Positions 1-64,000 of a stretch of 64,000 nucleotides of DNA are shown here, piece by piece (position 1 is the first letter of the stretch; each line of letters begins with the position of its first letter). A program made the translations under genes and the position numbers. Location: contig NZ_CP095481.1 in assembly GCF_023023025.1 (NCBI RefSeq), forward strand, positions 10,677,001 to 10,741,000. Reading direction: 5' to 3'. The DNA comes from Amycolatopsis sp. WQ 127309 (lineage in GTDB: Bacteria; Actinomycetota; Actinomycetes; Mycobacteriales; Pseudonocardiaceae). The notes beneath the pieces are model-generated. The model was not told the origin of the DNA. It made no database searches and worked only from the letters and a program-made list of their open reading frames with translations.

Positions 1-88
1 CGAGCTTCGGGACAAACCCTCGCCCTGGCCTCGCTGACCTGAAGCCGTTGCCGGGCAAGGGTTTCACCGCGGATTCCGCGACGACAGC

Positions 89-580
89 TCAGCCGCCACC
101 GCCCGCCGGAGTGGTGGTATCGGTTCGCGGAGAGGTAGTGGTAGTGGGCGGAGGCGGTGTCGTCGTCTCCGGTGGCGGAGTGGTCGTCTTCGGCGTCGTG
201 GTCGGCGGTGTTGCCGCAGCGCCGTAAGCCGCGTAGGTGAACCAGATCTGGCCGAACGTCTTCGGCGTCGTCTGAGTGAACATCGCGCGCACCTGGAACG
301 TCGTCGCCGTGTACGAGCCCAGCACCGTGTTGAGCGTGAACGCGTTGAACGCGCTCGGCGTGTTCGGCGAGACCACGACCGCCTCCGGCACCGTGCCGAG
401 GCCGTGGGTGACCGTGCAGAAACCGTTGCCGTCGGTGACGCAGGTGGCCTGCGCCGCCTGGACGATCGGCGCCGGCGCCGGGCCGACGGCCGCGGACGCG
501 CCCGCGAAGACCACCGCGCCCGCCGTCACCGCCGAAGCGCCGGCCAGTGCCGCGAAAGCGATCCGTGCTCTGTTTCCCAT
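89..580 (-). CDS. Secreted Thr/Pro-rich surface protein
   Basis: The protein is 163 aa. It begins with a basic n-region (MGNRAR) and a long Ala/Gly/Val hydrophobic stretch to about residue 35, consistent with a signal peptide. A compact domain spans about residues 43-120, with a Cys pair (CVTDGNGFC) followed by THGLGTVP and ending in FTYAAYG. This layout resembles the small beta-sandwich modules of phage tail-type proteins, but I could not assign a family. The last 40 residues are a Thr/Pro linker (TTTPPP repeats) ending in GGGG, with no sortase motif visible. It is probably exported and wall-associated or anchored non-covalently. Function unknown. Confidence 0.7.
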   Translation of the reverse strand: MGNRARIAFAALAGASAVTAGAVVFAGASAAVGPAPAPIVQAAQATCVTDGNGFCTVTHGLGTVPEAVVVSPNTPSAFNAFTLNTVLGSYTATTFQVRAMFTQTTPKTFGQIWFTYAAYGAAATPPTTTPKTTTPPPETTTPPPPTTTTSPRTDTTTPAGGGG

Positions 581-635
581 GCTGGGCCTCCCCTGGTGAA
601 CGACGCACCCAGGGTCGTCGCCGGCCCGCAGCCCG

Positions 636-1598
636 TTACGCGTCCGCCAGCCACTGGACGCCGTACGCGTAGCCCAGCTGGGGTGCCGCGAAGTCCTGCA
701 CCACCTCGGCCGTGCCGTCGAGCGGCAAGGGCTCGCCCGGCTGCGGCGGGTCGGACAGCACCGAGGTCGGCACCTTGTCCAGGCGCCAGATCGCGCGGGG
801 CAGGTGGTCCGGGTCGAAGCGGACCCGGACCGTGAACGACTCGCACGTCACCAGCGGCACGAACGCGTACGACGGGCGGATCGGGCGGCCGTCGCGGACC
901 TGGTACTCCAGCGAATACGTGTGGTCTTCGCCGGCGCCGAGGGGCCGCGGCAGGTCCAGCAGCCAGCGGAAGTGCCGCTGGCCCTGGCGGATCGGCTCGC
1001 CCAGGCGGACGCCGAACTGGGCGTCGGCGGTCACGTCGCGCTCGGCGTCGGTGCCGTCCTCGACGCGGGGCACCGTGAACTGCGCGGAGATGCGGCTCAG
1101 GCCTTCGCGGGTCGCGACGATCAGGCGTTCCTCGATCAGCGTCGGCACCGGGGTGTCCAGCCGGACGACGGCGGTGAGCCGCTTGACGAACCAGCCCTTG
1201 TCCGGGTCCTGCTCTCCCCGTTCGGGGTGCGTGCTCGCCTCGATCTCGGCGGCCAGCCGGGCGCAGGCCCGGTCGATCCGCCGGCGGGCGGTGCGCTCGG
1301 CGACCTGCAGCCGCTCCATCAGGACGGCGACCCGGTCGCTGAGCAGCGAGTGCTGCGCGCCCGGCTCGATGCACAGCGCGATGGTGACCGCGAGGCGGTC
1401 TTCCAGGGGGAACTCCTCGATCGCGGACTCGATCGCGGCCCGCAGGACGCGCCGCGCCTCCCGGTCGTTCTTCGCCCGGTGCAGCTCGCACCAGCCGGAG
1501 ATCAGCGGGCCGACCCGGCCGAGCAGGCCCTCGGTCTCCAGGCCCCAGCCCCGCCGCAGCGTGGTCAGTTCGCGGCTCAACCCGCCGTCGTGTGCCAT
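636..1598 (-). CDS. Hypothetical actinobacterial protein with N-terminal helical/HTH-like region
   Basis: The protein is about 320 aa when started at the ATG giving MAHDGG; an upstream in-frame ATG would add 18 residues of low coding character. The N-terminal half is helical and charged, with a basic segment (AERTARRRIDRAC) that could form part of a DNA-binding or sigma-like helix bundle. The C-terminal half is predicted beta-rich and contains several Trp/Tyr/Phe residues. No signal peptide or TM segment is present. The neighbouring divergent gene is also uncharacterised. I do not recognise a named family, so the reading frame is the firm part of this call. Confidence 0.65.
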   Translation of the reverse strand: MAHDGGLSRELTTLRRGWGLETEGLLGRVGPLISGWCELHRAKNDREARRVLRAAIESAIEEFPLEDRLAVTIALCIEPGAQHSLLSDRVAVLMERLQVAERTARRRIDRACARLAAEIEASTHPERGEQDPDKGWFVKRLTAVVRLDTPVPTLIEERLIVATREGLSRISAQFTVPRVEDGTDAERDVTADAQFGVRLGEPIRQGQRHFRWLLDLPRPLGAGEDHTYSLEYQVRDGRPIRPSYAFVPLVTCESFTVRVRFDPDHLPRAIWRLDKVPTSVLSDPPQPGEPLPLDGTAEVVQDFAAPQLGYAYGVQWLADA

Positions 1599-1789
1599 CG
1601 GAAACCGATTGTGGCACGCGGACTTCCGCGCGATCGGACGTATTCGCTCCACCGATCAGGTGATTCACCCGGTGGCCAGTTGCTGGCCAGTCGGCCCGGA
1701 ACTCGGCCTGGCACCGACCTTTTCCCCTCCCTCGCGGGGCCGACCATTTGCCCTGTCGGCGTATTCGCGCGAGGCATCTGGAGGAACGC

Positions 1790-2803
1790 TTGCCCGGCAC
1801 CACGCACCCGACCCGCCCGGCCGACGTCGCCGGGGTCCGCGAGCTGGCGCGCGCCGGGCGGCTGGCCCGGTCGGCGTCGGCCGCGCCGCCCCGCGACCTC
1901 GCCCGGCTGCGCGGAGCCGTCTACACCGTGACCTGGCCGCTGGTGTTCGCGCGGATCACCAAGCCGCTGGAACTGCAGCGCCGGCACCCGGACTGCCTCC
2001 GCGGGCTCGAATGGATGCGGCGCGACTGCCTCGACGGCTTCCACGACGACGTCGAAGCCGTGGTGGAGCACGCGTTGCGGCGCGCGACGGACCCGATCCA
2101 GAACCTGGAGGGCTGGCTGGCCACCCGGCTCAGCCCCGCGACGGTCGACGCGCACCGGCGCCGGCGCGGCGAAATCGGGGCCCTGCAACGACCTCGGCTC
2201 CCGGCCTGGCTGGGCGACGCCCTCGGCGGCGACCCGTGGCTGGGCGAGCTGGCCGTGCGGATCCTGCTCTGGGTCGGCGTGCCGACGACCGCGGGCGGCG
2301 AGCTGTGGCCACTGGCCGGCTGGGCCGCGCGCCGCGCCGAGGTCACCGGCGAGCCGCCGGCCGGCCAGGACCACCGCGAGACGCTCGACCGCGAGGTGCG
2401 AACCGTGCTGGCGGCCATGCGGACCCGGCCGAAATGGTACGCCGAGCACGTCGAGCGGCCGCTCGGCCACAAGCGCGCGCCGGTCGCGCCGATGCCGGCG
2501 GACAGCTCGTCCGAGCTCACCGCGCTGGAGCTGGTGCGCCCGCACGAGGTGGACGACGCCCGGCTCACCGGCCTCGCCGAGCAGGCCCTGCGGGCGATCG
2601 AGGCCCGCCTCGCCCGCGGCCAGGACCCGGCGGTCGTGATCACGGCGGTGGTGCGGGTGGTGTTCGGCACAGCCGATCCGGCCACGCTGGACCGGTTGCC
2701 GCACAACGGTTCCACCCGCGACGACTGGCTGTCCACCGCCCTCGCCGACGACGCGCACCTCGCGCGGATCGTCGCCACGGCGCTGGCCGTCCTCGACCAC
2801 TGA
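1790..2803 (+). CDS. Hypothetical protein (338 aa), TTG start
   Basis: I chose the TTG at 1790 because GGAGG lies 5 nt before it (1780-1784). The in-frame ATG at 1748 has no such site and adds 14 atypical residues. The soluble protein has a WPLVFARITKPLELQRRHPDC segment near the N-terminus, then a helical acidic region, a Trp-rich middle (PAWLGDALGGDPWLGEL) and a helical C-terminus. No catalytic motif was recognised. It is divergent from the gene at 636-1598, with a gap of about 190 bp that probably holds both promoters. Confidence 0.65.
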   Translation: MPGTTHPTRPADVAGVRELARAGRLARSASAAPPRDLARLRGAVYTVTWPLVFARITKPLELQRRHPDCLRGLEWMRRDCLDGFHDDVEAVVEHALRRATDPIQNLEGWLATRLSPATVDAHRRRRGEIGALQRPRLPAWLGDALGGDPWLGELAVRILLWVGVPTTAGGELWPLAGWAARRAEVTGEPPAGQDHRETLDREVRTVLAAMRTRPKWYAEHVERPLGHKRAPVAPMPADSSSELTALELVRPHEVDDARLTGLAEQALRAIEARLARGQDPAVVITAVVRVVFGTADPATLDRLPHNGSTRDDWLSTALADDAHLARIVATALAVLDH

Positions 2804-2840
2804 CCACCGGCGCATCGGTCGTGGCAGACCCGGGACGCCG

Positions 2841-3095
2841 TCACTCACGATCCCGGCCCCGGCTGTCCTCGGTCAGCGATCCCGAGCGGGCGTCGAGCAG
2901 TTCGGCCAGGACCTCGGGCGGGCAACCCGCGTCGCGGGCCCGGGTGCCGGCGGCGGCCAGTTCGGCCACCAGCAGCTCACGCAGGGACGACCGGGTCGCG
3001 TCGGCCAGTCTCACCCGCTGCTCCTCTCGCCGGCGCCGGCTGCCGCCGGTCCCGCCTTCCCCTGACGGACACGCCTCGACGTTCAGCGCCACCAC
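2841..3095 (-). CDS. Small hypothetical protein coupled to the upstream frame
   Basis: This is an 84-aa frame opening with GTG-GTG at 3095/3092, overlapping the stop of the gene at 3083-3598 by 10-13 nt. The C-terminal half looks genuinely coding: amphipathic and acidic, with LRELLVAELAAAG followed by CPPEVLAELLDA. There is no Shine-Dalgarno site, so expression would depend on translational coupling. Alternatively the two frames are one gene split by a frameshift. No family recognised. Confidence 0.4.
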   Translation of the reverse strand: MVALNVEACPSGEGGTGGSRRRREEQRVRLADATRSSLRELLVAELAAAGTRARDAGCPPEVLAELLDARSGSLTEDSRGRDRE

Positions 3096-3598
3096 GGTGG
3101 CGGCGGTGCCGGGAGCCGCAGCGGGCAGCACGTGTGCCGGCCCACCCAGCAGTCGCCCAGCCAGCGGGTCAGCGCGACCGGGCCGAGGAGGCTGTCCTCC
3201 CACACCGGCCGCAGCTCGCCGGCCCGGCGCAGGACGCGCTCGGCCGTGCGGCAGAAGCGGATGATCGTCGCGACCGCGGCGTCCGCCCGCTCCGTCGTCC
3301 AGGCGACCGCGGCTCCGGGCAGCCGGGCCGGGACGGCCAGGCCGGGCGCGACGGTGCAGTCCCGGGCCAGCTGCACGGCGAGGTCGAACTCGACCGCTTC
3401 GGCGCAGCGCTGCCGCACCTGCCAGCCGGGCGACGCCGTGGCGGCGTGCAGGCCGGCCAGCCGCGCGGCGGCCAGCCCGTCCCACACCGTCAGGAGCACC
3501 GCTCGCGTGTCGGCCGGTGGCGCGTCGGCGAGCTCGCGGGTCGCGGCGCTGAGCCAGGCACACGGGTCCTTGACGAGACGATCAACGGTGATGGTCAC
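3083..3598 (-). CDS. Hypothetical helical protein
   Basis: The protein is about 171 aa from a GTG at 3598; an ATG at 3664 extends it by 22 residues that look non-coding. It is rich in Ala, Leu and Cys with scattered Trp (CAWLSAATRELADAP, LLTVWDGLAAARLAG), predicted all-helical and soluble. A run of C residues near the end (GDCWVGRHTCCPL) is followed by a Pro-rich tail ending WWR. The odd C-terminus and the overlapping downstream frame raise the possibility of a frameshift near 3090. No function assigned. Confidence 0.5.
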   Translation of the reverse strand: MTITVDRLVKDPCAWLSAATRELADAPPADTRAVLLTVWDGLAAARLAGLHAATASPGWQVRQRCAEAVEFDLAVQLARDCTVAPGLAVPARLPGAAVAWTTERADAAVATIIRFCRTAERVLRRAGELRPVWEDSLLGPVALTRWLGDCWVGRHTCCPLRLPAPPPPWWR

Positions 3599-3804
3599 GG
3601 CAGCCAGTTTTGCACCGGAAGCCGCGAAAGACAGCAAGATGATCATGGATCGCGGCGAGTCCACCCGGTCGGTGGCGCACCGTTGAGCGGCGTCGTCCCC
3701 CTTTTGAGCACTCTTCGTGACCGAATCGTCACAGGTGTGCGATCATGAGCGCGCTCAACGTCGAGCACGCCCTCCTGACCGTCCCGTGAAAGGGCCACCG
3801 ACGA

Positions 3805-4086
3805 GTGATCAAGATCAGCAAGAGTCCCGCCGGCGCCAAGCGCGTCACCTTCAGCCTGCCGATCGGCGCGCCGCCGGGGCGGGTGAGCGTGGTGGGGTCG
3901 TTCAACGACTGGACCCCCGGCCGCCACCACCTGCTGCCGCGCTCGAACGGCCGCCGCTCGACGTCGGTCGAGGTGGTGCCGGGCACCGTGCTCCAGTTCC
4001 GCTACCTCGGCGAGGACGGCCACTGGTTCGACGACCCCGACCTCCAGGACCGCGCGAACGGCAACTGCGTCTGCGAGACCAGCTAG
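3805..4086 (+). CDS. Stand-alone CBM48/isoamylase-N-like carbohydrate-binding protein
   Basis: This 93-aa protein with a GTG start consists almost entirely of an early-set (E-set) beta-sandwich of the glycogen-binding/isoamylase-N type. The diagnostic features are KRVTFSLP, VSVVGSFNDWTPG near residues 28-40 (SFNDW is the classic CBM48/AMPK-beta signature), then VVPGTVLQFRYL and W-F-DDP. Family members usually form part of glycogen branching or debranching enzymes or AMPK subunits. Here the domain stands alone with no catalytic partner nearby. A role in binding glycogen or malto-oligosaccharide is inferred from the fold only. Confidence 0.8.
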   Translation: MIKISKSPAGAKRVTFSLPIGAPPGRVSVVGSFNDWTPGRHHLLPRSNGRRSTSVEVVPGTVLQFRYLGEDGHWFDDPDLQDRANGNCVCETS

Positions 4087-4089
4087 CGC

Positions 4090-4842
4090 TCAAGAGCGGC
4101 GACGCGGCTTGCCGCGCTTCGCCACTCCGCCACCGCGTCGACCGGCTCCCGGCTTCCCGCCCGCGGACTTCCCGCCGGCGGGCTTGCGGGCCGGCGGCTT
4201 CCTTTCAGCGGGAGCCGGCGCCGGTGCGGGTGAGCGGCCGCGCGTGCTGTTGACCGTGCGGCCGCGGACGATGCCGATGAACTGCTCCATCAGGTCGCTC
4301 GTCTCGTCTTCGAGCCACGACAGCGCCACGCTCGACTGCGGCGCGTCCGCCACCGGCCGGTAGGTGAGGTCGCGGCGGTGGTGCAGCCGCGCGAGCGACT
4401 GCGGGACGACCAGCACCCCGACGCCCGCCGCCACCAGTTCGATCGCGTCCGCCGTCGTTTCCGGGCGGTCCACGGCCGGGCGGCCCGGGAGCGACTCCCA
4501 CTCGATCGTGTCGTCGAGGGGGTGCAGCACGACGTCGTCCGCCAAGTCCGCTGTGGACACTTCGTCGGCCGCGGCGACCACGTGGTCCTTGGGGACGAGG
4601 ACGACCGTCGTCTCGGTGTAGAGCGGGATCGCGTGCAGGCCGTCGCGGTCCAGCGGCGAGCGCAGCAGGGCCGCGTCGGCGCCGCGCTCCCGCACGAGGG
4701 CGGTGGCGTCCGCCGCGGCGACGGGCACCAGCTGCAGCGGCACTTCGGGGACCCGCTCGGCCCAGGTCCGCACCCACTTGGCGGGTGTCGCTCCCGGGAC
4801 GTACGCGAGCCGGAAGGAGGCGGGAACGTCCGGGCCGGTCAC
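4090..4842 (-). CDS. LysR-type substrate-binding-domain protein lacking the HTH
   Basis: The 250-aa protein has a periplasmic-binding-protein-like (LysR effector) fold over residues 8-190 (FRLAYVPGATPAKW ... VAAGVGVLVVPQSLARL). It has no N-terminal winged helix-turn-helix, which is normally about 90 residues long. The C-terminal 55 residues are a Lys/Arg/Pro/Gly tail with repeated KPAGGKSAGGKPG, which might bind nucleic acid non-specifically. The GTG start at 4842 sits 6 nt after TAACCT (4854-4849 on the minus strand), so the transcript is likely leaderless. It is divergent from the DUF5997 gene with only 41 bp between the start codons. Possibly a degenerate regulator. Confidence 0.75.
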   Translation of the reverse strand: MTGPDVPASFRLAYVPGATPAKWVRTWAERVPEVPLQLVPVAAADATALVRERGADAALLRSPLDRDGLHAIPLYTETTVVLVPKDHVVAAADEVSTADLADDVVLHPLDDTIEWESLPGRPAVDRPETTADAIELVAAGVGVLVVPQSLARLHHRRDLTYRPVADAPQSSVALSWLEDETSDLMEQFIGIVRGRTVNSTRGRSPAPAPAPAERKPPARKPAGGKSAGGKPGAGRRGGGVAKRGKPRRRS

Positions 4843-4848
4843 CGGGTC

Positions 4849-4876
4849 AGGTTACCGGTCGGGCGCTGGCTACCCT
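4849..4876. promoter_or_regulatory. Face-to-face leaderless promoters (divergent pair)
   Basis: The minus-strand -10 element TAACCT (4854-4849) lies 6 nt before the GTG at 4842. The plus-strand -10 element TACCCT (4871-4876) lies 7 nt before the ATG at 4884. Both genes would be transcribed from or next to their start codons. The two polymerase sites sit within 28 bp, so transcription of the pair is probably mutually exclusive. Confidence 0.6.
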
Positions 4877-4883
4877 GGACGGC

Positions 4884-5282
4884 ATGACGTCGCACAAGAC
4901 CACCCAGACGATGAAGCCCGCGACAGCGGCGAAGAAACTGGGTGTGTACCTCGAAGCCACGCCCCCGGAGTTCCAGGAGGGCGTCGTCTCGCGCGACGAG
5001 CTGAACGCGCTGCAGACCGACCCGCCGGAGTGGCTGCGCGAGCTGCGCCGCACCGGCCCGCACCCGCGGCAGGTCGTCGCGGCGAAGCTGGGCGTGTCCA
5101 TCGGCGGCCTCGCGCGCGGCGGTGTCACCGACGCGCTCACCACCGAGCAGATCGACGCGCTGAAGACGGAAAGCCCCGCCTGGCTGGAGCAGGAGCGCGC
5201 CACGCAGGCCGAGGTGCGCAAGGAGGCCGAGCGCGTCAAGGAAAACGGCGTCAAGGAGAACGGCAAGGAGCAGGGGAACTGA
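4884..5282 (+). CDS. DUF5997 family protein
   Basis: The 132-aa soluble protein matches what I know of DUF5997, an actinobacterial family. It opens with TATAAKKLGVYLEATPPEFQ-like sequence (KPATAAKKLGVYLEATPPEF at residues 10-30). Two short repeats of the type LxxxPPEWLRELRxTGPHPRQ and LKTESPAWLEQER follow, then a lysine/glutamate-rich tail (KENGVKENGKEQ). The leaderless ATG start is set by TACCCT at 4871-4876. Its stop overlaps the start of the kynureninase frame. In other actinobacteria this family also occurs beside LysR-effector-domain proteins, as here. Biochemical role unknown. Confidence 0.85.
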   Translation: MTSHKTTQTMKPATAAKKLGVYLEATPPEFQEGVVSRDELNALQTDPPEWLRELRRTGPHPRQVVAAKLGVSIGGLARGGVTDALTTEQIDALKTESPAWLEQERATQAEVRKEAERVKENGVKENGKEQGN

Positions 5283-6505
5283 CCGCCGCCGGCACCTCCC
5301 TCGAGCGCGCCGAGGCGCTCGACGCCGCCGACGAGCTGGCCGCGTTCCGGGCCCGGTTCGTGCCGATCTCCGACCCCGGCGTCGTCGCCTACCTCGACGG
5401 GAACTCGCTCGGCCGTCCCCTGCTCGCGACGGCGGAGCGGCTGCAGGAAGTCGTCGTCCAAGAGTGGGGTTCGCGGCTCATCCGGTCGTGGGGTGAGCGC
5501 TGGCTCGCGCTGCCCGGGGAAATCGGCGACGAGCTGGGCCGGGTCGCGCTCGGCGCCGCGCCCGGGCAGGCGATCGTCGCCGATTCGACGTCCGTCTGCC
5601 TCTACAAGACGATCCGGGCCGCCGTCGCGCTGCGGCCGGGGCGCGACGAGCTCGTCACGGACACCGCGAACTTCCCCACCGACCGGTTCCTCGTCGAGAG
5701 CATCGCCGCCGAGCTGGGCCTGACCGTGCGGTGGATCGACGCCGACCCGTGGGCCGGCTTCGGTGCCGAGCAGGTCGCGGCCGTCGTCGGCCCGCGCACC
5801 GCGGCGGTCGTGCTGTCCCATGTGGACTACCGCTCCGCGGCGATCGCCGACCTGGCCGGGATCACCCGGCTGGCGCACGAGCACGGCGCGCTCGTCGTCT
5901 GGGACCTCTGCCACAGCGTGGGGTGCCTCCCGGTCGAGCTGGACGCGGCCGGTGCCGACTTCGCGGTCGGCTGCACGTACAAGTTCCTCAACGCCGGCCC
6001 CGGCGCGCCCGCGTTCCTCTACGTCGCCGCCCGGCACCAGGACGCCTTCGGCCAGCCGATCACCGGCTGGATCGGCGCGGCCGACACCTTCGCCATGGCG
6101 GCGCACTACGAGCCGGCGCCGGGCATCCGCCGCGCGCTGTCCGGCACCCCGCCGGTGCTCGGCATGATCGGCGTCCGGGAAGGCGTCGCGCTGCTGGCCG
6201 AAGCCGGGATCACGCGCGTGCGCGCCAAGGCCGTCGAGCTGGGCCGGTGGGTGCTCGACCTCGCCGACGCATGGCTCGTACCGCTCGGCTTCACCGTCGC
6301 CTCGCCCCGCGACGACGACCGGCGCGGCGGGCACGTCACCCTCCGCCACCCGGACGCCGAACGGCTCTCGGCGCTGCTCATCGAGCACGGCGTCATCATC
6401 GACTTCCGCCGTCCCGACGGCATCCGCCTCGGGCTCAGCCCGCTGACCACCGGCTTCGCCGAAGTCCGGCGGGCGATGGCCCGGATCCGCGAACTGGCCG
6501 CCTGA
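5279..6505 (+). CDS. kynU: Kynureninase, probable CTG start
   Basis: Kynureninase is a PLP enzyme that cleaves kynurenine or 3-hydroxykynurenine to (3-hydroxy)anthranilate and alanine. The frame encodes 408 aa with family hallmarks: VAYLDGNSLGRP near residue 40, FPTDRF near 130, DLCHSVG and the PLP-lysine motif CTYKFLNAGPGAP (Lys about 235), then PITGWIG and the C-terminal IIDFRRPDGIRLG. No ATG/GTG/TTG exists before a mid-domain GTG. A CTG at 5279 overlaps the DUF5997 stop (CTGA) and has AAGGAG 8 nt upstream (5265-5270), fitting the usual N-terminus. It is cotranscribed with DUF5997. No other tryptophan catabolic gene is adjacent. Confidence 0.88.
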   Translation: MTAAGTSLERAEALDAADELAAFRARFVPISDPGVVAYLDGNSLGRPLLATAERLQEVVVQEWGSRLIRSWGERWLALPGEIGDELGRVALGAAPGQAIVADSTSVCLYKTIRAAVALRPGRDELVTDTANFPTDRFLVESIAAELGLTVRWIDADPWAGFGAEQVAAVVGPRTAAVVLSHVDYRSAAIADLAGITRLAHEHGALVVWDLCHSVGCLPVELDAAGADFAVGCTYKFLNAGPGAPAFLYVAARHQDAFGQPITGWIGAADTFAMAAHYEPAPGIRRALSGTPPVLGMIGVREGVALLAEAGITRVRAKAVELGRWVLDLADAWLVPLGFTVASPRDDDRRGGHVTLRHPDAERLSALLIEHGVIIDFRRPDGIRLGLSPLTTGFAEVRRAMARIRELAA

Positions 6506-6543
6506 CCGCACCCGCGTCTCCCCCGGGGCCGGCTCCGCCCAAA

Positions 6544-6575
6544 TAGTAGCCATGTATTTAGTAGCCATGTACCGT
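6544..6575 (+). promoter_or_regulatory. Tandem operator overlapping a leaderless MarR promoter
   Basis: The 13-bp sequence TAGTAGCCATGTA occurs twice, at 6544-6556 and 6559-6571, with a 15-bp period. The -10 element TACCGT (6570-6575) begins inside the second copy and lies 7 nt before the GTG at 6583. A regulator bound to the repeats would block RNA polymerase, so autoregulation by the MarR protein encoded next is the simplest reading. Confidence 0.6.
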
Positions 6576-6582
6576 ATCGACC

Positions 6583-7041
6583 GTGAGCAGCACATCGAAC
6601 GGCGCGACGCCGGGTTACCTCGTCTGGCGACTGTCCATGAAGTGGCGCGTGGCCGTCGACCGCGCGCTGGCGCCGCTGGGGCTGACGCACGCCCAGTACG
6701 TGCTGATGGCGTCGCTGTACGGCCTGGAGCGCACCGGTCAGCCGCCGAGCCAGCGCGAGCTGGCCGACCAGACCGGGCTCGAGGCGCTCTATGTCTCCAA
6801 GCTGGCCCGCGCCCTCGACGCCGACGGGCTCATCGCCCGCACCCGCGACCCCGCCGACACCCGGACCGTCCGGCTGACGCTCACCGGCCACGGCCGCGAG
6901 ATCGTGCGGCCGGCGATCAGCACGGTGAGCGCTCTGCTCGACCGGCTCCTCGCCCCGCTCGGCGGCCGCGACGGCGACCGCACCGACGTGCTGGTCCGCG
7001 AGCTCACCCTCCTGATCGACACCCCACTGGATCCCTCCTGA
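6583..7041 (+). CDS. MarR family transcriptional regulator
   Basis: The 152-aa protein has the MarR winged-helix layout: dimerisation helix (LVWRLSMKWRVAVDRALAPL), then LTHAQYVLMASLYGL, recognition region (SQRELADQTGLEALYVSKLARALDADGL, residues about 55-82) and the wing DPADTRTVRLTLTGHG. The leaderless GTG start is defined by TACCGT. The stop lies only 10 nt before the haloalkane dehalogenase, so the two are cotranscribed. It probably controls the dehalogenase in response to a small hydrophobic ligand. Confidence 0.9.
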   Translation: MSSTSNGATPGYLVWRLSMKWRVAVDRALAPLGLTHAQYVLMASLYGLERTGQPPSQRELADQTGLEALYVSKLARALDADGLIARTRDPADTRTVRLTLTGHGREIVRPAISTVSALLDRLLAPLGGRDGDRTDVLVRELTLLIDTPLDPS

Positions 7042-7051
7042 AGGACCGGCC

Positions 7052-7903
7052 ATGCCCGAAACCCCCGTCCTCGACTCGGTCCTGCACCACGAAGAATCCG
7101 GTAGCGGCGCCCCGATCGTCTTCCTGCACGGCAACCCCGGTTCGTCGTACGGCTGGCGCCACGTCCTCCCGCACGTCGGCGCCGGGCGGCTGCTCGCCCC
7201 GGACCTGATCGGCATGGGCCGCTCGGGCAAGCCCGACATCCCGTACGCCTTCGCCGACCACGCCCGCTACCTCGACGCCTGGTTCGACGCGCTCGGCCTG
7301 GACGACGTCGTCCTCGTCGGGCACGACTGGGGCGGCGCGCTCGCGTTCGACTTCGCCGCGCGCCACCCGGGCCGCGTCCGCGGGCTGGCGTTCTTCGAGA
7401 CGATCGTCAAGCCGATGGCGTGGGAAGACCTCTCGCCGCAGGCGGCCGAACGGTCGCGGAAGATCCGCACGCCGGGCGTCGGCGAGGAGATTGTGCTGGA
7501 GCAGGACCTGTTCATCCGGCAGGCGTTCACCGGCGGCGTGCGCACGCCAGTCGCCGATCTCGACGCCTATCTCGCGCCGTTTCCGACGCCCGAGAGCCGC
7601 CGCCCGGTCCTCGCCTGGGCCCGCCAGCTGCCGCTCGGCGGCGACCCGGCCGGGCTCGTCACGCGCATCGAGGCCTACGACGAGTGGCTGGCGGGCAGCA
7701 CCGGCGTGCCCAAGCTGCTGCTGACGTTCGCGGGCTCACCGACCCTGCTCATCGGCGAGGCGATGGCGCGGTGGTGCGCGGAGCACATCGCGGCGCTGGA
7801 CGTCGTCGCGTGCGGCGAAGCCGGGCACCACGCCCACGAGGACCGGCCGAAGGAGATCGCCACCGAGATCGCCGCGTGGGCGGACCGCCACGGCCTCCGG
7901 TGA
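7052..7903 (+). CDS. Haloalkane dehalogenase (alpha/beta hydrolase)
   Basis: The 283-aa cytosolic enzyme hydrolyses haloalkanes to alcohol and halide through an ester intermediate. It has the full haloalkane-dehalogenase signature: HGNPGSSYGWR with the halide-binding Asn28; the nucleophile elbow VGHDWGG with Asp92 and the second halide-binding Trp93; FFETIVKP with Glu116 in the position of the HLD-II catalytic acid; and GHHAHEDRP with catalytic His259. SD GAAGGA precedes the ATG. It is cotranscribed with the MarR gene upstream and lies beside an alkane hydroxylase locus, suggesting use of (halo)alkanes. Physiological substrate unknown. Confidence 0.9.
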   Translation: MPETPVLDSVLHHEESGSGAPIVFLHGNPGSSYGWRHVLPHVGAGRLLAPDLIGMGRSGKPDIPYAFADHARYLDAWFDALGLDDVVLVGHDWGGALAFDFAARHPGRVRGLAFFETIVKPMAWEDLSPQAAERSRKIRTPGVGEEIVLEQDLFIRQAFTGGVRTPVADLDAYLAPFPTPESRRPVLAWARQLPLGGDPAGLVTRIEAYDEWLAGSTGVPKLLLTFAGSPTLLIGEAMARWCAEHIAALDVVACGEAGHHAHEDRPKEIATEIAAWADRHGLR

Positions 7904-7906
7904 CGA

Positions 7907-7976
7907 GGCTCGACGCCGTGAAGGGCACCCCCAGGGATCGGATGTCCCTGAGGGTGCCCCTCACGGCCTTCGAGCC
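7907..7976. terminator. Bidirectional hairpin terminator
   Basis: A long inverted repeat lies between convergent genes. GGCTCG (7907-7912) pairs with CGAGCC (7971-7976). Inside, GCCGTGA/TCACGGC, GGGCACCC/GGGTGCCC and CAGGGA/TCCCTG form a stem of more than 25 bp around a short loop near 7937-7944. There is no U-tract, as is usual in high-GC actinobacteria. Confidence 0.75.
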
Positions 7977-7984
7977 GGCGCGCG

Positions 7985-8602
7985 TCAGGCGTGGCGCAGG
8001 GGCGGGGTCGCCGCCTCGACGCCGAGGACGCGCGCGGCCACCCAGGCCAGGGCGTCCGCGGTGCGGGCCGGGGTGTCCGACGGCTGCATCACGTGGCTGA
8101 GGACGGTGCGCACGACCACGTCGATCACCACCGTGACCTGCTCCGGCGTCAGCTCCGGGCGGTAGGACAGCACCCGGTCGACCAGCATGGTCTTCGCCCC
8201 GGTGAGCAGCATCCCCGCCTGCGTGGTCAGCAGCGGCAGCAGCTCGGTGTCCGTGCCGTGCGTCGCCGAGGCGATCGCGCGCAGCAGGATGTTGTCGTCG
8301 GCCAGCTCCAGGACCGCGCGGACGGCGTCGTACATCGCTTCGACGAGGTCGGCGGGGTGGCGCTCGAACGCCGCCGAGACGACCGAGAGGAACCGGTCGA
8401 GCTCGTGCGCCACCATGGCCTCGGCCAGGGCGGTCTTGGAGCCGATCTCGTTGTAGACGGTCTGGCGGCTGACGCCCACCAGCTCGGCCAGCCGGGCCAT
8501 CGTGACCGCCGACCAGCCGGCCCGCGCCGTCAGCTCGATCGCCGCGATGATGATCGGCCGCCGGTGCTGACCACCCTCGGGCGGCGCCAGTGCCCCGCTC
8601 AT
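7985..8602 (-). CDS. TetR family regulator (alkane hydroxylase operon)
   Basis: The 205-aa protein starts at the ATG at 8602 (MSGALAPPEGG). The ATG three codons earlier falls inside the -10 hexamer. The N-terminal HTH spans about residues 20-55 (GWSAVTMARLAELVGVSRQTVYNEIGSK), typical of TetR. The C-terminal ligand domain contains a Met/Leu-rich pocket. It lies 3' of alkB and ferredoxin on the same strand, in the arrangement seen in actinobacterial alkB-rubredoxin-tetR loci where the TetR protein represses alkane hydroxylase. Regulation of alkB is inferred from synteny. Confidence 0.88.
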   Translation of the reverse strand: MSGALAPPEGGQHRRPIIIAAIELTARAGWSAVTMARLAELVGVSRQTVYNEIGSKTALAEAMVAHELDRFLSVVSAAFERHPADLVEAMYDAVRAVLELADDNILLRAIASATHGTDTELLPLLTTQAGMLLTGAKTMLVDRVLSYRPELTPEQVTVVIDVVVRTVLSHVMQPSDTPARTADALAWVAARVLGVEAATPPLRHA

Positions 8603-8609
8603 GATCGTC

Positions 8610-8615
8610 ATTCTA
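8610..8615 (-). promoter_or_regulatory. Leaderless -10 element of the tetR gene
   Basis: TAGAAT on the minus strand, 7 nt before the ATG at 8602. This gives the regulator its own promoter in addition to any readthrough from alkB. Confidence 0.55.
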
Positions 8616-8659
8616 GGCCGCGCCCGCGAAGACCGGCGCCGCGCCCGCGACGACGGACG

Positions 8660-8848
8660 TCACGTCAGTTTCAGGGCCAGCACGGGACAGGAGCCGACGG
8701 CGGCGGCGACGTCCTGGCGGTGGTCCTCGCCGGGGCGCTCGTCGAGGACGACGACCGTGCCGTCGTCACCCACCTCGAAGAAGCCGGGCGCCATCGCCTC
8801 GCACATGCCGATGCCGTCGCACTTGCCGCGGTCCGCTTCGATCCGCAT
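8660..8848 (-). CDS. [3Fe-4S]-type ferredoxin
   Basis: The 62-aa electron carrier has the three-cysteine pattern CDGIGMC (Cys-X5-Cys) and SCPVLAL (Cys-Pro) typical of actinobacterial single-cluster [3Fe-4S] ferredoxins that usually partner P450s. Its ATG overlaps the alkB stop by one base (TGATG), so translation is coupled to alkB. Since AlkB here already carries a rubredoxin, the ferredoxin is either an extra electron donor or serves another oxygenase. Confidence 0.88.
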   Translation of the reverse strand: MRIEADRGKCDGIGMCEAMAPGFFEVGDDGTVVVLDERPGEDHRQDVAAAVGSCPVLALKLT

Positions 8849-10248
8849 CACGCGCCCACCCGGCCCGGCGCGACGAAGTCGACCTTCTCGCGCACGCCGC
8901 AGTCGGGGCAGCACCACGAGTCCGGGATCGCCGACCACGGCGTGCCGGCCGGGAACCCTTCACGCGGGTCGCCGCGCCGCTCGTCGTAGACGTAGCCGCA
9001 GCCCGGGCACATGCCGCCTTCGGTGGCGTCGCCGTGGGTGTCCTGGGCCTGGTGAACTTCGGTGACGCGGGTGCCGTAGCGCGCGAGGATCCTGTCGCGC
9101 TTGCCCGGCCGGAGGTTGGCGCGGGAGAGGTCGCCGTCGAAGTGGGCGAGCACGCGCGGGTCCATCACGCGGCGCCACACCGGTGGGACGAGCGCCAGCA
9201 CGATCATCCCGGCGTACCCGGTGGGCAGCACCGGCGACTCCGCGAAGTCGCGCAGGGTCTGGTAGCGGCGCGTCGGGTTGGCGTGGTGGTCGCTGTGGCG
9301 CTGCAGGTGGTAGAGCAGGACGTTGGTGGCGATGTTGTTGGAGTTCCAGCTGTGGCTGGGATCCACGCGCTCGTACCGGCGGCGGCCGGGCACGCCGACG
9401 CGCTGCCGCAGCATGCCGTAGTGCTCCATGTAGTTGACGACTTCGAGCAGCGAGAAGCCGACCACGGCCTGGATCACCAGGTAGGGCAGGATGCCGACGC
9501 CCAGCCAGACGATCATCGCGGCCCACAGCACGGCCGACATCAGCCACGCGTTGAGGACGTCGTTGCCGATCCGGAACGGGTGCTTGTCGCGCCGGGCGTA
9601 GCGCTTGCGCTCCAGCCGCCACGCGGACTTCAGCGAGCCGAAGACCGTGCGCGGCCAGAAGCGGTAGAAGCTTTCGCCGACGCGGCTGCTGGCCGGGTCC
9701 TCCGGCGTCGCAACCCGGACGTGGTGGCCGCGGTTGTGCTCGATGTAGAAGTGACCGTAGAAGCTTTGCGCCAGCGCGATCTTCGACAGCCAGCGCTCGT
9801 GGCTCTCCTTCTTGTGGCCGAGCTCGTGCGCGGTGTTGATGCCGATCCCGCCGATGCAGCCGATCGAGATCGCCAGGCCGATCTTGTCCACAATGGACAG
9901 GTCACCGCGGGCGACGAGCCAGAACGCCGCCACGAAGCCGACGTACTGGATGGGCAGGAAGGCGAAGGTGATCCAGCGGTAGTAGCGGTCTTTCTCCAGC
10001 CGTTCGAGCACGTCGTCGGGCGGGTTGCCGCGGTCGAGCCCGGCGAGCAGGTCGATGAGCGGCACGACAACGAGGATCACGATCGGCCCGATCCAGAACC
10101 AGACCCCCCAGCCGGTGGCGGCGTGCAGCCCGATGGCGAGGAACGCGAGCGACGGCACCACCAGCCCGATCAGCCACAGGTACCGCTTGCGATCGCGCCA
10201 CACCTCGGTCGACCCGGCGGGCACGGTCCCGGTCACTTCGCTCATCAC
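8848..10248 (-). CDS. alkB: Alkane 1-monooxygenase fused to rubredoxin (AlkB-Rd)
   Basis: The 466-aa integral membrane diiron monooxygenase hydroxylates terminal carbons of n-alkanes. TM helices occupy about residues 24-68, 92-136 and 240-280. The eight-His iron-binding set is present: HELGHKK (141-147), EHNRGHH (170-176), NYMEHYG and LQRHSDHHA. About residue 410 onward is a C-terminal rubredoxin with MCPGCGYVYD and SWCCPDCG, so the electron donor is covalently attached. An SD (GGAGGAGG) precedes the ATG pair (10248/10245). It heads an operon with ferredoxin and tetR. Fusions of this kind are known in Gram-positive alkane degraders. Confidence 0.95.
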   Translation of the reverse strand: MMSEVTGTVPAGSTEVWRDRKRYLWLIGLVVPSLAFLAIGLHAATGWGVWFWIGPIVILVVVPLIDLLAGLDRGNPPDDVLERLEKDRYYRWITFAFLPIQYVGFVAAFWLVARGDLSIVDKIGLAISIGCIGGIGINTAHELGHKKESHERWLSKIALAQSFYGHFYIEHNRGHHVRVATPEDPASSRVGESFYRFWPRTVFGSLKSAWRLERKRYARRDKHPFRIGNDVLNAWLMSAVLWAAMIVWLGVGILPYLVIQAVVGFSLLEVVNYMEHYGMLRQRVGVPGRRRYERVDPSHSWNSNNIATNVLLYHLQRHSDHHANPTRRYQTLRDFAESPVLPTGYAGMIVLALVPPVWRRVMDPRVLAHFDGDLSRANLRPGKRDRILARYGTRVTEVHQAQDTHGDATEGGMCPGCGYVYDERRGDPREGFPAGTPWSAIPDSWCCPDCGVREKVDFVAPGRVGA

Positions 10249-10592
10249 ACCCTCCTCCGTTGGCTGGGTTTACAAAACGATAGTTGATGTACAGCTTGGT
10301 TGACAATAGGTGGATTGATGTCAATCGGATGGCGGGTCCGGCCAGGTCAGACGACTCCGGCGGCCAATCGGCACGTCGGCCGGTCAGTGCAGCGATCGCA
10401 CAGCACGGCGGCCGGTCGGTACGGCGGCCATACGCCGACCGACCTCGAGCACTGCGGCCCGCGCCGTACGCCAGTACTTGAAGTCCGTAAATGTCCCATC
10501 GAGGGACGTGAAGTCCCTCGATGGGACATTCACGGACTTGCGGATAGCCGGACTCCGGTGTCGTCCGGTATTTTGGACTCGGGTGAGCACAG
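10249..10592. promoter_or_regulatory. alkB upstream region with promoter, operator-like repeats and a long hairpin
   Basis: No gene is supported here. On the minus strand TTGTCA (10306-10301) and TATCGT (10282-10277), 18 nt apart, form a plausible alkB promoter. TTGACA (10300-10305) and TGTCAA (10319-10324) form an inverted repeat over the -35 region; ATTGATGTCAAT (10314-10325) is a near-palindrome and TTGATGT recurs at 10284-10290. These are candidate TetR sites. The remainder contains the hairpin at 10481-10539. Confidence 0.5.
10481..10539. terminator. 27-bp stem-loop (intergenic hairpin)
   Basis: The arms at 10481-10507 and 10513-10539 are complementary over 27 bp with a single A/C mismatch, and the loop is GTGAA. 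The core sequence is GTCCCATCGAGGGAC. It lies between the alkB promoter and the PASTA gene, where neither neighbour terminates toward the other. It may be a dispersed hairpin element rather than a true terminator. Confidence 0.55.
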
Positions 10593-10883
10593 TTGGACGA
10601 ACCGGTCATCGTGCCGAACTTCCGGGGCAGGCAAGCGCTCGACGCCTGGCTTTCCGGGCATGACGCAGGGCTCTTCGTGCAGGGTCCCGATCCCGACAGC
10701 CCCCATCCCCTCCTGAACGGCCGCGTCGTCGCGCAAGTACCCGCGGCCGGGACGCGGCTGACACGCTGGGGCACCGTCACGGTCTGGATCACCGGCGGCG
10801 GCGACCCCGCCGGAGTCCGCGAACCACGCCGGCCGCTGCCGGTCCGCCGGGCCGATCAGGAGGAAGCGGACCGAGACCGCTGA
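10593..10883 (+). CDS. Small free-standing PASTA-domain protein
   Basis: The 96-aa protein starts at TTG. Residues 5-70 follow the PASTA pattern: VPNFRGRQALDAW at the start, alternating strand, GRVVAQVPAAGTRL (the V-x-x-Q-x-P-x-x-G signature) and WGTVTVWITGG at the end. PASTA modules normally sit outside the membrane on Ser/Thr kinases or penicillin-binding proteins and bind muropeptides. Here there is no kinase, TM helix or signal peptide, and the tail is charged (RRADQEEADRDR). It may be cytosolic or exported by an unrecognised route. Confidence 0.7.
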   Translation: MDEPVIVPNFRGRQALDAWLSGHDAGLFVQGPDPDSPHPLLNGRVVAQVPAAGTRLTRWGTVTVWITGGGDPAGVREPRRPLPVRRADQEEADRDR

Positions 10884-11088
10884 CCCGTCCTGGGGATTTG
10901 GGCGACGACCACCCGCGGCGCGAGAATCGCGACCATCCCGGCACGCCGACCCGGACCATGCGAAACCGTGGCAGCCCACCGGCGCACACAGCGGTCCGGC
11001 GTCCCGCAAGCGCCATCGGCACACGCCGACCACCGCCGATCCGACAAGAAGTGCGCGCGCCGGTGACGATCCACCGGACCCAGCCGCC

Positions 11089-11118
11089 GGATACCGGGCA
11101 GAGGCTGTCCGGTATCCG
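11089..11118. promoter_or_regulatory. Perfect 10-bp inverted repeat upstream of the WYL regulator
   Basis: CGGATACCGG (11089-11098) and CCGGTATCCG (11109-11118) are exact inverse complements with a 10-nt spacer, 17 nt before the GTG at 11135. Placement and symmetry suggest an operator for the dimeric WYL protein encoded next. Confidence 0.55.
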
Positions 11119-11134
11119 TGGCAGACTTCCCCAC

Positions 11135-12136
11135 GTGACGCGACCGACCGCCCGGGTGCTCGCTCTGCTGGAAATCCTGCAGGGCGGCGGGACCCGCACC
11201 GTCGCCGATCTCGCCGGGCGGCTTGGTGTCGACGAGCGCACTGTCCGCCGGTACGCCGCGCACCTGATCGACCTCGACGTCCCCGTCCGCACCGTCCGCG
11301 GGCGGTACGGCGGCTACCGGCTGGCGCCCGGGTTCCGGATGCCGCCGCTGATGCTCACCGACGAGGAGGCGCTTGCCGTGCTTCTCGGGCTCGTCGCCGG
11401 GCAGCGGGCCGGGCTGGTCACGGCCTCCGGCGTCGCGACGGAGAGCGCCGCCGCCAAGGTGCGGCGGGTGCTGCCCGAGGCTCTCGGGCGGAAGCTCGAC
11501 GCGTTGCTCGACACCCTCGGCTTCACCTCTCCCGCGCGGCCCGCGGCCAGTCCCGAGACGGCCGTGCTGCTGACGCTCGCCGAAGCCGCGCGGGATCGCC
11601 GGCCTGTCGCCGTCTCCTACACCGCTTGGGACGGGCGGGCCAGCGAGCGCACCGTGCACCCGTACGGGATCGTCGCGCACTCCGGGCGCTGGTACGTCAC
11701 CGGCGAGGACTCCGCCAGCGGCGAGGTGCGCACGTTCCGGCTCGACCGGATCGCCGCCGCCACGCCCGGCGCCGGGTCCTTCGCCGTGCCCGACGGCTTC
11801 GACCCCGGGGCGCACGTCCTGTCGAGGCTCGCGGAAGTGCCGCACCGGCACGAGGTCTCGGTACGGGTGCGCGCGACGGCCGAGCAGGTGCGGCCGCGGC
11901 TGCCGGCGGGAATCGCCACCGTGACGGCGATCGCGGGCGAACCGGGCTGGGTGCGCGTGCGGCTGCGGGCCGAGCGGCTGGACTGGGTCCCGTCGGTGCT
12001 CGCGTCCCTGGACCGCCCCTTCGTGATCGAGACGCCGGACGCGCTGCGTGATCGAGTTCGCACCTTCGCCCGCGGGCTCACCGCCGGTGCGGACGCCGAT
12101 CCCGGTGAAATCGTCGAAGAACCCGAACGGCGGTAG
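11135..12136 (+). CDS. YafY-type HTH/WYL-domain transcriptional regulator
   Basis: The 333-aa protein starts at GTG (MTRPTARVLALLEILQ). The N-terminal winged helix (residues 1-60) includes TVADLAGRLGVDERTVRRYAAHL and the wing GRYGGYRLAPGFRMPPL. The WYL domain spans about residues 135-225 (PVAVSYTAWDGRASERTVHPYGIVAH; GRWYVTG), followed by the WCX dimerisation/ligand extension near 245-320. Members are ligand-responsive or DNA-damage-responsive regulators. It stands alone between the PASTA gene and the conservon, with its own putative operator, which points to autoregulation. Confidence 0.9.
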   Translation: MTRPTARVLALLEILQGGGTRTVADLAGRLGVDERTVRRYAAHLIDLDVPVRTVRGRYGGYRLAPGFRMPPLMLTDEEALAVLLGLVAGQRAGLVTASGVATESAAAKVRRVLPEALGRKLDALLDTLGFTSPARPAASPETAVLLTLAEAARDRRPVAVSYTAWDGRASERTVHPYGIVAHSGRWYVTGEDSASGEVRTFRLDRIAAATPGAGSFAVPDGFDPGAHVLSRLAEVPHRHEVSVRVRATAEQVRPRLPAGIATVTAIAGEPGWVRVRLRAERLDWVPSVLASLDRPFVIETPDALRDRVRTFARGLTAGADADPGEIVEEPERR

Positions 12137-12516
12137 CGCGCACCGGGGCAGCGCCCCTGCCCGTTCTTCCCGTTACCGGGAAGGCGAGTGCGGGCGAATT
12201 CACTTTCACCCGTTCGGCCCAATACACGGTAGTGCGAATTGGCGCCCGGCCCCGGTACCCGCGCAAATGGCGGTAGCTTCCCCGCCGCGGACGGTAAACG
12301 GTGTTCGCGCGACGCCGGACAACGGTCCGCGGGCCGGGTCAGCTCCGCCGCGCGTCAGTGGTTCGTGGTAAAAAACGGACCCTGATCGATACTGCGGCAA
12401 CACGGAGGGTGAGGCGAAGACGAGTGACGGCGGCCACAATGTCCCTTCGTCGTGTCTGCTTCCTCGACCGGGTCCCCACCTATCGCCGACCGTCACTCAG
12501 GAGTTCGTGAACCCCC
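12137..12516. other. Intergenic region before the conservon
   Basis: There is no credible ORF in these 380 bp. CTTCCCG (12166-12172) and CGGGAAG (12177-12183) form a short hairpin that could terminate the WYL gene. The rest presumably holds the conservon promoter. A GATACT hexamer at 12388-12393 is a possible -10 but lacks a good -35. Confidence 0.4.
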
Positions 12517-14925
12517 GTGAAGAGCAAAGCCGACAAAGACGAGTCCGACAAGCCGTACGACAAGTCGATCCGCAAAAGGCTCACCAGGACCGTCCTCATT
12601 CCGAGTGTGACGCTCCTGGTGCTGTGGACCGCGCTGTCTTCGTACTTCTTCGTGAACGGCCTTTACGTCCGCTTGGTCGCGGCTTCGGTGCGCGAAGTGT
12701 CGATCCCCGCCGCCACCGCGCTGGCCGCGTTCCAGCAGGAGCGCCAGGTCGCCCTGCAGTACCTGGACGACCCGGGTGTGGGCCAGACCCGGCTGCAGAC
12801 GCAGCAGAAGGCGACCGACGAGAAGCTCGGCGCGCTGCAGAACGCGTTCGCCGCGACGATCTCCAGCGCGCCCGACGAGATCGCGACCAAGGTCAACGCG
12901 CTCAAGAACCAGTTCGACCAGCTGCCGGTGCTGCGCTCGCAGATCGGCTTCCGCAGCATCGACCGCAGCCAGGTCAACACCTACTACAACGGGGTGCTGG
13001 ACACGGCGTCGAACCTGTTCGACACCCAGGCCCGCGTGGTGCCGGACGCCGCGGCCGCGTACGGCGGCATCACCGCGACGTCGGTCTTCCGCGCCGGTGA
13101 CATGATGTCGCGGGAGACGTCGCTGGTCTCGACGGCGCTCGCGTCCGGGACGTTCGCCCCGGACGACTTCGTCCAGTTCACCCAGCTGTCCGGGTACTAC
13201 AAGACGCAGCTGGCGCAGGTCGCGCCGTTCCTCGACCCCGCCGTCCGCACCAAGTACCAGACGCTGACCACCGGCGTGGCCTGGAAGCAGCTGGCCGGCG
13301 CCGAGGACGCGATCGTCAAGCACGGCCCCTGGTCCGCCAGTGATCGGGACGGCCCGCCGGTCGGCGGGGCCGACTGGCAGAGCGCGACGAGCCAGGTCGC
13401 CCAGGGCCTCAACGACATGGCCATCGACCAGGCCGACAAGGTCTCCGCGGCGGCGATCGACTCCGGTGACTCCCAGCTGCGCAACGCGATCGTCGGCAGT
13501 GTGCTGGCCCTGCTCGCCTCGCTCGCGGCGATCATCGTCGCGGTCCGGGTGTCCCGTTCGCTCGTCGACCGCGCGCTCATGACGCGCCTCGCGCGGCTGC
13601 GCAACGACTCCCTCGACCTCGCGCGCAACCGGCTGCCGAACATCGTGGACCGGCTCAAGAACGGCGAGTCCGTCGACCTGAACGAAGAGCTCCCGCAGCT
13701 CGACCACGGCCGGGACGAGATCGGGCAGGTGGCCGAGGCGTTCAACGTCGCCCAGCTGACCGCCGTCAACGCGGCGGCGAGCGAGGCGAAGGCCCGCAGC
13801 GGCGTGCACAACGTGTTCCTCGGCATCGCCCACCGCAACCAGGTCCTGGTCCACCAGCAGCTGCAGATCCTGGACGAGATGGAGGCCCGGGAAGAGAACT
13901 CGACGCAGCTGGCCTCGCTGTTCCAGCTCGACCACCTCGCCGCCCGGGCCCGGCGCACCACGGAGAACCTGATCATCCTCGGCGGCAAGCAGCCGGGCCG
14001 CCGCTGGCGCAAGCCGGTGGCGCTGATGGAGGTGCTGCGCGCGGCGGTGTCGGAAACCGAGCAGTACGCGCGGGTCCAGGTCGAGCAGGTCGCCGACGTC
14101 GCCGTCGCCGGCACCGCGGTGGCCGACACGATCCACCTGATCGCCGAGCTGGTCGACAACGCGACGACGTTCTCCCCGCCCGGTTCGCCGGTCGAGGTCA
14201 CCAGCCGAGTGGTCGCCCGCGGTGTCGTGGTCGACGTCTCGGACCAGGGTCTGGGCATGAAGGAAGGGGTCCGCCAGTGGGCCAACGCGATGATGGCCGA
14301 AGCGCCCGAGTTCGACGCGATGGCGTTGCGGGCCGACTCCAGCCTCGGCCTGTTCGTGGTCGCGCGGCTGGCGGCCAAGCTCGGGATGACTGTCACCTTC
14401 GACCCGTCGCGCTACGGCGGCCTCCGTGCCACCGTGCTCGTCCCGACCCAGCACCTGGCCGGTGAGCAGCTCCCGGGCCAGGCCGAGGCCGAGTTCGTCG
14501 CCCCGGAGGACACCGCGATCCTCGCGCCGGTGGGCGGACCCGCGCCGCAGTCCCAGGCTCAAGAAAGCGCGCTCCGGTCGATGGATCTGCCCAGCTCCTT
14601 CACCGGGCAGATCCCGATGAAGCGGGACGTCAAGCCGCGGCCGTACCCGGTGCGCGCCCCGCTCGACCCGCAGCCGCCGGCCGCCGCGCCGGCCGCGCTG
14701 GAGGAGCGGCTCGCCGCCCGCCCGGCGGAGCCGCCGAAGGAGCGGGGCGACGACCGGCCGCGGCTGCCGCGGCGCGAGCCGCAGCAGAACCTCGTCGCCC
14801 AGCTGGAGAACGAGCCGGAGGAGGACGTCACACCCGACGTGGCTCCCGGTGAAGGCACCGCGCGCACGCTCGCGGCCTTCCACAAGGGCACCCGGCGAGG
14901 CCGCGACGGCGCCGAAGACTCCTGA
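12517..14925 (+). CDS. Conservon sensor histidine kinase (CvnA-like, NIT domain)
   Basis: The 802-aa membrane kinase is the first gene of a conservon. TM1 lies about residues 25-47 and TM2 about 324-344, enclosing an extracytoplasmic all-helical nitrate/nitrite-sensing (NIT) type domain beginning EVSIPAATALAAFQQERQ. A HAMP-like linker follows (SRSLVDRALMTRLARLRNDS), then HNVFLGIAHRNQVLVHQQLQ in place of a canonical phospho-acceptor block, and an ATPase with ELVDNATTFSPPGSPVEV and DQGLGM. A Pro/Arg-rich tail of about 160 residues may bind partners. GTG start with AGGAG 12 nt upstream. Confidence 0.92.
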   Translation: MKSKADKDESDKPYDKSIRKRLTRTVLIPSVTLLVLWTALSSYFFVNGLYVRLVAASVREVSIPAATALAAFQQERQVALQYLDDPGVGQTRLQTQQKATDEKLGALQNAFAATISSAPDEIATKVNALKNQFDQLPVLRSQIGFRSIDRSQVNTYYNGVLDTASNLFDTQARVVPDAAAAYGGITATSVFRAGDMMSRETSLVSTALASGTFAPDDFVQFTQLSGYYKTQLAQVAPFLDPAVRTKYQTLTTGVAWKQLAGAEDAIVKHGPWSASDRDGPPVGGADWQSATSQVAQGLNDMAIDQADKVSAAAIDSGDSQLRNAIVGSVLALLASLAAIIVAVRVSRSLVDRALMTRLARLRNDSLDLARNRLPNIVDRLKNGESVDLNEELPQLDHGRDEIGQVAEAFNVAQLTAVNAAASEAKARSGVHNVFLGIAHRNQVLVHQQLQILDEMEAREENSTQLASLFQLDHLAARARRTTENLIILGGKQPGRRWRKPVALMEVLRAAVSETEQYARVQVEQVADVAVAGTAVADTIHLIAELVDNATTFSPPGSPVEVTSRVVARGVVVDVSDQGLGMKEGVRQWANAMMAEAPEFDAMALRADSSLGLFVVARLAAKLGMTVTFDPSRYGGLRATVLVPTQHLAGEQLPGQAEAEFVAPEDTAILAPVGGPAPQSQAQESALRSMDLPSSFTGQIPMKRDVKPRPYPVRAPLDPQPPAAAPAALEERLAARPAEPPKERGDDRPRLPRREPQQNLVAQLENEPEEDVTPDVAPGEGTARTLAAFHKGTRRGRDGAEDS

Positions 14926-14990
14926 TCCGCGCCGCACACCCGAACGTCCACACAGGAAAGTCGTCACAGGAAAGTCAAGGTCTCTGGAGC

Positions 14991-15416
14991 ATGAACGAGT
15001 ACGGGAACGCGAAGCCCGATCTCAACTGGCTGCTCGACGACGTCGTGAGCCGCGTCGTCGGCGCACAGAACGCCATCGTGCTGTCCGCCGACGGGTTGCT
15101 GATCGGCAAGTCGGCCGGCATGAGCAAGGACGACTCGGACCAGCTGTCCGCCATCGCCTCCAGCCTGCAGAGCCTCGCCAAGGGCGTGAGCAAGCAGTTC
15201 AACCGGGGGCCGGTGCTGCAGAACATGATCGAGATGGAGCGGGGTTACCTGTTCGTCTCCGCGGCCGGCCTGGGCGCGTGCCTGGCCGTGCTGGCGGCGG
15301 ACAGCGTCGACGTCGAGATGATCGCCTACGAGATGAACCGGTTGGTCAAGCGCGTCGGGGACTACCTGGCGTCCGCGCCGCGCGACGCCGCACGCGTACT
15401 ACGGGAGGCCACATGA
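14991..15416 (+). CDS. Roadblock/LC7 domain protein (CvnB-like)
   Basis: The 141-aa protein has a single roadblock/LC7 fold: LNWLLDDVVSRVVGAQNAIVLSADGLLIGKS, then MIEMERGYLFVSAAGLGACLAVL, then a final helix MIAYEMNRLVKRVG. In conservons this protein binds the kinase and the GTPase as a G-protein-like complex and can act as a GAP. Its stop overlaps the DUF742 start (ATGA at 15413-15416). Confidence 0.95.
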   Translation: MNEYGNAKPDLNWLLDDVVSRVVGAQNAIVLSADGLLIGKSAGMSKDDSDQLSAIASSLQSLAKGVSKQFNRGPVLQNMIEMERGYLFVSAAGLGACLAVLAADSVDVEMIAYEMNRLVKRVGDYLASAPRDAARVLREAT

Positions 15417-15784
15417 GCGGGGACGAGGGCTGGTACGACGAGGCCGCGGGGCCGCTGGTGCGGCCCTACACGATCACCAGCGGCCGGACGCCGGGCGAGA
15501 GCGCGCGGCTCGACCTGTCCACCCAGGTGATGACCCTGCGCTCGGAGCAGGAGCCGCCGGGGCTGGGCCCGGAGCACCTGGCGATCGTGCAGCTGTGCCG
15601 CAACCCGGTGTCCATCGCCGAGATCGCGGTGTACGTGAAGATCCCGCTGGGGGTCGTCCGGGTGCTGTGCGGCGACCTGATCGAGCGCGGCCTCGTCATC
15701 ACGCGGTCCCCCACCCACAATCCGGCGAAGGCGCCGGACCTCGAAACTCTCCAGGCGGTTCTCGATGGCCTCATCAAGTACTGA
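15413..15784 (+). CDS. DUF742 protein (CvnC-like)
   Basis: The 123-aa DUF742 protein has RPYTITSGRTPGESARLDLSTQV-type sequence near residues 18-42, then a winged-helix-like part (EHLAIVQLCRNPVSIAEIAVYVKIPLGVVRVLCGDLIERGLV) ending in LQAVLDGLIKY. It is the third conservon component, overlapping both neighbours (4 nt upstream, 20 nt downstream). It probably links the roadblock protein and GTPase, or acts in transcription control. Confidence 0.95.
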   Translation: MSGDEGWYDEAAGPLVRPYTITSGRTPGESARLDLSTQVMTLRSEQEPPGLGPEHLAIVQLCRNPVSIAEIAVYVKIPLGVVRVLCGDLIERGLVITRSPTHNPAKAPDLETLQAVLDGLIKY

Positions 15785-16355
15785 CGGCTCCGGCGTGGAC
15801 ATGGTCCCCACCCCCGTCAAGATCATCATCGCCGGCGGGTTCGGCGCGGGGAAGACGACGATGGTCGGCTCGGTGAGCGAGATCCCGCCGCTGACGACCG
15901 AAGAGGTGCTGACCGAGGCCAGCGCGGGCGTCGACGACCTGTCCGGCGTGGAGCGCAAGAAAACCACGACGGTCGCGCTCGACTTCGGCCGCATCACGAT
16001 CTCGCCGCGGCACGTGCTGTACCTGTTCGGCACGCCGGGGCAGGCCCGCTTCTGGTTCATGTGGGACGACCTGGCGCGCGGCGCGATCGGCACCATCGTG
16101 CTCATCGACACCCGGCGCCTGGAGACCAGCTTCGCCGCCATCGACTTCTTCGAACGCCGGAAGATCCCGTTCGTCGTCGCGGTCAACTGCTTCGACAACG
16201 CGCCGCGGTACACCCCGGACGAAATCCGGGAAGCGTTGGTCATTCCCGACCGGGTGCCCATCGTCATGTGTGACGCACGTGACCGGGATTCCAGCAAACT
16301 GGCCCTGATTCGTCTGGTCAAGCACGCGATGACCGTGATACCGGCGACGGTCTGA
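15765..16355 (+). CDS. Conservon small GTPase (CvnD-like)
   Basis: The 196-aa Ras-like ATP/GTP-binding protein has a P-loop IIAGGFGAGKTTMVG near residues 20-35, switch region TTTVALDFGRIT, G3 motif FGTPGQARF and G4-like VAVNCFDNAP. It completes the four-gene conservon (kinase, roadblock, DUF742, GTPase). The ATG lies 20 nt inside the DUF742 gene, so translation is coupled. Conservons regulate development and secondary metabolism in Streptomyces. No P450 (cvnE/F) follows here. Confidence 0.95.
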   Translation: MASSSTDGSGVDMVPTPVKIIIAGGFGAGKTTMVGSVSEIPPLTTEEVLTEASAGVDDLSGVERKKTTTVALDFGRITISPRHVLYLFGTPGQARFWFMWDDLARGAIGTIVLIDTRRLETSFAAIDFFERRKIPFVVAVNCFDNAPRYTPDEIREALVIPDRVPIVMCDARDRDSSKLALIRLVKHAMTVIPATV

Positions 16356-16463
16356 TGTCTTGATCCTGTCCGGTCGAGACAGTGCCGTTTCCCTGCGTGG
16401 CCAGGGGGAACGCCGGCAAACCCACATGGCGCAATTGGTTGGACCACCCGGGTAGAGCTTTTT

Positions 16464-16491
16464 AGTTGAGGGTGCACTCAACTGATAGCAT
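16464..16491 (+). promoter_or_regulatory. Leaderless promoter with palindromic operator for the prenyltransferase operon
   Basis: AGTTGAG (16464-16470) and CTCAACT (16477-16483) form a 7-bp inverted repeat with a 6-nt spacer, directly upstream of the -10 hexamer TAGCAT (16486-16491), which sits 6 nt before the GTG at 16498. A bound dimer would cover the -35 region, so the operon is probably repressed or activated by an unlinked regulator. Confidence 0.6.
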
Positions 16492-16497
16492 CCGGTC

Positions 16498-17586
16498 GTG
16501 ACCAGTCGATTGCCGTGGTTTCCCGAATATATAAGGGAAAACTACCCCGCACGGGGACGGCTGTTCGGAGATTTCCTGGGTGGTCTCTGGGCGACGGCGT
16601 GCGACGCGCTCGAGGTCCCGGTCGAGCAGGCTGTCCGGACCACCCGGATGCTGCGCGGGCTGCTTCCTTCGTGGAGCGGCGACGCGATCGGCCTGAAGCC
16701 CGCCCGGCCGTCCTACGTGGCCGGAGACGGGTTCCCGGCCGAGCTGTCGGTGAACTGGGCCGGGGACCACCCGGAACTGCGCGTGCTGTTCGACACCCTC
16801 GACGAACAGGACCCGGATTCTCCTGTGGACACGGGGGAAACGCGGTACTGGGGACGGATCCACGAGCTCTTCACGACCCACGCCGGCCGGCCGTCGACGG
16901 CGCCGCTGTGGCACTCGCTCGCCTGGCGGCCGCCGGCGCGGATCGTCCACAAGTCCTACTTCGGCCTGTACGAGTGGCCGCCGGCCCACCGCTACGCGGC
17001 GGTGGGCGAGGCCATGGACCGGCTCGGCCTGACCACCGCGTGGGACGACGCGCGCCGCCGGGTGGAGAGCGCCGCCGGCGAGCGGGAGATCGAGTTCTTC
17101 GCCGTCGACGTCGCCGACGGCGCCGACGCGCGGGTGAAGATCTACTACCGCAACCACGGCGCCGACGTCGCCGAGATGAACCGCGTCGCGGCCGCGGCGG
17201 GCCGCCACGACGCCGAAAGCGCTCTCACCGCCTACCGGACGTTGGCCGGCGGCGCGGAAAGCGCCGGCGAAGCCGCGTTGAGCTGCCTGGCGTTCCGGTC
17301 CGGACTGGACCGGGCCGCCGAGGCCACGACCTACCTCCGCCTCCCCTCGCTCGCCGCCGGCGACGCCGAAGCCGTGGACCGCACGGCCGCGCTGCTGCGC
17401 GGCGAGGGCGTCGACCCCGGCCGGTTCCGCGCGCTCGCCGCCGCGCTGGCGCCCGGGCCGCTCGAGGAGAGCCGAGGCCTGCTCGAACTGGTCAGCCACC
17501 GCGCCGCGGGCCGGCGCGGCGACATCACGACGTACTTCCGGTTCCCCGTCTACGACCAGACCCTTGCCACTGTCGATCTTGGGTAG
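16498..17586 (+). CDS. DMATS-type (tryptophan dimethylallyltransferase family) aromatic prenyltransferase
   Basis: The 362-aa soluble enzyme matches the length of bacterial indole prenyltransferases of the ABBA/DMATS fold. The PT-barrel strand motifs are visible: AELSVNW with Glu82 in the place of the catalytic base, ARVKIYYRNH (211-220) carrying diphosphate-binding Lys/Tyr residues, ATTYLRLPS (276-284) and ITTYFRFPVY (343-352), the last two being duplicated barrel strands. Such enzymes attach dimethylallyl groups to tryptophan or indoles without an NDxxD motif. Leaderless GTG start. It heads an operon with a diiron-oxidase-like protein 58 nt downstream. The aromatic acceptor is unknown. Confidence 0.72.
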   Translation: MTSRLPWFPEYIRENYPARGRLFGDFLGGLWATACDALEVPVEQAVRTTRMLRGLLPSWSGDAIGLKPARPSYVAGDGFPAELSVNWAGDHPELRVLFDTLDEQDPDSPVDTGETRYWGRIHELFTTHAGRPSTAPLWHSLAWRPPARIVHKSYFGLYEWPPAHRYAAVGEAMDRLGLTTAWDDARRRVESAAGEREIEFFAVDVADGADARVKIYYRNHGADVAEMNRVAAAAGRHDAESALTAYRTLAGGAESAGEAALSCLAFRSGLDRAAEATTYLRLPSLAAGDAEAVDRTAALLRGEGVDPGRFRALAAALAPGPLEESRGLLELVSHRAAGRRGDITTYFRFPVYDQTLATVDLG

Positions 17587-17643
17587 TTTCGCCGGAAAGA
17601 TGATCACCCAGAGGGCTCACAGCACCACCGGAAGGAGCCGGCC

Positions 17644-18273
17644 ATGACCCAGCAGGACGTCGAGCGCGTCGCCGCCTACAACCAGGAGCGGCAGCGCGAG
17701 TACGAGTCGTCGGACCTGATCCGGCTGCTGACCGACGAGACCACGTCGGACGAGACCAAGAAGGCCGTGCTCACCTACCTGCAGCCGTGGTCGAACGCCT
17801 TCCAGCGGATGATCAGCGCGCGCGTCACCTTCGAGTCCGACCCGCAGCTGCGGGCACTCGCCCTGGAGCACCAGGAGGAGGAGATCGGGCACGACAAGAT
17901 CCTGGCCCGCAGCCGCGCGGACGACCGGGAGCTGGTCTGGGACCCGGTCATCGAGGCGGGCGCGTCGTGGTTCGTCGACCAGTTCGCGGTGCTGCCCGGG
18001 GTGCAGCGCGCCGTCCTCGCGCACCTCGCGCTCGAAGCCGGGAGCCTCGTGTTCAGCCAGGCGGGCACCCGGGCGTTCCCCGACGACGAGTACTTCGAGC
18101 TGCACGACGAGGCCGACGTCGAACACCTCGAAATGGGCTACGAAGTGTTGCGGCAGCGCAGCGACTGGACGGTCGAGGCGCTCGTGACCGTGCTGGACCG
18201 GGCCTGGCAGGTCATCGTCGTCGTCTCGAACCGCATCGCGGAGCGCGCACTGCGCGATACCGTCGCGGCATGA
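17644..18273 (+). CDS. Heme-oxygenase-like diiron oxidase/oxygenase (HDO) family protein
   Basis: The 209-aa all-helical protein has a ligand pattern that fits HDO (iron-containing redox) enzymes: Glu75 and His83 in LEHQEEEIGHD, Glu131 in ALEAGSLVF, Asp155/Asp158 and His161 in HDEADVEHLEMG. The family includes N-oxygenases, desaturases and decarboxylases acting on amino-acid-derived substrates. SD GGAAGGAG precedes the ATG. Its stop overlaps the next ATG (ATGA). The context suggests it oxidises a prenylated or amino-acid intermediate. A non-catalytic TenA-like protein is the alternative. Confidence 0.65.
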   Translation: MTQQDVERVAAYNQERQREYESSDLIRLLTDETTSDETKKAVLTYLQPWSNAFQRMISARVTFESDPQLRALALEHQEEEIGHDKILARSRADDRELVWDPVIEAGASWFVDQFAVLPGVQRAVLAHLALEAGSLVFSQAGTRAFPDDEYFELHDEADVEHLEMGYEVLRQRSDWTVEALVTVLDRAWQVIVVVSNRIAERALRDTVAA

Positions 18274-19094
18274 CCACGACCGAACCGGCCACGGCGGCCC
18301 GCGCCGTCGCCGTCGAAGCCGCGCGCACGTACCAGGAAGCCTTCGGAGAGCGCCTGCTCGCGGCGTACCTCCTGGGCAGCCTGTCCTACGGCGGCTACTC
18401 GCCCGCCGTCAGCGACATCGACCTGGCCGTCGTCCTCGCCGACCGCCACGACGACGACCCGGCGACGTTCGAGGCCCTCGGCGAGTCGCTGCGGGAGCGC
18501 GGTCCGTTGCACCGCAAGCTGTCCGTGTTCTGGGGCTCGCTGCCGGCCCTGAGCCGCGGCGAGCAGGACGGGCGCTTCCCGGCGATCGACCGGCTCGAGC
18601 TGGCCGAGCACGCCACGCTCCTGTTCGGCGAGGAGGTCACCGCGAAGGTGGCCCGCCCGGACAGCGAGCAGCTGCGGGTGGAGAGCGCGCGGTTCGCCGT
18701 CGCCGTCCTGGCGACCGACGAGGTGCTCGGCGAGTTCGCCCGCCCGAAGCGGCTGCTGGCCGACCCGGTGTGGTTCACGAAGGCGGTGTTCTTCCCGCTC
18801 CGCTTCGGGTACACGGGCACAACGGCGACCGGCCGCGCGGCGACCAACGACGAGGCGATCACGTGGTACCTCGGCCGTCCCGACGCCTCGGCGGCGCCGC
18901 TGGTCCACCTGGCCCGGCAGGTCCGCGAGGGCCGGCCGCTCAACCCCGCGGAGGCCGAGCCGCAGCTGCTGGCCCACCTGCGGCCGCTGTATCGCCAGTA
19001 CGTCGAGGAGGAGACGGCCCGCCTGCGCGAGGCCGGCGCTCCCGAGGACCTCGTGGCGGCGTTCACCTCCTGGCACGAGCAGCTCTCGTCGTGA
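18270..19094 (+). CDS. Nucleotidyltransferase-domain protein
   Basis: The 274-aa protein has an N-terminal polymerase-beta-like nucleotidyltransferase core: LLGSLSYGGYSPAVSDIDLAVV (residues 34-55), with the GSxxxG motif and metal-binding Asp49/Asp51. The C-terminal half is helical and resembles the substrate domain of aminoglycoside or small-molecule adenylyltransferases. The ATG overlaps the HDO stop and the stop overlaps the next GTG, so it is embedded in the prenyltransferase operon. It could adenylylate the pathway product (tailoring or self-resistance). This is inference. Confidence 0.8.
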   Translation: MTTTEPATAARAVAVEAARTYQEAFGERLLAAYLLGSLSYGGYSPAVSDIDLAVVLADRHDDDPATFEALGESLRERGPLHRKLSVFWGSLPALSRGEQDGRFPAIDRLELAEHATLLFGEEVTAKVARPDSEQLRVESARFAVAVLATDEVLGEFARPKRLLADPVWFTKAVFFPLRFGYTGTTATGRAATNDEAITWYLGRPDASAAPLVHLARQVREGRPLNPAEAEPQLLAHLRPLYRQYVEEETARLREAGAPEDLVAAFTSWHEQLSS

Positions 19095-19429
19095 CCGGGT
19101 GGGCCGAGGTGAGCACCGACCCGCTGGACGCGGTGCTCGACCAGGCCGTCACCGCGCAGCTGAACGCGGTCGGCGCGCGGGCCGGGCTGGCGCCCCTGGC
19201 GTGGCGGCTGGCGGCGGTCCAGGTCACCACCCACGCCGGACCGCCGGAGCGGCCGGAAGCATTGACCGAACCGCGCGTCAAGATCAGCGGGACCGCCGCG
19301 GAACCCGGGGCCGCCCGGGAGTGGGCCCGGCTGTTCGACCTCGCCGAAGCCACGAACGGCCCGGCCGGCCGGCTGATCTTCGCCGGCCACCCGGGACGGT
19401 TCGTCGTCGAGGTCTCGGCCGGCGCCTGA
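19091..19429 (+). CDS. Small protein at the end of the prenyltransferase operon
   Basis: The 112-aa protein starts at GTG 19091, overlapping the previous stop (GTGA). It is acidic and mixed alpha/beta: VLDQAVTAQLNAVGARAGLAPLAWRL, a middle strand VQVTTHAG, and a final GRLIFAGHPGRFVVEVSA. No family recognised. Translational coupling argues that it works with the nucleotidyltransferase, possibly as a partner or immunity-type protein. Confidence 0.65.
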   Translation: MTGWAEVSTDPLDAVLDQAVTAQLNAVGARAGLAPLAWRLAAVQVTTHAGPPERPEALTEPRVKISGTAAEPGAAREWARLFDLAEATNGPAGRLIFAGHPGRFVVEVSAGA

Positions 19430-19437
19430 CGGGCCCC

Positions 19438-19467
19438 GCCGGGACCTGCCCCCGAACAGGTCCCGGC
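19438..19467. terminator. Bidirectional terminator hairpin
   Basis: GCCGGGACCTG (19438-19448) pairs perfectly with CAGGTCCCGGC (19457-19467) around an 8-nt loop, between the convergent prenyltransferase and 2-MIB operons. Confidence 0.8.
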
Positions 19468-19480
19468 AGGCTCGGTGCCC

Positions 19481-20587
19481 TCAGGTCCGGTAGCGCGGGT
19501 TGGTGGCGTGCCACTCGTAGCCGCCGCCCATCCAGGATCGCACCCCCTTCAGGAAGCGGTGCAGTTCCGGCGCGGGCACCGCGAGCAGTTCCCGGTGCCC
19601 CGCCTCGAACTCGCGGACGAGCTTGTTGTGCAGCTCCACGGTGGCCTCGGTGGCCTCCTCGATCGAGCACCCGCGGTCGGCCGCGATCTGCAGGACCATG
19701 TTGCACACCGGGTTCTCGTCGGCGGCGTCCTTCGCCACCGAGTACAGGTCGTTCACCAGCACGCAGGCGGTGCCGGCGCGCATCATCGCCCGGCGCACGC
19801 GCGGGTCGTAGTAGTGCGCGGCGGGCAGTTCGTAGCCGCCGACCGGGTCGCAGAGCGTCATCGACGTGTAGAAGCTGTCGTGCTGGCGCGCGGCGAGGTA
19901 CTCCCACGCCGGCGGGTACTTCGCCGTGTAGCGCCAGGCCGCGTACGCGTCCCAGCTGACGAACATCGAGAACGTCGCGTAGCAGACGCGCTGCACCTGC
20001 GTCGGCGTGCCGTGCCGGCCCAGGTGCCCGATCGCCGAGTTCAGCCCGACCAGGATCGGGTCGGCCCGCAGGGCTTCGTCGAGCGCGTCGGTGAACTCGC
20101 CCGCCGGGGCGACCGGGTCCATCGCCGCCATCACCAGCGCCAGCCGCGGCGGGAGCTCGGTCGGCGACGCGCCGAGCGCGCTGTCGTCGGCGTAGTAGTC
20201 GTCCGCGGCCCACCACACGGCGTTGAGCTGCGCGGCGATCAGCAGCAGGTCCGGGTCCGCGCTGTCGGGGTGGGCCAGCACCGCCAGGCGCCCGAAGCCC
20301 GCCTTGGCGATCTGCTCGAGCCCCGCCCCGGTGAACCCGCACTCCAGCGCCCACGCGACGAGCCGCCGGTCGACCTCCCCGGCCAGCGGCTCGTCGACGC
20401 GCTCGACCACCGGGACGTACAGCGGCGACGCCGTCCCGTCACCCCACTGCCGTTCGACGTACACCGGGTCGTCGGCGAGCTGCGCCGAGAGCCGGGCCGC
20501 GGACGTGCCGATCCCCGACGGGCCCGCGGAGAACGCGAGCGCGTCGTCCAGCGTCCACAAAGGACACTCGGGAACGGTGCCGGTCAT
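19481..20587 (-). CDS. 2-Methylisoborneol synthase (terpene cyclase)
   Basis: The 368-aa class I terpene synthase would cyclise 2-methyl-GPP to 2-methylisoborneol, the earthy odorant. The metal-binding Asp-rich motif is DDYYADD, characteristic of MIB synthases, and the NSE-type motif is VNDLYSVAKD. The C-terminus GGYEWHATNPRYRT matches the family. It lacks the long Pro-rich N-terminal extension of some Streptomyces homologues. It lies 15 nt downstream of the GPP methyltransferase, with SD GAGGGG. The pairing makes the assignment strong. Confidence 0.92.
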   Translation of the reverse strand: MTGTVPECPLWTLDDALAFSAGPSGIGTSAARLSAQLADDPVYVERQWGDGTASPLYVPVVERVDEPLAGEVDRRLVAWALECGFTGAGLEQIAKAGFGRLAVLAHPDSADPDLLLIAAQLNAVWWAADDYYADDSALGASPTELPPRLALVMAAMDPVAPAGEFTDALDEALRADPILVGLNSAIGHLGRHGTPTQVQRVCYATFSMFVSWDAYAAWRYTAKYPPAWEYLAARQHDSFYTSMTLCDPVGGYELPAAHYYDPRVRRAMMRAGTACVLVNDLYSVAKDAADENPVCNMVLQIAADRGCSIEEATEATVELHNKLVREFEAGHRELLAVPAPELHRFLKGVRSWMGGGYEWHATNPRYRT

Positions 20588-20602
20588 CGGGAATCCCCTC
20601 GC

Positions 20603-21454
20603 TCAGATCCGGTCGGCGGCGATGAGCAGGTAGTGGAAGCTGCCTTCGCGGTAGGCCGTGAGGAACGGGTCCTCGATCCCGGTGGCCACCGACGACTGCG
20701 CGCGCAGCTCCCAGTACGGGATCGTGGCCGCGGTGAGGTCGACGACGTTGATGGGCACGAAACCGTTGGCGGACAGGGCCTTGAAGTAGTCGCCGCGGGC
20801 GTGGATGTTGCAGATGTAGTGCTGGTCGATCTGGCTCACCGCGCGCGACCGGCCACCGGTCACGTCGTTGTAGCACCCGGTGATGGTGACGTACCGGCCG
20901 CCCGGCGCGAGCTGGCGGGCGTGCTCGGCGAAGAGCTGGTGCAGGTCGACGTACATCGTGCTCTCGTTGTTCCAGATGCCCTTGAAGGCACCGGTTTCGA
21001 AGCCCGTGTCGAGCATGTTGCGCAGGTGGTACTGCACCTGGTCGGCGACCCCGCGCTTGGCCGCCTGCTCGTTGGCGAACGCGACCTGCTGCTCCGAAAT
21101 GGACACGCCGTCGACCCGGCAGCCGAAGCGGTGGTTGGCCATGATGCTGCTGCCGCCGCGGCCGCAGCCGGCGTCGAGCAGCCGGTCGCCGGGGCCGATC
21201 GCGCCGAGGTGGTCGAGGAGCACCTCGGCCTGCGCGGTTTCCAGCCGGTGCATTTCCGCGATGATCGTGGCGTCCCGGACGTCTTCGGGTGCCTCCAGCA
21301 CCGCGGGGTCGTATTCGCCGATGCCGTAGTGGTGGTGGTAGAGCCCGTCGACGTCGCCCAGCCGGAGGTTCACCGGATCCTTTTCCCGGTTCCAGTAGTC
21401 GGCGATCGACTGCTGGTACGCGCTGCGGATCACGGGCTGGTCGGTGGAAATCAC
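20603..21454 (-). CDS. Geranyl diphosphate 2-C-methyltransferase
   Basis: The 283-aa SAM-dependent methyltransferase forms 2-methyl-GPP. It shows near-diagnostic family segments: YWNREKDPVNLRLGDVDGLYHH close to the N-terminus, the SAM loop LLDAGCGRGGSS, TGCYNDVTGGRSRAVSQID and AATIPYWELRAQSSVATG. The GTG start at 21454 is chosen for the SD AAGGAG 7 nt upstream; a long in-frame extension has no coding character. First gene of the 2-MIB operon. The cyclic-nucleotide-binding protein often found with these genes is absent here. Confidence 0.93.
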   Translation of the reverse strand: MISTDQPVIRSAYQQSIADYWNREKDPVNLRLGDVDGLYHHHYGIGEYDPAVLEAPEDVRDATIIAEMHRLETAQAEVLLDHLGAIGPGDRLLDAGCGRGGSSIMANHRFGCRVDGVSISEQQVAFANEQAAKRGVADQVQYHLRNMLDTGFETGAFKGIWNNESTMYVDLHQLFAEHARQLAPGGRYVTITGCYNDVTGGRSRAVSQIDQHYICNIHARGDYFKALSANGFVPINVVDLTAATIPYWELRAQSSVATGIEDPFLTAYREGSFHYLLIAADRI

Positions 21455-21826
21455 GGGCGGCTCCTTCTTTTTCCCACGCCGGAAAGAATGGGCCGGACGA
21501 TTTCCCTCGGCCCGATGAGCAACGCTAGCGGCCCGTTGTCGGGGGTCACAAGAACGTTCACTCCGGTAAACGGAAGACGTCCGGTTCCGCGGCCTGATCG
21601 GCCTATTCGGCTCCCCAGGCGGACCGGATCGCGACGGCGGGAACAACCCGGGCGGCCGATTGCGTTCCCTGGTCGGATGACGCCGGACGACAGCGGGTGA
21701 ACGCGCCGCCGCCGGCCTGGCGGACGACCGACACCGGTTTCGGGGTTCCCCCGCGCCGATGGTCCACTGTGGAGGAACCGGCCGCCGTGCTCGCGACGCG
21801 CGGTACCCGCTCGGTAGGGTGGGCGG
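21455..21826. other. Intergenic region between 2-MIB operon and MarR gene
   Basis: These 372 bp have no credible ORF. They contain the divergent promoters: on the plus side TAGGGT (21815-21820), 6 nt before the MarR ATG. The 8-bp palindrome GAACGTTC (about 21552-21559) sits where a 2-MIB operator could lie. Nothing else is recognised. Confidence 0.45.
21815..21820 (+). promoter_or_regulatory. Leaderless -10 of the marR gene at 21827
   Basis: TAGGGT, 6 nt before the ATG. The -35 region overlaps the upstream GGTACC sequence. Confidence 0.5.
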
Positions 21827-22288
21827 ATGGTCACCCGAGCCGAGCGCACCGCGACGGACCCCGATCTGGGCGTCCTGGCGGGCCGGCTCCTGTTCGCGGT
21901 GCAGCGGGAGCTGTTCACCACGCTGGCCACCCGGGGCTTCGGCGACCTGAACCCCCGCCACGGCGCCGTGCTCGCCTACCTGGACCCCGCCGGCGTGCGC
22001 GCGACCGAGCTGTCGCGCCTGTCCGGCCAGCACAAGCAGATCGTCGGCACGCTCGTCGACGAGCTGGAAGCCCTCGGCTACGTCGAGCGCCGGCCCGACC
22101 CGAGCGACCGCCGCGCGAAGCTGATCCGCCCCACCGCGCGCGGGCTCGACCAGATGCGCACCGCGGACGCGATCATGGCGGACATGCAGCGGCGGCACGC
22201 GCAGCGGCTCGGCGCCGAGGACTACGCGCGGTTCAAGCGGATGTTCACCGACATCACCGAGGAGCAGCGCGCGTTCGTCGCCGAGTGA
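21827..22288 (+). CDS. MarR family transcriptional regulator
   Basis: The 153-aa winged-helix protein includes LLFAVQRELFTTLATRGFGDLNPRHGAVLAYL, recognition segment ELSRLSGQHKQIVGTLVDELEALGYVER, wing DPSDRRAKLIRPTARG, and a C-terminal dimer helix. Leaderless ATG (TAGGGT 6 nt upstream). It is divergent from the 2-MIB operon and convergent with a TetR gene, and could control either its own gene or the methyltransferase. Ligand unknown. Confidence 0.9.
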   Translation: MVTRAERTATDPDLGVLAGRLLFAVQRELFTTLATRGFGDLNPRHGAVLAYLDPAGVRATELSRLSGQHKQIVGTLVDELEALGYVERRPDPSDRRAKLIRPTARGLDQMRTADAIMADMQRRHAQRLGAEDYARFKRMFTDITEEQRAFVAE

Positions 22289-22292
22289 CGCC

Positions 22293-22877
22293 TCACCGCG
22301 GCACGCGCAGCCCCGCGATGAGCAGCTCGACCAGCCGGCGCGCGTCGTAACCGGCGTCGGTGTCCGCGCCGATGCACAGGTTCCCGACGCCGCGCATGAG
22401 CTGCAGCGCCGCGACGTCGGCGCGGACCTCGCCGGCCACCACCGCGGCGTCGAGCAGCTCGGTGCACACCGGCACGAGCCGGTCGAGGAAGTACGCGTGC
22501 AGCGTCTCGAAGCCGGCTTGGTCGGACTGCATCGCCCCCGCCAGGCCGTGCTTGGTCACCAGGAAGCCGACGAACAGGTCGATCCACTGGGCCAGCGCGG
22601 CGTGCGGGCTTTCGGCGGCCGCGAGCAGGGCCGGGCCGGCCTCCGCGCAGGCTTCGACCTGGTGCCGGTAGACGGCGATGACCAGGTCCGCGCGGGTCGG
22701 GAAGTGGCGGTAGATCGTGCCCATCCCGACGCCGGCCTTGGCCGCGATGTCGCGCACCGGCGCGTCCACGCCGGAGGCGACGAACACCGCCGCGGCCGCG
22801 TCGAGCAGCGTCTCCTGGTTGCGCCGGGCGTCGGCCCGCTTCGGCCGTACCGACCCCTGGGCGCCCTCGTCCACCAC
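22293..22877 (-). CDS. TetR family regulator of the divergent AKR/LLM genes
   Basis: The 194-aa protein starts at GTG 22877, chosen for SD GGAGGA 6 nt upstream; an ATG at 22910 would place the start inside the operator. HTH spans residues about 16-60 (QETLLDAAAAVFVASGVDAPVRDIAAKAGVGMGTIYRHFPTR). The ligand domain is Leu/Ala-rich. It is divergent from the aldo-keto reductase across a double palindromic operator and presumably represses both directions. Confidence 0.9.
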   Translation of the reverse strand: MVDEGAQGSVRPKRADARRNQETLLDAAAAVFVASGVDAPVRDIAAKAGVGMGTIYRHFPTRADLVIAVYRHQVEACAEAGPALLAAAESPHAALAQWIDLFVGFLVTKHGLAGAMQSDQAGFETLHAYFLDRLVPVCTELLDAAVVAGEVRADVAALQLMRGVGNLCIGADTDAGYDARRLVELLIAGLRVPR

Positions 22878-22899
22878 GCCGTTCCTCCCGTCGGTTGCG

Positions 22900-22944
22900 A
22901 AACGGAACATTGCTCCGTATCGTTAGTGGAGCAACGTTCCGTTT
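22900..22944. promoter_or_regulatory. Large double operator between tetR and the aldo-keto reductase gene
   Basis: Arms of 17 bp at 22900-22916 and 22928-22944 are inverted copies with one mismatch and an 11-nt spacer. Each arm holds GGANCANTGNTCC-like symmetry (GGAACATTGCTCC and GGAGCAACGTTCC), so two TetR dimers could bind. It lies between the divergent start codons. Confidence 0.7.
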
Positions 22945-22972
22945 ATCCATGATGCCATGGAGGACCAGTCTC

Positions 22973-23992
22973 ATGCAGTACCGCACGATGGGCCGCACCG
23001 GTGTGCAGGTCAGCTCGCTCGCGCTCGGCGCGATGAACTTCGGTGCCATCGGGCGCACCACCCAGGACGAGGCCACCGCGATCGTCGACGCCGCGCTCGA
23101 GGGCGGGATCAACCTCGTCGACACCGCCGACATGTACGGCGACGGCGAGTCGGAGGTCATGGTCGGCAAGGCCATCGCCGGGCGCCGCGACGACCTCGTG
23201 CTCGCCACCAAGGCGACCATGCCGATCGGCCAGGAGCGCAACCACCGGGGCAGCTCCCGCCGCTGGCTGGTCACCGAGCTGGACCACAGCCTGCGCCGGC
23301 TCGGCGTCGACCACGTCGACCTCTACCAGATGCACCGGTGGGACCCGGCCACCGGCGACGAGGAAACACTGTCCGCGCTGACCGACCTGCAGCGTGCGGG
23401 CAAGATCCGCTACTTCGGCTCGTCGACCTTCCCCGCGTACCGGATCGTGCAGGCCCAGTGGGCCGCCCGCGAGCACCACCTGAGCCGCTACGTCACCGAG
23501 CAGCCCGGTTATTCGATCCTGCAGCGCGGGATCGAGACCCACGTGCTGCCGGTGACCGAGGAGTACGGCCTCGGCGTGCTGGCGTGGAGCCCGCTCGCGT
23601 CGGGCTGGCTCTCGGGCGCGGTCCGCGAGGGCCGGGAGATCACCACCAGCCGCTCGCGGGTCCTGCCGCAGCGCTTCGACCTCGCCCTGCCCGCCAACCG
23701 GGCCCGGCTCGACGCCGTCGAGCGGCTGGTGAAGGTCGCCGACGAGGCCGGGCTGACGCTGATCCAGCTCGCACTCGGGTTCGTCACCGCGCACCGCGCC
23801 GTGACCAGCGCGATCATCGGCCCCCGCACGCTCGACCACCTGCACTCGCAGCTCGCCGCCGCCGACACCGTGCTACCCGCTGACGTGCTCGACGAGATCG
23901 ACGCGATCGTCGCGCCGGGCCTCGACCTGGCCCCCGACGAGAAGTTCGACACCCCGCCCGCCCTGCTCGACCCGACCCTGAGGCGCCGCTGA
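22973..23992 (+). CDS. Aldo/keto reductase
   Basis: The 339-aa NADPH-dependent oxidoreductase has a (beta/alpha)8 barrel. It begins MQYRTMGRTGVQVSSLALGAMNFG and has the catalytic Asp-Tyr region NLVDTADMYGDGESE, Lys in LATKATMP and DLYQMHRW in the position of the His. The C-terminal NADP-binding segment is VTSAIIGPRTLDHL. It resembles the general-stress YhdN/Gcy-like AKR branch. ATG 22973 follows a weak GGAGG. It is followed after 1 nt by the LLM oxidoreductase, so the two are cotranscribed and TetR-controlled. Confidence 0.92.
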   Translation: MQYRTMGRTGVQVSSLALGAMNFGAIGRTTQDEATAIVDAALEGGINLVDTADMYGDGESEVMVGKAIAGRRDDLVLATKATMPIGQERNHRGSSRRWLVTELDHSLRRLGVDHVDLYQMHRWDPATGDEETLSALTDLQRAGKIRYFGSSTFPAYRIVQAQWAAREHHLSRYVTEQPGYSILQRGIETHVLPVTEEYGLGVLAWSPLASGWLSGAVREGREITTSRSRVLPQRFDLALPANRARLDAVERLVKVADEAGLTLIQLALGFVTAHRAVTSAIIGPRTLDHLHSQLAAADTVLPADVLDEIDAIVAPGLDLAPDEKFDTPPALLDPTLRRR

Positions 23993-23993
23993 C

Positions 23994-24866
23994 ATGTCCA
24001 TCCCGCGATTCGGCATCATGACCGCGCCTTCGCAGGTCTCCTACCCGGAGATCCTGCGCGTCTGGCGCGAGGCGGACGCGATCCCCGAGATCGAGCACGC
24101 CTGGCTGTTCGACCACCTCATGCCGATCTTCGGCGACCCGGACGGCCCGATCTTCGAGGGCTGGACGCTGCTTTCGGCGCTGGCCGCGCAGACGTCCCGG
24201 CTGCGCCTGGGGCTTTTGGTGACCAGCAACCGCTTCCGGCCGCCGGCCGTGCTGGCCAAGATCGCCACGACGGTCGACGTCGTGTCCGGTGGCCGGCTCG
24301 ACTTCGGCATCGGCGTCGGCTCGCGGCCCAGCCATCCCCTGGCCCGGCGCGAATACGCGGCCCACGGCCTGCCCTTCCTGGAAACCGCGGACGCCGTGGC
24401 AAGCTTCGCCGAAGCCTGCACGCTGATCAAGCGGCTGTGGACCGAGGACGAGCCGTTCGACTTCGACGGCGTCCACCACCGGCTGACCGGGGCGTTCGGC
24501 AGCCCGAAGCCGGTCCAGCGGCCGCACCCGCCGATCGTCATCGGCGGGCGCGCGGCCGCGACGCTGCGCGTGGTCGCCGAGCACGCTGACGTGTGGAACA
24601 TCCCCGGTGGCGACCTCGCGGACGTCGTGAGCCGCAGCGCGCTGCTGGACCGCTACTGCGGCGAGATCGGCCGCGACCCGGCGGCCATCACCCGCTCGAT
24701 CCACCTGCCGGTGTCCTACGACGAGCCCGGCACCACCCGGGACGCGATCCGCGAAGCCCGGGACGCGGGCTTCGGGCACTTCGTCCTCAGCCTGGCGGCG
24801 CCGTACCCGGACGGCGTCGCGAAGTGGCTGGCCGACGAGGTGATCCGGCCGGTGACGTCGGCCTGA
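23994..24866 (+). CDS. LLM-class flavin (F420/FMN)-dependent oxidoreductase
   Basis: The 290-aa luciferase-like barrel shows HAWLFDHLMPIFGDPDGPIFEGWTLLSALA, then TSRLRLGLLVTSNRFRPPAVLAKIATTVDVVSGGRLDFGIGVG, the usual LLM signature, and RPHPPIVIGGRAAATLRVVAEHAD. These features favour the F420-dependent branch common in actinobacteria. Cotranscribed with the aldo-keto reductase. The substrate is unknown; a reductive detoxification pathway under TetR control is plausible. Confidence 0.9.
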   Translation: MSIPRFGIMTAPSQVSYPEILRVWREADAIPEIEHAWLFDHLMPIFGDPDGPIFEGWTLLSALAAQTSRLRLGLLVTSNRFRPPAVLAKIATTVDVVSGGRLDFGIGVGSRPSHPLARREYAAHGLPFLETADAVASFAEACTLIKRLWTEDEPFDFDGVHHRLTGAFGSPKPVQRPHPPIVIGGRAAATLRVVAEHADVWNIPGGDLADVVSRSALLDRYCGEIGRDPAAITRSIHLPVSYDEPGTTRDAIREARDAGFGHFVLSLAAPYPDGVAKWLADEVIRPVTSA

Positions 24867-24874
24867 CGGCCACG

Positions 24875-24908
24875 GCGGTGTCCACAGTGGACATATTGGG
24901 CACCGCCG
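24875..24908. terminator. Hairpin terminator
   Basis: GGCGGTG and CACCGCC at the ends (24875-24908) enclose a second small stem TCCA/TGGA. It lies between the convergent LLM oxidoreductase and carboxymuconolactone-decarboxylase-like genes. Confidence 0.55.
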
Positions 24909-24914
24909 CCGCCC

Positions 24915-25406
24915 TCAGTCCTTCGGGACGAAATCGGCGAACATGCCGGCCTCGTAGGAACCCGCCGGGGTGCGGGCGATCACGTTCATCCGGTTGGCCG
25001 CGTTGATCAGGCCGACCAGGCAGACGAGCGCGCCGAGCTGGTCGTCGTCGAAGTGCTTGCGCGCCCGGGCCCACGTCTCGTCGGACACGCCCTCGTGGGC
25101 GTCGGCGAGCCGGGTGCCCTCCTCGGTCAGGGCCAGCGCGGCGCGCTCGGCGTCGGTGAACACGGTGGCCTCGCGCCACGCCGCGACCAGGTTGAGCCGG
25201 ACCGGAGCCTCGCCGTCGGCCGCGGCGTCCTTGGTGTGCATGTCGGTGCAGAAGCCGCAGCCGTTGATCTGGCTGGCGCGGATCTTGACCAGCTCCTGGA
25301 CGGCCTTCGGCAGCGGCGACCGGTCGATGAGCAGGCTGACGCCGGCGAACCGCTTGCCGAACTTGGCCGCGAACTCGTTGTTCAACATGTCGAATCGAGC
25401 TTCCAT
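24915..25406 (-). CDS. Carboxymuconolactone decarboxylase/AhpD-like protein
   Basis: The 163-aa helical protein starts MEARFDMLNNEFAAKFGKRF. The active-site motif is GCGFCTDMHTKDA, that is Cys-X2-Cys-X3-His, as in AhpD-type alkylhydroperoxidases. An in-frame ATG 15 nt upstream is an alternative start. It is divergent from an ECF41-type sigma factor, a pairing known to be characteristic of ECF41, and the promoter carries the same -35-like element. Probably a redox-stress target of that sigma factor. Confidence 0.9.
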   Translation of the reverse strand: MEARFDMLNNEFAAKFGKRFAGVSLLIDRSPLPKAVQELVKIRASQINGCGFCTDMHTKDAAADGEAPVRLNLVAAWREATVFTDAERAALALTEEGTRLADAHEGVSDETWARARKHFDDDQLGALVCLVGLINAANRMNVIARTPAGSYEAGMFADFVPKD

Positions 25407-25469
25407 GATGTGTGTCCTCATCTCGTGATCGTGCGTTGACGACCACCAGATGCCGGTGCCCCCGGCGGT

Positions 25470-25507
25470 TGTGACAGTGACCCACGCCACAGCGACGCCC
25501 TGTCACA
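25470..25507. promoter_or_regulatory. Divergent ECF41-type -35 elements
   Basis: TGTCACA occurs on the minus strand at 25476-25470 and on the plus strand at 25501-25507, facing outward toward the AhpD-like gene and the sigma-factor gene. ECF41 promoters are known to use TGTCACA as the -35 box. The -10 positions (GCATC on minus, TATC on plus, each about 16 nt downstream) are less conserved. Confidence 0.65.
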
Positions 25508-25563
25508 GAACGTCGTGGCCCGGTATCTGATGGGGGACGCAGCCGACCGCGAAGGGGGACCAC

Positions 25564-26448
25564 ATGACCGGGGACGACCCCACCGAGGTGTTCCTCGCCC
25601 ACCGCAACCTGCTGTTCACGGTGGCCTACGAGATGCTCGGCTCGGCCGCCGACGCGGAGGACGTCCTGCAGGAGACCTGGCTCAAGTGGGTCGGCGTCGA
25701 CCTGGCGACCGTGCAGGCGCAGCGCGCGTACCTGGTCCGGATCACCACCCGCCAGGCGCTGCAGCGGCTGCGCACGCTCGGCCGCCGCAAGGAGTCCTAC
25801 GTCGGCTCGTGGCTGCCCGAGCCGCTGCTGACCGCACCCGACGTCGCCGAGGACGTCGAACTGGCCGACAGCGTCTCGATGGCGATGCTGCTGGTGCTGG
25901 AGACGCTGACGCCGACCGAACGGGCGGTGTTCGTGCTGCGTGACGTCTTCGACCTGCCCTACGACGAGATCGCGGACGCCGTCGGCAAGTCCGCGGCCGC
26001 CGTGCGCCAGATCGCGCACCGGGCCCGCTCGCACGTCACGGCGCGGCGGCCGCGCGGCGACGTCTCGCGCGCCGCCGCCCGCACCGCGCTCGAGGCGTTC
26101 CAGCGGGCGATCGAGACGGGTGACCTGCAGGGCCTGCTCGACGTCCTCGCCCCGGACGTCGTGCTGGTGGGCGACGGCGGCGGCGTCAAGCAGGCGGTGC
26201 TGCGGCCGGTGGTCGGCGCCGGCCGCGTCGGCCGGGTGCTGGCCGGCGGGCTGGGCCGGGTCGAGGGCCGGGCGACGCTGCGCCCGGCGCAGGTCAACGG
26301 CCACCCGGCGCTGGTCATGTCGCTCGACGGCGAGCTCGACACCGTGCTGGCGCTGCGGATCGACGGCGGTCTCGTCACCGGCGTCTACGCCGTGCGCAAC
26401 CCCGAGAAGCTGTCGCGGATGGCGGCGGAGACCACCCTCCGCCGCTGA
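25564..26448 (+). CDS. ECF41-type RNA polymerase sigma factor (SigJ-like)
   Basis: The 294-aa protein carries sigma-2 near residues 8-75 (LFTVAYEMLGSAADAEDVLQETWLKW), sigma-4 near 110-160 (LTPTERAVFVLRDVFDLPYDEIADAVGKSAAAVRQIAHRAR), and a SnoaL-like C-terminal extension of about 120 residues that replaces an anti-sigma factor in ECF41 proteins. Long length, C-terminal domain, AhpD-like neighbour and promoter all agree. SD GAAGGGGG precedes the ATG. It is probably autoregulated. Confidence 0.93.
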   Translation: MTGDDPTEVFLAHRNLLFTVAYEMLGSAADAEDVLQETWLKWVGVDLATVQAQRAYLVRITTRQALQRLRTLGRRKESYVGSWLPEPLLTAPDVAEDVELADSVSMAMLLVLETLTPTERAVFVLRDVFDLPYDEIADAVGKSAAAVRQIAHRARSHVTARRPRGDVSRAAARTALEAFQRAIETGDLQGLLDVLAPDVVLVGDGGGVKQAVLRPVVGAGRVGRVLAGGLGRVEGRATLRPAQVNGHPALVMSLDGELDTVLALRIDGGLVTGVYAVRNPEKLSRMAAETTLRR

Positions 26449-26523
26449 CCCCGGTCACCCGTTCGTGGCGGACGGGGTCCCGAGACACTGGAGGTTCCTC
26501 GCCTCGTTCGAAGGGAACCCTCG

Positions 26524-26895
26524 ATGGCCCAGACCGCGTCCGACCGGCAGCGCGTGCACGAGTTCCTCACCGGGCGCGGCTGGCGCGCCGACGAGCGCAC
26601 CGCCGACGACCCGGGCTGGGAGTTCCCCGGCAGCTTCGGCGGCGTGCGGTGCAACGACGTCGCCGACGCCACGCCGGTGCCGCTGCAGGCCTACTTCAGC
26701 TACGACGACGGCGCGGAGGTGTTCTGCGTCCTGCCTGCGGGCAACCTCCACGGGAGCGGCTGCGCCGACCACGACACGGCCGAGCGGGTCGTCCCCGTCG
26801 ACGGCGTCGGCCCGCTGCTCGACGACCTCGAACCGCGCGCCGCGGCGCTCGACCTCAGGGCGCTGATCGAGTGCCGCTACTTCGGGCCCTGCTGA
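26524..26895 (+). CDS. Hypothetical protein (123 aa)
   Basis: A soluble acidic protein: RQRVHEFLTGRGWRADERTADDPGWEFPGSFGGVRC, then VPLQAYFSYDDGAEVFCVLPAG, ending LIECRYFGPC. SD AAGGGA precedes the ATG. Amino-acid composition and third-position GC support coding. Its last 41 nt overlap the 3' end of the convergent TetR gene. Family not recognised. Confidence 0.6.
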   Translation: MAQTASDRQRVHEFLTGRGWRADERTADDPGWEFPGSFGGVRCNDVADATPVPLQAYFSYDDGAEVFCVLPAGNLHGSGCADHDTAERVVPVDGVGPLLDDLEPRAAALDLRALIECRYFGPC

Positions 26896-27520
26896 GCTCG
26901 ACCCGGGACAGCGGCAGCCGGACGGCGGGCGGCAACGGCGTCAGGACGGGGTCCGCCCGGAACGACTGGATCATCAGGGCCGCGAACCGCCGGGACGCCG
27001 CCACCCGCAGCTCGGGCGTCTCGGCGCGGATGCCCTCGTTCGCCATCAGCGCGAGGCTGACGTCCTCCAGCACGAAGTCGTCGCGCAGGTCGCCGGCGTC
27101 CTTCGCCCGCCGGACCAGCCGGAGCAGCAGGCGCAGGGTCCGGTCGCGGTCGGCGGCGAAGTGCGTGACGCCGGGCAGCTGCGACGTGAACGCGCGGGCG
27201 AAGCCGCGGTCGAGGGCGTGGACCTCCATGAGCCGTTCGATGACCAGGCAGAACCCGCGCCACGGGTCGGCCGCCGCGAGGCCGTCTTCGACGACCGCCC
27301 GGCACGAGGCCAGCTGCTCGGCGAAGGCCTCGGCGAGCAAGGCTTCCTTGGTGCGGAAGTGCCGGTAGACGGTCGCGACGCCGACCCCGGCGCGCCGGGC
27401 GATCTCGCGGATCGGCACGTCCAGGCCCTCGGCGGCGAAAGCCGCGCGGGCGACCACCAGGATGCGCCCGCGGTTGTCGCGGGCGTCAGAGCGCAGGGGC
27501 GCTCTCACTTCGGCCGTCAC
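26855..27520 (-). CDS. TetR family regulator of the divergent quinone reductase
   Basis: The 221-aa protein starts at GTG 27520, fixed by TAAAGT (27533-27528, minus strand) 7 nt upstream. HTH: ILVVARAAFAAEGLDVPIREIARRAGVGVATVYRHFRTKEALL. The C-terminal domain ends in an Arg/Ser-rich tail. It is divergent from the zinc-less alcohol dehydrogenase 50 bp away, so it likely represses that gene. A continuous open frame extends far upstream on this strand but is antisense to the dehydrogenase and not coding. Confidence 0.88.
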   Translation of the reverse strand: MTAEVRAPLRSDARDNRGRILVVARAAFAAEGLDVPIREIARRAGVGVATVYRHFRTKEALLAEAFAEQLASCRAVVEDGLAAADPWRGFCLVIERLMEVHALDRGFARAFTSQLPGVTHFAADRDRTLRLLLRLVRRAKDAGDLRDDFVLEDVSLALMANEGIRAETPELRVAASRRFAALMIQSFRADPVLTPLPPAVRLPLSRVELSRARSSGTRSAP

Positions 27521-27562
27521 CGCTCTCACTTTAACCAACCGGACGGGGTGCTCCGTTACGTT
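27500..27562. promoter_or_regulatory. Divergent leaderless promoters with 21-bp-spaced direct repeats
   Basis: CGCTCTCACTT occurs at 27500-27510 and 27521-27531, exactly 21 bp (two helical turns) apart; the second copy covers the tetR -10 (TAAAGT, minus strand, 27533-27528). On the plus strand TACGTT (27557-27562) is 7 nt before the dehydrogenase ATG. The first repeat falls inside the tetR coding start. Confidence 0.5.
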
Positions 27563-27569
27563 CGCCCGT

Positions 27570-28496
27570 ATGAGAGCTGTCCGGTTTTCCGCGTACGGCC
27601 CGCCGAGCGTGGTGGAGGTCGCCGAGGTCCCGCCACCACACGCCGGCGCGGGTGAGATCCGCATCGCCGTCAGGACGTCCGCGATTTCGCCGGGCGAGAT
27701 CAGGTTGCGCTCGGGCGAGCTGCGGGACGTCGTGCCGGTGCGGTTCCCGTTCCGCACCGGGTTCGACGCCGCGGGGGTGGTCGACGAGATCGGCACCGGG
27801 GTCACGGGGGTTTCGCTCGGTGATCCGGTGTTCGGCATGGCGCCTGCGGCCACGCGCGGGGCGAACGCCGACTTCGCGGTCTTGGCGGCGTGGGCCCCGA
27901 AGCCGCCGGCGTGGAGCTGGGCGGAGGCGGGCGGCGCGGCGGGAGCGGTCGAGACGGCCACCCGCGTCCTCGACCGGCTCGCGGTCCGAGCCGGCCAGAC
28001 GGTGCTGATCCACGGCGCGGCGGGCGGCACGGGCTCGGTGGCCGTCCAGTTCGCGACCGCCCGCGGCGCGCGGGTCATCGGCACGGCGAGTGCGGGAAAC
28101 CACGACTTCCTGCGCTCACTGGGCGCCGAGCCGACGACGTACGGCCCAGGGCTGGTCGAGCGGGTCCGGGCCCTGGCACCGTCCGGAGTGGACGCGGTGT
28201 TCGACTGCGCGGGCGGCGCGTTGCCGGACCTCGTGGCGCTGGCGGGCGCCCCTTCCGTCGTGACGATCGCCGATTTCGCCGCGGCGGCGCACGGGGTGCA
28301 CATGTCGCACGGCGCGCCGGACACGCCCGGCGCGGATCCCTTGGCGCTGAACGGACTTCCGGTCGCGGTCACACTCGCTGCGGAGGGCCGGTTGCGGATC
28401 CCGGTGGCCGCGACGTTCCCGCTCACCGAGGTCGCGGCCGCGCACGAACTCAGCGAAAGCCGCCACGCACGGGGGAAGATCGTCCTGCAACACTGA
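27570..28496 (+). CDS. Zinc-less quinone oxidoreductase-like MDR protein
   Basis: The 308-aa medium-chain dehydrogenase/reductase has an N-terminal GroES-like domain (MRAVRFSAYGPPSVVEVAEVP), TGFDAAGVVDEIGTGV, and the NADPH-binding VLIHGAAGGTGSVAVQFA. No structural zinc cysteines are present, so it is of the quinone-oxidoreductase type. It is paralogous to the gene at 46941 (both have RSLGxEP-x-GxGLxERVRALAP). It is controlled by the divergent TetR. Likely reduces quinones or enones. Confidence 0.9.
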   Translation: MRAVRFSAYGPPSVVEVAEVPPPHAGAGEIRIAVRTSAISPGEIRLRSGELRDVVPVRFPFRTGFDAAGVVDEIGTGVTGVSLGDPVFGMAPAATRGANADFAVLAAWAPKPPAWSWAEAGGAAGAVETATRVLDRLAVRAGQTVLIHGAAGGTGSVAVQFATARGARVIGTASAGNHDFLRSLGAEPTTYGPGLVERVRALAPSGVDAVFDCAGGALPDLVALAGAPSVVTIADFAAAAHGVHMSHGAPDTPGADPLALNGLPVAVTLAAEGRLRIPVAATFPLTEVAAAHELSESRHARGKIVLQH

Positions 28497-28627
28497 CCGC
28501 CCGACGCTCCGACCGCCGCGACGACAGGTGGCGATCTCTTGTCGCTGCAGGGACTTCCGCTCACGGTCACGCTCACCGGGCAGGCACTGCCGCCGCTACC
28601 CCGCGCGCTCGGCCAGGTCGCCGTTCG

Positions 28628-28724
28628 CCCCGAGCGCCCCAATGTGGCGTTCGGTGCATCCAACGCACCCAACGCCACATTGGGTGCGTTGGACGCAACC
28701 AACGCCACATTGGGGCGTTCGGGG
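28628..28724. terminator. Nested/alternative hairpin between convergent genes
   Basis: The outer arms 28628-28651 and 28701-28724 are complementary over 24 bp with one mismatch. An inner perfect 13-bp hairpin is formed by 28660-28672 and 28680-28692. The motif AACGCCACATTG also occurs at 28671-28682, so the left arm can pair with either the middle or the right copy. Likely a bidirectional terminator built from a repeated element. Confidence 0.65.
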
Positions 28725-28739
28725 GCCAGCTACTCGGCG

Positions 28740-29852
28740 CTACTCGGCCAGGAGGTCGAAGTCTGCTCGGCCGCTTCTCACTCCGTTGATCTGCAGTTCC
28801 AGTGCGTGCGGGCCCGGGTGGTAGCGGCGGGTCGTGATCAGCCTGAACGAGTGCTCGCGGGTCAGCTCGTACGTCTCCCCCGGCGGCACCACCTGGGTGG
28901 TCAGCTTGAACGTCTTGGTCGTGGAGCCGCCGTTTGCCTTGCGGTGGTGGACCACGTAGTCGATCGCCAGGCGGGCCGGCTCCGGGGCCAGGTTGCGGAT
29001 CGAGGCCGTGAACGCCAGGGCGTCGCCGATCAGCACCGTGTCCGAGACCAGCAGCGGGCCCGTCACGTCGACCCGGGCCGGGGTGAAGCCCAGCAGGGCC
29101 AGGGCACCCGGGTGGCCTTGTTTGACCAGCGTGCGCAGGGCGTGGCGGACCAGGCGGGTGGTGGCCGGCGGGTCGGCGCCCGGGGCGGCGAGCCACGCCG
29201 ACGCCGTCTCGACCACCAGGTCCGGCTCGCGGCGGCTCAGGTCGTTGAGGTGGTTGGCCACCGAGCGGCGGACGTACTCGCTCTCGTCGCGGTACAGCGC
29301 GTCCAGGATCGGCAGCGTCGACTTCGGCGACGCGAGGATGGCCGGTACGCGGACGGCCCACGGCAGCATCGGCCTGGTTCCTTCGGACGCCAGCCGGCGC
29401 ACGTCGTGGTTGTCCGACGTCGTCCAGCCGGAAATCTTGGCCAGGGCGCGGTCCAGGTCGTGGTTGAGCAGCACGCGCAGCGCGAACTCGGCTGTCAGCC
29501 GTGGGGTCAGCTCCGCCAGCAGCGCGAGGGCGTCGTCGAAGGCCTTCGGGCCGCCGTCGGAGACCGCCTTGACCGCGATCGCGCTGGTCACCGGCCAGAT
29601 CAGCCAGCCGGTGAACGTCGGTGCCTCTGCCGCCGCCGTCCGCATCACCGCCGCCAGGGACGCGTAGTCGCCCGGCAGGTCTTCCAGCAGCGCGTCCCGC
29701 AGCAGGTCGCTGCGTTCGCGCAGGGACAGCGGCCCGAGTGCGGCCTCCGCCGCGCGCAACCTCGTCAGCCGCGCCTTCGGGGCGGCGACGTGCAGTGACG
29801 CGATCAGCGCGCGCACCGCGGGGGTGCCGATCAGTTCATCGGCGAAGGGCAT
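28740..29852 (-). CDS. DNA alkylation repair protein (AlkD-like, HEAT repeats)
   Basis: The 370-aa protein is composed of helical HEAT-like repeats (LRAAEAALGPLSLRERSDLL; IRRSVANHL-type segment YVRRSVANHLNDLSRREPDL). The beta-rich C-terminal part (VTGPLLVSDTVLIGDALAF ... RRYHPGPHALELQINGV) is an extension seen in actinobacterial members. AlkD glycosylases remove 3- and 7-alkylpurines. SD GGAGGA lies just before the ATG. Whether the glycosylase residues are conserved could not be judged, so it may be a non-catalytic homologue. Confidence 0.85.
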   Translation of the reverse strand: MPFADELIGTPAVRALIASLHVAAPKARLTRLRAAEAALGPLSLRERSDLLRDALLEDLPGDYASLAAVMRTAAAEAPTFTGWLIWPVTSAIAVKAVSDGGPKAFDDALALLAELTPRLTAEFALRVLLNHDLDRALAKISGWTTSDNHDVRRLASEGTRPMLPWAVRVPAILASPKSTLPILDALYRDESEYVRRSVANHLNDLSRREPDLVVETASAWLAAPGADPPATTRLVRHALRTLVKQGHPGALALLGFTPARVDVTGPLLVSDTVLIGDALAFTASIRNLAPEPARLAIDYVVHHRKANGGSTTKTFKLTTQVVPPGETYELTREHSFRLITTRRYHPGPHALELQINGVRSGRADFDLLAE

Positions 29853-29981
29853 GGGGTCCTCCGGTCTCGGGTGACCGGCCGTCCTCGACCGATCACCGAG
29901 ACCGTACGCAAGGGGACCGACAAAAACGGCACCGGCAAACCCGTTCTGGTCATTCCGGCCTCGGGGGACGAGGATCGGCGG

Positions 29982-30746
29982 ATGCCCGATTTCAAAGGTT
30001 TCACCCTGATCGCCCGGATCGGGCTCACGTGCTACGCGATCGTGCACCTCGTCGTGGCCTGGCTGGCCGCCCAGGTGGCGCTGGGCGACAACGAGAAGGC
30101 CGACAAGGCCGGCGCCCTCCAGCTCGTCGCGGACGGCGCCGGCGTCTGGCTGTTGTGGCTGGTCACCGCGGGCACGACCGTGCTCGCGCTCTGGCAGGTG
30201 ACCGAGGTCCTCACCGGCCACCGGCACGCCCCGCCCCGCCGCCGGCTGCTGCGCCGGGTGACCAGCGGGATCGAGGTCGTGCTGTACGGCCTCGTCGCCT
30301 ACAGCGCCGGCAAGACCGCCATCGGCGCGCCGAGCCAGGGCAAGTCCCTGGTCGCCGGCCTGCTCGCCCAGCCGTGGGGCGCGGTCGTCGTGATCGCGGC
30401 CGGGATCGCGGTGATCGGCGTCGCGGCCTTCCTCGTCCACCGGGGCGTCCGCAAGACGTTCCTGCGCGAGCTGGAGTTCGGCAAGGCGCCCCGGACGGTC
30501 CGGCGCTCGACCGAACGCCTGGGCCAGATCGGCTGGTGCGCCGTCGCGGTGGCCTACGCCGCGGTGGGCGTGATGTTCGTGCTGGCCGCGGTGAACTACG
30601 ACCCGGCCAAGGCAGCCGGCTTGGACCCCGCGTTGAAGACGCTGGCCGTGCAGCCCTACGGGCAGCCACTGCTGCTCGTCCTCGCCGCGGGGATCGCCGC
30701 CTTCGGGGTGTTCGCGCTCTTCGACGCGCGGTTCCGCAAGATCTGA
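29982..30746 (+). CDS. DUF1206 family membrane protein
   Basis: The 254-aa protein has three internal two-helix units (six TM segments), as in DUF1206. Each begins with an aromatic-Arg-Gly-like turn: ARIGLTCYAIVHLVVAWLA, SGIEVVLYGLVAYSAGKTA, GQIGWCAVAVAYAAVGVMFV. The start at 29982 (MPDFKGFT) follows GAGGA; an upstream in-frame GTG gives a non-membrane extension. Predicted inner-membrane protein of unknown function. Confidence 0.85.
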   Translation: MPDFKGFTLIARIGLTCYAIVHLVVAWLAAQVALGDNEKADKAGALQLVADGAGVWLLWLVTAGTTVLALWQVTEVLTGHRHAPPRRRLLRRVTSGIEVVLYGLVAYSAGKTAIGAPSQGKSLVAGLLAQPWGAVVVIAAGIAVIGVAAFLVHRGVRKTFLRELEFGKAPRTVRRSTERLGQIGWCAVAVAYAAVGVMFVLAAVNYDPAKAAGLDPALKTLAVQPYGQPLLLVLAAGIAAFGVFALFDARFRKI

Positions 30747-30762
30747 CGCCCGGATCCGACGC

Positions 30763-31215
30763 TCAGAAGCCGGGGTGCTGCTGCTTGTTCACCACCCGCA
30801 GCACGAGCCACTGGTCGAACCAGGCCCCGGCGGTGGTCAGCACCAGCATGGTCAGCCCGAGGATCAGGTGCGTGTAGCTGTGCAACGGCGCCACGCGGTC
30901 GGTCAGCGCGGTCAGCCCCAGCTGGAGCAACAACCGCGCCGCGAACAGCACGGCGACCAGGCCGAGCGCCTGCTTGCTGCGCCACACCGCCCGCAAGTAC
31001 TGCCGGCGCCGGGAAAGCATCGTGAACCACAGGACGATGTGCACCGCCACCAGCACCAGCGGCAGCAGTGAGACCCACGAATAGCGGTCCGCGAACTGCT
31101 GGGTCAGGTCGTTGCTGGCCACCAGCAGGCCGACCAGCAGGAAGTACCAGCCCGGCAGGCCGGCTATCTTCCCGTTCACGGGCCGCGGGCCGGGTACGAA
31201 CGCGGTTTCCTGCAT
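30763..31215 (-). CDS. Four-helix integral membrane protein
   Basis: The 150-aa protein has TM segments at about residues 22-36, 48-67, 83-102 and 115-138 and a short cytosolic Arg patch (RRRQYLRAVWRSKQ). Both ends are probably cytoplasmic. SD GGAGGGA precedes the ATG. It is convergent with the DUF1206 gene and divergent from the sensor kinase. No family recognised. Confidence 0.65.
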   Translation of the reverse strand: MQETAFVPGPRPVNGKIAGLPGWYFLLVGLLVASNDLTQQFADRYSWVSLLPLVLVAVHIVLWFTMLSRRRQYLRAVWRSKQALGLVAVLFAARLLLQLGLTALTDRVAPLHSYTHLILGLTMLVLTTAGAWFDQWLVLRVVNKQQHPGF

Positions 31216-31395
31216 CGGATTCCCTCCGTCTCGCCTCGTCTTCCGTCCCGAGTCTGGCGAACTCCGCCGCGGCCGCGATCAACCGGCGGTACGAGATTCG
31301 CCGGGCGTCTCGTACCTGGGGATGAGATGTCGCCGTGGCGGAGCGCGCCGGGTTCGGGTGAGGCACGATCGGGAGATGACTCCCGGAACGAGCAC

Positions 31396-32559
31396 GTGAT
31401 CCTCCTGCCGGGCCGGCGCGGGCTGCTCGTGGCCGAGTCGGTCGTCCTCGGCGCGCTGGTGGCGCTCGACATGACCCTCGCCGTCCGGCCCGGACCGGTC
31501 CAGGGTCAGCTCGCCACTATCACCCTGGAGTTCGCGCCCGGGCTCGGCCCGGTCGTCGCGCTCCTGGCCGTGCTGCGCCGGCGGTTCCCCGACCACACGG
31601 CCGCACTGGCCGCCGCCGTGTCCGGGCTTTCCCTGCTGGGCACGGCGATCTCCGCCGTCATCGCGGCGACGGCGGGCCGGCAGCTCCCGCCGCAGCCCAG
31701 CGCGGCCGAGGCCCTCGCCATCGCGCTGATGGTCGGCGCCTGCTGCCATCGGCTCGCCCCGCGGGCGGCGGCCGCGCTGGCGATCCTCGGCGGCGCCGCC
31801 ACCACGCTCGCCCCGATCCTGCGCTACGGCGCCGAAACCCCGGCCGCGCTGTTCGCCGCCGGGGCCGCGCTGCTCTGGGGCGGCGCGCTGGCCGTCGGGC
31901 TGATCCTGCGCGACGCCGAGGTGCGCAGCCGCGCCGACGTCCTCGAAATCCGCACCACCGAACGACTTCGGCTCGCGCGCGAGCTGCACGACCTCGTCGC
32001 CCACCAGATCACCGGCATCGTCGTGCGCGTCCAGGCCGCGCACCGCGTCGCCGAACGCAGCGGGGGCGACACCGAGACGTTCGCCGAGCTGGAAACCGCC
32101 GGTGCGGCGGCCCTTTCCGCGATGCGCCGGCTCGTCGGCGCGCTGCGGACCGACGGCGAGGACCTCTTCGTCCCGCCCGCCGACCTCGCCACCGCCGTCG
32201 ACCGCGCGGTGCCCGACGACACCCGCATCCACCTCGACGTCAGCGACGACCTCGCCGTCCTCCCGGTCACGCCCGAGGTCGTGACGACCACGCACCGGCT
32301 GCTCACCGAATCGCTCACCAACGTCCGCCGGCACGCGCCCGACGCCGTCGAGGTCCGGGTGCTCGTGCGCCACGAACCCCGCGGCGAGCTGCGCGTCGAG
32401 GTCGTCAACGACGGCGCCGCGCGGCCCGCCCGCCGCGGCGGTTACGGCCTGCTCGGGATGGCCGAGCGGGTGGCGGCGGTGGGCGGTACGGTGCAGGCCG
32501 GACCGGCCGCCGGACAGCGCTGGCGGGTGGCGGCGCGGCTGCCGCTCGACCCCGGCTGA
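31396..32559 (+). CDS. NarL/DesK-type sensor histidine kinase
   Basis: The 387-aa protein from GTG 31396; an ATG at 31327 would add 23 polar residues. The N-terminus contains four or five TM segments (residues about 10-165) with little extracytoplasmic sequence, then a HisKA_3 dimerisation box ERLRLARELHDLVAHQITG with phospho-acceptor His about 198. A compact ATPase has ESLTNVRRHAP (N-box) and GGYGLLGMAERV (G-box). It is 13 nt upstream of its LuxR-type response regulator. Confidence 0.88.
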   Translation: MILLPGRRGLLVAESVVLGALVALDMTLAVRPGPVQGQLATITLEFAPGLGPVVALLAVLRRRFPDHTAALAAAVSGLSLLGTAISAVIAATAGRQLPPQPSAAEALAIALMVGACCHRLAPRAAAALAILGGAATTLAPILRYGAETPAALFAAGAALLWGGALAVGLILRDAEVRSRADVLEIRTTERLRLARELHDLVAHQITGIVVRVQAAHRVAERSGGDTETFAELETAGAAALSAMRRLVGALRTDGEDLFVPPADLATAVDRAVPDDTRIHLDVSDDLAVLPVTPEVVTTTHRLLTESLTNVRRHAPDAVEVRVLVRHEPRGELRVEVVNDGAARPARRGGYGLLGMAERVAAVGGTVQAGPAAGQRWRVAARLPLDPG

Positions 32560-32572
32560 GGAGGAGAACCCG

Positions 32573-33223
32573 TTGCCCACGCGAGTGTTGATCGCCGACG
32601 ACCAGGCGATGGTCCGCGCGGGATTCCGGCTGATCCTCGAAGGCGAACCGGACATCGAGGTCGTCGGGGAGGCCGCCGACGGCGAGCAAGCCGTGCGCGC
32701 GGCCCGGGAACTGCGCCCGGACGTGACGCTGATGGACATCCGGATGCCCGGGGTGGACGGTCTGCGCGCGACGGAGCTGCTGGCCGGCCCGGACGTGCCC
32801 GACCCGCTGCACGTCGTGATGGTGACGACGTTCGGCCTCGACGAGAACGTCCACGCGGCGTTGCGCGCCGGCGCCTGCGGCTTCCTGCTCAAGGACGCCG
32901 GGCCGAACCTGCTCATCGAGGCGGTGCACGCGGCCGCCCACGGCGAAGCGCTCGTGTCGCCGGCGATCACGACCCGGCTGCTGGCGCACTACGCGCGGCG
33001 CGATCCACGGCAGGCCGTCGCGCCCGAAAGCCCGCTGACACCCCGCGAACTCGACGTCGTGCGCGCGGTCGCCCGCGGCGCGACGAACGACGAGATCTGC
33101 CGCTCACTCGTGGTTTCGCTGCCCACCGTCAAGACGCACATCGGCGCGGCCAAGCGCAAGCTCGGGGCCCGCAACCGCACCGAGATAGCCATCTGGGCCT
33201 GGGAAAGCGGCCTCGTCCATTGA
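32573..33223 (+). CDS. LuxR/NarL-family response regulator
   Basis: The 216-aa protein starts at TTG with SD GAGGAGAA. The receiver domain has ADDQ (acidic pocket), phospho-acceptor Asp55 in LMDIRMPG, Thr in MVTTFG and Lys107 in LLKDAG. The C-terminal LuxR HTH is LTPRELDVVRAVARGATNDEICRSLVVSLPTVKTHIGAAKRKL. It pairs with the adjacent kinase. Targets are unknown; the nearby RDD membrane protein is a possibility. Its last 120 nt overlap the convergent RDD gene. Confidence 0.93.
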   Translation: MPTRVLIADDQAMVRAGFRLILEGEPDIEVVGEAADGEQAVRAARELRPDVTLMDIRMPGVDGLRATELLAGPDVPDPLHVVMVTTFGLDENVHAALRAGACGFLLKDAGPNLLIEAVHAAAHGEALVSPAITTRLLAHYARRDPRQAVAPESPLTPRELDVVRAVARGATNDEICRSLVVSLPTVKTHIGAAKRKLGARNRTEIAIWAWESGLVH

Positions 33224-33712
33224 GTCCACTGGGGAGTCCGCCGGGCTGCGTTTGGACACCCGGACGACGACCGTGCGCGCCACGACGTCGCCGAACCGCT
33301 GACGCCGCCGGGTGCACAGCATCACGACGACCCCGGCGAGACCCCAGGCGAAACCGTCGATGAGCATCAGCACCTGGCGCACCAGGAACAGCCGCAACGA
33401 CGGGTGCGAGCCGTCGAGCATGACGACGCGCAGCCGCAGCCAGCGCATCGCCGGCGTCTGGCCGCCGTGCCGGTAGGGCCACCATGTCGTGACGAACCAC
33501 AGGCCGACGAGGTCCAGGGCCAGCATGGTGTAGACGACGACCTTGAGGAACGGCAGGAGTGACACCAGACCGCTCGGGTGGAACAGCACGATCACCAGCA
33601 CGGCGAGCAGCAGCATCGGCACGAAGACGAGCATCTCGTCCAGGAAGAACTGCACGAGCCTGCGCCCGATGATGCCGGGCCCGGGGCGATCCTCGGGCGG
33701 GGAACCGGTCAT
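33104..33712 (-). CDS. RDD family membrane protein
   Basis: The 202-aa protein's RDD signature is visible: IIGRRLVQFFLDEML in place of the Arg-Asp start, two hydrophobic helices (residues about 30-50 and 60-85), GGQTPAMRWLRLRVV (the conserved Gly-x-T-x-G-like segment) and a third helix LIDGFAWGLAGVVVML. After about residue 155 the sequence is antisense to the response-regulator gene and looks unusual, so the true C-terminus may have been extended by stop-codon loss. SD-like GGGGTG before ATG 33712. Confidence 0.8.
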   Translation of the reverse strand: MTGSPPEDRPGPGIIGRRLVQFFLDEMLVFVPMLLLAVLVIVLFHPSGLVSLLPFLKVVVYTMLALDLVGLWFVTTWWPYRHGGQTPAMRWLRLRVVMLDGSHPSLRLFLVRQVLMLIDGFAWGLAGVVVMLCTRRRQRFGDVVARTVVVRVSKRSPADSPVDSMDEAAFPGPDGYLGAVAGPELALGRADVRLDGGQRNHE

Positions 33713-33767
33713 CACCCCATGATGTCGGCCCCGGCGGCCGGGCGCACGCCGGGTCGCGGTCCTTGTC

Positions 33768-34649
33768 TCATGTGGACAGTTCGGTGAGCACCGCCCGGAT
33801 CGCCGGGCTGGCGTCGGCGCTGCGCCGCCACGCCGCGTGGACCTCGCGTTTCGGGGGCCGGCGCAGCGCCCGCGCGACGAGGTGCTCCCCCAGCGGCGGG
33901 CGGGCCAGCCGCGGAATCAGCGCGAGGACGTCGCCCGCGGCGACCAGGGCGAGCTGCGTGGCGAAATCGTCGACGAGGTGCCGCACGGCGGGATCGCCGG
34001 GCACGAGCCGCCGGAACCACTGGTGGCAGACCGTGCCGGGCGGGCTGGTCACCCACGCGTGCCCGGCGAGGTCGGCGTCGTCGAGCGGCCTTTCGAGGGT
34101 CGCGAGCGGGTGCGTGCCGCTCAGGACGACGTCGCCGACGTCGGTGTGCAGGTGCCGCCGGGTCAAAGACGACGGCAGCGGGGCGGGCAGGCCGTCAGCG
34201 TCGTGGACGAGGGCGAGGTCGGCGGTCCCGGCGTCGACGCTGTGGAGGGCTTCGCCGGGGTCCTGTTCGGTGATCCTGACGCTCAGGTGCGGGTTTCTCT
34301 CGGACAGCCGCCGCAAGGCCGGCGCGAGCAGGCCGCGGATGCCGGTCGAGAAGGCCACCACGCGCAGGATCCCGCGCGGCGCGCCGGCCGAGACCGACTG
34401 GGCGGCCTCCGCGCAGCGTTCGAGGGCCTGGAACACGGCGGGCGCCGAGTCGACGAGCGCCTGCCCGGCCGGGGTGAGCACCACCCCGCGGCCGGCCGGC
34501 GCGAGCACGGGCACACCGAGCTGCCGTTCCAGCCGCTTGAGCTGCTGCGACACGGCCGAGGCCGTGAAACCCAGCTCGTCGGCCGCGCGCGCGAGCGTCC
34601 CGAGTGCCGCCACCGACCGCAACGCCCGCAGGGCTCCGACGTCAACCAT
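33768..34649 (-). CDS. LysR family transcriptional regulator
   Basis: The 293-aa protein has the N-terminal winged helix LRALRSVAALGTLARAADELGFTASAVSQQLKRLERQLGVPVL and an effector domain from about residue 90. The leaderless ATG is fixed by TAGCGT (34661-34656, minus strand). It is divergent from the DapA-like aldolase with 73 bp between starts, the usual arrangement for a LysR activator and its target. Confidence 0.92.
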   Translation of the reverse strand: MVDVGALRALRSVAALGTLARAADELGFTASAVSQQLKRLERQLGVPVLAPAGRGVVLTPAGQALVDSAPAVFQALERCAEAAQSVSAGAPRGILRVVAFSTGIRGLLAPALRRLSERNPHLSVRITEQDPGEALHSVDAGTADLALVHDADGLPAPLPSSLTRRHLHTDVGDVVLSGTHPLATLERPLDDADLAGHAWVTSPPGTVCHQWFRRLVPGDPAVRHLVDDFATQLALVAAGDVLALIPRLARPPLGEHLVARALRRPPKREVHAAWRRSADASPAIRAVLTELST

Positions 34650-34655
34650 AAAGCC

Positions 34656-34661
34656 ACGCTA
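34656..34661 (-). promoter_or_regulatory. Leaderless -10 of the LysR gene
   Basis: TAGCGT on the minus strand, 6 nt before the ATG at 34649. The remaining 60 bp up to dapA would have to hold the LysR binding site and the aldolase promoter. Confidence 0.55.
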
Positions 34662-34722
34662 CTCAATACCGGCAAGAAAGCATCGCTGGACCGGGGTAGT
34701 CGGGCCGCGGCAGGCTCGGACC

Positions 34723-35607
34723 ATGACGCTCTTCGGCACCAACCTCGTCGCCATGGTGACCCCGATGCACCCGGACGGCACGCTCAGTGACACCGGCCTC
34801 GCCGGCCTGGTCGACCACCTGCTGGCCACCGGCTGCGACGGCCTGGTCGTCGGCGGGACGACCGGCGAATCGCCGACCCTGACCGACGCCGAGTCCGCCC
34901 GGCTCGTCCACGACGTCGCCGTGCGCGCGGCCGGTCGCGCCCGGGTGATCGCCGGGATCGGCACGTACGACACGGCCACGAGCGTCCGCCGCGCCCGCGA
35001 AGCCGAGGCGGCCGGAGCCAACGGGCTGCTGCTGGTGTGCCCGTACTACTCGCGCCCGACGCAGGCCGGGATCGTCTCCCACTGCACCGCGGTCGCGGAC
35101 GCGACGTCACTGCCGGTGATGCTCTACGACGTCCCCGCGCGCACCGGCGTCGCGATGGAGCTGCCGACGCTGCTCGAGCTGGCCGAGCACCCCCGCATCC
35201 GCGCGGTGAAGGACGCGAAGGGCGACCTGTTCGAGGCGATGACGGTCATGTCCCGCACGTCGCTGGCGTACTACTGCGGCATCGACGAGCTGAACCTGCC
35301 GTACCTCGCTTCCGGTGCAGCGGGGGTGGTGAGCGTCGTGGGCAACGCGTTCGCCGACCGCAACGCGTCGCTGATCGACGCGGTCCGCCGCGGCGACCTG
35401 GAGGCGGCGCGGACGATCCAGGGAGCGCTGCTTCCGTTGGTGGAGGCCATCATGCGGACGTCCCAGGGCGCGATCATGGCGAAGGCCGCGCTGGCGGAGC
35501 TGGGCGTCATCCCGAGCGCGGCCGTGCGCTCACCGCTGCTGGAGTCCCCACCGGCCCACCTCCAGCGGCTCACGGACGCCTTGGCGAGCATGGCGGTTCC
35601 TGTTTGA
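34723..35607 (+). CDS. dapA: DapA-family aldolase (4-hydroxy-tetrahydrodipicolinate synthase-like)
   Basis: The 294-aa class I aldolase of the DHDPS/NAL superfamily condenses pyruvate with an aldehyde through a Schiff base. Key features: GGTTGESPTL with the paired Thr, Tyr135 in MLYDVPARTG and Schiff-base Lys163 in AVKDAKGD; the DapA-type Arg is in ARTG. No other lysine genes are adjacent. A divergent LysR gene suggests an inducible, possibly catabolic, paralogue rather than the housekeeping enzyme. Confidence 0.88.
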   Translation: MTLFGTNLVAMVTPMHPDGTLSDTGLAGLVDHLLATGCDGLVVGGTTGESPTLTDAESARLVHDVAVRAAGRARVIAGIGTYDTATSVRRAREAEAAGANGLLLVCPYYSRPTQAGIVSHCTAVADATSLPVMLYDVPARTGVAMELPTLLELAEHPRIRAVKDAKGDLFEAMTVMSRTSLAYYCGIDELNLPYLASGAAGVVSVVGNAFADRNASLIDAVRRGDLEAARTIQGALLPLVEAIMRTSQGAIMAKAALAELGVIPSAAVRSPLLESPPAHLQRLTDALASMAVPV

Positions 35608-35610
35608 GCG

Positions 35611-37143
35611 TCAGCCGATGGGGACTCCGGCAGCCACCTTTCCGAGGTTCGTCCAGCCTCCGTGGCCGTCGCCGCCTTGCCAGGCGTAGACCGTTGCCGC
35701 GTTGGTGGGCGGGTCGGCCAGGACGTAGTCCGCGTTGCCGCCGCCCGTGAAGTCGGCGAAGGCGACCTGGCTCGCCGTCGTGGTGAGGCCCGTGGCGACC
35801 TGGCCGTACGGGAGCCAGCCGCCGTGGCCGTCGCCTCCTCGGTTCAGGTACAGCGTCACCGCGCCCGAAGTGGCCAGTGCCGCGTAGTCGGCCGCGCCGT
35901 CGCCGTCGAAGTCGGCGAAGCGGACCAGCGATGGGTCCGTGGTCGTTCCGGTGGCCACCTGGCCCTGGCCCAGCCAGCCGCCACGGCCGTCGCCGCCGCG
36001 GTTCAGGAACGCTGTCACCGCACCGTTGGCGGCGATCGTCAGGTAGTCCGCCCGGCCGTCGCCGTCGAGGTCGGCGAACCGGACGCGTGACTGGTCGGTC
36101 GTCGTTCCGGTTGCTACCTGGCCCTGGCTCAGCCAGCCGCCCCGGCCGTCGCCGCCGCGGTTCAGGAACGCCGTCACCGCACCGTTCGCGGCGATCGTCA
36201 GGTAGTCCGCGCGGCCGTCGCCGTCGAAGTCCGCGAACCTCGCCCGTGCCGGGTCCGTCGTGGTGCCGGTCGCCACCTGGCCCAGGACCGACCAGCCGCC
36301 GTGGCCGTCGCCGCCGCGGTTCAGGATGGCCGACACCGCACCGTTCGACGCCACCGTCAGGTAGTCCGCCCGGCCGTCGCCGTCGAAGTCGGCCCAGCGG
36401 ACCTTGCCCGAGCCGCCGGCTTCGGTGGCCGCGCCGAGTGCGGGGTGCGTGGCGATCCAGCCGTCGGTGTAGGCCTGGTCCAGCGGCCCGTACAGGCTCT
36501 GCGCCATCCGCTGGTAGCCCGCGTCGTCCGGGTGCAGGTTGTCGGCCATCTCGGCGGACGTCAACGCCGGCGGGTCGACGTAGCGGAACCGGTGTCCCGC
36601 CTGCTGTTCACTCCCCTGCATCGCCTTCACGCTGCTGTTGAACGACGCCGTCGCGCTCTCCAGCCCCGGCGTGGTCGGGATCAGGCCCAGGAACAGCACC
36701 GCGACTCCGGGCCGGTCCGCGAAGATCCGGTCGGCGAGTGTCCGCAACCGTTGCGGCGCATGGGCGACGTCGATGCCGCGGGCCAGGTCGTTGATCCCGA
36801 CGTGCAGCAGCACCACGTCCGGCCGGTCGAACGCGAGCCAGCCGTCGATCCCCGCCGTCAGCTGGTCGATCGTGTAGCCGCTGTGGCCTTCGTTGGCCGG
36901 GCCGGGCAGGCTGCCCGACGCCTGCGTCCCGACGAACCGCGCCGAATACCGCGACTGCGCGGCCAGCAACCGGGCCAGCGGCGCGCGGTAGGACGACGTG
37001 GTGGCACTGCCCACGCCCCAGGTGATCGAGTCGCCGAGCGGCATGACCCGCACGGCGGGGCCGAGCGCGGCGGCGGACGCCGCGGGCACCAGGAAGACGC
37101 CGGACACGAGCAGGGCGATCACGACGAAGAGACGGCGTAGCAA
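35611..37143 (-). CDS. Secreted SGNH hydrolase with five FG-GAP/VCBS repeats
   Basis: The 510-aa protein starts at TTG with GGAGG 6 nt upstream. Signal peptide residues 1-26 (RRLFVVIALLVSGVFLVPAAS). The SGNH esterase domain (30-235) has block I MPLGDSITWG, block III HVGINDLARG and block V ADNLHPDDAGY (catalytic Ser, Asn, Asp/His). From about 248 there are five FG-GAP-like repeats of about 53 residues, each with calcium-binding DFDGDGRADY and NRGGDGxGGW, predicted to form a propeller or lectin-like surface. Likely deacetylates an extracellular polysaccharide. Confidence 0.92.
   Translation of the reverse strand: MLRRLFVVIALLVSGVFLVPAASAAALGPAVRVMPLGDSITWGVGSATTSSYRAPLARLLAAQSRYSARFVGTQASGSLPGPANEGHSGYTIDQLTAGIDGWLAFDRPDVVLLHVGINDLARGIDVAHAPQRLRTLADRIFADRPGVAVLFLGLIPTTPGLESATASFNSSVKAMQGSEQQAGHRFRYVDPPALTSAEMADNLHPDDAGYQRMAQSLYGPLDQAYTDGWIATHPALGAATEAGGSGKVRWADFDGDGRADYLTVASNGAVSAILNRGGDGHGGWSVLGQVATGTTTDPARARFADFDGDGRADYLTIAANGAVTAFLNRGGDGRGGWLSQGQVATGTTTDQSRVRFADLDGDGRADYLTIAANGAVTAFLNRGGDGRGGWLGQGQVATGTTTDPSLVRFADFDGDGAADYAALATSGAVTLYLNRGGDGHGGWLPYGQVATGLTTTASQVAFADFTGGGNADYVLADPPTNAATVYAWQGGDGHGGWTNLGKVAAGVPIG
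35640..36430 (-). repeat. In-gene tandem repeat encoding the FG-GAP units
   Basis: About five direct repeats of roughly 159 bp encode the FG-GAP domains. The two central units, around 35990-36060 and 36150-36225, are almost identical in DNA, including GGTCAGGTAGTC-like stretches, indicating recent duplication or gene conversion. Confidence 0.7.
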
Positions 37144-37329
37144 GGGAAACCTCCGTGAGAAACGCAGCGGGCGTCACCCAGCCGGTCTGAGTACGATCCC
37201 GATGACCCGGTCGTTCGTGCGCAGGCGAAAGCGAACGGCAGCACGCTGCTCGCGTTCACGAGCGGCGCGGCGGCGCGCGGCTCGCCGAACGCGAGCGGCG
37301 TCGCCTACCGGGCCGCCTGAACCGTCCAC

Positions 37330-38784
37330 TCAGGACGCCGCGTTGAGGACGTCCAGTGCGCTCTGCTGGCGGGCCGCGTCGAGCTTGTCCAGTGGGCCGT
37401 ACCAGCGCAGGCCGTACTGGTCGAGGGGGTTGCGGTCCGCCGAGTACGCCCGATCCGCCTGGCGGCGCAGGTAAGCCGTGTACGGGTGGTCGCTCAGCGC
37501 CGCGTTGAGAGCGGCCAGGCCGCGGGCGTCGGCGCCCTTGAACGACGGGCCGTCGCCGCCGCAGTCGCCGTTCTCGCACGGGTCGCGCAGGATGCCGTCG
37601 GAGGTGTTGAGCGACGTCGACGTGACGTTGGCGTCGCCCAGCCGGCGGGCGGTCGTGAGCAGCCCCGCGTCGCCCGTCGCCCGGTTCAGCTCGGTCAGCG
37701 CGTTGATGAGCACGCCCTGGTTGTACGACCAGACCGTGCTGCCGTTGTTGCGGCAGGAACCGAGGTCGACGCCGTCGTTGACCAGGGACGAGCCGTTCAC
37801 CATGCCGGTGCCCTGGAACCACGTCCAGCCGCTCTTCGCCCGGTTCAGGTACGTGCTGTCGCCGGAGATCCGGTTGTGCAGGGCCGCGCTGAGCTGGATG
37901 TAGAGGGAGTTGGCGATCGCGTTCTTGTACGTCTTCGCCGTGCTCCACCAGACCCCGCCGCCGCACGTGCCGTCCCAGTACGCGGCCATGTGGTCGGCGT
38001 CGGCGCGCGCGGTGTTCAGGTAGCGGCTGTCGCCGGTGACGTCGTAGGCCAGCACCCAGGCGAGGCCCCACCACCCGGTGTCGTCGATGTACTCGTTGCG
38101 GAACTGCCCCTGCGCGGCGTTGATGTTCTTGTCGTAGGTCCGCGCGATGGCGTAGCGGTAGCTGGGCATCCCGGTGACCTGGACGTTGCGGATCACCGCG
38201 GTGAGCGCGTTCGCCGAGTTCCACCAGCCGGTGGTGTCGAACAACCCCGTGGAGTTGTTGTAGAACATCATCTCCGCGGTGGCCGCGGCCGTGCGGCGCT
38301 CCCCGGCGTTCCAGGTGGTCCGGGCCCACGTCGTGCAGGCGACGTCCGCGCGGTCCACGGCCTTCCCGCACGCCCGCAGCGCGCCGACGCCGGTGTTGTT
38401 CCAGTCGTCCACGTTGTACATCAGGGTGCGCCAGCCGCGGTTGTTCGCCGGGATCGCCGTGGCGCCGAGCCGGCTGCCCGAGGACCACGACCGGCCGCCG
38501 TCGAAGGAGCGGTCGAGCCACACCTCGTCGCCCGGGCTGCCGTTCTCGATCGACGCCCAGCCCATCGCGTCGGAGTCGTCGAAGTGCAGGGTGATCGTCC
38601 GCGAGAACAGCGTCGAGGTCACCGGCCGGCGGTCACCGGGTGAGTTCGCCGGATCGGCGGCGTCGCAGAGCTTGTTGCAGATGGTGGCGAGCGCGCTCGA
38701 CGGCGTCGCGGAGGGAGGTGGCGTCGCCGCCGGGGCCACGAGCGCGGCGGCGGTGAGGGCAGCGGAAATCCAGGTACCGGGCAT
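37330..38784 (-). CDS. Secreted glycoside hydrolase family 76 protein (alpha-1,6-mannanase-like)
   Basis: The 484-aa protein starts at ATG 38784 (SD GAGGAG 6 nt upstream) rather than 21 nt earlier. Signal peptide residues 1-20. The (alpha/alpha)6-barrel carries the GH76 adjacent-aspartate motif [10 protein letters not shown] (Asp234/Asp235). A Trp-rich cleft follows ([28 protein letters not shown]). Bacterial GH76 enzymes cleave alpha-1,6-mannan, fungal or mycobacterial mannan included. Part of a same-strand block of exported glycan-active proteins. Confidence 0.92.
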
Positions 38785-38941
38785 GACGAACTCCTCGCTG
38801 AACACGGGATCCGCGTGAAGATCACTGAGAGCAGGGAGAACCCGCCCGGGCCCGGCGGTGAACCGGTTTCAGGTTGAGCCCCGACCCGGGCGACTGTCAA
38901 CAGATTGTCCCGTTTTTGGTCCAGACAACTTTCGGCAAGAC

Positions 38942-41800
<2,859 letters not shown>

Positions 41801-41801
41801 T

Positions 41802-41807
41802 TACCCT
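41802..41807 (+). promoter_or_regulatory. Leaderless -10 of the PIN-domain gene
   Basis: TACCCT lies 6 nt before the GTG at 41814, the same hexamer as that upstream of the DUF5997 gene. Confidence 0.55.
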
Positions 41808-41813
41808 GGGCGC

Positions 41814-42215
41814 GTGACGCGCTTCGGCATCGACGCCCTGACCGCGCTGCGCCTGGCCGAAGACCAGGTCGTGGTGGCCCCCGAGCACAAGCTCGTCGCC
41901 CCGAGTGTGCTGCGGTCGCACGCGATGGCGCACCTCTACGAGAGCGTCCGCCGGGGCGAGCGGACGGACCGGGACGGCCTGGTCCTGCTGGAGCGCCTGG
42001 CCGGCTTGAAGATCCGCCTGCTCGGCGACCGGGTGTCGCGCTCGACGGCGTGGCGGATCGCCGCTCGGCTGGACTGGCCCGGCATCGGGATGGCCGAGTA
42101 CCTGGCCGTCGCGAAGCTGCAGGCCGACCGGTTCGTCACCCTCGACCCGGCGCTCGCCGCGGTGGCGGACGAGTTCGTCCCCACCGCGGCGATCACCGAG
42201 CTGCTTTCCCGGTGA
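41814..42215 (+). CDS. PIN-like domain protein (VapC-type nuclease candidate)
   Basis: The 133-aa protein begins TRFGIDALTALRLAEDQ with an acidic residue near the N-terminus, and has VLRSHAMAHLYESVRRGE in the middle and AEYLAVAKLQADRFVTLDPALAA at the end. This order of acidic residues and strands fits PIN-domain ribonucleases of the VapC type. No antitoxin-sized gene is adjacent, and upstream is the divergent GH59 gene. It is thus either an orphan toxin-like protein or a repurposed PIN nuclease. Confidence 0.65.
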   Translation: MTRFGIDALTALRLAEDQVVVAPEHKLVAPSVLRSHAMAHLYESVRRGERTDRDGLVLLERLAGLKIRLLGDRVSRSTAWRIAARLDWPGIGMAEYLAVAKLQADRFVTLDPALAAVADEFVPTAAITELLSR

Positions 42216-42225
42216 CTCGGCCGGC

Positions 42226-43548
42226 TCAGCCGGTCGTCGAGATGTCGTCGAGCTGCTCGGCCGCGGGCCGGACCGGGTAGAGGTCACCACCCGGCGGCGC
42301 CGGGACCTTCGGGAGCGCGGCCCGGGCCAGGCGGTCACCGGCGTCCGCGGCGGCGTGGACGCTGTCCAGGGCCGCGTACTGGGTGAAGTTCAGGTCCGGG
42401 TAGTGCCACTGCGCGGCGCCGCCGGTGGCCGCCGGGAGCAGGAAGTCGACGGCCTTGGTGATGCTGCCGCCCTGCGGGTTCCGGTAGCCCCACAGGTCGA
42501 CGCCGGCGTGGCTGCCGATCTGCGCGAGCCGGGTCAGCGCGACCAGGTTGAACGTCGAGTAGTGGAACGTGCGGGTGCGCGCGATCTCCTCCGGCTGGCT
42601 GCCGTCGGCGGCGATCTGGTGGTCGATCCGGCCCGCCTTGGCCTTCTCGAGGATGTCCTTGGTGACGCCGCTCTGCCCGGTGTAGAGCGCGATCCCGGCC
42701 GTGAGCATGTCCATGAACGTGCCGTGGTTGTTCTGGGCCGCGGCCTCGTCCTGGCCGTACTGGCTGGTGCGCAGCCAGGCCAGGAACTCGCTCGACCAGC
42801 CCTTGAACGCGCCTTCGTCGGCCTTCGACCAGCCCGGCGCGCCGGTGCTGAGGATCGCGGCGGCGTCGAGCACCTGGGTGAAGGTGTAGGAGAACTCGAT
42901 GATGCCGATGCCGCGCCCGTCGTTCTTGCACGGGATGCCCTGCGCGAAGTTCAGGTTCGGGTTCATCTTCGTGGCGGCGTCGAGGAACCAGGTGCGCAGG
43001 TCGAGCGCCGCGCGGCGCGCGTAGTCGGCCTTGCCGGTGTAGTACCAGGCCAGCGAGAGCTGGTAGATCGAGCTGAACGCCTTGAGCCGCTCGGCCTTGT
43101 CGGGCACGGCTGTCGTCTCGGGGTTGAGGACGCCGTCGCGCTGCACGTACGGGCAGCCGAGCGGGTTCGCCGCGGTCTTCGGCCGGCTGGGCCACCAGTA
43201 CGGGGCGAGGCTCAGGTAGTCGTGCTTGTCGCCGCTGGTCGGCACCCGTTCCTTGTCGGCGACGGTCCACGGCCCGGCGGTGACCGCGACGTCGGCCTGC
43301 TTGACGAGGTTCCCGAGCGACGTCTTGACGGTCCGGTCCCCGAGCAGCAGGGCGAGCTTGGTCAGCAGGAGGCGGTTCCCGTCGAGCACGACGGTCTTGG
43401 GCGGGCAGAGCCGTTCGATCCCGGGTAGCGAGCACACCCCGGCGGTCGTGGCCGGTGCGGCCGCGGCGATCCCGGACAGCGACCCGCCGAGGGTCGCCGT
43501 CACCACGGCCAGGACACCGAGACGGCGAAGGTTTCTGAGTGGCGACAC
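42226..43548 (-). CDS. Secreted alginate lyase family (PL5-like) protein
   Basis: The 440-aa protein starts at GTG 43548 (SD GGAG 5 nt upstream; an ATG at 43569 is the alternative). Signal peptide residues 1-35. The alpha/alpha-toroid alginate-lyase fold has the conserved NNHGTF active-site motif (AAAQNNHGTFMDML) and downstream ARTRTFHYSTFN. Family enzymes cleave uronic-acid polymers by beta-elimination. Together with GH76, GH59 and the SGNH esterase it forms an exported polysaccharide-degrading block. Substrate unknown. Confidence 0.9.
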   Translation of the reverse strand: MSPLRNLRRLGVLAVVTATLGGSLSGIAAAAPATTAGVCSLPGIERLCPPKTVVLDGNRLLLTKLALLLGDRTVKTSLGNLVKQADVAVTAGPWTVADKERVPTSGDKHDYLSLAPYWWPSRPKTAANPLGCPYVQRDGVLNPETTAVPDKAERLKAFSSIYQLSLAWYYTGKADYARRAALDLRTWFLDAATKMNPNLNFAQGIPCKNDGRGIGIIEFSYTFTQVLDAAAILSTGAPGWSKADEGAFKGWSSEFLAWLRTSQYGQDEAAAQNNHGTFMDMLTAGIALYTGQSGVTKDILEKAKAGRIDHQIAADGSQPEEIARTRTFHYSTFNLVALTRLAQIGSHAGVDLWGYRNPQGGSITKAVDFLLPAATGGAAQWHYPDLNFTQYAALDSVHAAADAGDRLARAALPKVPAPPGGDLYPVRPAAEQLDDISTTG

Positions 43549-43558
43549 TGCTACTCCG

Positions 43559-43574
43559 TTCACGTACATGAACT
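43559..43574. promoter_or_regulatory. Operator-like palindrome before the alginate lyase-like gene
   Basis: GTTCACGTACATGAAC is a 16-bp near-perfect palindrome (two mismatches) immediately upstream of the SD for GTG 43548. It could bind a dimeric regulator; the XRE protein encoded at 43682 is the nearest candidate. Confidence 0.4.
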
Positions 43575-43681
43575 AGTGACATACATGTGACGCTTGATTG
43601 GATACCTGAACGCTGGGCGATGCACAAGGGTCCCCGGGCCAGGGTGTGGCTCGGGTTCGCCGGAAGCTCGACACTGGAGCC

Positions 43682-44545
43682 ATGGACGGACGACGGCAGC
43701 TCGGTGAGTTCCTGCAGACCCGGCGCGCCCGGCTGCGGCCCGAGGACGTCGGGCTGGCCGGGTACGGGGACCGGCGGCGGGTGCCGGGCCTGCGCCGGGA
43801 GGAGCTCGCGCTGCTGGCCGGTGTGAGCGCGTCGTACTACGCGCGGCTCGAGCAGGGCGCCTCGCTCAACGCCTCCACCGAGGTGCTGGACGCGATCGCC
43901 GGGGCGCTCGGGCTGGACGACGCCGAGCGCCGGCACCTGCACAACCTGGCCGGCCCCCGCCGCCGGCCCGGGAGCCGCCGGCCGGCGCCCGAGCGGCTCA
44001 CCGCCGCGACGCGCCAGCTGGTGACCGCGCTCGCGGACGTCCCGGTCGTCGTGCTCGGGCGGCGCGGCGACGTCCTCGCCTGGACCCGGACCGGGCACGC
44101 GCTGCACGCCGGGCACCTCGGCCACGGCGATCCGGACCGGAAGGGCGCCCGCCCCAACATGACGCGGCTGGTGTTCACCGACGCGCACACCCGCGAGCTG
44201 TACCCCGGCTGGGCGGCGAAGGCCCGCGACGTCGTCGGCAACCTGCGGCTGGCTGCCGGACAGCACCCCGACGACCCGCTGCTGGCGTCGCTGATCGGCG
44301 AACTCTCGATGAAGAGCCCGGAGTTCGCCGCGCTGTGGTCGGACCACCGCGTCCGCGCCTGCGACGTCGGCGTCTACGAGATGCACCACGCGATCGTGGG
44401 CGCCATGACGGTCACCCAGCAGACCCTGCACACCGAGCAGGGGCACCGGGTCGTGGTCGCGACGGCGGAACCGGATTCGGCGTCCGCGCACGCGTTGCAG
44501 CTGCTCGCCCGGGACGTCACCGCCCGGGAAACCGCCCGGCACTGA
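43682..44545 (+). CDS. XRE-family HTH regulator with MmyB-like ligand domain
   Basis: The 287-aa protein's HTH near residues 8-70 includes LGEFLQTRRARLRPEDVGL, RRRVPGLRREELALLAGVSASYYARLEQG and ASTEVLDAIAGALGLDDAERRHL. The C-terminal half (residues about 105-275) is the MmyB-type PAS-like domain that binds fatty-acid-like ligands (VVVLGRRGDVLAW ... LYPGWAAKARDVVGNLRLAAG). It is divergent from the alginate-lyase gene and co-oriented with a secreted protein gene. Regulates one of these or a nearby oxidoreductase (inference). Confidence 0.9.
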   Translation: MDGRRQLGEFLQTRRARLRPEDVGLAGYGDRRRVPGLRREELALLAGVSASYYARLEQGASLNASTEVLDAIAGALGLDDAERRHLHNLAGPRRRPGSRRPAPERLTAATRQLVTALADVPVVVLGRRGDVLAWTRTGHALHAGHLGHGDPDRKGARPNMTRLVFTDAHTRELYPGWAAKARDVVGNLRLAAGQHPDDPLLASLIGELSMKSPEFAALWSDHRVRACDVGVYEMHHAIVGAMTVTQQTLHTEQGHRVVVATAEPDSASAHALQLLARDVTARETARH

Positions 44546-44618
44546 GTTCACTTTTCCCCGCACCGCACGGTTTTCATCCACCGCGCGTTCCTCGAACGCG
44601 CCGGAAAACGAAGGAACC

Positions 44619-45536
44619 ATGAAGAAAACGCTCGTGACCCTCACCCTCCTGGCGACCCTCACCACCGCCACTCCGGCCTTCGCCGCGTCGCGGAACGTCG
44701 TGCACTTCGACCTGGCCGCCGGTCAGCAGCCGGAAAACGTCGCCCTGGAACCCGACGGTGCCGCCGACGTCACCTTCGCCGGCGCGCGGCAGGTCGCCCG
44801 CGTCGACCGGGCGGGCCGGACCCGGATCCTGGCGACACTGCCCGCGCCCGCGACCGGCGGCGGCGCCCCCGCTCTGGGTTTCCCGCTGACGACCGGCCTG
44901 GTCCGGACGCCCGATGGGACCCTGTACGTCCTCTACGCGACCGGCACCGACGACCTGACCGGCCTGTGGCGGCTGCGCCCGGGCGGCACCCCGCAGCGGA
45001 TCGCGGCCCTGCCCGGGAACGGGCTGCCCAACGGACTGGCGTTCGACGGGCACCGCTTCTTCGTCACCGACTCGGTGCTCGGTACCGTGTGGACGGTCCC
45101 GTTCCTCGGCGGGACAGCGAAATCCTGGTCCGCCGCGGCCGAACTGGCGCCGAACGGCTTCCTCGGCGCGAACGGCGCCAAGCTCCACGACGGCGCCCTC
45201 TGGGTGACCAACCTCGACCGCGGCACGGTGCTGCGCATCCCGATCCGGCCGGACGGCCGGGCGGGCACCCCGCGGATCACAGCCACCGGTCTCGCGGGCA
45301 TCGACGACTTCACGTTCACCGGCCGCGGCGAGGAGATCCTCGCCGCGCTCGACAGCCCGAACAAGGTCGTCCGGATCGGCGCGGACGGAACCGCGTCGAC
45401 GGTGCTGGACGCGGCCGACGGACTGCAGAACCCGACGTCGATCGCGGTGCGGGGCAACGAGGTCTCCGTGCTGAGCGCGGCTTACCTCACGCAGACGGAC
45501 CCGAACCTGCTGCGGACCGCGCTGCCGCGCTGCTGA
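44619..45536 (+). CDS. Secreted six-bladed beta-propeller (ScyD/SMP-30-like)
   Basis: The 305-aa protein has a signal peptide at residues 1-22 (MKKTLVTLTLLATLTTATPAFA). Repeated blade motifs appear: TTGLVRTPDGTLYVLYAT, LPNGLAFDGHRFFVTDSVLGTVW, NGAKLHDGALWVTNLDRGTVLRI, LAGIDDFTFTGRGEEILAAL. It resembles ScyD/ScyE-type and SMP-30/gluconolactonase-like propellers. A single terminal Cys is present. SD GAAGGA. Function unknown; extracellular lactonase or binding protein. Confidence 0.88.
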   Translation: MKKTLVTLTLLATLTTATPAFAASRNVVHFDLAAGQQPENVALEPDGAADVTFAGARQVARVDRAGRTRILATLPAPATGGGAPALGFPLTTGLVRTPDGTLYVLYATGTDDLTGLWRLRPGGTPQRIAALPGNGLPNGLAFDGHRFFVTDSVLGTVWTVPFLGGTAKSWSAAAELAPNGFLGANGAKLHDGALWVTNLDRGTVLRIPIRPDGRAGTPRITATGLAGIDDFTFTGRGEEILAALDSPNKVVRIGADGTASTVLDAADGLQNPTSIAVRGNEVSVLSAAYLTQTDPNLLRTALPRC

Positions 45537-45541
45537 GCGTC

Positions 45542-45578
45542 CCGGGCCGCGCCCCCGATTCCCGGGGGCGCGGCCCGG
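45542..45578. terminator. Bidirectional terminator hairpin
   Basis: CCGGGCCGCGCCCCCG (45542-45557) pairs with CGGGGGCGCGGCCCGG (45563-45578) with a 5-nt loop, between convergent genes. Confidence 0.8.
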
Positions 45579-46397
45579 CTACGCGATCGCCGCCATGGCG
45601 AGCCGGCGGGCCGCGACGTCCTTCGCCGTGCGCTCGAACGCCGTCACCTCGGCGCTGACGTTCCCGGCCAGGCGGGCCAGCACCACCCGCGTCGGCGGGC
45701 AGTCCGCCACCGGCACACCCACGACGGCGTCACCGGCCCGGCTCACCGCGCCGTGACCCACGACCGCCAGCAGCTGGCCGACGGCGACCCGGTCCACGAT
45801 CTCGTCGAGCGGCAGCTGCGGGCACTCTTGCCGGAACGCGTCCTCGCGGCGGAGGTCGGCGATCGAGACCGCCGTCCGGCCGGCGAACGGGTGCGACGCT
45901 GGGACCAGGGCCACCGGCAGCTCTTCGGCGACGTCCGTCGTGACGAACCCGGCGAGGTCGTTGCTCGCGCAGAGCAGGGCGACGTCGGCGGCACCGCCGC
46001 GGACCGCGCCGACCTGGTCGGTGGTGAACAGCAGCTCCACCGGGTACCCGCGGGCGAACGCCTCGACCAGCTCGGCCAGCACGCCGGCGGCGGTGCCCGA
46101 GCGCACCGCGACCGTCAGCGGCGACGAGCGTCCCGCCCGCCGGGCGCGCCGGGCCGCCCGGTCGACCGCGGCCAGCGCCGACCGGCTGTCGGCCAGGAAG
46201 ACGCGGCCGGCGTCGGTGAGCGAGACGCGGCGGCTCGTCCGGTCGAACAGCCGCACGCCCAGGCGTCGTTCCAGCCGCGCGATCGCCCGCGACAGCGGCG
46301 GGGCCGCGATCCCGAGCCGCTCGGCCGCGCGGCCGAAGTGCAGCTCCTCGGCGACCGTCACGAAATAGGTCAGCTCGCGCGTCTCCAGTCGATCCAT
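45579..46397 (-). CDS. LysR family transcriptional regulator
   Basis: The 272-aa protein has HTH residues 1-60: METRELTYFVTVAEELHFGRAAERLGIAAPPLSRAIARLERRLGVRL-type sequence, then the effector domain from about 90 (LTVAVRSGTAAGVLAELVEAF). The leaderless ATG follows TACCTT (46409-46404, minus strand); GGAGGT abuts the ATG too closely to be an SD. It is divergent from the SnoaL/MDR pair, its likely target. Confidence 0.92.
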   Translation of the reverse strand: MDRLETRELTYFVTVAEELHFGRAAERLGIAAPPLSRAIARLERRLGVRLFDRTSRRVSLTDAGRVFLADSRSALAAVDRAARRARRAGRSSPLTVAVRSGTAAGVLAELVEAFARGYPVELLFTTDQVGAVRGGAADVALLCASNDLAGFVTTDVAEELPVALVPASHPFAGRTAVSIADLRREDAFRQECPQLPLDEIVDRVAVGQLLAVVGHGAVSRAGDAVVGVPVADCPPTRVVLARLAGNVSAEVTAFERTAKDVAARRLAMAAIA

Positions 46398-46403
46398 ACC
46401 TCC

Positions 46404-46409
46404 AAGGTA
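46404..46409 (-). promoter_or_regulatory. Leaderless -10 of the LysR gene
   Basis: TACCTT on the minus strand, 6 nt before the ATG at 46397. Confidence 0.5.
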
Positions 46410-46494
46410 ATGATCGGCGGCCCGGACGGCATCGTTCCGCCGGTCACGTCGCGGTTGGCTGGAAGCACAGCCACCACCGACGAAAGGTCACCCC

Positions 46495-46944
46495 GTGTCC
46501 GACGAACGCGCGGTCCAGGAAGTCCTGGCCCGTTACGTCCGCGCCACCGACCGGCGCGACGGCGCCGCCCAAGGCGCCCTGTTCACCGACGACGCCGTCG
46601 TCCGGATCTTCCAGAAGGCCGGCCCCGACCGGTACGAGCCCGTCGGCGAGCCGCTGACCGGCGGCGCCGGCGTCCAGTACGCCGTCGAGAACTTCATGGC
46701 CCCGCACCCCGAAGGCGGTTCCAGTCACCACGTCACCGCCGACCACCTGATCACCGTCGACGGCGACACCGCCCACCTCAACGCCCAGTTCGTCGTGTTC
46801 GAGGTCCGGACCACGCCCGAACGCTCGATCCAGGCCGTCGAGTCGGGGTACTACGACACCGACTTGCGGCGGCTCGACGGCGAGTGGAAGATCGTCCGCC
46901 ACCACGCGCTGGGCGACCTGCCGATGCGGGTCGTGCAGCCGTGA
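46495..46944 (+). CDS. SnoaL-like/NTF2-fold protein
   Basis: The 149-aa protein starts at GTG with SD AAAGG. It has a cone-shaped alpha+beta barrel: AVQEVLARYVRATDRRDGAAQGALFTDDAVVRI, then SSHHVTADHLITVDGDTAHLNAQFVVFE and ESGYYDTDLRRLDGEWKIVRHH, standard for SnoaL-like polyketide-cyclase/isomerase families. It overlaps the MDR gene by 4 nt (GTGA), indicating functional linkage. No substrate can be named. Confidence 0.9.
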   Translation: MSDERAVQEVLARYVRATDRRDGAAQGALFTDDAVVRIFQKAGPDRYEPVGEPLTGGAGVQYAVENFMAPHPEGGSSHHVTADHLITVDGDTAHLNAQFVVFEVRTTPERSIQAVESGYYDTDLRRLDGEWKIVRHHALGDLPMRVVQP

Positions 46945-47849
46945 AAGCCGTTGTCCACCACCGGTACGGCGGTCCCGAGGTGCTGGAGATCGCCGAGCTG
47001 CCCGAGCCCGTGGTCGACCTCGACGGCGTGCTCGTGCGGGTGCGGGCCGCCGCGCTCAACCCGGCCGACCTCGGCGTCCGATCCGGAGCGCTGGCCGGGT
47101 TCCGCGCGTCCTACTTCCCGGTCGTGCCCGGCTGGGACGTCGCCGGGATGGTCGAGCGCGCCGGCCCCGCGGCGCCCGAGTTCGCGCCCGGCGACGAGGT
47201 GATCGGCTACGTCCGCGGCGAGGTCGGGCACCGCAACGGCGCCTACGCCGAACTGGTCGCCGCCGACGTCCGGACGCTGGTCCGCAAGCCCGCCGCGGTG
47301 CCTTGGCCCGAGGCGGCGAGCCTCCCCTTGGCCGGACTGACCGCGTTGCAGGCCGTCAACACGCTCGCCCCGCAGCCCGGCGAGACGCTGCTGGTCCACG
47401 CGGCCGCGGGCGGCGTCGGCTCGCTGGCCGCGCAGCTCGCCGTCGGCCGCGGCGTCCGGGTGCTGGGCACGGCGTCCGAGGCCAACCACGGCTACCTGCG
47501 TTCCCTGGGCGTGGAGCCGGTCCGCTACGGCGACGGTCTCGCCGAGCGCGTCCGCGCCCTTGCCCCTGAGGGCGTCGACGCCGTCCTGGACACCGCCGGG
47601 CGCGGAACGCTGAGGGCGACTCCGGGCCTCGGCACGCGGGTCGCGTCGGTCGCCGAGTTCGACGTCCCGGGCGTGACACCGGTGTTCGCCCGCCTCGTCC
47701 CCGGTGACCTGCGCACGGTCGCCGACCTGGCGGGGGCGGGGAAGCTCAAGGTGCGGGTGGCGCGGACGTTCCCGCTGGAGGAAGCGGCGGCGGCCCAGCA
47801 GATGCTGGCGGAAGGACACGCACCGGGCCGGCTCGTCCTGGTCCCCTGA
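46941..47849 (+). CDS. NADPH:quinone reductase-like MDR protein
   Basis: The 302-aa protein starts at GTG overlapping the SnoaL gene. GroES-like N-terminus (KAVVHHRYGGPEVLEIAELPEP), VVPGWDVAGMVERAGP, NADPH site LLVHAAAGGVGSLAAQLA. No zinc ligands. It is a paralogue of the gene at 27570. Likely a reductase acting on the product of the linked SnoaL-like protein; regulated by the divergent LysR protein. Confidence 0.9.
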   Translation: MKAVVHHRYGGPEVLEIAELPEPVVDLDGVLVRVRAAALNPADLGVRSGALAGFRASYFPVVPGWDVAGMVERAGPAAPEFAPGDEVIGYVRGEVGHRNGAYAELVAADVRTLVRKPAAVPWPEAASLPLAGLTALQAVNTLAPQPGETLLVHAAAGGVGSLAAQLAVGRGVRVLGTASEANHGYLRSLGVEPVRYGDGLAERVRALAPEGVDAVLDTAGRGTLRATPGLGTRVASVAEFDVPGVTPVFARLVPGDLRTVADLAGAGKLKVRVARTFPLEEAAAAQQMLAEGHAPGRLVLVP

Positions 47850-47858
47850 CGTTGCTCC

Positions 47859-47895
47859 ACCCGGGTTCTCTCCGCGGTCCGGCCTCAACCCGGGT
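47859..47895 (+). terminator. Hairpin after the MDR gene
   Basis: ACCCGGGTT (47859-47867) and AACCCGGGT (47887-47895) form a 9-bp stem with a 19-nt loop, ten bases after the stop codon. Confidence 0.5.
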
Positions 47896-47943
47896 CCGGT
47901 TCGGGCGTGGAAGCGGTGCAGGACCACGAACGAGGGAGAACCC

Positions 47944-48405
47944 ATGATGTCGAAGGTGCGGAAAATCGCGATCGGTGCCGTCCTGGCCGCGGCCGGGCTC
48001 ATCGCGGCCCCGGCCGCCCAGGCGGCGACCGTGAGCACGGCGGCGAGCGCCGCCTGCCCGAGCGCCTACTTCTGCTTCTACTTCAACAGCGGCAACGCCG
48101 GCGCTCACGGCGACTACTTCCATTCGGACGGCAACCTAGGCGACGAGCTGTTCAACAAGGCCGGCACCACCAGCAACGGCTTGGGCGTCCAGGTGAAGAA
48201 CCACGCCGCGTCGGTGACCAACAGCTGGTCCTACACGGCGACGGTCTACTACAACAGCGGCTGCAACGGCAGTGTCGCGTCGCAGTCGTTCGCCCCGTAC
48301 TCCTCCGGAAACTTCAACGCCACCATGAAGAACCAGAACGCGAGCTTCAGGTGGCCGGGGAGTGCCGGAGCGTCCTCCGACTGTGCGAACCGCGATCAGT
48401 TCTAG
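47944..48405 (+). CDS. Secreted peptidase inhibitor family I36-like protein
   Basis: The 153-aa protein has a signal peptide at residues 1-29 (KIAIGAVLAAAGLIAAPAAQA). The mature beta/gamma-crystallin-like domain has the I36 opening CPSAYFCFYFNSGN and later NSWSYTATVYYNSGCNG and NFNATMKNQNASF. Four cysteines could form two disulfides. SD GAGGGAGA before ATG (47944; 47947 equally possible). Streptomyces I36 homologues inhibit metalloproteases; that activity here is inferred. Confidence 0.85.
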   Translation: MMSKVRKIAIGAVLAAAGLIAAPAAQAATVSTAASAACPSAYFCFYFNSGNAGAHGDYFHSDGNLGDELFNKAGTTSNGLGVQVKNHAASVTNSWSYTATVYYNSGCNGSVASQSFAPYSSGNFNATMKNQNASFRWPGSAGASSDCANRDQF

Positions 48406-48414
48406 CCGCACCGG

Positions 48415-48445
48415 CCGGGACCGCGCCACACCGGCGCGGTCCCGG
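48415..48445. terminator. GC-rich terminator hairpin
   Basis: CCGGGACCGCGCC (48415-48427) pairs perfectly with GGCGCGGTCCCGG (48433-48445), loop ACACC, immediately after the I36 gene. Confidence 0.8.
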
Positions 48446-48466
48446 TCGCGAACCGGAGGTCCCGCC

Positions 48467-49339
48467 GTGGCCACACTCAGCCGCTTGGCCGCCTTCGCCG
48501 CGGTGCTGGCGATCGTCGCCGGTTGCTCGGCGGCGCCCGCCGCGACGTCCGACTTCGGTGCGGGCGACCTCGCCGTCGCGCTCGGGAAGGTGCCCCGCGA
48601 CCTGTCGACGGTGCACGGCCTCGACCTCCCGCTCGACCGGTCGCAGCTGACGCCGGTCGAGGAGCTGGAGGTCATCAAGGCGCGCAACACCTTGGTGGAA
48701 CGCTGCCTCGCCGCCCACGGGCTCTCGTTCACCTTCCCGCCCGTCGATCCCGTGCGGGACGCCGCCAAGCCGCGGCGGCACGGTCTCGTCGACGCGGCCG
48801 AGGCGGCGGCGTACGGCTACCGCGACCCGGCGGTCTTCGCCCCGCACGGCGCCGACCGGCCGCCACCGCCGCCGGACGTCGTCGCGATGATCACCGGCAC
48901 GCGCGAAGGGCGTGACGTCCCGCCCGGCGGGTGCGCGGGCGAGGCGGACCGAGCCCTGGCACCCGACGGGAAACCCGGCCAGGAACCGGTGGGTTTCGCT
49001 CTGAGCCAACGGAGTTACGACATCACCCGGACCACCCCGCCGGTGACGGCGGCCGCGGCGGCGTGGTCGCGGTGCATGGCGGAGGCCGGGTTCCGCTACG
49101 CCGAACCGCAAGCCGCGATCGAGGACCCCGCGTTCGGCGCGGGGCGGGCGTCGGCGCGCGAGATCGCCGTCGCCGTCCGGGACGTGCGGTGCAAGGAGCG
49201 CACCGGCTGGGTCCGGACGTGGGTCGCCCTCGAGCGCGCCGTGCAGGAGGGGCTCGTCTCGCACCACGCCGCCGACCTGGCCCGCGAGCAGCGGCACAAG
49301 GACAGCCAGCTGGCGGTGGCCCGCGGGATCGCCGGGTGA
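48467..49339 (+). CDS. Predicted lipoprotein
   Basis: The 290-aa protein starts at GTG 48467 (GGAGG 7 nt upstream). N-terminal lipobox VLAIVAGC with Cys about residue 19. The mature part is helical with conserved Cys in LVERCLAAHGLSF, GGCAGEAD, WSRCMAEAGF and VRDVRCKERTGW; the last pattern (SRCM...GF-Y) recurs in many uncharacterised actinobacterial lipoproteins. Membrane-anchored, outside the cell. Function unknown. Confidence 0.8.
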   Translation: MATLSRLAAFAAVLAIVAGCSAAPAATSDFGAGDLAVALGKVPRDLSTVHGLDLPLDRSQLTPVEELEVIKARNTLVERCLAAHGLSFTFPPVDPVRDAAKPRRHGLVDAAEAAAYGYRDPAVFAPHGADRPPPPPDVVAMITGTREGRDVPPGGCAGEADRALAPDGKPGQEPVGFALSQRSYDITRTTPPVTAAAAAWSRCMAEAGFRYAEPQAAIEDPAFGAGRASAREIAVAVRDVRCKERTGWVRTWVALERAVQEGLVSHHAADLAREQRHKDSQLAVARGIAG

Positions 49340-49503
49340 CGGCGCACCGGGGACCGGTCCCCGGCCCGGTCGGCTACAACGGGGTGCACCGGCGTGCTCG
49401 CGGGTGGGGTTCCGACGGCGTGGGGGTCCGCCGGAGCCGCGCCGCGGGGGCACTGACCGGCGTGTCCCACCCTGTACCCCAGCGGAGCGGGACCGCCCGG
49501 CGC

Positions 49504-49537
49504 GGGACCGTCTGCCCTTCACCCGGCAGGCGGTCCC
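49504..49537. terminator. Bidirectional hairpin terminator
   Basis: GGGACCGTCTGCC (49504-49516) and GGCAGGCGGTCCC (49525-49537) pair with one G-U, between the convergent lipoprotein and DUF6069 genes. A second palindrome, CCGGGGACCGGTCCCCGG, lies near 49347-49364 just after the lipoprotein stop. Confidence 0.7.
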
Positions 49538-49542
49538 AGCGC

Positions 49543-49941
49543 TCAGCCGCGCGCTTCCCGGAGCCGGCGCAGGCCCACGGTGACGACCGCTGTGGCGACG
49601 ACCAGGTGCATGAGCATCAGCCCGACGACGTTGGCGGCCGTCGCGCCCGCGGTCAGCAGCAGGACGTCCGGGATCCAGGTCAGCACGAGCGCCGCGGGCA
49701 CGATGACGCGCAGGGCCCGCGGGAACCGCTGGGCGAGGAAGGTCCAGCCCACGACGCCGAGCACGAACCCGACGATCGTCGCGGGCAGGTAGGCGACCGG
49801 GGCGAGGCCCATGCCGATGCCGCCGTCGTCGAGGGCGGCCGCGGTGAGCCCGATGGCCGTGTTGAGGGCCGCGGCGGCCAGCGCGGCGAGGCCGTACCGG
49901 AGAGCGACGGCCGAGGTCGGGGTGGCTGCGGTGGTGGTCAT
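49543..49941 (-). CDS. DUF6069 family membrane protein
   Basis: The 132-aa protein has four predicted TM helices (about residues 15-36, 48-70, 80-98 and 103-125), consistent with DUF6069. SD AAGGAG overlaps the palindromic operator shared with the divergent MarR gene, so expression is probably repressed by that protein. Possibly a small efflux or ion-leak protein; unknown. Confidence 0.8.
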   Translation of the reverse strand: MTTTAATPTSAVALRYGLAALAAAALNTAIGLTAAALDDGGIGMGLAPVAYLPATIVGFVLGVVGWTFLAQRFPRALRVIVPAALVLTWIPDVLLLTAGATAANVVGLMLMHLVVATAVVTVGLRRLREARG

Positions 49942-49950
49942 CGCTTCTCC

Positions 49951-49997
49951 TTGGGTTGCGTGTGCAACCCAAGGTAGGTTGGGTTGCGTGTTAAAGT
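49951..49997. promoter_or_regulatory. Palindromic operator plus leaderless marR promoter
   Basis: TTGGGTTGC (49951-49959) and GCAACCCAA (49964-49972) form a perfect 9-bp inverted repeat. A third half-site, TTGGGTTGCG, follows at about 49979-49988 and abuts the -10 TAAAGT (49992-49997), 6 nt before the marR GTG. The palindrome also covers the ribosome-binding region of the DUF6069 gene. Confidence 0.72.
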
Positions 49998-50003
49998 CAA
50001 GCG

Positions 50004-50492
50004 GTGACCGAGCACGAGGACGCGGTGGAACCGCTCGACGAAGTCCAGCACCGCGCGTGGATCAACCTGGTGAAGGTGCTGCTGACGCTGCCGGGGGTGC
50101 TGGAGAGCCAGCTCCTGCGCGACGCCGACCTCACGCTGCTGGGCTACATGATCCTGGCCCGCTTGGAGGCTTGCCCCGGCCGGACGCTGCGGATGAGCGA
50201 GGTCGCGCAGATGGCCAACGGGTCGCTGCCGCGGATCTCGCACGCGGTCGCGCGGCTCGAGGACCGGGGCTGGGTGACGCGGACGGTGTGCACCGGTCAG
50301 GGCCGGCGCTTCACCGTCGCGAGCCTGACCGACGCGGGCCGCGCGCACCTGGGCGCGTCGGCCGCCGGGCACGTCGCCATGATCCGCCGGCTGGTCGTCG
50401 AGCCGCTGGGCGCGGACTTCGTGGGGGTGGGCGAGGCCGTCGAGCGGATCGTTCAGGTGCTCGGGCTGCCCACCACGTCACTGAAACCGTGA
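50004..50492 (+). CDS. MarR family transcriptional regulator
   Basis: The 162-aa protein has a typical fold: VQHRAWINLVKVLLTLPGVLESQLLRDADLTLLGYMILARLE, recognition segment SEVAQMANGSLPRISHAVARLEDRGWV, wing CTGQGRRFTVASLTDAG. The leaderless GTG start follows TAAAGT. It is divergent from the DUF6069 gene, with an operator between. The 3' 40 nt overlap the convergent GNAT gene. Confidence 0.92.
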   Translation: MTEHEDAVEPLDEVQHRAWINLVKVLLTLPGVLESQLLRDADLTLLGYMILARLEACPGRTLRMSEVAQMANGSLPRISHAVARLEDRGWVTRTVCTGQGRRFTVASLTDAGRAHLGASAAGHVAMIRRLVVEPLGADFVGVGEAVERIVQVLGLPTTSLKP

Positions 50493-50938
50493 TGGCGCAT
50501 GACGATCTTGTGCGGCCGCGGCCGGCCGGTCTCGCGGAAGCCGAGCCGCTCGTAGAACGCCCGGGCGCGCGGGTTGACGTCGAGGACCTCGAGCACCACG
50601 CCCCGGCCGCGCGACGCCGCTTCGGCGACCAGGGCCGCCACGACGTGCGCGCCGACGCCGTGGCCCTGGTGGTGCGGCTCGAGCTCGATCCGGCCGAGGA
50701 CGACGTCGGTCCCGGTGTCGTCGACGACCAGCACACCGGCGTCCTGCCCGTCGACGGTGATGATCTGCGTGCGGGCCGCGTCGAAGGTCTTCTCGTGGTA
50801 GGCGCGCTGGACCGGCTCGTCCCAGCCCCAGATCGCCTCGACGTACTCGCCGAGCGCGCCGCGGTGCAGCTGGTAGCAGAACTCGTCGTCGCCCGAGCGC
50901 ACCTGGCGCAGCCCGGCCTGGCGCGTCTTCCCGCCCAT
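50453..50938 (-). CDS. GNAT family N-acetyltransferase
   Basis: The 161-aa protein starts at ATG 50938, with GGGGAG 5 nt upstream and a 1-nt overlap with the CitE-like stop. Acetyl-CoA-binding motif A is GRIELEPHHQGHGVGAHVVAALVAEA (R/Q-x2-G-x-G/A form), then LEVLDVNPRARAFYERLGFRETG. Probably acts on a small molecule or protein N-terminus. Cotranscribed with the lyase gene upstream. Confidence 0.9.
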   Translation of the reverse strand: MGGKTRQAGLRQVRSGDDEFCYQLHRGALGEYVEAIWGWDEPVQRAYHEKTFDAARTQIITVDGQDAGVLVVDDTGTDVVLGRIELEPHHQGHGVGAHVVAALVAEAASRGRGVVLEVLDVNPRARAFYERLGFRETGRPRPHKIVMRHHGFSDVVGSPST

Positions 50939-51699
50939 CACCGCTCCCCGAGGATCCGGCGGGCCCGGGCCAGCACCGGCTTGTCGACCATCTTACCGTC
51001 CACAGTAGACACCGAATCGCCCGCGGTGACGACCCGGCGGGCCCAGGCCACCTCGTCGCCGGTCGGGGCGAACCCGGCGCGGACCGGGGCGATCTGCTTC
51101 GGGTGCACGCAGAGCTTGCCCGCGAAGCCCATGCGCCGCGCGTAGCGGACGTCGGCGTCGAGCCGCGCTTCGTCGTGCAGGTCCGTGGTGACGCCGTCGA
51201 CCGGCGGCGCGAGCCCGGCCGCCGCCGACGCCACGACCAGCCGCGAGCGCGCGTAGGCGAACGGTTCCGGATCCTCGGGCGCGACGCCCAGCTCGGCAGC
51301 CAGGTCGACACCGCCGAACGCCAGCCGCGTCACCGATCCGACGGCGGCCAGCTCACCCGCGCGTTCGACGCCGAGCGCCGTCTCGACCAGGGCGACCACG
51401 TCGGCGAACCCGGCGAGCACCCCGGGCGTCTCGGCCTTCGGCACCATCACCGGGACACCGCGCTCGGCCACCAGGGCGGCGTCGGCGTCGGACCAGGGCG
51501 TGCCGGGGGCGTTGATCCGCACCATCGCCCGGCCGCCGCCGGCGAGCCACGCGGACACGGCGGCGCGGGCGTCGGCCTTGTCCGCCGGGGCCACCGCGTC
51601 CTCGAGGTCGAGGACGACGACGTCGGCGCCGCTCGCGACGGCCTTGCCGAAGCGGTCGGGCCGGTCGCCGGGCACGAACAGGAACGTCGTCGCGGCCAC
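50938..51699 (-). CDS. HpcH/HpaI-type aldolase/citrate lyase beta-subunit-like (CitE)
   Basis: The 253-aa protein starts at GTG 51699 (SD GGGAGG 6 nt upstream). CitE-type TIM barrel: TTFLFVPGDRPDRFGKA (CoA-binding region), VVVLDLEDAVAP (metal-binding Glu/Asp), MVRINAPGTPW, VMVPKAETPG, and GFAGKLCVHPKQIAPV near the end, the last being typical of CitE/malyl-CoA-type lyases. Stand-alone CitE-like proteins in actinobacteria act on acyl-CoA esters. No citF/citD present. Confidence 0.9.
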   Translation of the reverse strand: MAATTFLFVPGDRPDRFGKAVASGADVVVLDLEDAVAPADKADARAAVSAWLAGGGRAMVRINAPGTPWSDADAALVAERGVPVMVPKAETPGVLAGFADVVALVETALGVERAGELAAVGSVTRLAFGGVDLAAELGVAPEDPEPFAYARSRLVVASAAAGLAPPVDGVTTDLHDEARLDADVRYARRMGFAGKLCVHPKQIAPVRAGFAPTGDEVAWARRVVTAGDSVSTVDGKMVDKPVLARARRILGER

Positions 51700-51758
51700 C
51701 TTCGCCTCCCATCCGGCGAAACCGGCGGACCCGGCGGAACCGACGTGTTTCACTGGTC

Positions 51759-52559
51759 GTGACGACGATATCCCGACCGCGGAGGACGGACGACTTGCGC
51801 ATCGACGACGGCGCCACGACCGGGTGGATCCGCCGGTTCCACGACGCGACCGGCAGCACCGCCCGCCTGGTGTGCTTCCCGTACGCGGGCGGGTCGGCGA
51901 GCTTCTTCCACCCGGTTTCCGCGCGCTTCTCCCCCGGCACCGACGTCGTGGCGCTGCAGTACCCGGGACGGCAGGACCGGCGGCGCGAGGCGTGCGTCGA
52001 GGACATCGGCAAGCTGGCCGACCAGCTCGCCGACGCGCTCGCCGGGCTGAGCGCCAAGCCGGCGGTGTTCTTCGGGCACAGCATGGGCGCGGTGCTCGCG
52101 TTCGAGACCGCCTACCGGCTGGAGCGGGCCGGCACGAACGCGCCGGCCGCCGTGGTCGCGTCGGGCCGGCGGGCACCCTCGACCCGCCGCGACGAGCGCG
52201 TCCACGAGCGCGACGACCAGGGCCTGATCGCCGAGCTGCGGCTGCTCGACGGCACGGACTCGGCGGTGTTCGGGCACGAGGAGCTGCTGCAGCTGGCGCT
52301 GCCCGCGATCCGCGGCGACTACACCGCGATCGAGACCTACCGCTGCGAGCCGGGCCGCCGGATCGCGGCCCCCATCGCCGTGCTGACCGGCGAGGACGAC
52401 CCGAAGACGACGCGGCCCGAGGCCGAGGCCTGGCGCGAGCACACTTCGGGCGCCTTCACGCTGCGCGTCTTCCCGGGCGGGCACTTCTTCCTCGCCGACC
52501 ACCAGGCCGACGTCGACACGGAGCTCGCCGGGCACCTCGACGCGCTGCGCGTCAGCTGA
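51759..52559 (+). CDS. Type II thioesterase (GrsT/TEII-like alpha/beta hydrolase)
   Basis: The 266-aa protein has ARLVCFPYAGGSASFFHPVS near the N-terminus, nucleophile elbow FFGHSMGAVLAFE with catalytic Ser, PAIRGDYTAIETYRC, and GGHFFLADHQADV with catalytic His, the full TEII signature. Such enzymes hydrolyse mis-primed acyl groups from NRPS/PKS carrier proteins. No NRPS or PKS lies in this window, so it is an orphan or serves a distant cluster. GTG start (51759); a TTG at about 51794 is possible. Overlaps the convergent LacI gene by 8 nt. Confidence 0.9.
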   Translation: MTTISRPRRTDDLRIDDGATTGWIRRFHDATGSTARLVCFPYAGGSASFFHPVSARFSPGTDVVALQYPGRQDRRREACVEDIGKLADQLADALAGLSAKPAVFFGHSMGAVLAFETAYRLERAGTNAPAAVVASGRRAPSTRRDERVHERDDQGLIAELRLLDGTDSAVFGHEELLQLALPAIRGDYTAIETYRCEPGRRIAAPIAVLTGEDDPKTTRPEAEAWREHTSGAFTLRVFPGGHFFLADHQADVDTELAGHLDALRVS

Positions 52560-53580
52560 CCGGCGCGATCGTCGCCCCGGCCACCGGCGGGCACGTCAGC
52601 AGCCGGTGGACCGACGGGTCGGCCGCGGCCGGGTCCAGCAGGGACGCCAGCAGCCGGACCGCCGCCCGGCCCATCTCGCGGCGCGGTACCTCGAAGCCGC
52701 TGATCTCGGGGCCCGGCGGGTCGCCGGGCGGGCGGCCGAGCACCGCCAGGGAGACGTCGCCGGGGACGGAAACCCCGGCCTCGCGCAGGGCGCGCCACGT
52801 CGCGTGGAACACCGCGCCGGTGTCGGTCTCTTCGACGACCAGCGCCGTGACGCCGTCTTCGAGCCAGGCGGTGACGTCCGCCGCGGTGAGGTCCGTGCCG
52901 TCGGTGCGGACGACCGTCAGCGCCGCGCCCGCGTCGGCCGCCGCAGTGCGGACGCCGCGCTCGCGGTCGTCCGACGACGGGGCCTCGTCCGGCTCGCGCA
53001 GGTAGCGCAGGCGCCGGTGGCCCGCGCCGACCAGCCGCGTCACCACCTCGGCCGAAGCCGACACGTAATCCGCGCCCACGTAAGGGATCGTGCCGCCCAG
53101 CTCGGTCCGGCGTCCGATGTAGACGATCGGGAAGCCGCTCGCCATCAGGTCGCCGACCGCGGCCACCGGGACGTGCCGGCCGAGGAACAGGCAGCCGTCG
53201 GCGAGCCGGGTGCGGCGGATCCGCGTGTGGTCGGGCACCGCGCTCGACGCGGTGAACATGATCAGGTCCTGGCCGAGTTCGGCCGCTTCCGCCTCGACGC
53301 CGGCCAGGATCGGGTAGTAGGAGTCGGCGACGTCGATCGGGAACGCCGGGGTGAAGGTGTAGACGCCGAGCAGGTTGTTGCGCGCCGACGCCAGCCGCGT
53401 CGCCACCGGGTCCGGCACGTACCCCAGCCGTTCGGCGGCTTCCAGCACCCGCAGCCGGGTGCGCTCGGACAGCCGGACGCCGGTACGGTTCCCGCCGAGC
53501 ACCACCGAGACCGTCGCCTGCGAGACCCCGGCGACGCGCGCGATGTCGGCCTGCCTCGGCGTCCGCCGCGCCCTGCTCAT
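52552..53580 (-). CDS. LacI family transcriptional regulator
   Basis: The 342-aa protein has a LacI HTH at residues 8-55 (RQADIARVAGVSQATVSVVLGGNRTGVRLSERTRLRVLEAAERLGY) and a periplasmic-binding-protein-like sensor domain from about 65 to 335. It lies divergently 210 bp from a secreted GH43-like propeller gene, so carbohydrate-responsive control of that gene is likely. Confidence 0.92.
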   Translation of the reverse strand: MSRARRTPRQADIARVAGVSQATVSVVLGGNRTGVRLSERTRLRVLEAAERLGYVPDPVATRLASARNNLLGVYTFTPAFPIDVADSYYPILAGVEAEAAELGQDLIMFTASSAVPDHTRIRRTRLADGCLFLGRHVPVAAVGDLMASGFPIVYIGRRTELGGTIPYVGADYVSASAEVVTRLVGAGHRRLRYLREPDEAPSSDDRERGVRTAAADAGAALTVVRTDGTDLTAADVTAWLEDGVTALVVEETDTGAVFHATWRALREAGVSVPGDVSLAVLGRPPGDPPGPEISGFEVPRREMGRAAVRLLASLLDPAAADPSVHRLLTCPPVAGATIAPVS

Positions 53581-53615
53581 CGGTACCTCGCTCGGTTCGC
53601 CTCACCTCGGGTCAA

Positions 53616-53716
53616 CTGACTCGGTTCAGTCGTCAGGGTGCGGCCCGCGCGCGGACCCGTCAACGGTTTTGCCCGAAACTCCAGCGAACCTGTCCCGACC
53701 GTACTAATACGTATTA
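53616..53716. promoter_or_regulatory. Candidate LacI operators between lacI-type and propeller genes
   Basis: Two symmetric sites are visible. ACTGA(N6)TCAGT near 53616-53631 is close to the regulator start. TAATACGTATTA (53705-53716) is a perfect 12-bp palindrome in a locally AT-rich stretch about 75 bp before the propeller ATG. Either could be the regulator's binding site. Confidence 0.5.
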
Positions 53717-53790
53717 CTCCATTGACTTCGCCGTTCGGCGCGTGCCACCGTCGCCGGACGCGAACACTTCGAAGGCGAAGGAGCGGCACC

Positions 53791-54771
53791 ATGTCCCTCA
53801 CTCGACGCGGCCTGCTGGCCGGTGCCGCCGCACTCGGCGCGGGCGCCCTGCTGCCGGCGCCCGCCCTCGCGGCCCCGGCCGGTTTCCCCGACTACCGCTA
53901 CCAGCGGCTCGCGCTGGTGAAGAGCAAGCTCAAGTACAACCCGACCGGCGAGCTGATCTTCCCGTGCATCCGCGGCACCGCGGGCCGCATCCCGAACGCG
54001 CTCGCCGCCTACTACCTCTACTACGCCCCGCACGACGCGCCGGGCGGGATCTGCCTGGCCTACGCGAACACCCTCGACCAGGAGTTCACCGAGTACGCGG
54101 GCAACCCGATCATCAAGAACTCGTGGCCCGGCGAGTACTCGGTCAGCCACGTCTCCTCGCCGCACGCGCTGTGGAACGACGACGTCAAGCGGCTCTACCT
54201 GTACTTCCACGGCGAGAACACGGTGACCCGCCTGGCCAGCTCGGCCGACGGCATCCACTTCACCTACGAGAAGGAGGTCCTGTCCACCCGGCTGCAGCCC
54301 GCCGGCACGACCGAGACGTCCTACGCGCGGGTGTTCCGCCAGGACGTGCCGTCGAAGAACGCCCGCTACGTCATGGTCTTCATGCTCAACAACACCACCA
54401 ACCACCGCGACATCGGCTGGGGCTGGTCACCCGACGCGCTGAACTGGACGTTCTCCCAGACGCCGCTGGTGAGGCACACGGACGTCGGCGCCAACGACAT
54501 CGGCGGCCCGCACCTGCTGAACCGCAACAACAGCACGTACGTCGTCTACAACACCGACATCGCCCACGGCGGCAACCTGATGATCACCGAGGTGGGCAAC
54601 GACTTCTCGAAGCGCAACCACCTGGGCGTCTTCCACGACTCCCTGAGCGGATCCCCGGACAACGGCCGCAGCGCGGCGCCGAGCTTCGGCACTTATCAGG
54701 GGCACGAGTACATGATCTACGAGGCCGGCGAGCGCTTGGCGGGCAACATCGCCATCGCCCGCGCGATCTGA
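53791..54771 (+). CDS. Secreted GH43-like beta-propeller protein (Tat-type signal)
   Basis: The 326-aa protein has the N-terminus TRRGLLAGAAALGAGALLPAPALA, a twin-arginine-type signal peptide. The mature domain is a five-bladed propeller of the GH43/GH32-like class with repeated Asp/Glu blocks (YYLYYAPHDAPGG, SSPHALWNDDVKRLYLYFHGEN, GWGWSPDALNWTFSQT). No catalytic triad could be fixed. SD GAAGGAG. It is divergent from the LacI gene; probably an extracellular glycosidase or glycan-binding protein. Confidence 0.82.
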   Translation: MSLTRRGLLAGAAALGAGALLPAPALAAPAGFPDYRYQRLALVKSKLKYNPTGELIFPCIRGTAGRIPNALAAYYLYYAPHDAPGGICLAYANTLDQEFTEYAGNPIIKNSWPGEYSVSHVSSPHALWNDDVKRLYLYFHGENTVTRLASSADGIHFTYEKEVLSTRLQPAGTTETSYARVFRQDVPSKNARYVMVFMLNNTTNHRDIGWGWSPDALNWTFSQTPLVRHTDVGANDIGGPHLLNRNNSTYVVYNTDIAHGGNLMITEVGNDFSKRNHLGVFHDSLSGSPDNGRSAAPSFGTYQGHEYMIYEAGERLAGNIAIARAI

Positions 54772-54780
54772 CCCGAACCG

Positions 54781-54821
54781 GGGAACGCCGTCCACCGTGA
54801 CGTGCGGTGGACGGCGTTCCC
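54781..54821. terminator. Bidirectional terminator hairpin
   Basis: GGGAACGCCGTCCACC (54781-54796) pairs perfectly with GGTGGACGGCGTTCCC (54806-54821) around a 9-nt loop, between convergent genes. Confidence 0.85.
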
Positions 54822-54827
54822 AGGCGC

Positions 54828-56222
54828 CTAGCTCGGCTGTTGTTCCTTCTTGTCCTCCTCGGCCCACGCGGCTTCCGCCTGCATCTGGATGTCGGTGAGG
54901 CCGCGGTCGACCTGGACGATGTCCTTGCCCGCCCAGCCCACGAAGTTCTTCGAGCTCTTGGCGTCCGACAGCGCCTTCAGCATCGGGTAGTAGTCCGGTG
55001 CCTTGGCCTTCAGCCAGTCGTCGACGAACTTCATCTTCTTGTAGCTGTCGCCGAACTTGGTCTTCAGCCAGTCCTCGTGCTTCTTGATCGTCGAGATGTC
55101 CTGGTCGCTCAGCTTCGACTTCGGCGACGGCGGCTTGGGCGCGGGCGGTGGGTCCGCGGGCTTCGGCAGGGGCCGCGAGAAGTTCGGCGTGGTGCCGTCG
55201 CCCGGGGGCCGGGTGCTCGGCGTGGCGCCGCCTCCCGGCGGGCCGTCGTGGGTGACCGCGGTGCCCGGTGGCGGCAGCGGCCGCGAGAAGTTGGGGGTCG
55301 TGCCGTCACCCGGCGGCCGGGTGCTCGGGGTGGCGCCGCCACCGGTGGGCGGGCCGTCGTGGGTGACGGCGGTGCCCGGCGGTTTCGGCAGCGGCCGCGA
55401 GAAGTTCGGCACCCCGCCACCGTGCGGCGGGAGGTTGCTCAGCTCGTGCCCCGCACCGGACGAGCCCGGCTTCCCCTTGACCAGCTTCGACAGCCCGGTG
55501 AGCCGGGCCAGCGTGCGCCCGGCGTAGGCGACGACCTTGGCGAGCTTCGCCATCATCGCCGCGACCTGCACCGAGACGGTCGCGACGCACTTGGTCACCC
55601 CGACGGCGATCGACGCGCCGAAGGTGGGGATGGCCAGCGCCAGCGCGATCAGCATCGTGGAGATGATGTCGCCGAGGATCGTCGTGATGATGTCGCGCAG
55701 CAGCGAGCGGACCGCGCCGATCAGCGCTCCGGTGGTCTCGACCATGTAGCCGGCGACGTCGGACGCCTTGGCGTTGGCGTCGATCCAGCCCTTCCGGTCG
55801 TTGATCGACTTCAGGAAGCTGTCGTAGCCCTTGCCCTCCCACTGCGTGATCGTGGCCTTGAGGGTGTCGTCCAGCTCGGTGCCGGTGTTGCGCAGCGACT
55901 CGCCGATCTTGTGCAGCTCGTTGGCGATCTTCGTGACCTCCGCGGGGTTGCCCGCGACCTGGTCCAGCGGCCACTTCAGGAACGAGACGTGCTCGATCAG
56001 CCAGCCCAGGCCCGCCGCGATCAGCTTCGCCAGCGGGTCCATCACGAACGCGACGGTGTCGAGCGCGGCGCTGATGACGTTGATGCCCAGCTCGACACTG
56101 ACGGCCGCGAGATCGCCGCCGTGTTCGGTCTGGACCTTGCCGATCGAGTCGCCCACCTGCTTCCAGCTGTCGAAGACGCCGGCCCCGGTCGTCGAGTTCG
56201 ATGCCGTGATGGGAACGGTCAC
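54828..56222 (-). CDS. Type VII-secretion-associated WXG-like protein with Pro-rich repeats
   Basis: The 464-aa protein starts at GTG overlapping the previous stop (GTGA). Residues 1-150 are helical and of WXG100/PPE-like character (VFDSWKQVGDSIGKV; ITQWEGKGYDSFLKSINDRKGW). Two hydrophobic segments follow (about 165-225), then a Pro/Gly-rich region (about 265-360) with 2.5 copies of a unit containing PNFSRPLP, GTAVTHDGPP and ATPSTRPPGDG. A charged helical C-terminus of about 100 residues ends in KKEQQPS. Likely an ESX substrate or surface effector; no toxin motif recognised. Confidence 0.7.
   Translation of the reverse strand: MTVPITASNSTTGAGVFDSWKQVGDSIGKVQTEHGGDLAAVSVELGINVISAALDTVAFVMDPLAKLIAAGLGWLIEHVSFLKWPLDQVAGNPAEVTKIANELHKIGESLRNTGTELDDTLKATITQWEGKGYDSFLKSINDRKGWIDANAKASDVAGYMVETTGALIGAVRSLLRDIITTILGDIISTMLIALALAIPTFGASIAVGVTKCVATVSVQVAAMMAKLAKVVAYAGRTLARLTGLSKLVKGKPGSSGAGHELSNLPPHGGGVPNFSRPLPKPPGTAVTHDGPPTGGGATPSTRPPGDGTTPNFSRPLPPPGTAVTHDGPPGGGATPSTRPPGDGTTPNFSRPLPKPADPPPAPKPPSPKSKLSDQDISTIKKHEDWLKTKFGDSYKKMKFVDDWLKAKAPDYYPMLKALSDAKSSKNFVGWAGKDIVQVDRGLTDIQMQAEAAWAEEDKKEQQPS
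55160..55420 (-). repeat. In-gene direct repeats of the Pro-rich region
   Basis: Segments beginning GGCCGCGAGAAGTT recur near 55171, 55280 and 55393 (spacing about 110-114 bp) and encode the PNFSRPLP-containing units. High DNA identity suggests recent expansion or contraction. Confidence 0.7.
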
Positions 56223-56554
56223 TTGCCCAGCTCCGTTTCGAAGGTGCGCAGCCCCTGCGCCGTGTTCGCGTCGTGGGTCGCGTACGTTTCGGCGGCCTTC
56301 TTCACGTCGTCGGCGGACTTCCCGATGTCACCGACGAGCTTGGTGATCTCGCCCGTGATGACGCCCATCGTGATCCGTGAGGGCACGGCCAGCACCTGCG
56401 CGAGCAGCATGCCGAACGCGGCGTTGTCGAACCCGTTGGCCGCCTGCATCCGGTTCGCGGCGTCCTGCACCGCCGGCTGCGTGGTACCCGACAGGAACTG
56501 GCTGAACTTCTGCAGCTCGGCCGGGTCGACCGAGAAACCTGCTCCGGAAACCAC
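56219..56554 (-). CDS. ESX/EspC-like small helical protein
   Basis: The 111-aa protein starts at GTG with SD GGAGGAG. A two-helix hairpin: GFSVDPAELQKFSQFLSGTTQPAVQDAANRM, then GDIGKSADDVKKAAETYATHDANTAQGL. This matches ESX-1 secretion-associated/EspC-type (DUF2580-like) proteins that accompany type VII substrates. It lies between a YbaB-like gene and the long WXG-like protein, with coupled translation downstream. Likely co-secreted or a chaperone. Confidence 0.78.
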   Translation of the reverse strand: MVSGAGFSVDPAELQKFSQFLSGTTQPAVQDAANRMQAANGFDNAAFGMLLAQVLAVPSRITMGVITGEITKLVGDIGKSADDVKKAAETYATHDANTAQGLRTFETELGK

Positions 56555-56569
56555 TGGTTCTCCTCCGTA

Positions 56570-57127
56570 CTACCAGGGATTGCTCTCGCCGTCGTCCTCT
56601 TCCGGCGTGGACCGGGGACGACGACGCGGCGGACCTTGCTGCGGCGACTGCGGGGGCGGCGGAGGTGGCGGCGACGGGCGCTGCGGCGGCGGGACCGGCC
56701 GCTGCGGGCGGGCGCCGGCTTCCGGCGGCACCGCGAAACCGTTGTCCGGTTGCGCGCCTTCGTCCGGTTCGGGCGACGGCAGGAACTCGTCCAGCAGCTC
56801 ACGGGCGGCCGAGCTTTCGCCCACCATGCCGCTGAACGCGTCGGCGACCTCGGCCGAGACCTTCTGCTGCGCGCGGCCGATCAGCTGCATCACCATGCCG
56901 GACAGGGCTTGCGGGGGACGGTCGTACGCGCGGGGACCGAACCGGAGCTCCTGCAGCACCCCGCTCGGACCGACGGTCACCGAGACCGCGCCGTCCGGCG
57001 ACTGCACGGACGCGACGGCGGATTGGAGCCGTTCCTGGGCCGCCGCGGCTTTGGCCTGGAGTTCCTCGAGATCGGCGTTGAACGCGGCCAGCGGGTCGCC
57101 GTCGCCGGGGGGCACTGACTGGGTCAA
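56570..57127 (-). CDS. YbaB/EbfC family protein with Pro-rich tail
   Basis: The 185-aa protein starts at TTG 57127, chosen for GAGG 7 nt upstream. The YbaB fold covers residues 10-105: FNADLEELQAKAAAAQERLQSAVASVQSPDGAVSVTVGPSGVLQELRFG. The tail is strongly Pro-rich (PPPPPPPQSPQQGPPRRRP). YbaB-like proteins regularly precede ESX-type substrates in actinobacteria. Function in secretion is inferred from context. Confidence 0.85.
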   Translation of the reverse strand: MTQSVPPGDGDPLAAFNADLEELQAKAAAAQERLQSAVASVQSPDGAVSVTVGPSGVLQELRFGPRAYDRPPQALSGMVMQLIGRAQQKVSAEVADAFSGMVGESSAARELLDEFLPSPEPDEGAQPDNGFAVPPEAGARPQRPVPPPQRPSPPPPPPPQSPQQGPPRRRPRSTPEEDDGESNPW

Positions 57128-57262
57128 TTTGTCCTCGTCGCGAGAAAGTTCGTGAACGAGTGAAGTCAATCAGTGCTCATTTAACGTCAGGTGACACGGA
57201 CAGAGCCGCCAGCTGAACGCGGCCCGGCTCACGCCGCGCGGGCCGAGCAGGATGCGGCTCAC

Positions 57263-57691
57263 TCAAGAAAGGACGTGCCGCACCACCACGCCGACCAGCC
57301 GCTCCCGCGGCACGAACCCGTAGTGCCGGGAGTCCCAGCTGGCCGGCCGGTTGTCGCCCAGGACGACGGTGCAGCCGGGCGGCACCACCGTGCCGCCGAG
57401 GCCGTGGACGTCCGGGTCGGCCCAGCCGGCCGGGACGCGGTCGCCCGCCACCGCCACCACGCGCTTGAGCAGCAGCTGCCCGCCCACCGGCGCGCCGCTC
57501 GGCAGCCGCGGGTAGCGCAGCAGGGCCACCCGGCCGCGCCGCGGACGGCGGGTCCGGCGCACCAGGACCCGGTCGCCGGACGCCAGTTCCGGGGCCATGC
57601 TCGCACCGTCCACTGTGGTCACGATCAGCAGCCGGCGGACGGCGACGGCACCGCCCGCGGCCAGCAGCACGGCGAGGACCAGCGCTTTCAC
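57263..57691 (-). CDS. S26 family signal peptidase
   Basis: The 142-aa protein has one N-terminal TM (residues 1-18). The catalytic Ser31 is in DGASMAPELASGD and Lys76 in LLLKRVVAVAGD. Box E is VVLGDNRPASWDSRHYGFVPRERLVG. It is short for a type I signal peptidase and resembles dedicated, cluster-encoded enzymes. GTG start overlapping the ABC transporter stop (GTGA). As last gene of the five-gene operon it is well placed to trim the exported Cys-rich peptide. Confidence 0.88.
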   Translation of the reverse strand: MKALVLAVLLAAGGAVAVRRLLIVTTVDGASMAPELASGDRVLVRRTRRPRRGRVALLRYPRLPSGAPVGGQLLLKRVVAVAGDRVPAGWADPDVHGLGGTVVPPGCTVVLGDNRPASWDSRHYGFVPRERLVGVVVRHVLS

Positions 57692-59517
57692 GGCACGGCC
57701 TGGTAACCGTCGGCCTGCAAGCGGAACAAGCGCGCGTAACCACGGCCGTCGGTGAGCAGGCTCTCGTGCGTGCCCAGCTCACTGACCCGGCCGTCCTCGA
57801 TCACGGCGATGCGGTCGGCGTCGCGCACCGCGCTCAGCCGGTGCGAGATGAGCAGGCTCGTGCGGCCGTGCCGGTGCTCGCGGATGCGCGCGTGCACCTC
57901 GTGCTCGGCCTCCGGGTCGAGACCGGAGCTCGGCTCGTCGAGGATCATCAGGTCCCGGCCCTCCCGCACGAGCGAGCGGGCCAGCGCCAGGCGCTGCCAC
58001 TGCCCGCCGGAGAGCACCACCCCGGTCGACGCGTCCCCGGTGTCGGTGCCGATCTCGAAGATCCGGGTGAGCGGCGTGTCGTACCCGCGGGGCAGCGCGG
58101 CGATCCGGTCGTGCGCGCCCGCCCGCGTCGCGGCGGCCACCAGCCGGGCCCGGTCGGTCATCGCGGCCGGCTCGCCGAGCCCGATGTTCTCGGCCGCGGT
58201 CATGTCGTAGTTCATGTGGTCCTGGAACACGGCGCTGATCCGCTCGCGCAGCGACGCGGGCGGGATGTCGCGCAGGTCGACGCCGTCCCAGAGGATCCGC
58301 CCGCGCGTCGGGTCGTACATGCGGCACAACAGCTTCACGAGCGTGCTCTTGCCCGCGCCGTTGAGGCCGACGAGCGCGACCGCCGCGCCGTGCGGGAGGG
58401 TGAGGTCCACCCCGCGCAGCACCCACGGGTGGTCGTCGCTGTAGCGGAACCAGACGTCGCGCAGCTCGATCCCCTGCCGCAACGCGGGTGCCGGGTCACC
58501 GGAGCCGCTCGGCAGATCGGGTTCCGCGCGGACCACGGCGACGTAGTGCGCGAACGACAGCAGCCGCGCCTGGCCGTTGGCGATCGCCGACGCGAGCGTG
58601 CCCAGCGCGGCCTGCACCCCGGCGACGGCGGCCACGAACATCGAGACGTCGCCGGCGCTGAGCGACCCGTCGCGCGCCGACGTGATCGCCCACCAGAGCC
58701 CCGCCCCGGCGACCGCCGCGCTCAGCGCCGTCAGGCCGCCCATGGTCCGCAGCTCCCGTTCGTCCATCCGGCGCCGGTCGGCGTTGGCGCTGCGACGCTC
58801 GTCCATCAGCCGGGCGCGCAGGAACGCCCCGATGCCGAAGAGCCGGATCTCGGTCGCGGCGGGGATCCCGGTGAGCAGCTGGCTGTAGAAGAACTCGCGC
58901 CGGGCGAACCGCTCGACGCGCCATTCCACCGCGGCACGGCGCCGGGCCAGCAGCAGTTCGGCGAGCAGCGCGGGGATCGCGGCGGCCAGCACGACCCCGG
59001 TCATCGCCGGGCTCAGGACGAACAGCGAGCCGAGGAACCCGGCCAGCGAAAGGGTTCCGCTGAGCGTGCCGCCGACGCCGTCGACGATCTCCGGCATCCG
59101 GCCGCAGCTCTCCTGGGCCAGCCGCAACCGGTCCTGGTAGGCGGGGTTCTCGAAGGTGCGCAACCCGACCTGGCGGCCCAGCGCGGCGAACAGCCCGTCG
59201 GTGGCGACGGTGCTCGCCGCGCGGCCGATCTGCGCCCGGACGTAGTGGACGACCACGGGCAGCGCGGCGACGGCGAGCCCGGCGCACGCCAGCGCCACGG
59301 CGAGGCCGCCGACGGCGCCGGTGCGCGAGACGAGCCGGTCGAGGACGAGCTTGGTCAGCCAGGCGGTGGCGATCGGCGCGGTGGCCGCGGCCGCCGTCAT
59401 CACCAGCAGCCCGGCCAGCCGCGCCGGGCCGGACCGCCACAGCAGCACGGCGGCGGCCGCGGCCGCGTCGCGCAGCCGGCCCGCGGCGATCCGCCGGTCC
59501 GGTTCGCGCACCGTCAC
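57688..59517 (-). CDS. ABC exporter, fused permease/ATPase
   Basis: The 609-aa half-transporter starts at GTG 59517, overlapping the MauD-like stop. Six TM helices occupy about residues 20-310. The nucleotide-binding domain has Walker A VGLNGAGKSTLVKLL, Q-loop VFQDHMNYDMT, signature VLSGGQWQRLALARSL, Walker B LMILDEPSSGLDPEAE and H-loop SHRLSAV. There is no N-terminal C39 peptidase, consistent with separate processing by the S26 enzyme. Similar to peptide or lipid exporters; expected to export the peptide at 60582-60749. Confidence 0.93.
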   Translation of the reverse strand: MTVREPDRRIAAGRLRDAAAAAAVLLWRSGPARLAGLLVMTAAAATAPIATAWLTKLVLDRLVSRTGAVGGLAVALACAGLAVAALPVVVHYVRAQIGRAASTVATDGLFAALGRQVGLRTFENPAYQDRLRLAQESCGRMPEIVDGVGGTLSGTLSLAGFLGSLFVLSPAMTGVVLAAAIPALLAELLLARRRAAVEWRVERFARREFFYSQLLTGIPAATEIRLFGIGAFLRARLMDERRSANADRRRMDERELRTMGGLTALSAAVAGAGLWWAITSARDGSLSAGDVSMFVAAVAGVQAALGTLASAIANGQARLLSFAHYVAVVRAEPDLPSGSGDPAPALRQGIELRDVWFRYSDDHPWVLRGVDLTLPHGAAVALVGLNGAGKSTLVKLLCRMYDPTRGRILWDGVDLRDIPPASLRERISAVFQDHMNYDMTAAENIGLGEPAAMTDRARLVAAATRAGAHDRIAALPRGYDTPLTRIFEIGTDTGDASTGVVLSGGQWQRLALARSLVREGRDLMILDEPSSGLDPEAEHEVHARIREHRHGRTSLLISHRLSAVRDADRIAVIEDGRVSELGTHESLLTDGRGYARLFRLQADGYQAVP

Positions 59518-60011
59518 CGCCCGGCGGGGACGGTCAGCTCGGCCACCCGGCCCGCGGTCGCGACCACCCGCCCGTCGGCCACGACGTACAGCGCGGGCGT
59601 CCAGGTGTTGCGGAACGCGGCGGCGACCGGACCGCCGTCGAGGTCCGCCGGCACCACCCGGGCGACCTCGGCGAGCGCGCGCACGGTGTCCGCGTCGTCC
59701 CCGCCGACGACGGCCAGGACGCGGTCGCGGCCCTGCTCGCGGGCGTAGGCGAGGAAGTCCGGCAGGGTGTCGTGGCAGGCGGGGCAGTCGGCGGAGAAGA
59801 AGGCCACCGTGCCGTCCAGCGTAGCGGTGGTGAGCGGCTCGCCGTCGGTCGTCGTGGCGGCGAACTCGCCGACGGCCGAACCGGGCCGCAGCGCGAAGAG
59901 CGACGTCGTCGAGGCCTGGGCCCGCATCCGGCGCAGGATCCCGACGGTCAGGAGCAGGTTCACCAGGCACAGCAGGCCGAGCAGCACCAGAGCGGCGACG
60001 ACGAAGGGCAT
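59514..60011 (-). CDS. MauD/TlpA-like membrane-anchored thioredoxin-fold protein
   Basis: The 165-aa protein has an N-terminal TM (residues 3-26) and then a thioredoxin-like domain with active-site FFSADCPACHDTLPDF (Cys76-Pro-Ala-Cys79) and GVP-like cis-Pro region NTWTPALYVV. MauD proteins make or isomerise disulfides in the methylamine dehydrogenase light chain. SD AAGGAG; ATG overlaps the MauE-like stop by 1 nt. Confidence 0.88.
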   Translation of the reverse strand: MPFVVAALVLLGLLCLVNLLLTVGILRRMRAQASTTSLFALRPGSAVGEFAATTTDGEPLTTATLDGTVAFFSADCPACHDTLPDFLAYAREQGRDRVLAVVGGDDADTVRALAEVARVVPADLDGGPVAAAFRNTWTPALYVVADGRVVATAGRVAELTVPAGR

Positions 60012-60517
60012 CAGGAACTCCTTGCGAACACGACGGCGATGTCGTCCATCGCGATGACGAGGACGGCCGCCACCCCGCCCGCCGCGACCGCGAGAGCGGC
60101 CCCGGCGACGGGTGGCAGGTGCTCCGGCGCGAGGGCGCCGACGGCGGCGAAGCAGAGCAGCACGGTGTTGCGGGCCAGGTGACGCGGGCCGACCGGGGTG
60201 TCGGCCGTGCCGAAGCAGCGGCACGACGCGGGCCGCCCGCGACGCAGCGCCGTGCCGATGGAAGCGGCGAAAGCCAGTAGCAGCAGCGAAGCGAGGACGA
60301 AACCGGCCGTCGCGGTGGCCGGCACGACCACGAGCACCGCGGCGCCCGCTTCGCCCCCCACGACGGCCACCGACACCGGCACCACGGCGTTCGCGGGCAT
60401 CGGCACCAGCGCGGGCACCGACCGCGCGAACCCGCGGAAGTCCCGGAGCTTCGACACCGACGAGGCGGCGAACACCACGGCGATCAGCGTCGCGCAGGCC
60501 GCACGGAGGTAGTCCAC
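60011..60517 (-). CDS. MauE/DoxX-like redox-associated membrane protein
   Basis: The 168-aa protein starts at GTG with SD AAAGGAG. Four TM helices (about residues 5-24, 42-66, 68-90 and 112-160) and a conserved Cys-X-Cys on the loop (RPASCRCFGTADTP, Cys99/Cys101), the MauE/VKOR-like hallmark of membrane partners that reoxidise or reduce MauD. Immediately downstream of the small Cys-rich peptide gene. Confidence 0.88.
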   Translation of the reverse strand: MDYLRAACATLIAVVFAASSVSKLRDFRGFARSVPALVPMPANAVVPVSVAVVGGEAGAAVLVVVPATATAGFVLASLLLLAFAASIGTALRRGRPASCRCFGTADTPVGPRHLARNTVLLCFAAVGALAPEHLPPVAGAALAVAAGGVAAVLVIAMDDIAVVFARSS

Positions 60518-60532
60518 GGCACTCCTTTCCGA

Positions 60533-60564
60533 CGGGCGGTGCCCGCTTCCGCGGACACCGCCCG
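60533..60564 (-). terminator. Intra-operon hairpin between peptide and modification/export genes
   Basis: CGGGCGGTG (60533-60541) and CACCGCCCG (60556-60564) form a 9-bp perfect stem in the 64-nt gap. A partial terminator or mRNA-stabilising hairpin here would let the peptide be made in excess over the export genes, as is common in precursor-peptide operons. Confidence 0.5.
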
Positions 60565-60581
60565 GTACGTTCGGGACCGGT

Positions 60582-60749
60582 TCAGCAGGTGCTGCGGATC
60601 TTGGACCATTCGCAGCCGGTCTGCGGGCAACAGAACCGGTACCAGTACCCGGGGTGGCCCGCGCTGTTGCAGAAGTAGCCGCCGGCGCAGGCGGAAGCCT
60701 GGGCAGTGGGCACGATCCGGTCGAGCACGCGGTCAACGAGGCGCCGCAT
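60582..60749 (-). CDS. Six-cysteine 55-aa precursor-like peptide
   Basis: The ATG at 60749 has a strong SD (AAGGGAGA 4 nt upstream). The amphipathic, charged N-terminus MRRLVDRVLDRIV leads to PTAQASA, a signal-peptidase-like small-residue site. The core is CAGGYFC (Cys21, Cys27), aromatic GYWYRFCC (Cys40, Cys41), C46 in CPQTGCEW and terminal C55. Six cysteines and no conventional hydrophobic signal fit an ABC-exported, disulfide-rich peptide. It is first in an operon with MauE-, MauD-, ABC- and S26-type genes. It has faint similarity of layout to the MauA light chain (paired Cys, Trp). No named family recognised. Confidence 0.75.
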   Translation of the reverse strand: MRRLVDRVLDRIVPTAQASACAGGYFCNSAGHPGYWYRFCCPQTGCEWSKIRSTC

Positions 60750-61051
60750 GGTGTCTCCCTTCGACGGTGGGCGTCCGACGTGGCACGGAGCCGCAGCCCG
60801 CGATCCCGCACCGGCCGCGAGCATCGCCGCCACAGACGACCAGAGCAGCAATCCCGGACGAACCCGGACGCCCGCTTCACGACCACCCGGCGCGCTGCGG
60901 CCGGGGCTGGGGCCGGGTCTCACCGCTTCCCCCACCGGCGGTCACCAATCACCACACCCACCGCAGCCGGACACGGTCACCGCCGACGCCCGACCCCGCG
61001 AGCAGTGGAGAAAGCCCGAAACCTCACCCACCGGCAGGCCACCCCCGAGCT
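60750..61051. other. Upstream region of the peptide operon, no supported gene
   Basis: Open frames exist on both strands but show no ribosome-binding sites or protein-like composition. The peptide-operon promoter must lie in the first 150 bp. No clear -35/-10 pair stands out. Confidence 0.4.
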
Positions 61052-61176
61052 GACCCGCGGGTGCGAGAGCCGACCTCGCAGGCACACGAGCCGACCCTCC
61101 GGGTACGCAAGCCGACCCCCTGGGCACGCAAGCCGACCCTCCGGGTACGCGAACCGACCCCGCAGGCACGCGAACC
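61052..61176. repeat. Short tandem array A, 21-bp unit
   Basis: Six head-to-tail units of 20-21 bp start at 61052, 61072, 61093, 61114, 61135 and 61156; the consensus is near GACCCTCCGGGTACGCAAGCC. Units alternate between two subtypes (CTCCGGGTACG and CCGCAGGCACG). Non-coding by context, although the 21-bp period keeps frames open on both strands. Confidence 0.85.
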
Positions 61177-61193
61177 GACCTTGCCCCGGCGCA

Positions 61194-61755
61194 TGTCTCG
61201 CGCGAGTGGGGACGCGTCTCACGTGATTGCGCGCGCATTTCACGTGATTGGCCGCGCATCTCACGTGATTGCGCGCGTGTCTCACGTGCCTGGCCGCGCA
61301 TCACGTGATTGCTCGCGTGTCTCGCGTGCCTAGCAGCGCATCTCACGTGATTGGCCGCGGATCTCACGTGATTGGGCACGTGTCTCGCGTGATTGGAGGC
61401 GGATCTCGCGTGATTGAGCGCGTCTCGCGTGACTGGGCGCGCATCTCGCGTGATTGGAGGCGGATCTCGCGTGATTGAGCGCGTGTCTCGTGATTGGGCG
61501 CGCGACTCGCGTGATTGGGGGCGGATCTCGCGTGATTGAGCGCGTCTCGCGTGATTGGCCGCGCATCTCGCGTGACTGGGCGCGTGACTCGCGTGACTGG
61601 GCGCGTGTCTCGTGATCGGGGGTGTGTCTCGCGTGATTGAGCGCGTCTCGCGTGATTGGCCGCGCATCTCGCGTGACTGGGCGCGTGACTCGCGTGACTG
61701 GGCGCGTGTCTCGTGATCGGGGGCGTGACTCGCGTGATTGGGGGCGGATCTCGGC
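61194..61755. repeat. Long tandem array B, about 21-bp unit (TCTCGCGTGATTG core)
   Basis: About 27 degenerate units of 18-22 bp carry the core TCTCGCGTGATTG. The first units read TCTCACGTGATTG (containing the palindrome TCACGTGA) and later ones TCTCGCGTGATTG. A higher-order duplication of about 101 bp is present (61527-61627 and 61628-61728). It lies between the peptide operon promoter side and the 3' end of the NB-ARC gene. Not CRISPR: no unique spacers. Confidence 0.85.
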
Positions 61756-61832
61756 CGTCCTCAACCTCGGTGACCTCTGCCGCGGACGGTCGGCCGAGCC
61801 GCGGCGGCGGCCCGGCGGGTGGCGGGTGGGCG

Positions 61833-64000
61833 TCAGCCGCCGGTGGTGACCGAACGGGCCGCGGGCTCCGGGATCTCCGGCGGTTCCGGCAAGCCCAGCT
61901 CGCGGTGGTGGTCGCGGGCCGCTAGCCAGTGCTGGTGGGCTCGCCGTGGGTCGCCCATTGCGGTCCACGCCCGGGCCAGGCCCAGGTGCGCGCGGGCGGC
62001 CTGGTGCAGGATGCCCAGGTCCACCGCCATCGCCAGCGCGGACTCGTGCGACACCCTCGCCTGGCCGGTGCGGCCTAGGTCCAGGGAGACGTCCGCGAGG
62101 CACAGCAGCGCTTCCAGGTGCAGGTCGCGGTCGCCCGCCTGCTGGGCGATGGCCGTCGCGCGGCGGAAGAAACCGCAGGCCTCCTCCGCGCCCCGGCCGG
62201 ACCTCAGGTGCGTGTCGCCGATGTTGAGCAGGGTGCGGCCCATGTCGCTCAGGTCGCCGGTCTGCTGGTCGATGGCCAGCGCCTTCAGGTGGCTCTCCAG
62301 CGCCTCGTCGTAGCGGCCCAGCCGGCCGTGGACGTAGCCGAGGTTGGTGAGCGCGGTGCGTTCGCCCGCCCGGGCGCCGATCTCGCGGGCCAGTGCCAAG
62401 GCCCCTTGCAGGAACCCGGCCGAGCGCGCGAAATCGGCGTTCCAGGAGGCGATCGCGCCCAGCGTGCCTAACGCGCGGCACTCGCCGGAGCGGTCTTCGG
62501 CGCCGCGGAAGCAGGCCAGCGCCTGTTCGGCGAACCCGGTCGCCACCTCGTAGCGGCCGACCTGGCTGTGGGTGGCCCCGAGGCTCAGCAGGGCGTGCCC
62601 GCGGGCGACCGGGTCCGCCGACTCCGTCGCGCTCGTGTGCAGGGCCAGCGCTTCCCGGATGTGGCCGCCGGTCTGCAGGTACCGGAACAGGATCCGCGAC
62701 AGCAGTCCCGCGTGGCCCGACGCCACCCCGTGCAGGCCGGCGCTGACCAGGTTGGCCCGTTCGGCCTCCAGCCACGCCGCCGCCGACGCCCGGTCGGTCA
62801 CCGGCGGGATCGGCAGGCCGGGGTCGGGGACGTGCGGCCGGTGGTCGCGCACGCGCGGCGCGTAGTGGTCCATCGCCGTGGCGGCGGCGAACGCGTAGTA
62901 GTCGAGCAGCCGCGCCAGCGCGGCCCGACGGCCGGCGGAGACGTCCTCGTCCTCGGCCCGCGCCATCCCGAACGCGCGGATGAGGTCGTGCAGCTCGAAC
63001 CGGTCGGCCTCGCGACGCCGGACCAGGCTCGCGGCGGCGAGCCGGTCGGCGGTGCGGGTCGCCTCCTCCAGGCCGGTGCCGGTGAGCGCGGCGATGCCGT
63101 AGACGTCCAGGTCCGCGCCCGGGTGCAGGGCGAGCAGCCGCAGGGCCCGCTGTTCCGGCTCGCCGAGGTGGTCGTAGGACAGGCTGATCGACGCGTCCAC
63201 GGCGTCGTCCAGGCGCAGGTGCGCCCGCCGCTGCTCGAGCCGCTCCAGGTGGTCGGCCAGCAGCCACGACCGGTGGGCCGGCGCGGTCATCCGCAACGCG
63301 GCCAGCGTCAGCGTGAGCGGCAGGTGGCCGAGCTCCGCGGTGATCGCCCGGGCCACGCCGGGTTCCTGGTCGATCCGCTGCGCGCCGACGGTGCGCCGCA
63401 GGTAGGCCAGCGCCTCGTCCGGGCTCAGCACGTCCAGCCGCACCTGCGCACCGGCCAGCCCGGGCAGCGCCAGCCGGCTGGTGACGAGCACCGGGCCGCC
63501 CCGCGCGTCGGGCAGCAGGGGCCGGACCTGGTCCTCGCTGTGGGCGTTGTCGAGCACAACCAGCAGCCGCCGCCCGGCCGAGCGCTCCCGGTAGACCCGC
63601 TCCTTGCCCGGCAGGTCGGCGGGGACGGCGTGCCCGGGCACGCCCAGCAGCCGCAGGAAGGAGTCGAGCACCGCGGCCGGGTCCACCGGCGGCCGGCCGA
63701 GGTCGGGGTGGAACCCGCGCAGGTTCACGAAGAGCGCGTCGTCGAACCGGCCGGTGCGCAGCAGTTCGTGGCCGACGTGCACGGCCAGCCCGGTCTTGCC
63801 GACCCCGGCCATGCCCGCGATCGCCGACGCCTGCCCGCCCGCGGCGTCGCCGAGCGCCGCGCACAGCCGCGCGAGCTCCACCCGGCGCCCGGTGAAGTGC
63901 GGGATCGCCTCGGGCAGGCCGAGCTGGGCCTGCACGAAGGTCGCCGCCTCCGCGCGGCTGCGGACGACGCGCAGCATGTCCTGCCAGCCGGCGACGTACC
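61833..64000 (-). CDS. NB-ARC/TPR regulator, 5' end outside the window (partial)
   Basis: The frame is open to the window edge (YVAGWQDM precedes the in-frame ATG at 63977), so the true start lies beyond 64000. P-loop AIAGMAGVGKTGLAVHV, Walker-B-like RRLLVVLDNAHSEDQV, VLVTSRLALPGL, GHLPLTLTLAALRM (GLPL-like), a winged-helix part, then TPR repeats (LLSLGATHSQVGRYEVATGFAEQAL ... ALTNLGYVHGRLGRYDEALESHLKAL ... TLLNIGDTHLRSGR). This is the AfsR/SARP-like STAND regulator architecture. An N-terminal SARP or XRE domain may lie outside. C-terminus ends ARSVTTGG. Confidence 0.9.
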   Translation of the reverse strand, partial: YVAGWQDMLRVVRSRAEAATFVQAQLGLPEAIPHFTGRRVELARLCAALGDAAGGQASAIAGMAGVGKTGLAVHVGHELLRTGRFDDALFVNLRGFHPDLGRPPVDPAAVLDSFLRLLGVPGHAVPADLPGKERVYRERSAGRRLLVVLDNAHSEDQVRPLLPDARGGPVLVTSRLALPGLAGAQVRLDVLSPDEALAYLRRTVGAQRIDQEPGVARAITAELGHLPLTLTLAALRMTAPAHRSWLLADHLERLEQRRAHLRLDDAVDASISLSYDHLGEPEQRALRLLALHPGADLDVYGIAALTGTGLEEATRTADRLAAASLVRRREADRFELHDLIRAFGMARAEDEDVSAGRRAALARLLDYYAFAAATAMDHYAPRVRDHRPHVPDPGLPIPPVTDRASAAAWLEAERANLVSAGLHGVASGHAGLLSRILFRYLQTGGHIREALALHTSATESADPVARGHALLSLGATHSQVGRYEVATGFAEQALACFRGAEDRSGECRALGTLGAIASWNADFARSAGFLQGALALAREIGARAGERTALTNLGYVHGRLGRYDEALESHLKALAIDQQTGDLSDMGRTLLNIGDTHLRSGRGAEEACGFFRRATAIAQQAGDRDLHLEALLCLADVSLDLGRTGQARVSHESALAMAVDLGILHQAARAHLGLARAWTAMGDPRRAHQHWLAARDHHRELGLPEPPEIPEPAARSVTTGG

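What the first reader, a model, noticed from the sequence alone, without database searches (positions are those of the whole stretch)
57263..60749. Candidate undescribed disulfide-rich peptide system: Cys6 peptide + MauE + MauD + ABC exporter + S26 peptidase
Seen directly: five same-strand genes. A 55-aa ORF with a strong SD and six Cys comes first. Then come a MauE-like membrane protein with Cys-X-Cys, a MauD-like thioredoxin-fold protein with CPAC, a fused ABC exporter without C39 peptidase, and a short S26 signal peptidase. Starts and stops overlap at three of four junctions. Known: MauD/MauE build the disulfides of the methylamine dehydrogenase light chain. Inference: the operon makes, oxidises, exports and trims a small cystine-knot-like peptide, used as a signal, antimicrobial or cofactor protein. 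No methylamine dehydrogenase genes are present, so MauDE would have been recruited to a new client.
Basis: partly seen in the sequence, partly recalled or inferred. Interest (0 to 1): 0.88.

Follow-up and report, generated by a model that had tools for sequence, protein, structure and literature searches.

The report
Disulfide-rich secreted peptide operon
A soil actinomycete carries a small gene set that appears to make, cross-link and secrete a 35-residue peptide held together by three disulfide bonds, and sister gene sets with very different cysteine-rich peptides occur in many related bacteria.

Summary
In detail: five same-strand genes (57263-60749) encode a 55-aa six-Cys peptide, MauE, a MauD-like thioredoxin, an ABC exporter without C39, and an S26 signal peptidase; three of four junctions overlap. 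The peptide is a real gene: it leads the same operon in 13 of 13 same-genus loci and stands before ABC and S26 genes in 12 of 13 loci from Actinomadura, Sphaerisporangium, Actinoallomurus, Labedaea and Planomonospora. A MauD-profile survey gave 57 hits in 30 of 394 genomes (own included); of 54 loci fetched, 44 hold all four accessory genes and 50 a Cys-rich small ORF, mostly with a shared leader (DRLLxxxVPxxxAxA) and divergent core. Cysteine number is even in 73 of 75 precursors. This supports a disulfide-rich RiPP-like family. Prior art: decRiPPter (2020) flagged MauE/MauD candidate clusters with Cys-rich precursors in Streptomyces. Function, oxidation and cleavage are untested; a cystine knot is unsupported.

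The parts
60582..60749 (-). 55-aa precursor peptide: 20-aa leader MRRLVDRVLDRIVPTAQASA and predicted 35-aa six-Cys core
   Evidence: relatives; no Pfam or NCBIfam match at E 1 and no PDB match below E 0.2
60518..60581 (-). intergenic hairpin between precursor and mauE (14-bp stem), plus the mauE ribosome-binding sequence
   Evidence: -39.5 kcal/mol, z -4.1; recurrent behind related precursors, 24 of 29 with z below -2
60011..60517 (-). MauE-family membrane protein, 168 aa, CRCFG motif
   Evidence: PF07291 92.8 bits; charge pattern
59514..60011 (-). MauD-like membrane-anchored thioredoxin-fold protein, 165 aa, CPAC
57688..59517 (-). ABC exporter, fused TMD-NBD, 609 aa, no C39 peptidase domain
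57263..57691 (-). S26 signal peptidase, 142 aa, candidate leader peptidase
   Evidence: the SM serine and KR lysine motifs read by eye (motif meaning recalled)
61836..64000 (-). NB-ARC-TPR regulator-like protein (runs to 64268 beyond the window); a homologue lies upstream on the same strand in 13 of 13 same-genus loci
   Evidence: N-terminal HTH judged by eye, not a Pfam hit

Best explanation
This is a dedicated production line for a secreted, three-disulfide, 35-residue peptide. The precursor is made in excess over its enzymes because a hairpin follows its gene (inferred). Its leader (DRVLDRIVP...ASA) docks it to the membrane machinery (inferred). MauD, a thioredoxin-fold oxidase recycled by MauE, closes the cysteines in pairs, probably on the cytoplasmic side (inferred from charge pattern). 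The ABC exporter carries the peptide out. The S26 peptidase cuts after Ala-Ser-Ala to release CAGGYFCNSAGHPGYWYRFCCPQTGCEWSKIRSTC (predicted 3937.61 Da reduced, 3931.57 Da with three disulfides). As a family these are RiPP-like peptides, most likely used against competitors. The window's own subfamily is so conserved that a fixed target or signalling role is more likely for it. Shown: gene content, linkage, shared leader, even cysteine number, conservation. Inferred: oxidation, export, cleavage, and any activity.
For: Colinear peptide-MauE-MauD-ABC-S26 in 13 of 13 same-genus loci. Same peptide family with S26 in 13, ABC in 12 and MauD in 12 of 13 loci outside Amycolatopsis. Wider family: of 54 loci, MauE 51, MauD 51, ABC 53, S26 47, all four 44 on either strand. 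Leader profile at 12 bits or more finds a Cys-rich ORF on the sense strand in 40 of 54 loci, antisense in 1; at 8 bits 41 and 6; three loci have a leader-bearing precursor on the opposite strand. In 29 loci around MauE genes drawn from 60 genomes the only hit is one operon-type locus. Even Cys number in 73 of 75: 27 of 27 window-type, 46 of 48 others. MauD CxxC in 64 of 66 and MauE CxCFG in 59 of 63 dereplicated sequences. Core less conserved than leader elsewhere (0.25 against 0.39, 780 pairs), as in RiPPs. Hairpin after precursor: 24 of 29 window-type and 28 of 46 others, against 5 of 61 in coding control. Named case: Streptomyces atratus plasmid NZ_CP108285 has BTAD regulator, 73-aa hypothetical with 6 Cys, MauE, MauD-like, ABC, S26.
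Against: No experiment. MauE is absent beside the peptide in 8 of 13 loci outside Amycolatopsis and a 28-bit fragment in one; MauD is absent in one, so neither is strictly required locally. In the window subfamily the core is not hypervariable (0.73 against leader 0.62), unlike typical bacteriocins. I did not identify an immunity gene, but made no dedicated search for one. The S26 could serve other substrates, and its topology is ambiguous. In four of 54 loci I saw no precursor (L106, L111, L124, L133), and among 30 loci found by MauD profile in relatives the leader profile has no hit in 7 (inspected no further). The structure model of the peptide is weak.
Confidence: 0.66

Rival explanations
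1. MauD/MauE face the cytoplasm as a reductase that keeps the precursor's cysteines reduced for export, and the disulfides form spontaneously or by general oxidases outside.
For: Charge pattern puts both redox motifs inside: MauD 66 of 66 with no K/R before and a mean of 3.6 after the TM helix; MauE loop 1 and CxC loop mean 5.2 and 5.2 K/R against 0.38 and 0.26 in N-tail and loop 2 (39 of 39). Loci without an adjacent MauE exist.
Against: MauE has been speculated to help form disulfides in the MADH beta-subunit (PMC7794033). A dedicated reductase in every cluster seems unnecessary in a reducing cytoplasm (general knowledge).
Confidence: 0.15
2. The peptide is an intercellular or developmental signal, or a cell-surface component, rather than an antimicrobial.
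For: In this subfamily the core is as conserved as the ABC transporter across genera (core 0.73, ABC 0.75, 105 pairs), with GHPGYWYRFCC nearly fixed. In 30 loci found by MauD alone, the 14 with MauD at least 0.79 identical to the window's (own included) all have this peptide.
Against: Patchy distribution: 15 of 120 relatives including own and one divergent hit. The wider family has divergent cores and tandem precursor arrays, which fits antagonism.
Confidence: 0.3
3. The cysteines ligate a metal or receive another crosslink (cofactor protein, as in the QHNDH gamma subunit), not disulfides.
For: QhpC is a small crosslinked protein exported by an ABC transporter after cytoplasmic modification (PMC7876137, passages).
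Against: No radical-SAM, lanthionine or other crosslinking domain among the five operon genes; Cys number even in 73 of 75 with variable spacing, which fits pairing better than a fixed metal site.
Confidence: 0.07
4. Chance ORF beside a MauDE/ABC/S26 operon with another client.
For: Short ORFs with several Cys are common in GC-rich DNA (one search lists many unrelated ones).
Against: Frame, ribosome-binding sequence, leader and Cys pattern conserved in 13 same-genus and 13 further loci; leader profile sense/antisense contrast.
Confidence: 0.01

Closest known systems
decRiPPter MauE/MauD candidate RiPP families (Streptomyces; PMC7794033)
   Same: Putative RiPP clusters with mauE (3 families) and mauD (1 family), no other mau orthologues in the genomes named, Cys-rich precursor; the same inference that MauE/D act on the precursor.
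   Different: Reported precursors have at least 8 Cys and the MauE families are not characterised in the section read; the text does not mention a signal peptidase (0 occurrences). I could not read S2 Table, so identity with the present leader family is untested. The window has 6 Cys.
Methylamine dehydrogenase maturation (MauE, MauD)
   Same: MauE is a PF07291 member with CxCFG; MauD-like thioredoxin fold with CxxC beside it.
   Different: No MADH light-chain hit in the own genome or in 396 phylum genomes, though the control was silent; client is a short peptide; charge pattern suggests cytoplasmic redox sites.
TMcin (PMC13252029)
   Same: Small antimicrobial RiPP with a dedicated DsbA-family oxidoreductase that makes its disulfide (one section read).
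   Different: One disulfide, transmembrane product, TmcD of DsbA type, staphylococci.
QHNDH gamma-subunit pathway (Qhp; PMC7876137)
   Same: Leader-bearing small protein crosslinked in the cytoplasm and exported by an ABC transporter (passages).
   Different: Thioether crosslinks by QhpD; subtilisin-like leader protease acting before export.
Bacteriocin export by C39-containing ABC transporters
   Same: ABC export of a leader-bearing peptide.
   Different: No C39 domain here; separate S26 peptidase and an AxA site instead of double-glycine (double-glycine contrast recalled).

Membership tests
RiPP (leader plus modified core) | Conserved leader, divergent core across clusters with the same machinery | tested here: met
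   Met for the wider family: 41 survey loci (one of them window-type), leader 0.39, core 0.25, ABC 0.54. Not met inside the window's own subfamily (core 0.73, leader 0.62).
RiPP (leader plus modified core) | Post-translational modification and leader removal demonstrated | not testable with these tools
   Needs mass spectrometry.
MauE (PF07291) | Score over Pfam gathering cut-off | tested here: met
   92.8 bits, cut-off 27
MauD/TlpA-type thioredoxin | Thioredoxin fold with CxxC and N-terminal membrane anchor | tested here: met
   Model pLDDT 92.5; best Foldseek E 3.4e-07 to 3ia1; CxxC in 64 of 66. Single-sequence Pfam redoxin score is below cut-off.
Methylamine dehydrogenase maturation system | MADH structural genes in the genome | tested here: inconclusive
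   PF02975: 0 hits in own genome and in 396 genomes, but the 14 control genomes also gave none
C39 peptidase-containing bacteriocin ABC transporter | N-terminal C39 domain | tested here: not met
   No C39 in Pfam scan
Type I signal peptidase (S26) | Score over family cut-off | tested here: met
   TIGR02227 75.8 bits, cut-off 47; PF10502 83.9, cut-off 22.9
decRiPPter MauE/MauD families | Precursor sequence match to their S2 Table | not testable with these tools
Cystine-knot (knottin) peptide | Knotted disulfide topology | tested here: inconclusive
   Peptide model pLDDT 68, no PDB fold match at E 0.001

The most novel reading that the evidence does not exclude
An undercharacterised class of actinobacterial multi-disulfide RiPPs whose disulfides are installed on the cytoplasmic side of the membrane by an inverted MauD/MauE pair, then exported by ABC and matured by a dedicated S26 peptidase; the window's subfamily would be a conserved, non-hypervariable branch with a fixed target.
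Probability: 0.35. Interest if true: 0.82.

Novelty: new variant of a known kind. Interest (0 to 1): 0.64.

Why it matters
It would define, by one shared leader and a four-gene cassette, a large set of cysteine-rich secreted peptides (mostly 6 or 8 Cys, some 4 or 10) that profile libraries do not recognise: 0 of 26 chosen precursors match Pfam or NCBIfam at E 0.01. In the survey 16 of the 30 genomes with a MauD hit have more than one. It would give MauD/MauE a second, widespread client and, if they act on the cytoplasmic side, show how a bacterium makes disulfides before export. The machinery could be a tool for making disulfide-rich peptides.

Tried and rejected
Chance ORF: rejected by conservation. 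Lipoprotein reading of ASAC: rejected as a general rule because in many sister precursors Cys does not follow the AxA site directly. Cystine knot and PDB relatives of the peptide: no support. Own-genome second peptide hit (L002, E 0.006) lies inside an 884-aa frame and was taken as chance; a third (L003, E 0.92) likewise. The hit in L033 (G071:C13) has none of the operon genes and was dropped as chance. The second own-genome MauE at 4.03 Mb has, in 18 kb around it, no MauD or S26 profile hit, and one weak ABC hit on the other strand (60 bits). Anti-phage defence: only general ATPase and TPR similarities. Plasmids hold no peptide relative at E 0.01; phages hold no ABC relative at E 1e-60. The RNA alignment of the hairpin misaligned the diverged stems, so I used single-sequence z-scores instead. 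Literature: ten PMC searches (86 and 101 on MADH) listed, on MauE/MauD in peptide clusters, only decRiPPter as far as the listings show; subscription papers and other collections were not searched.

Limits of counts. L034-L036, L039-L042 and L045 are the same contigs as eight of the 13 same-genus loci, and L085 is the same contig as L053. The 54-locus set includes sister clusters that are nearly identical (such as L118/L119), so counts are loci, not independent events. The 54 loci hold 56 of the 57 hits: the own hit was left out, and G136 and G475 have two hits in one locus each. 'All four' counts either strand and partial matches. In some searches the leader profile was built from the loci in which it was then counted; the antisense strand and one search are the controls, and applies it to further loci (hit in 23 of 30, own included). 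The window subfamily was collected partly with the peptide itself and I chose 15 of its loci, so its high core identity could be partly selection. One search tests this with 30 loci found by MauD profile: 14 (own included) with MauD identity 0.79 or more all have the window-type peptide, and 16 with 0.35-0.43 do not; no locus fell between. One survey locus (L089, MauD 52%) has a different six-Cys peptide. Membrane charges: MauE sequences are 40 of 63 dereplicated plus the window's. MauD N-tails were cut at the profile start; the start with the best ribosome-binding sequence is at that point in 66 of 89 and no alternative N-tail gains K/R. MauE N-tails are less sure (start codon at profile start in 41 of 75), so the claim rests on the loops. 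In the general MauE control the N-tails were chosen by script and may be too long, and at least one operon-type gene (L201) is among the 27.
Full report
WHAT IS THERE. The window lies at 10.68-10.74 Mb of an 11.13 Mb chromosome; several same-genus relatives are contigs whose lengths match named Amycolatopsis contigs. On the minus strand, five genes follow each other: peptide (60749-60582), MauE (60517-60011), MauD-like (60011-59514), ABC (59517-57688) and S26 (57691-57263). MauE/MauD, MauD/ABC and ABC/S26 overlap; the peptide is separated from mauE by 64 nt that fold into a strong hairpin (-39.5 kcal/mol, z -4.1).

IS THE PEPTIDE REAL. Among 120 genomes searched, 15 (own included) have a hit at E 0.01 or better: the own genome, 13 of the same genus with full-length hits, and one divergent hit in another family. 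In all 13 same-genus loci the order is peptide, MauE, MauD, ABC, S26. A scan of one genome for each of 84,980 species gave 21 loci, of which 13 lie outside Amycolatopsis: eight Actinomadura, two Sphaerisporangium, and one each of Actinoallomurus, Labedaea and Planomonospora. Of these 13, S26 is present in 13, ABC in 12 (in two frames in L049), MauD in 12, a full MauE in 4 and a MauE fragment in 1. A ribosome-binding sequence and six cysteines are kept throughout. Over 14 Amycolatopsis-group sequences pN/pS is 0.43. A search of 5.8 billion proteins found seven relatives, named hypothetical or uncharacterised where a name was given. Neither Pfam nor NCBIfam matches at E 1, and the PDB gives nothing below E 0.2.

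THE WIDER FAMILY. A profile of five MauD proteins found 57 hits in 30 of 394 class-level genomes, own included; with a 66-sequence profile, 35 of 120 relatives (own included) have at least one. I fetched 54 loci. Profiles built from the window-type operons find MauE in 51, MauD in 51, ABC in 53, S26 in 47 and all four in 44; the 51 loci with MauD show 16 main-strand arrangements, some cut by contig ends. Small Cys-rich ORFs accompany them. A leader profile finds one on the sense strand in 40 of 54 loci at 12 bits and on the antisense strand in 1; at 8 bits 41 and 6. Three loci have a leader-bearing precursor on the opposite strand. By profile and eye together 50 of 54 have a precursor; in L106, L111, L124 and L133 I saw none. 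In 29 loci around MauE genes taken from 60 genomes the profile hits once, in an operon-type locus. In 30 further loci found by MauD in relatives it hits in 23. Across 75 non-identical precursors the cysteine number is even in 73: 27 of 27 window-type (6 each) and 46 of 48 others (6 in 25, 8 in 17, 4 in 3, 10 in 1); the two odd ones are a divergent precursor on a contig whose ABC gene is read in several frames (L032) and one whose extra Cys is in the leader (L117). Loci with two or three tandem precursors occur (L090, L095, L132). On a Streptomyces atratus plasmid the set is annotated as BTAD regulator, hypothetical protein, MauE/DoxX protein, hypothetical protein, ABC, S26; the first hypothetical has the leader and six Cys, the second is the MauD homologue.

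HOW IT LIKELY WORKS. Even cysteine number, a CxxC thioredoxin-fold protein and CxCFG MauE point to disulfides. The AxA site before the core and an S26 peptidase in place of C39 point to signal-peptidase-type cleavage. The hairpin after the precursor gene recurs: z below -2 in 24 of 29 window-type and 28 of 46 other stretches, against 5 of 61 coding stretches; I read it as a stoichiometry element (inference). An NB-ARC-TPR regulator-like gene lies 128-670 nt upstream on the same strand in 13 of 13 same-genus loci and 1087 nt upstream in the window; a cluster of such proteins appears in 24 of 69 loci examined.

WHICH SIDE OF THE MEMBRANE. By the positive-inside rule (a heuristic, recalled), MauD would be N-out/C-in: no K/R before the helix in 66 of 66, mean 3.6 in the 15 residues after, and no K/R in any alternative N-tail in 89 hits. 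MauE's first loop and its CxC loop carry 5.2 and 5.2 K/R on average against 0.38 and 0.26 in the N-tail and second loop, in 39 of 39 scored of 41; MauE genes from a general draw show this less clearly (first loop 2.9, CxC loop 2.1, N-tail 2.9, second loop 0.7; 21 of 27 in the same direction). So oxidation before export is plausible; the Qhp pathway is a precedent for cytoplasmic crosslinking followed by ABC export (PMC7876137, passages), and the same paper states that the tryptophylquinone of MADH forms after its beta-subunit has reached the periplasm. This is inference from charge counts only.

WHAT IS UNUSUAL ABOUT THE WINDOW'S MEMBER. In 41 survey loci (one window-type) cores share 25% identity, leaders 39%, ABC 54% (780 of 820 pairs; the rest lacked a full ABC). 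In 15 chosen window-type loci cores share 73%, leaders 62%, ABC 75% (105 pairs). Because these loci were gathered with the peptide, I checked 30 loci gathered by MauD alone: the 14 with MauD at least 0.79 identical (own included) all carry this peptide, the 16 at 0.35-0.43 do not. One survey locus at 52% MauD identity (L089) has another peptide. The mature peptide here is thus held nearly fixed, against the usual RiPP pattern, so a conserved target or signal is likely. What the target is, I cannot say.

AGAINST. MauE is not adjacent in 8 of 13 loci outside Amycolatopsis. I identified no immunity gene, without a dedicated search. The peptide model is poor (pLDDT 68) and matches nothing at E 0.001. 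Absence of methylamine dehydrogenase rests on searches whose control was silent. Nothing is shown by experiment.

PRIOR ART. decRiPPter (PMC7794033, section 7 read whole, plus passages) proposed MauE/MauD-containing candidate RiPP families in Streptomyces with precursors of at least 8 Cys. I did not see their precursor table. TMcin (PMC13252029; outline and one section read) shows a dedicated oxidoreductase making a RiPP disulfide. The other papers of ten searches were seen as listings only; none of the listed titles or abstracts describes this family.

Noticed in passing
window 61046-61753: Two tandem-repeat arrays of about 21-nt units (27 copies of TCTCGCGTGATTGGGCGCGCA-like and about 5 of GAGCCGACC-like) between the regulator and the peptide; the regulator-peptide gap is 1087 nt here against 128-670 in 13 relatives. 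Effect on expression unknown.
   Followed up: partly
L026:372-3800: A second, divergent operon of the same type about 6 kb from the window-type operon, with a short four-Cys precursor (ACVAEHGQVCKTFHYDCYGSCK) and a gene of the regulator cluster on the opposite strand.
   Followed up: partly
L043, L044, L046, L049-L052, L054: Window-type peptides in Actinomadura, Sphaerisporangium and Actinoallomurus without an adjacent MauE; L043 lacks MauD too and L054 lacks ABC. Whether a distant gene serves them is unknown.
   Followed up: no
L050 and L052: Tandem duplication of the window-type peptide (L050) or of peptide plus MauD (L052).
   Followed up: no
L032:10879-12633 and L049:5850-7681: ABC gene read in more than one frame, so interrupted or mis-assembled; left as found.
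   Followed up: no
L134, L136-L138: A more distant branch with eight-Cys precursors and a different leader (SVFAPVxALRDC-like) and additional ABC genes; might be the type flagged by decRiPPter, untested.
   Followed up: no
L149, L153, L166, L167, L170-L173: Further divergent precursors beside MauD in relatives, by their cores with 6 to 12 Cys.
   Followed up: no
window 54828-57169: Downstream of the operon on the same strand: a YbaB-like protein with a proline-rich tail (56570-57169), a short protein without a Pfam hit, and a protein with a sub-threshold WXG100-like hit; looks like a separate set.
   Followed up: no
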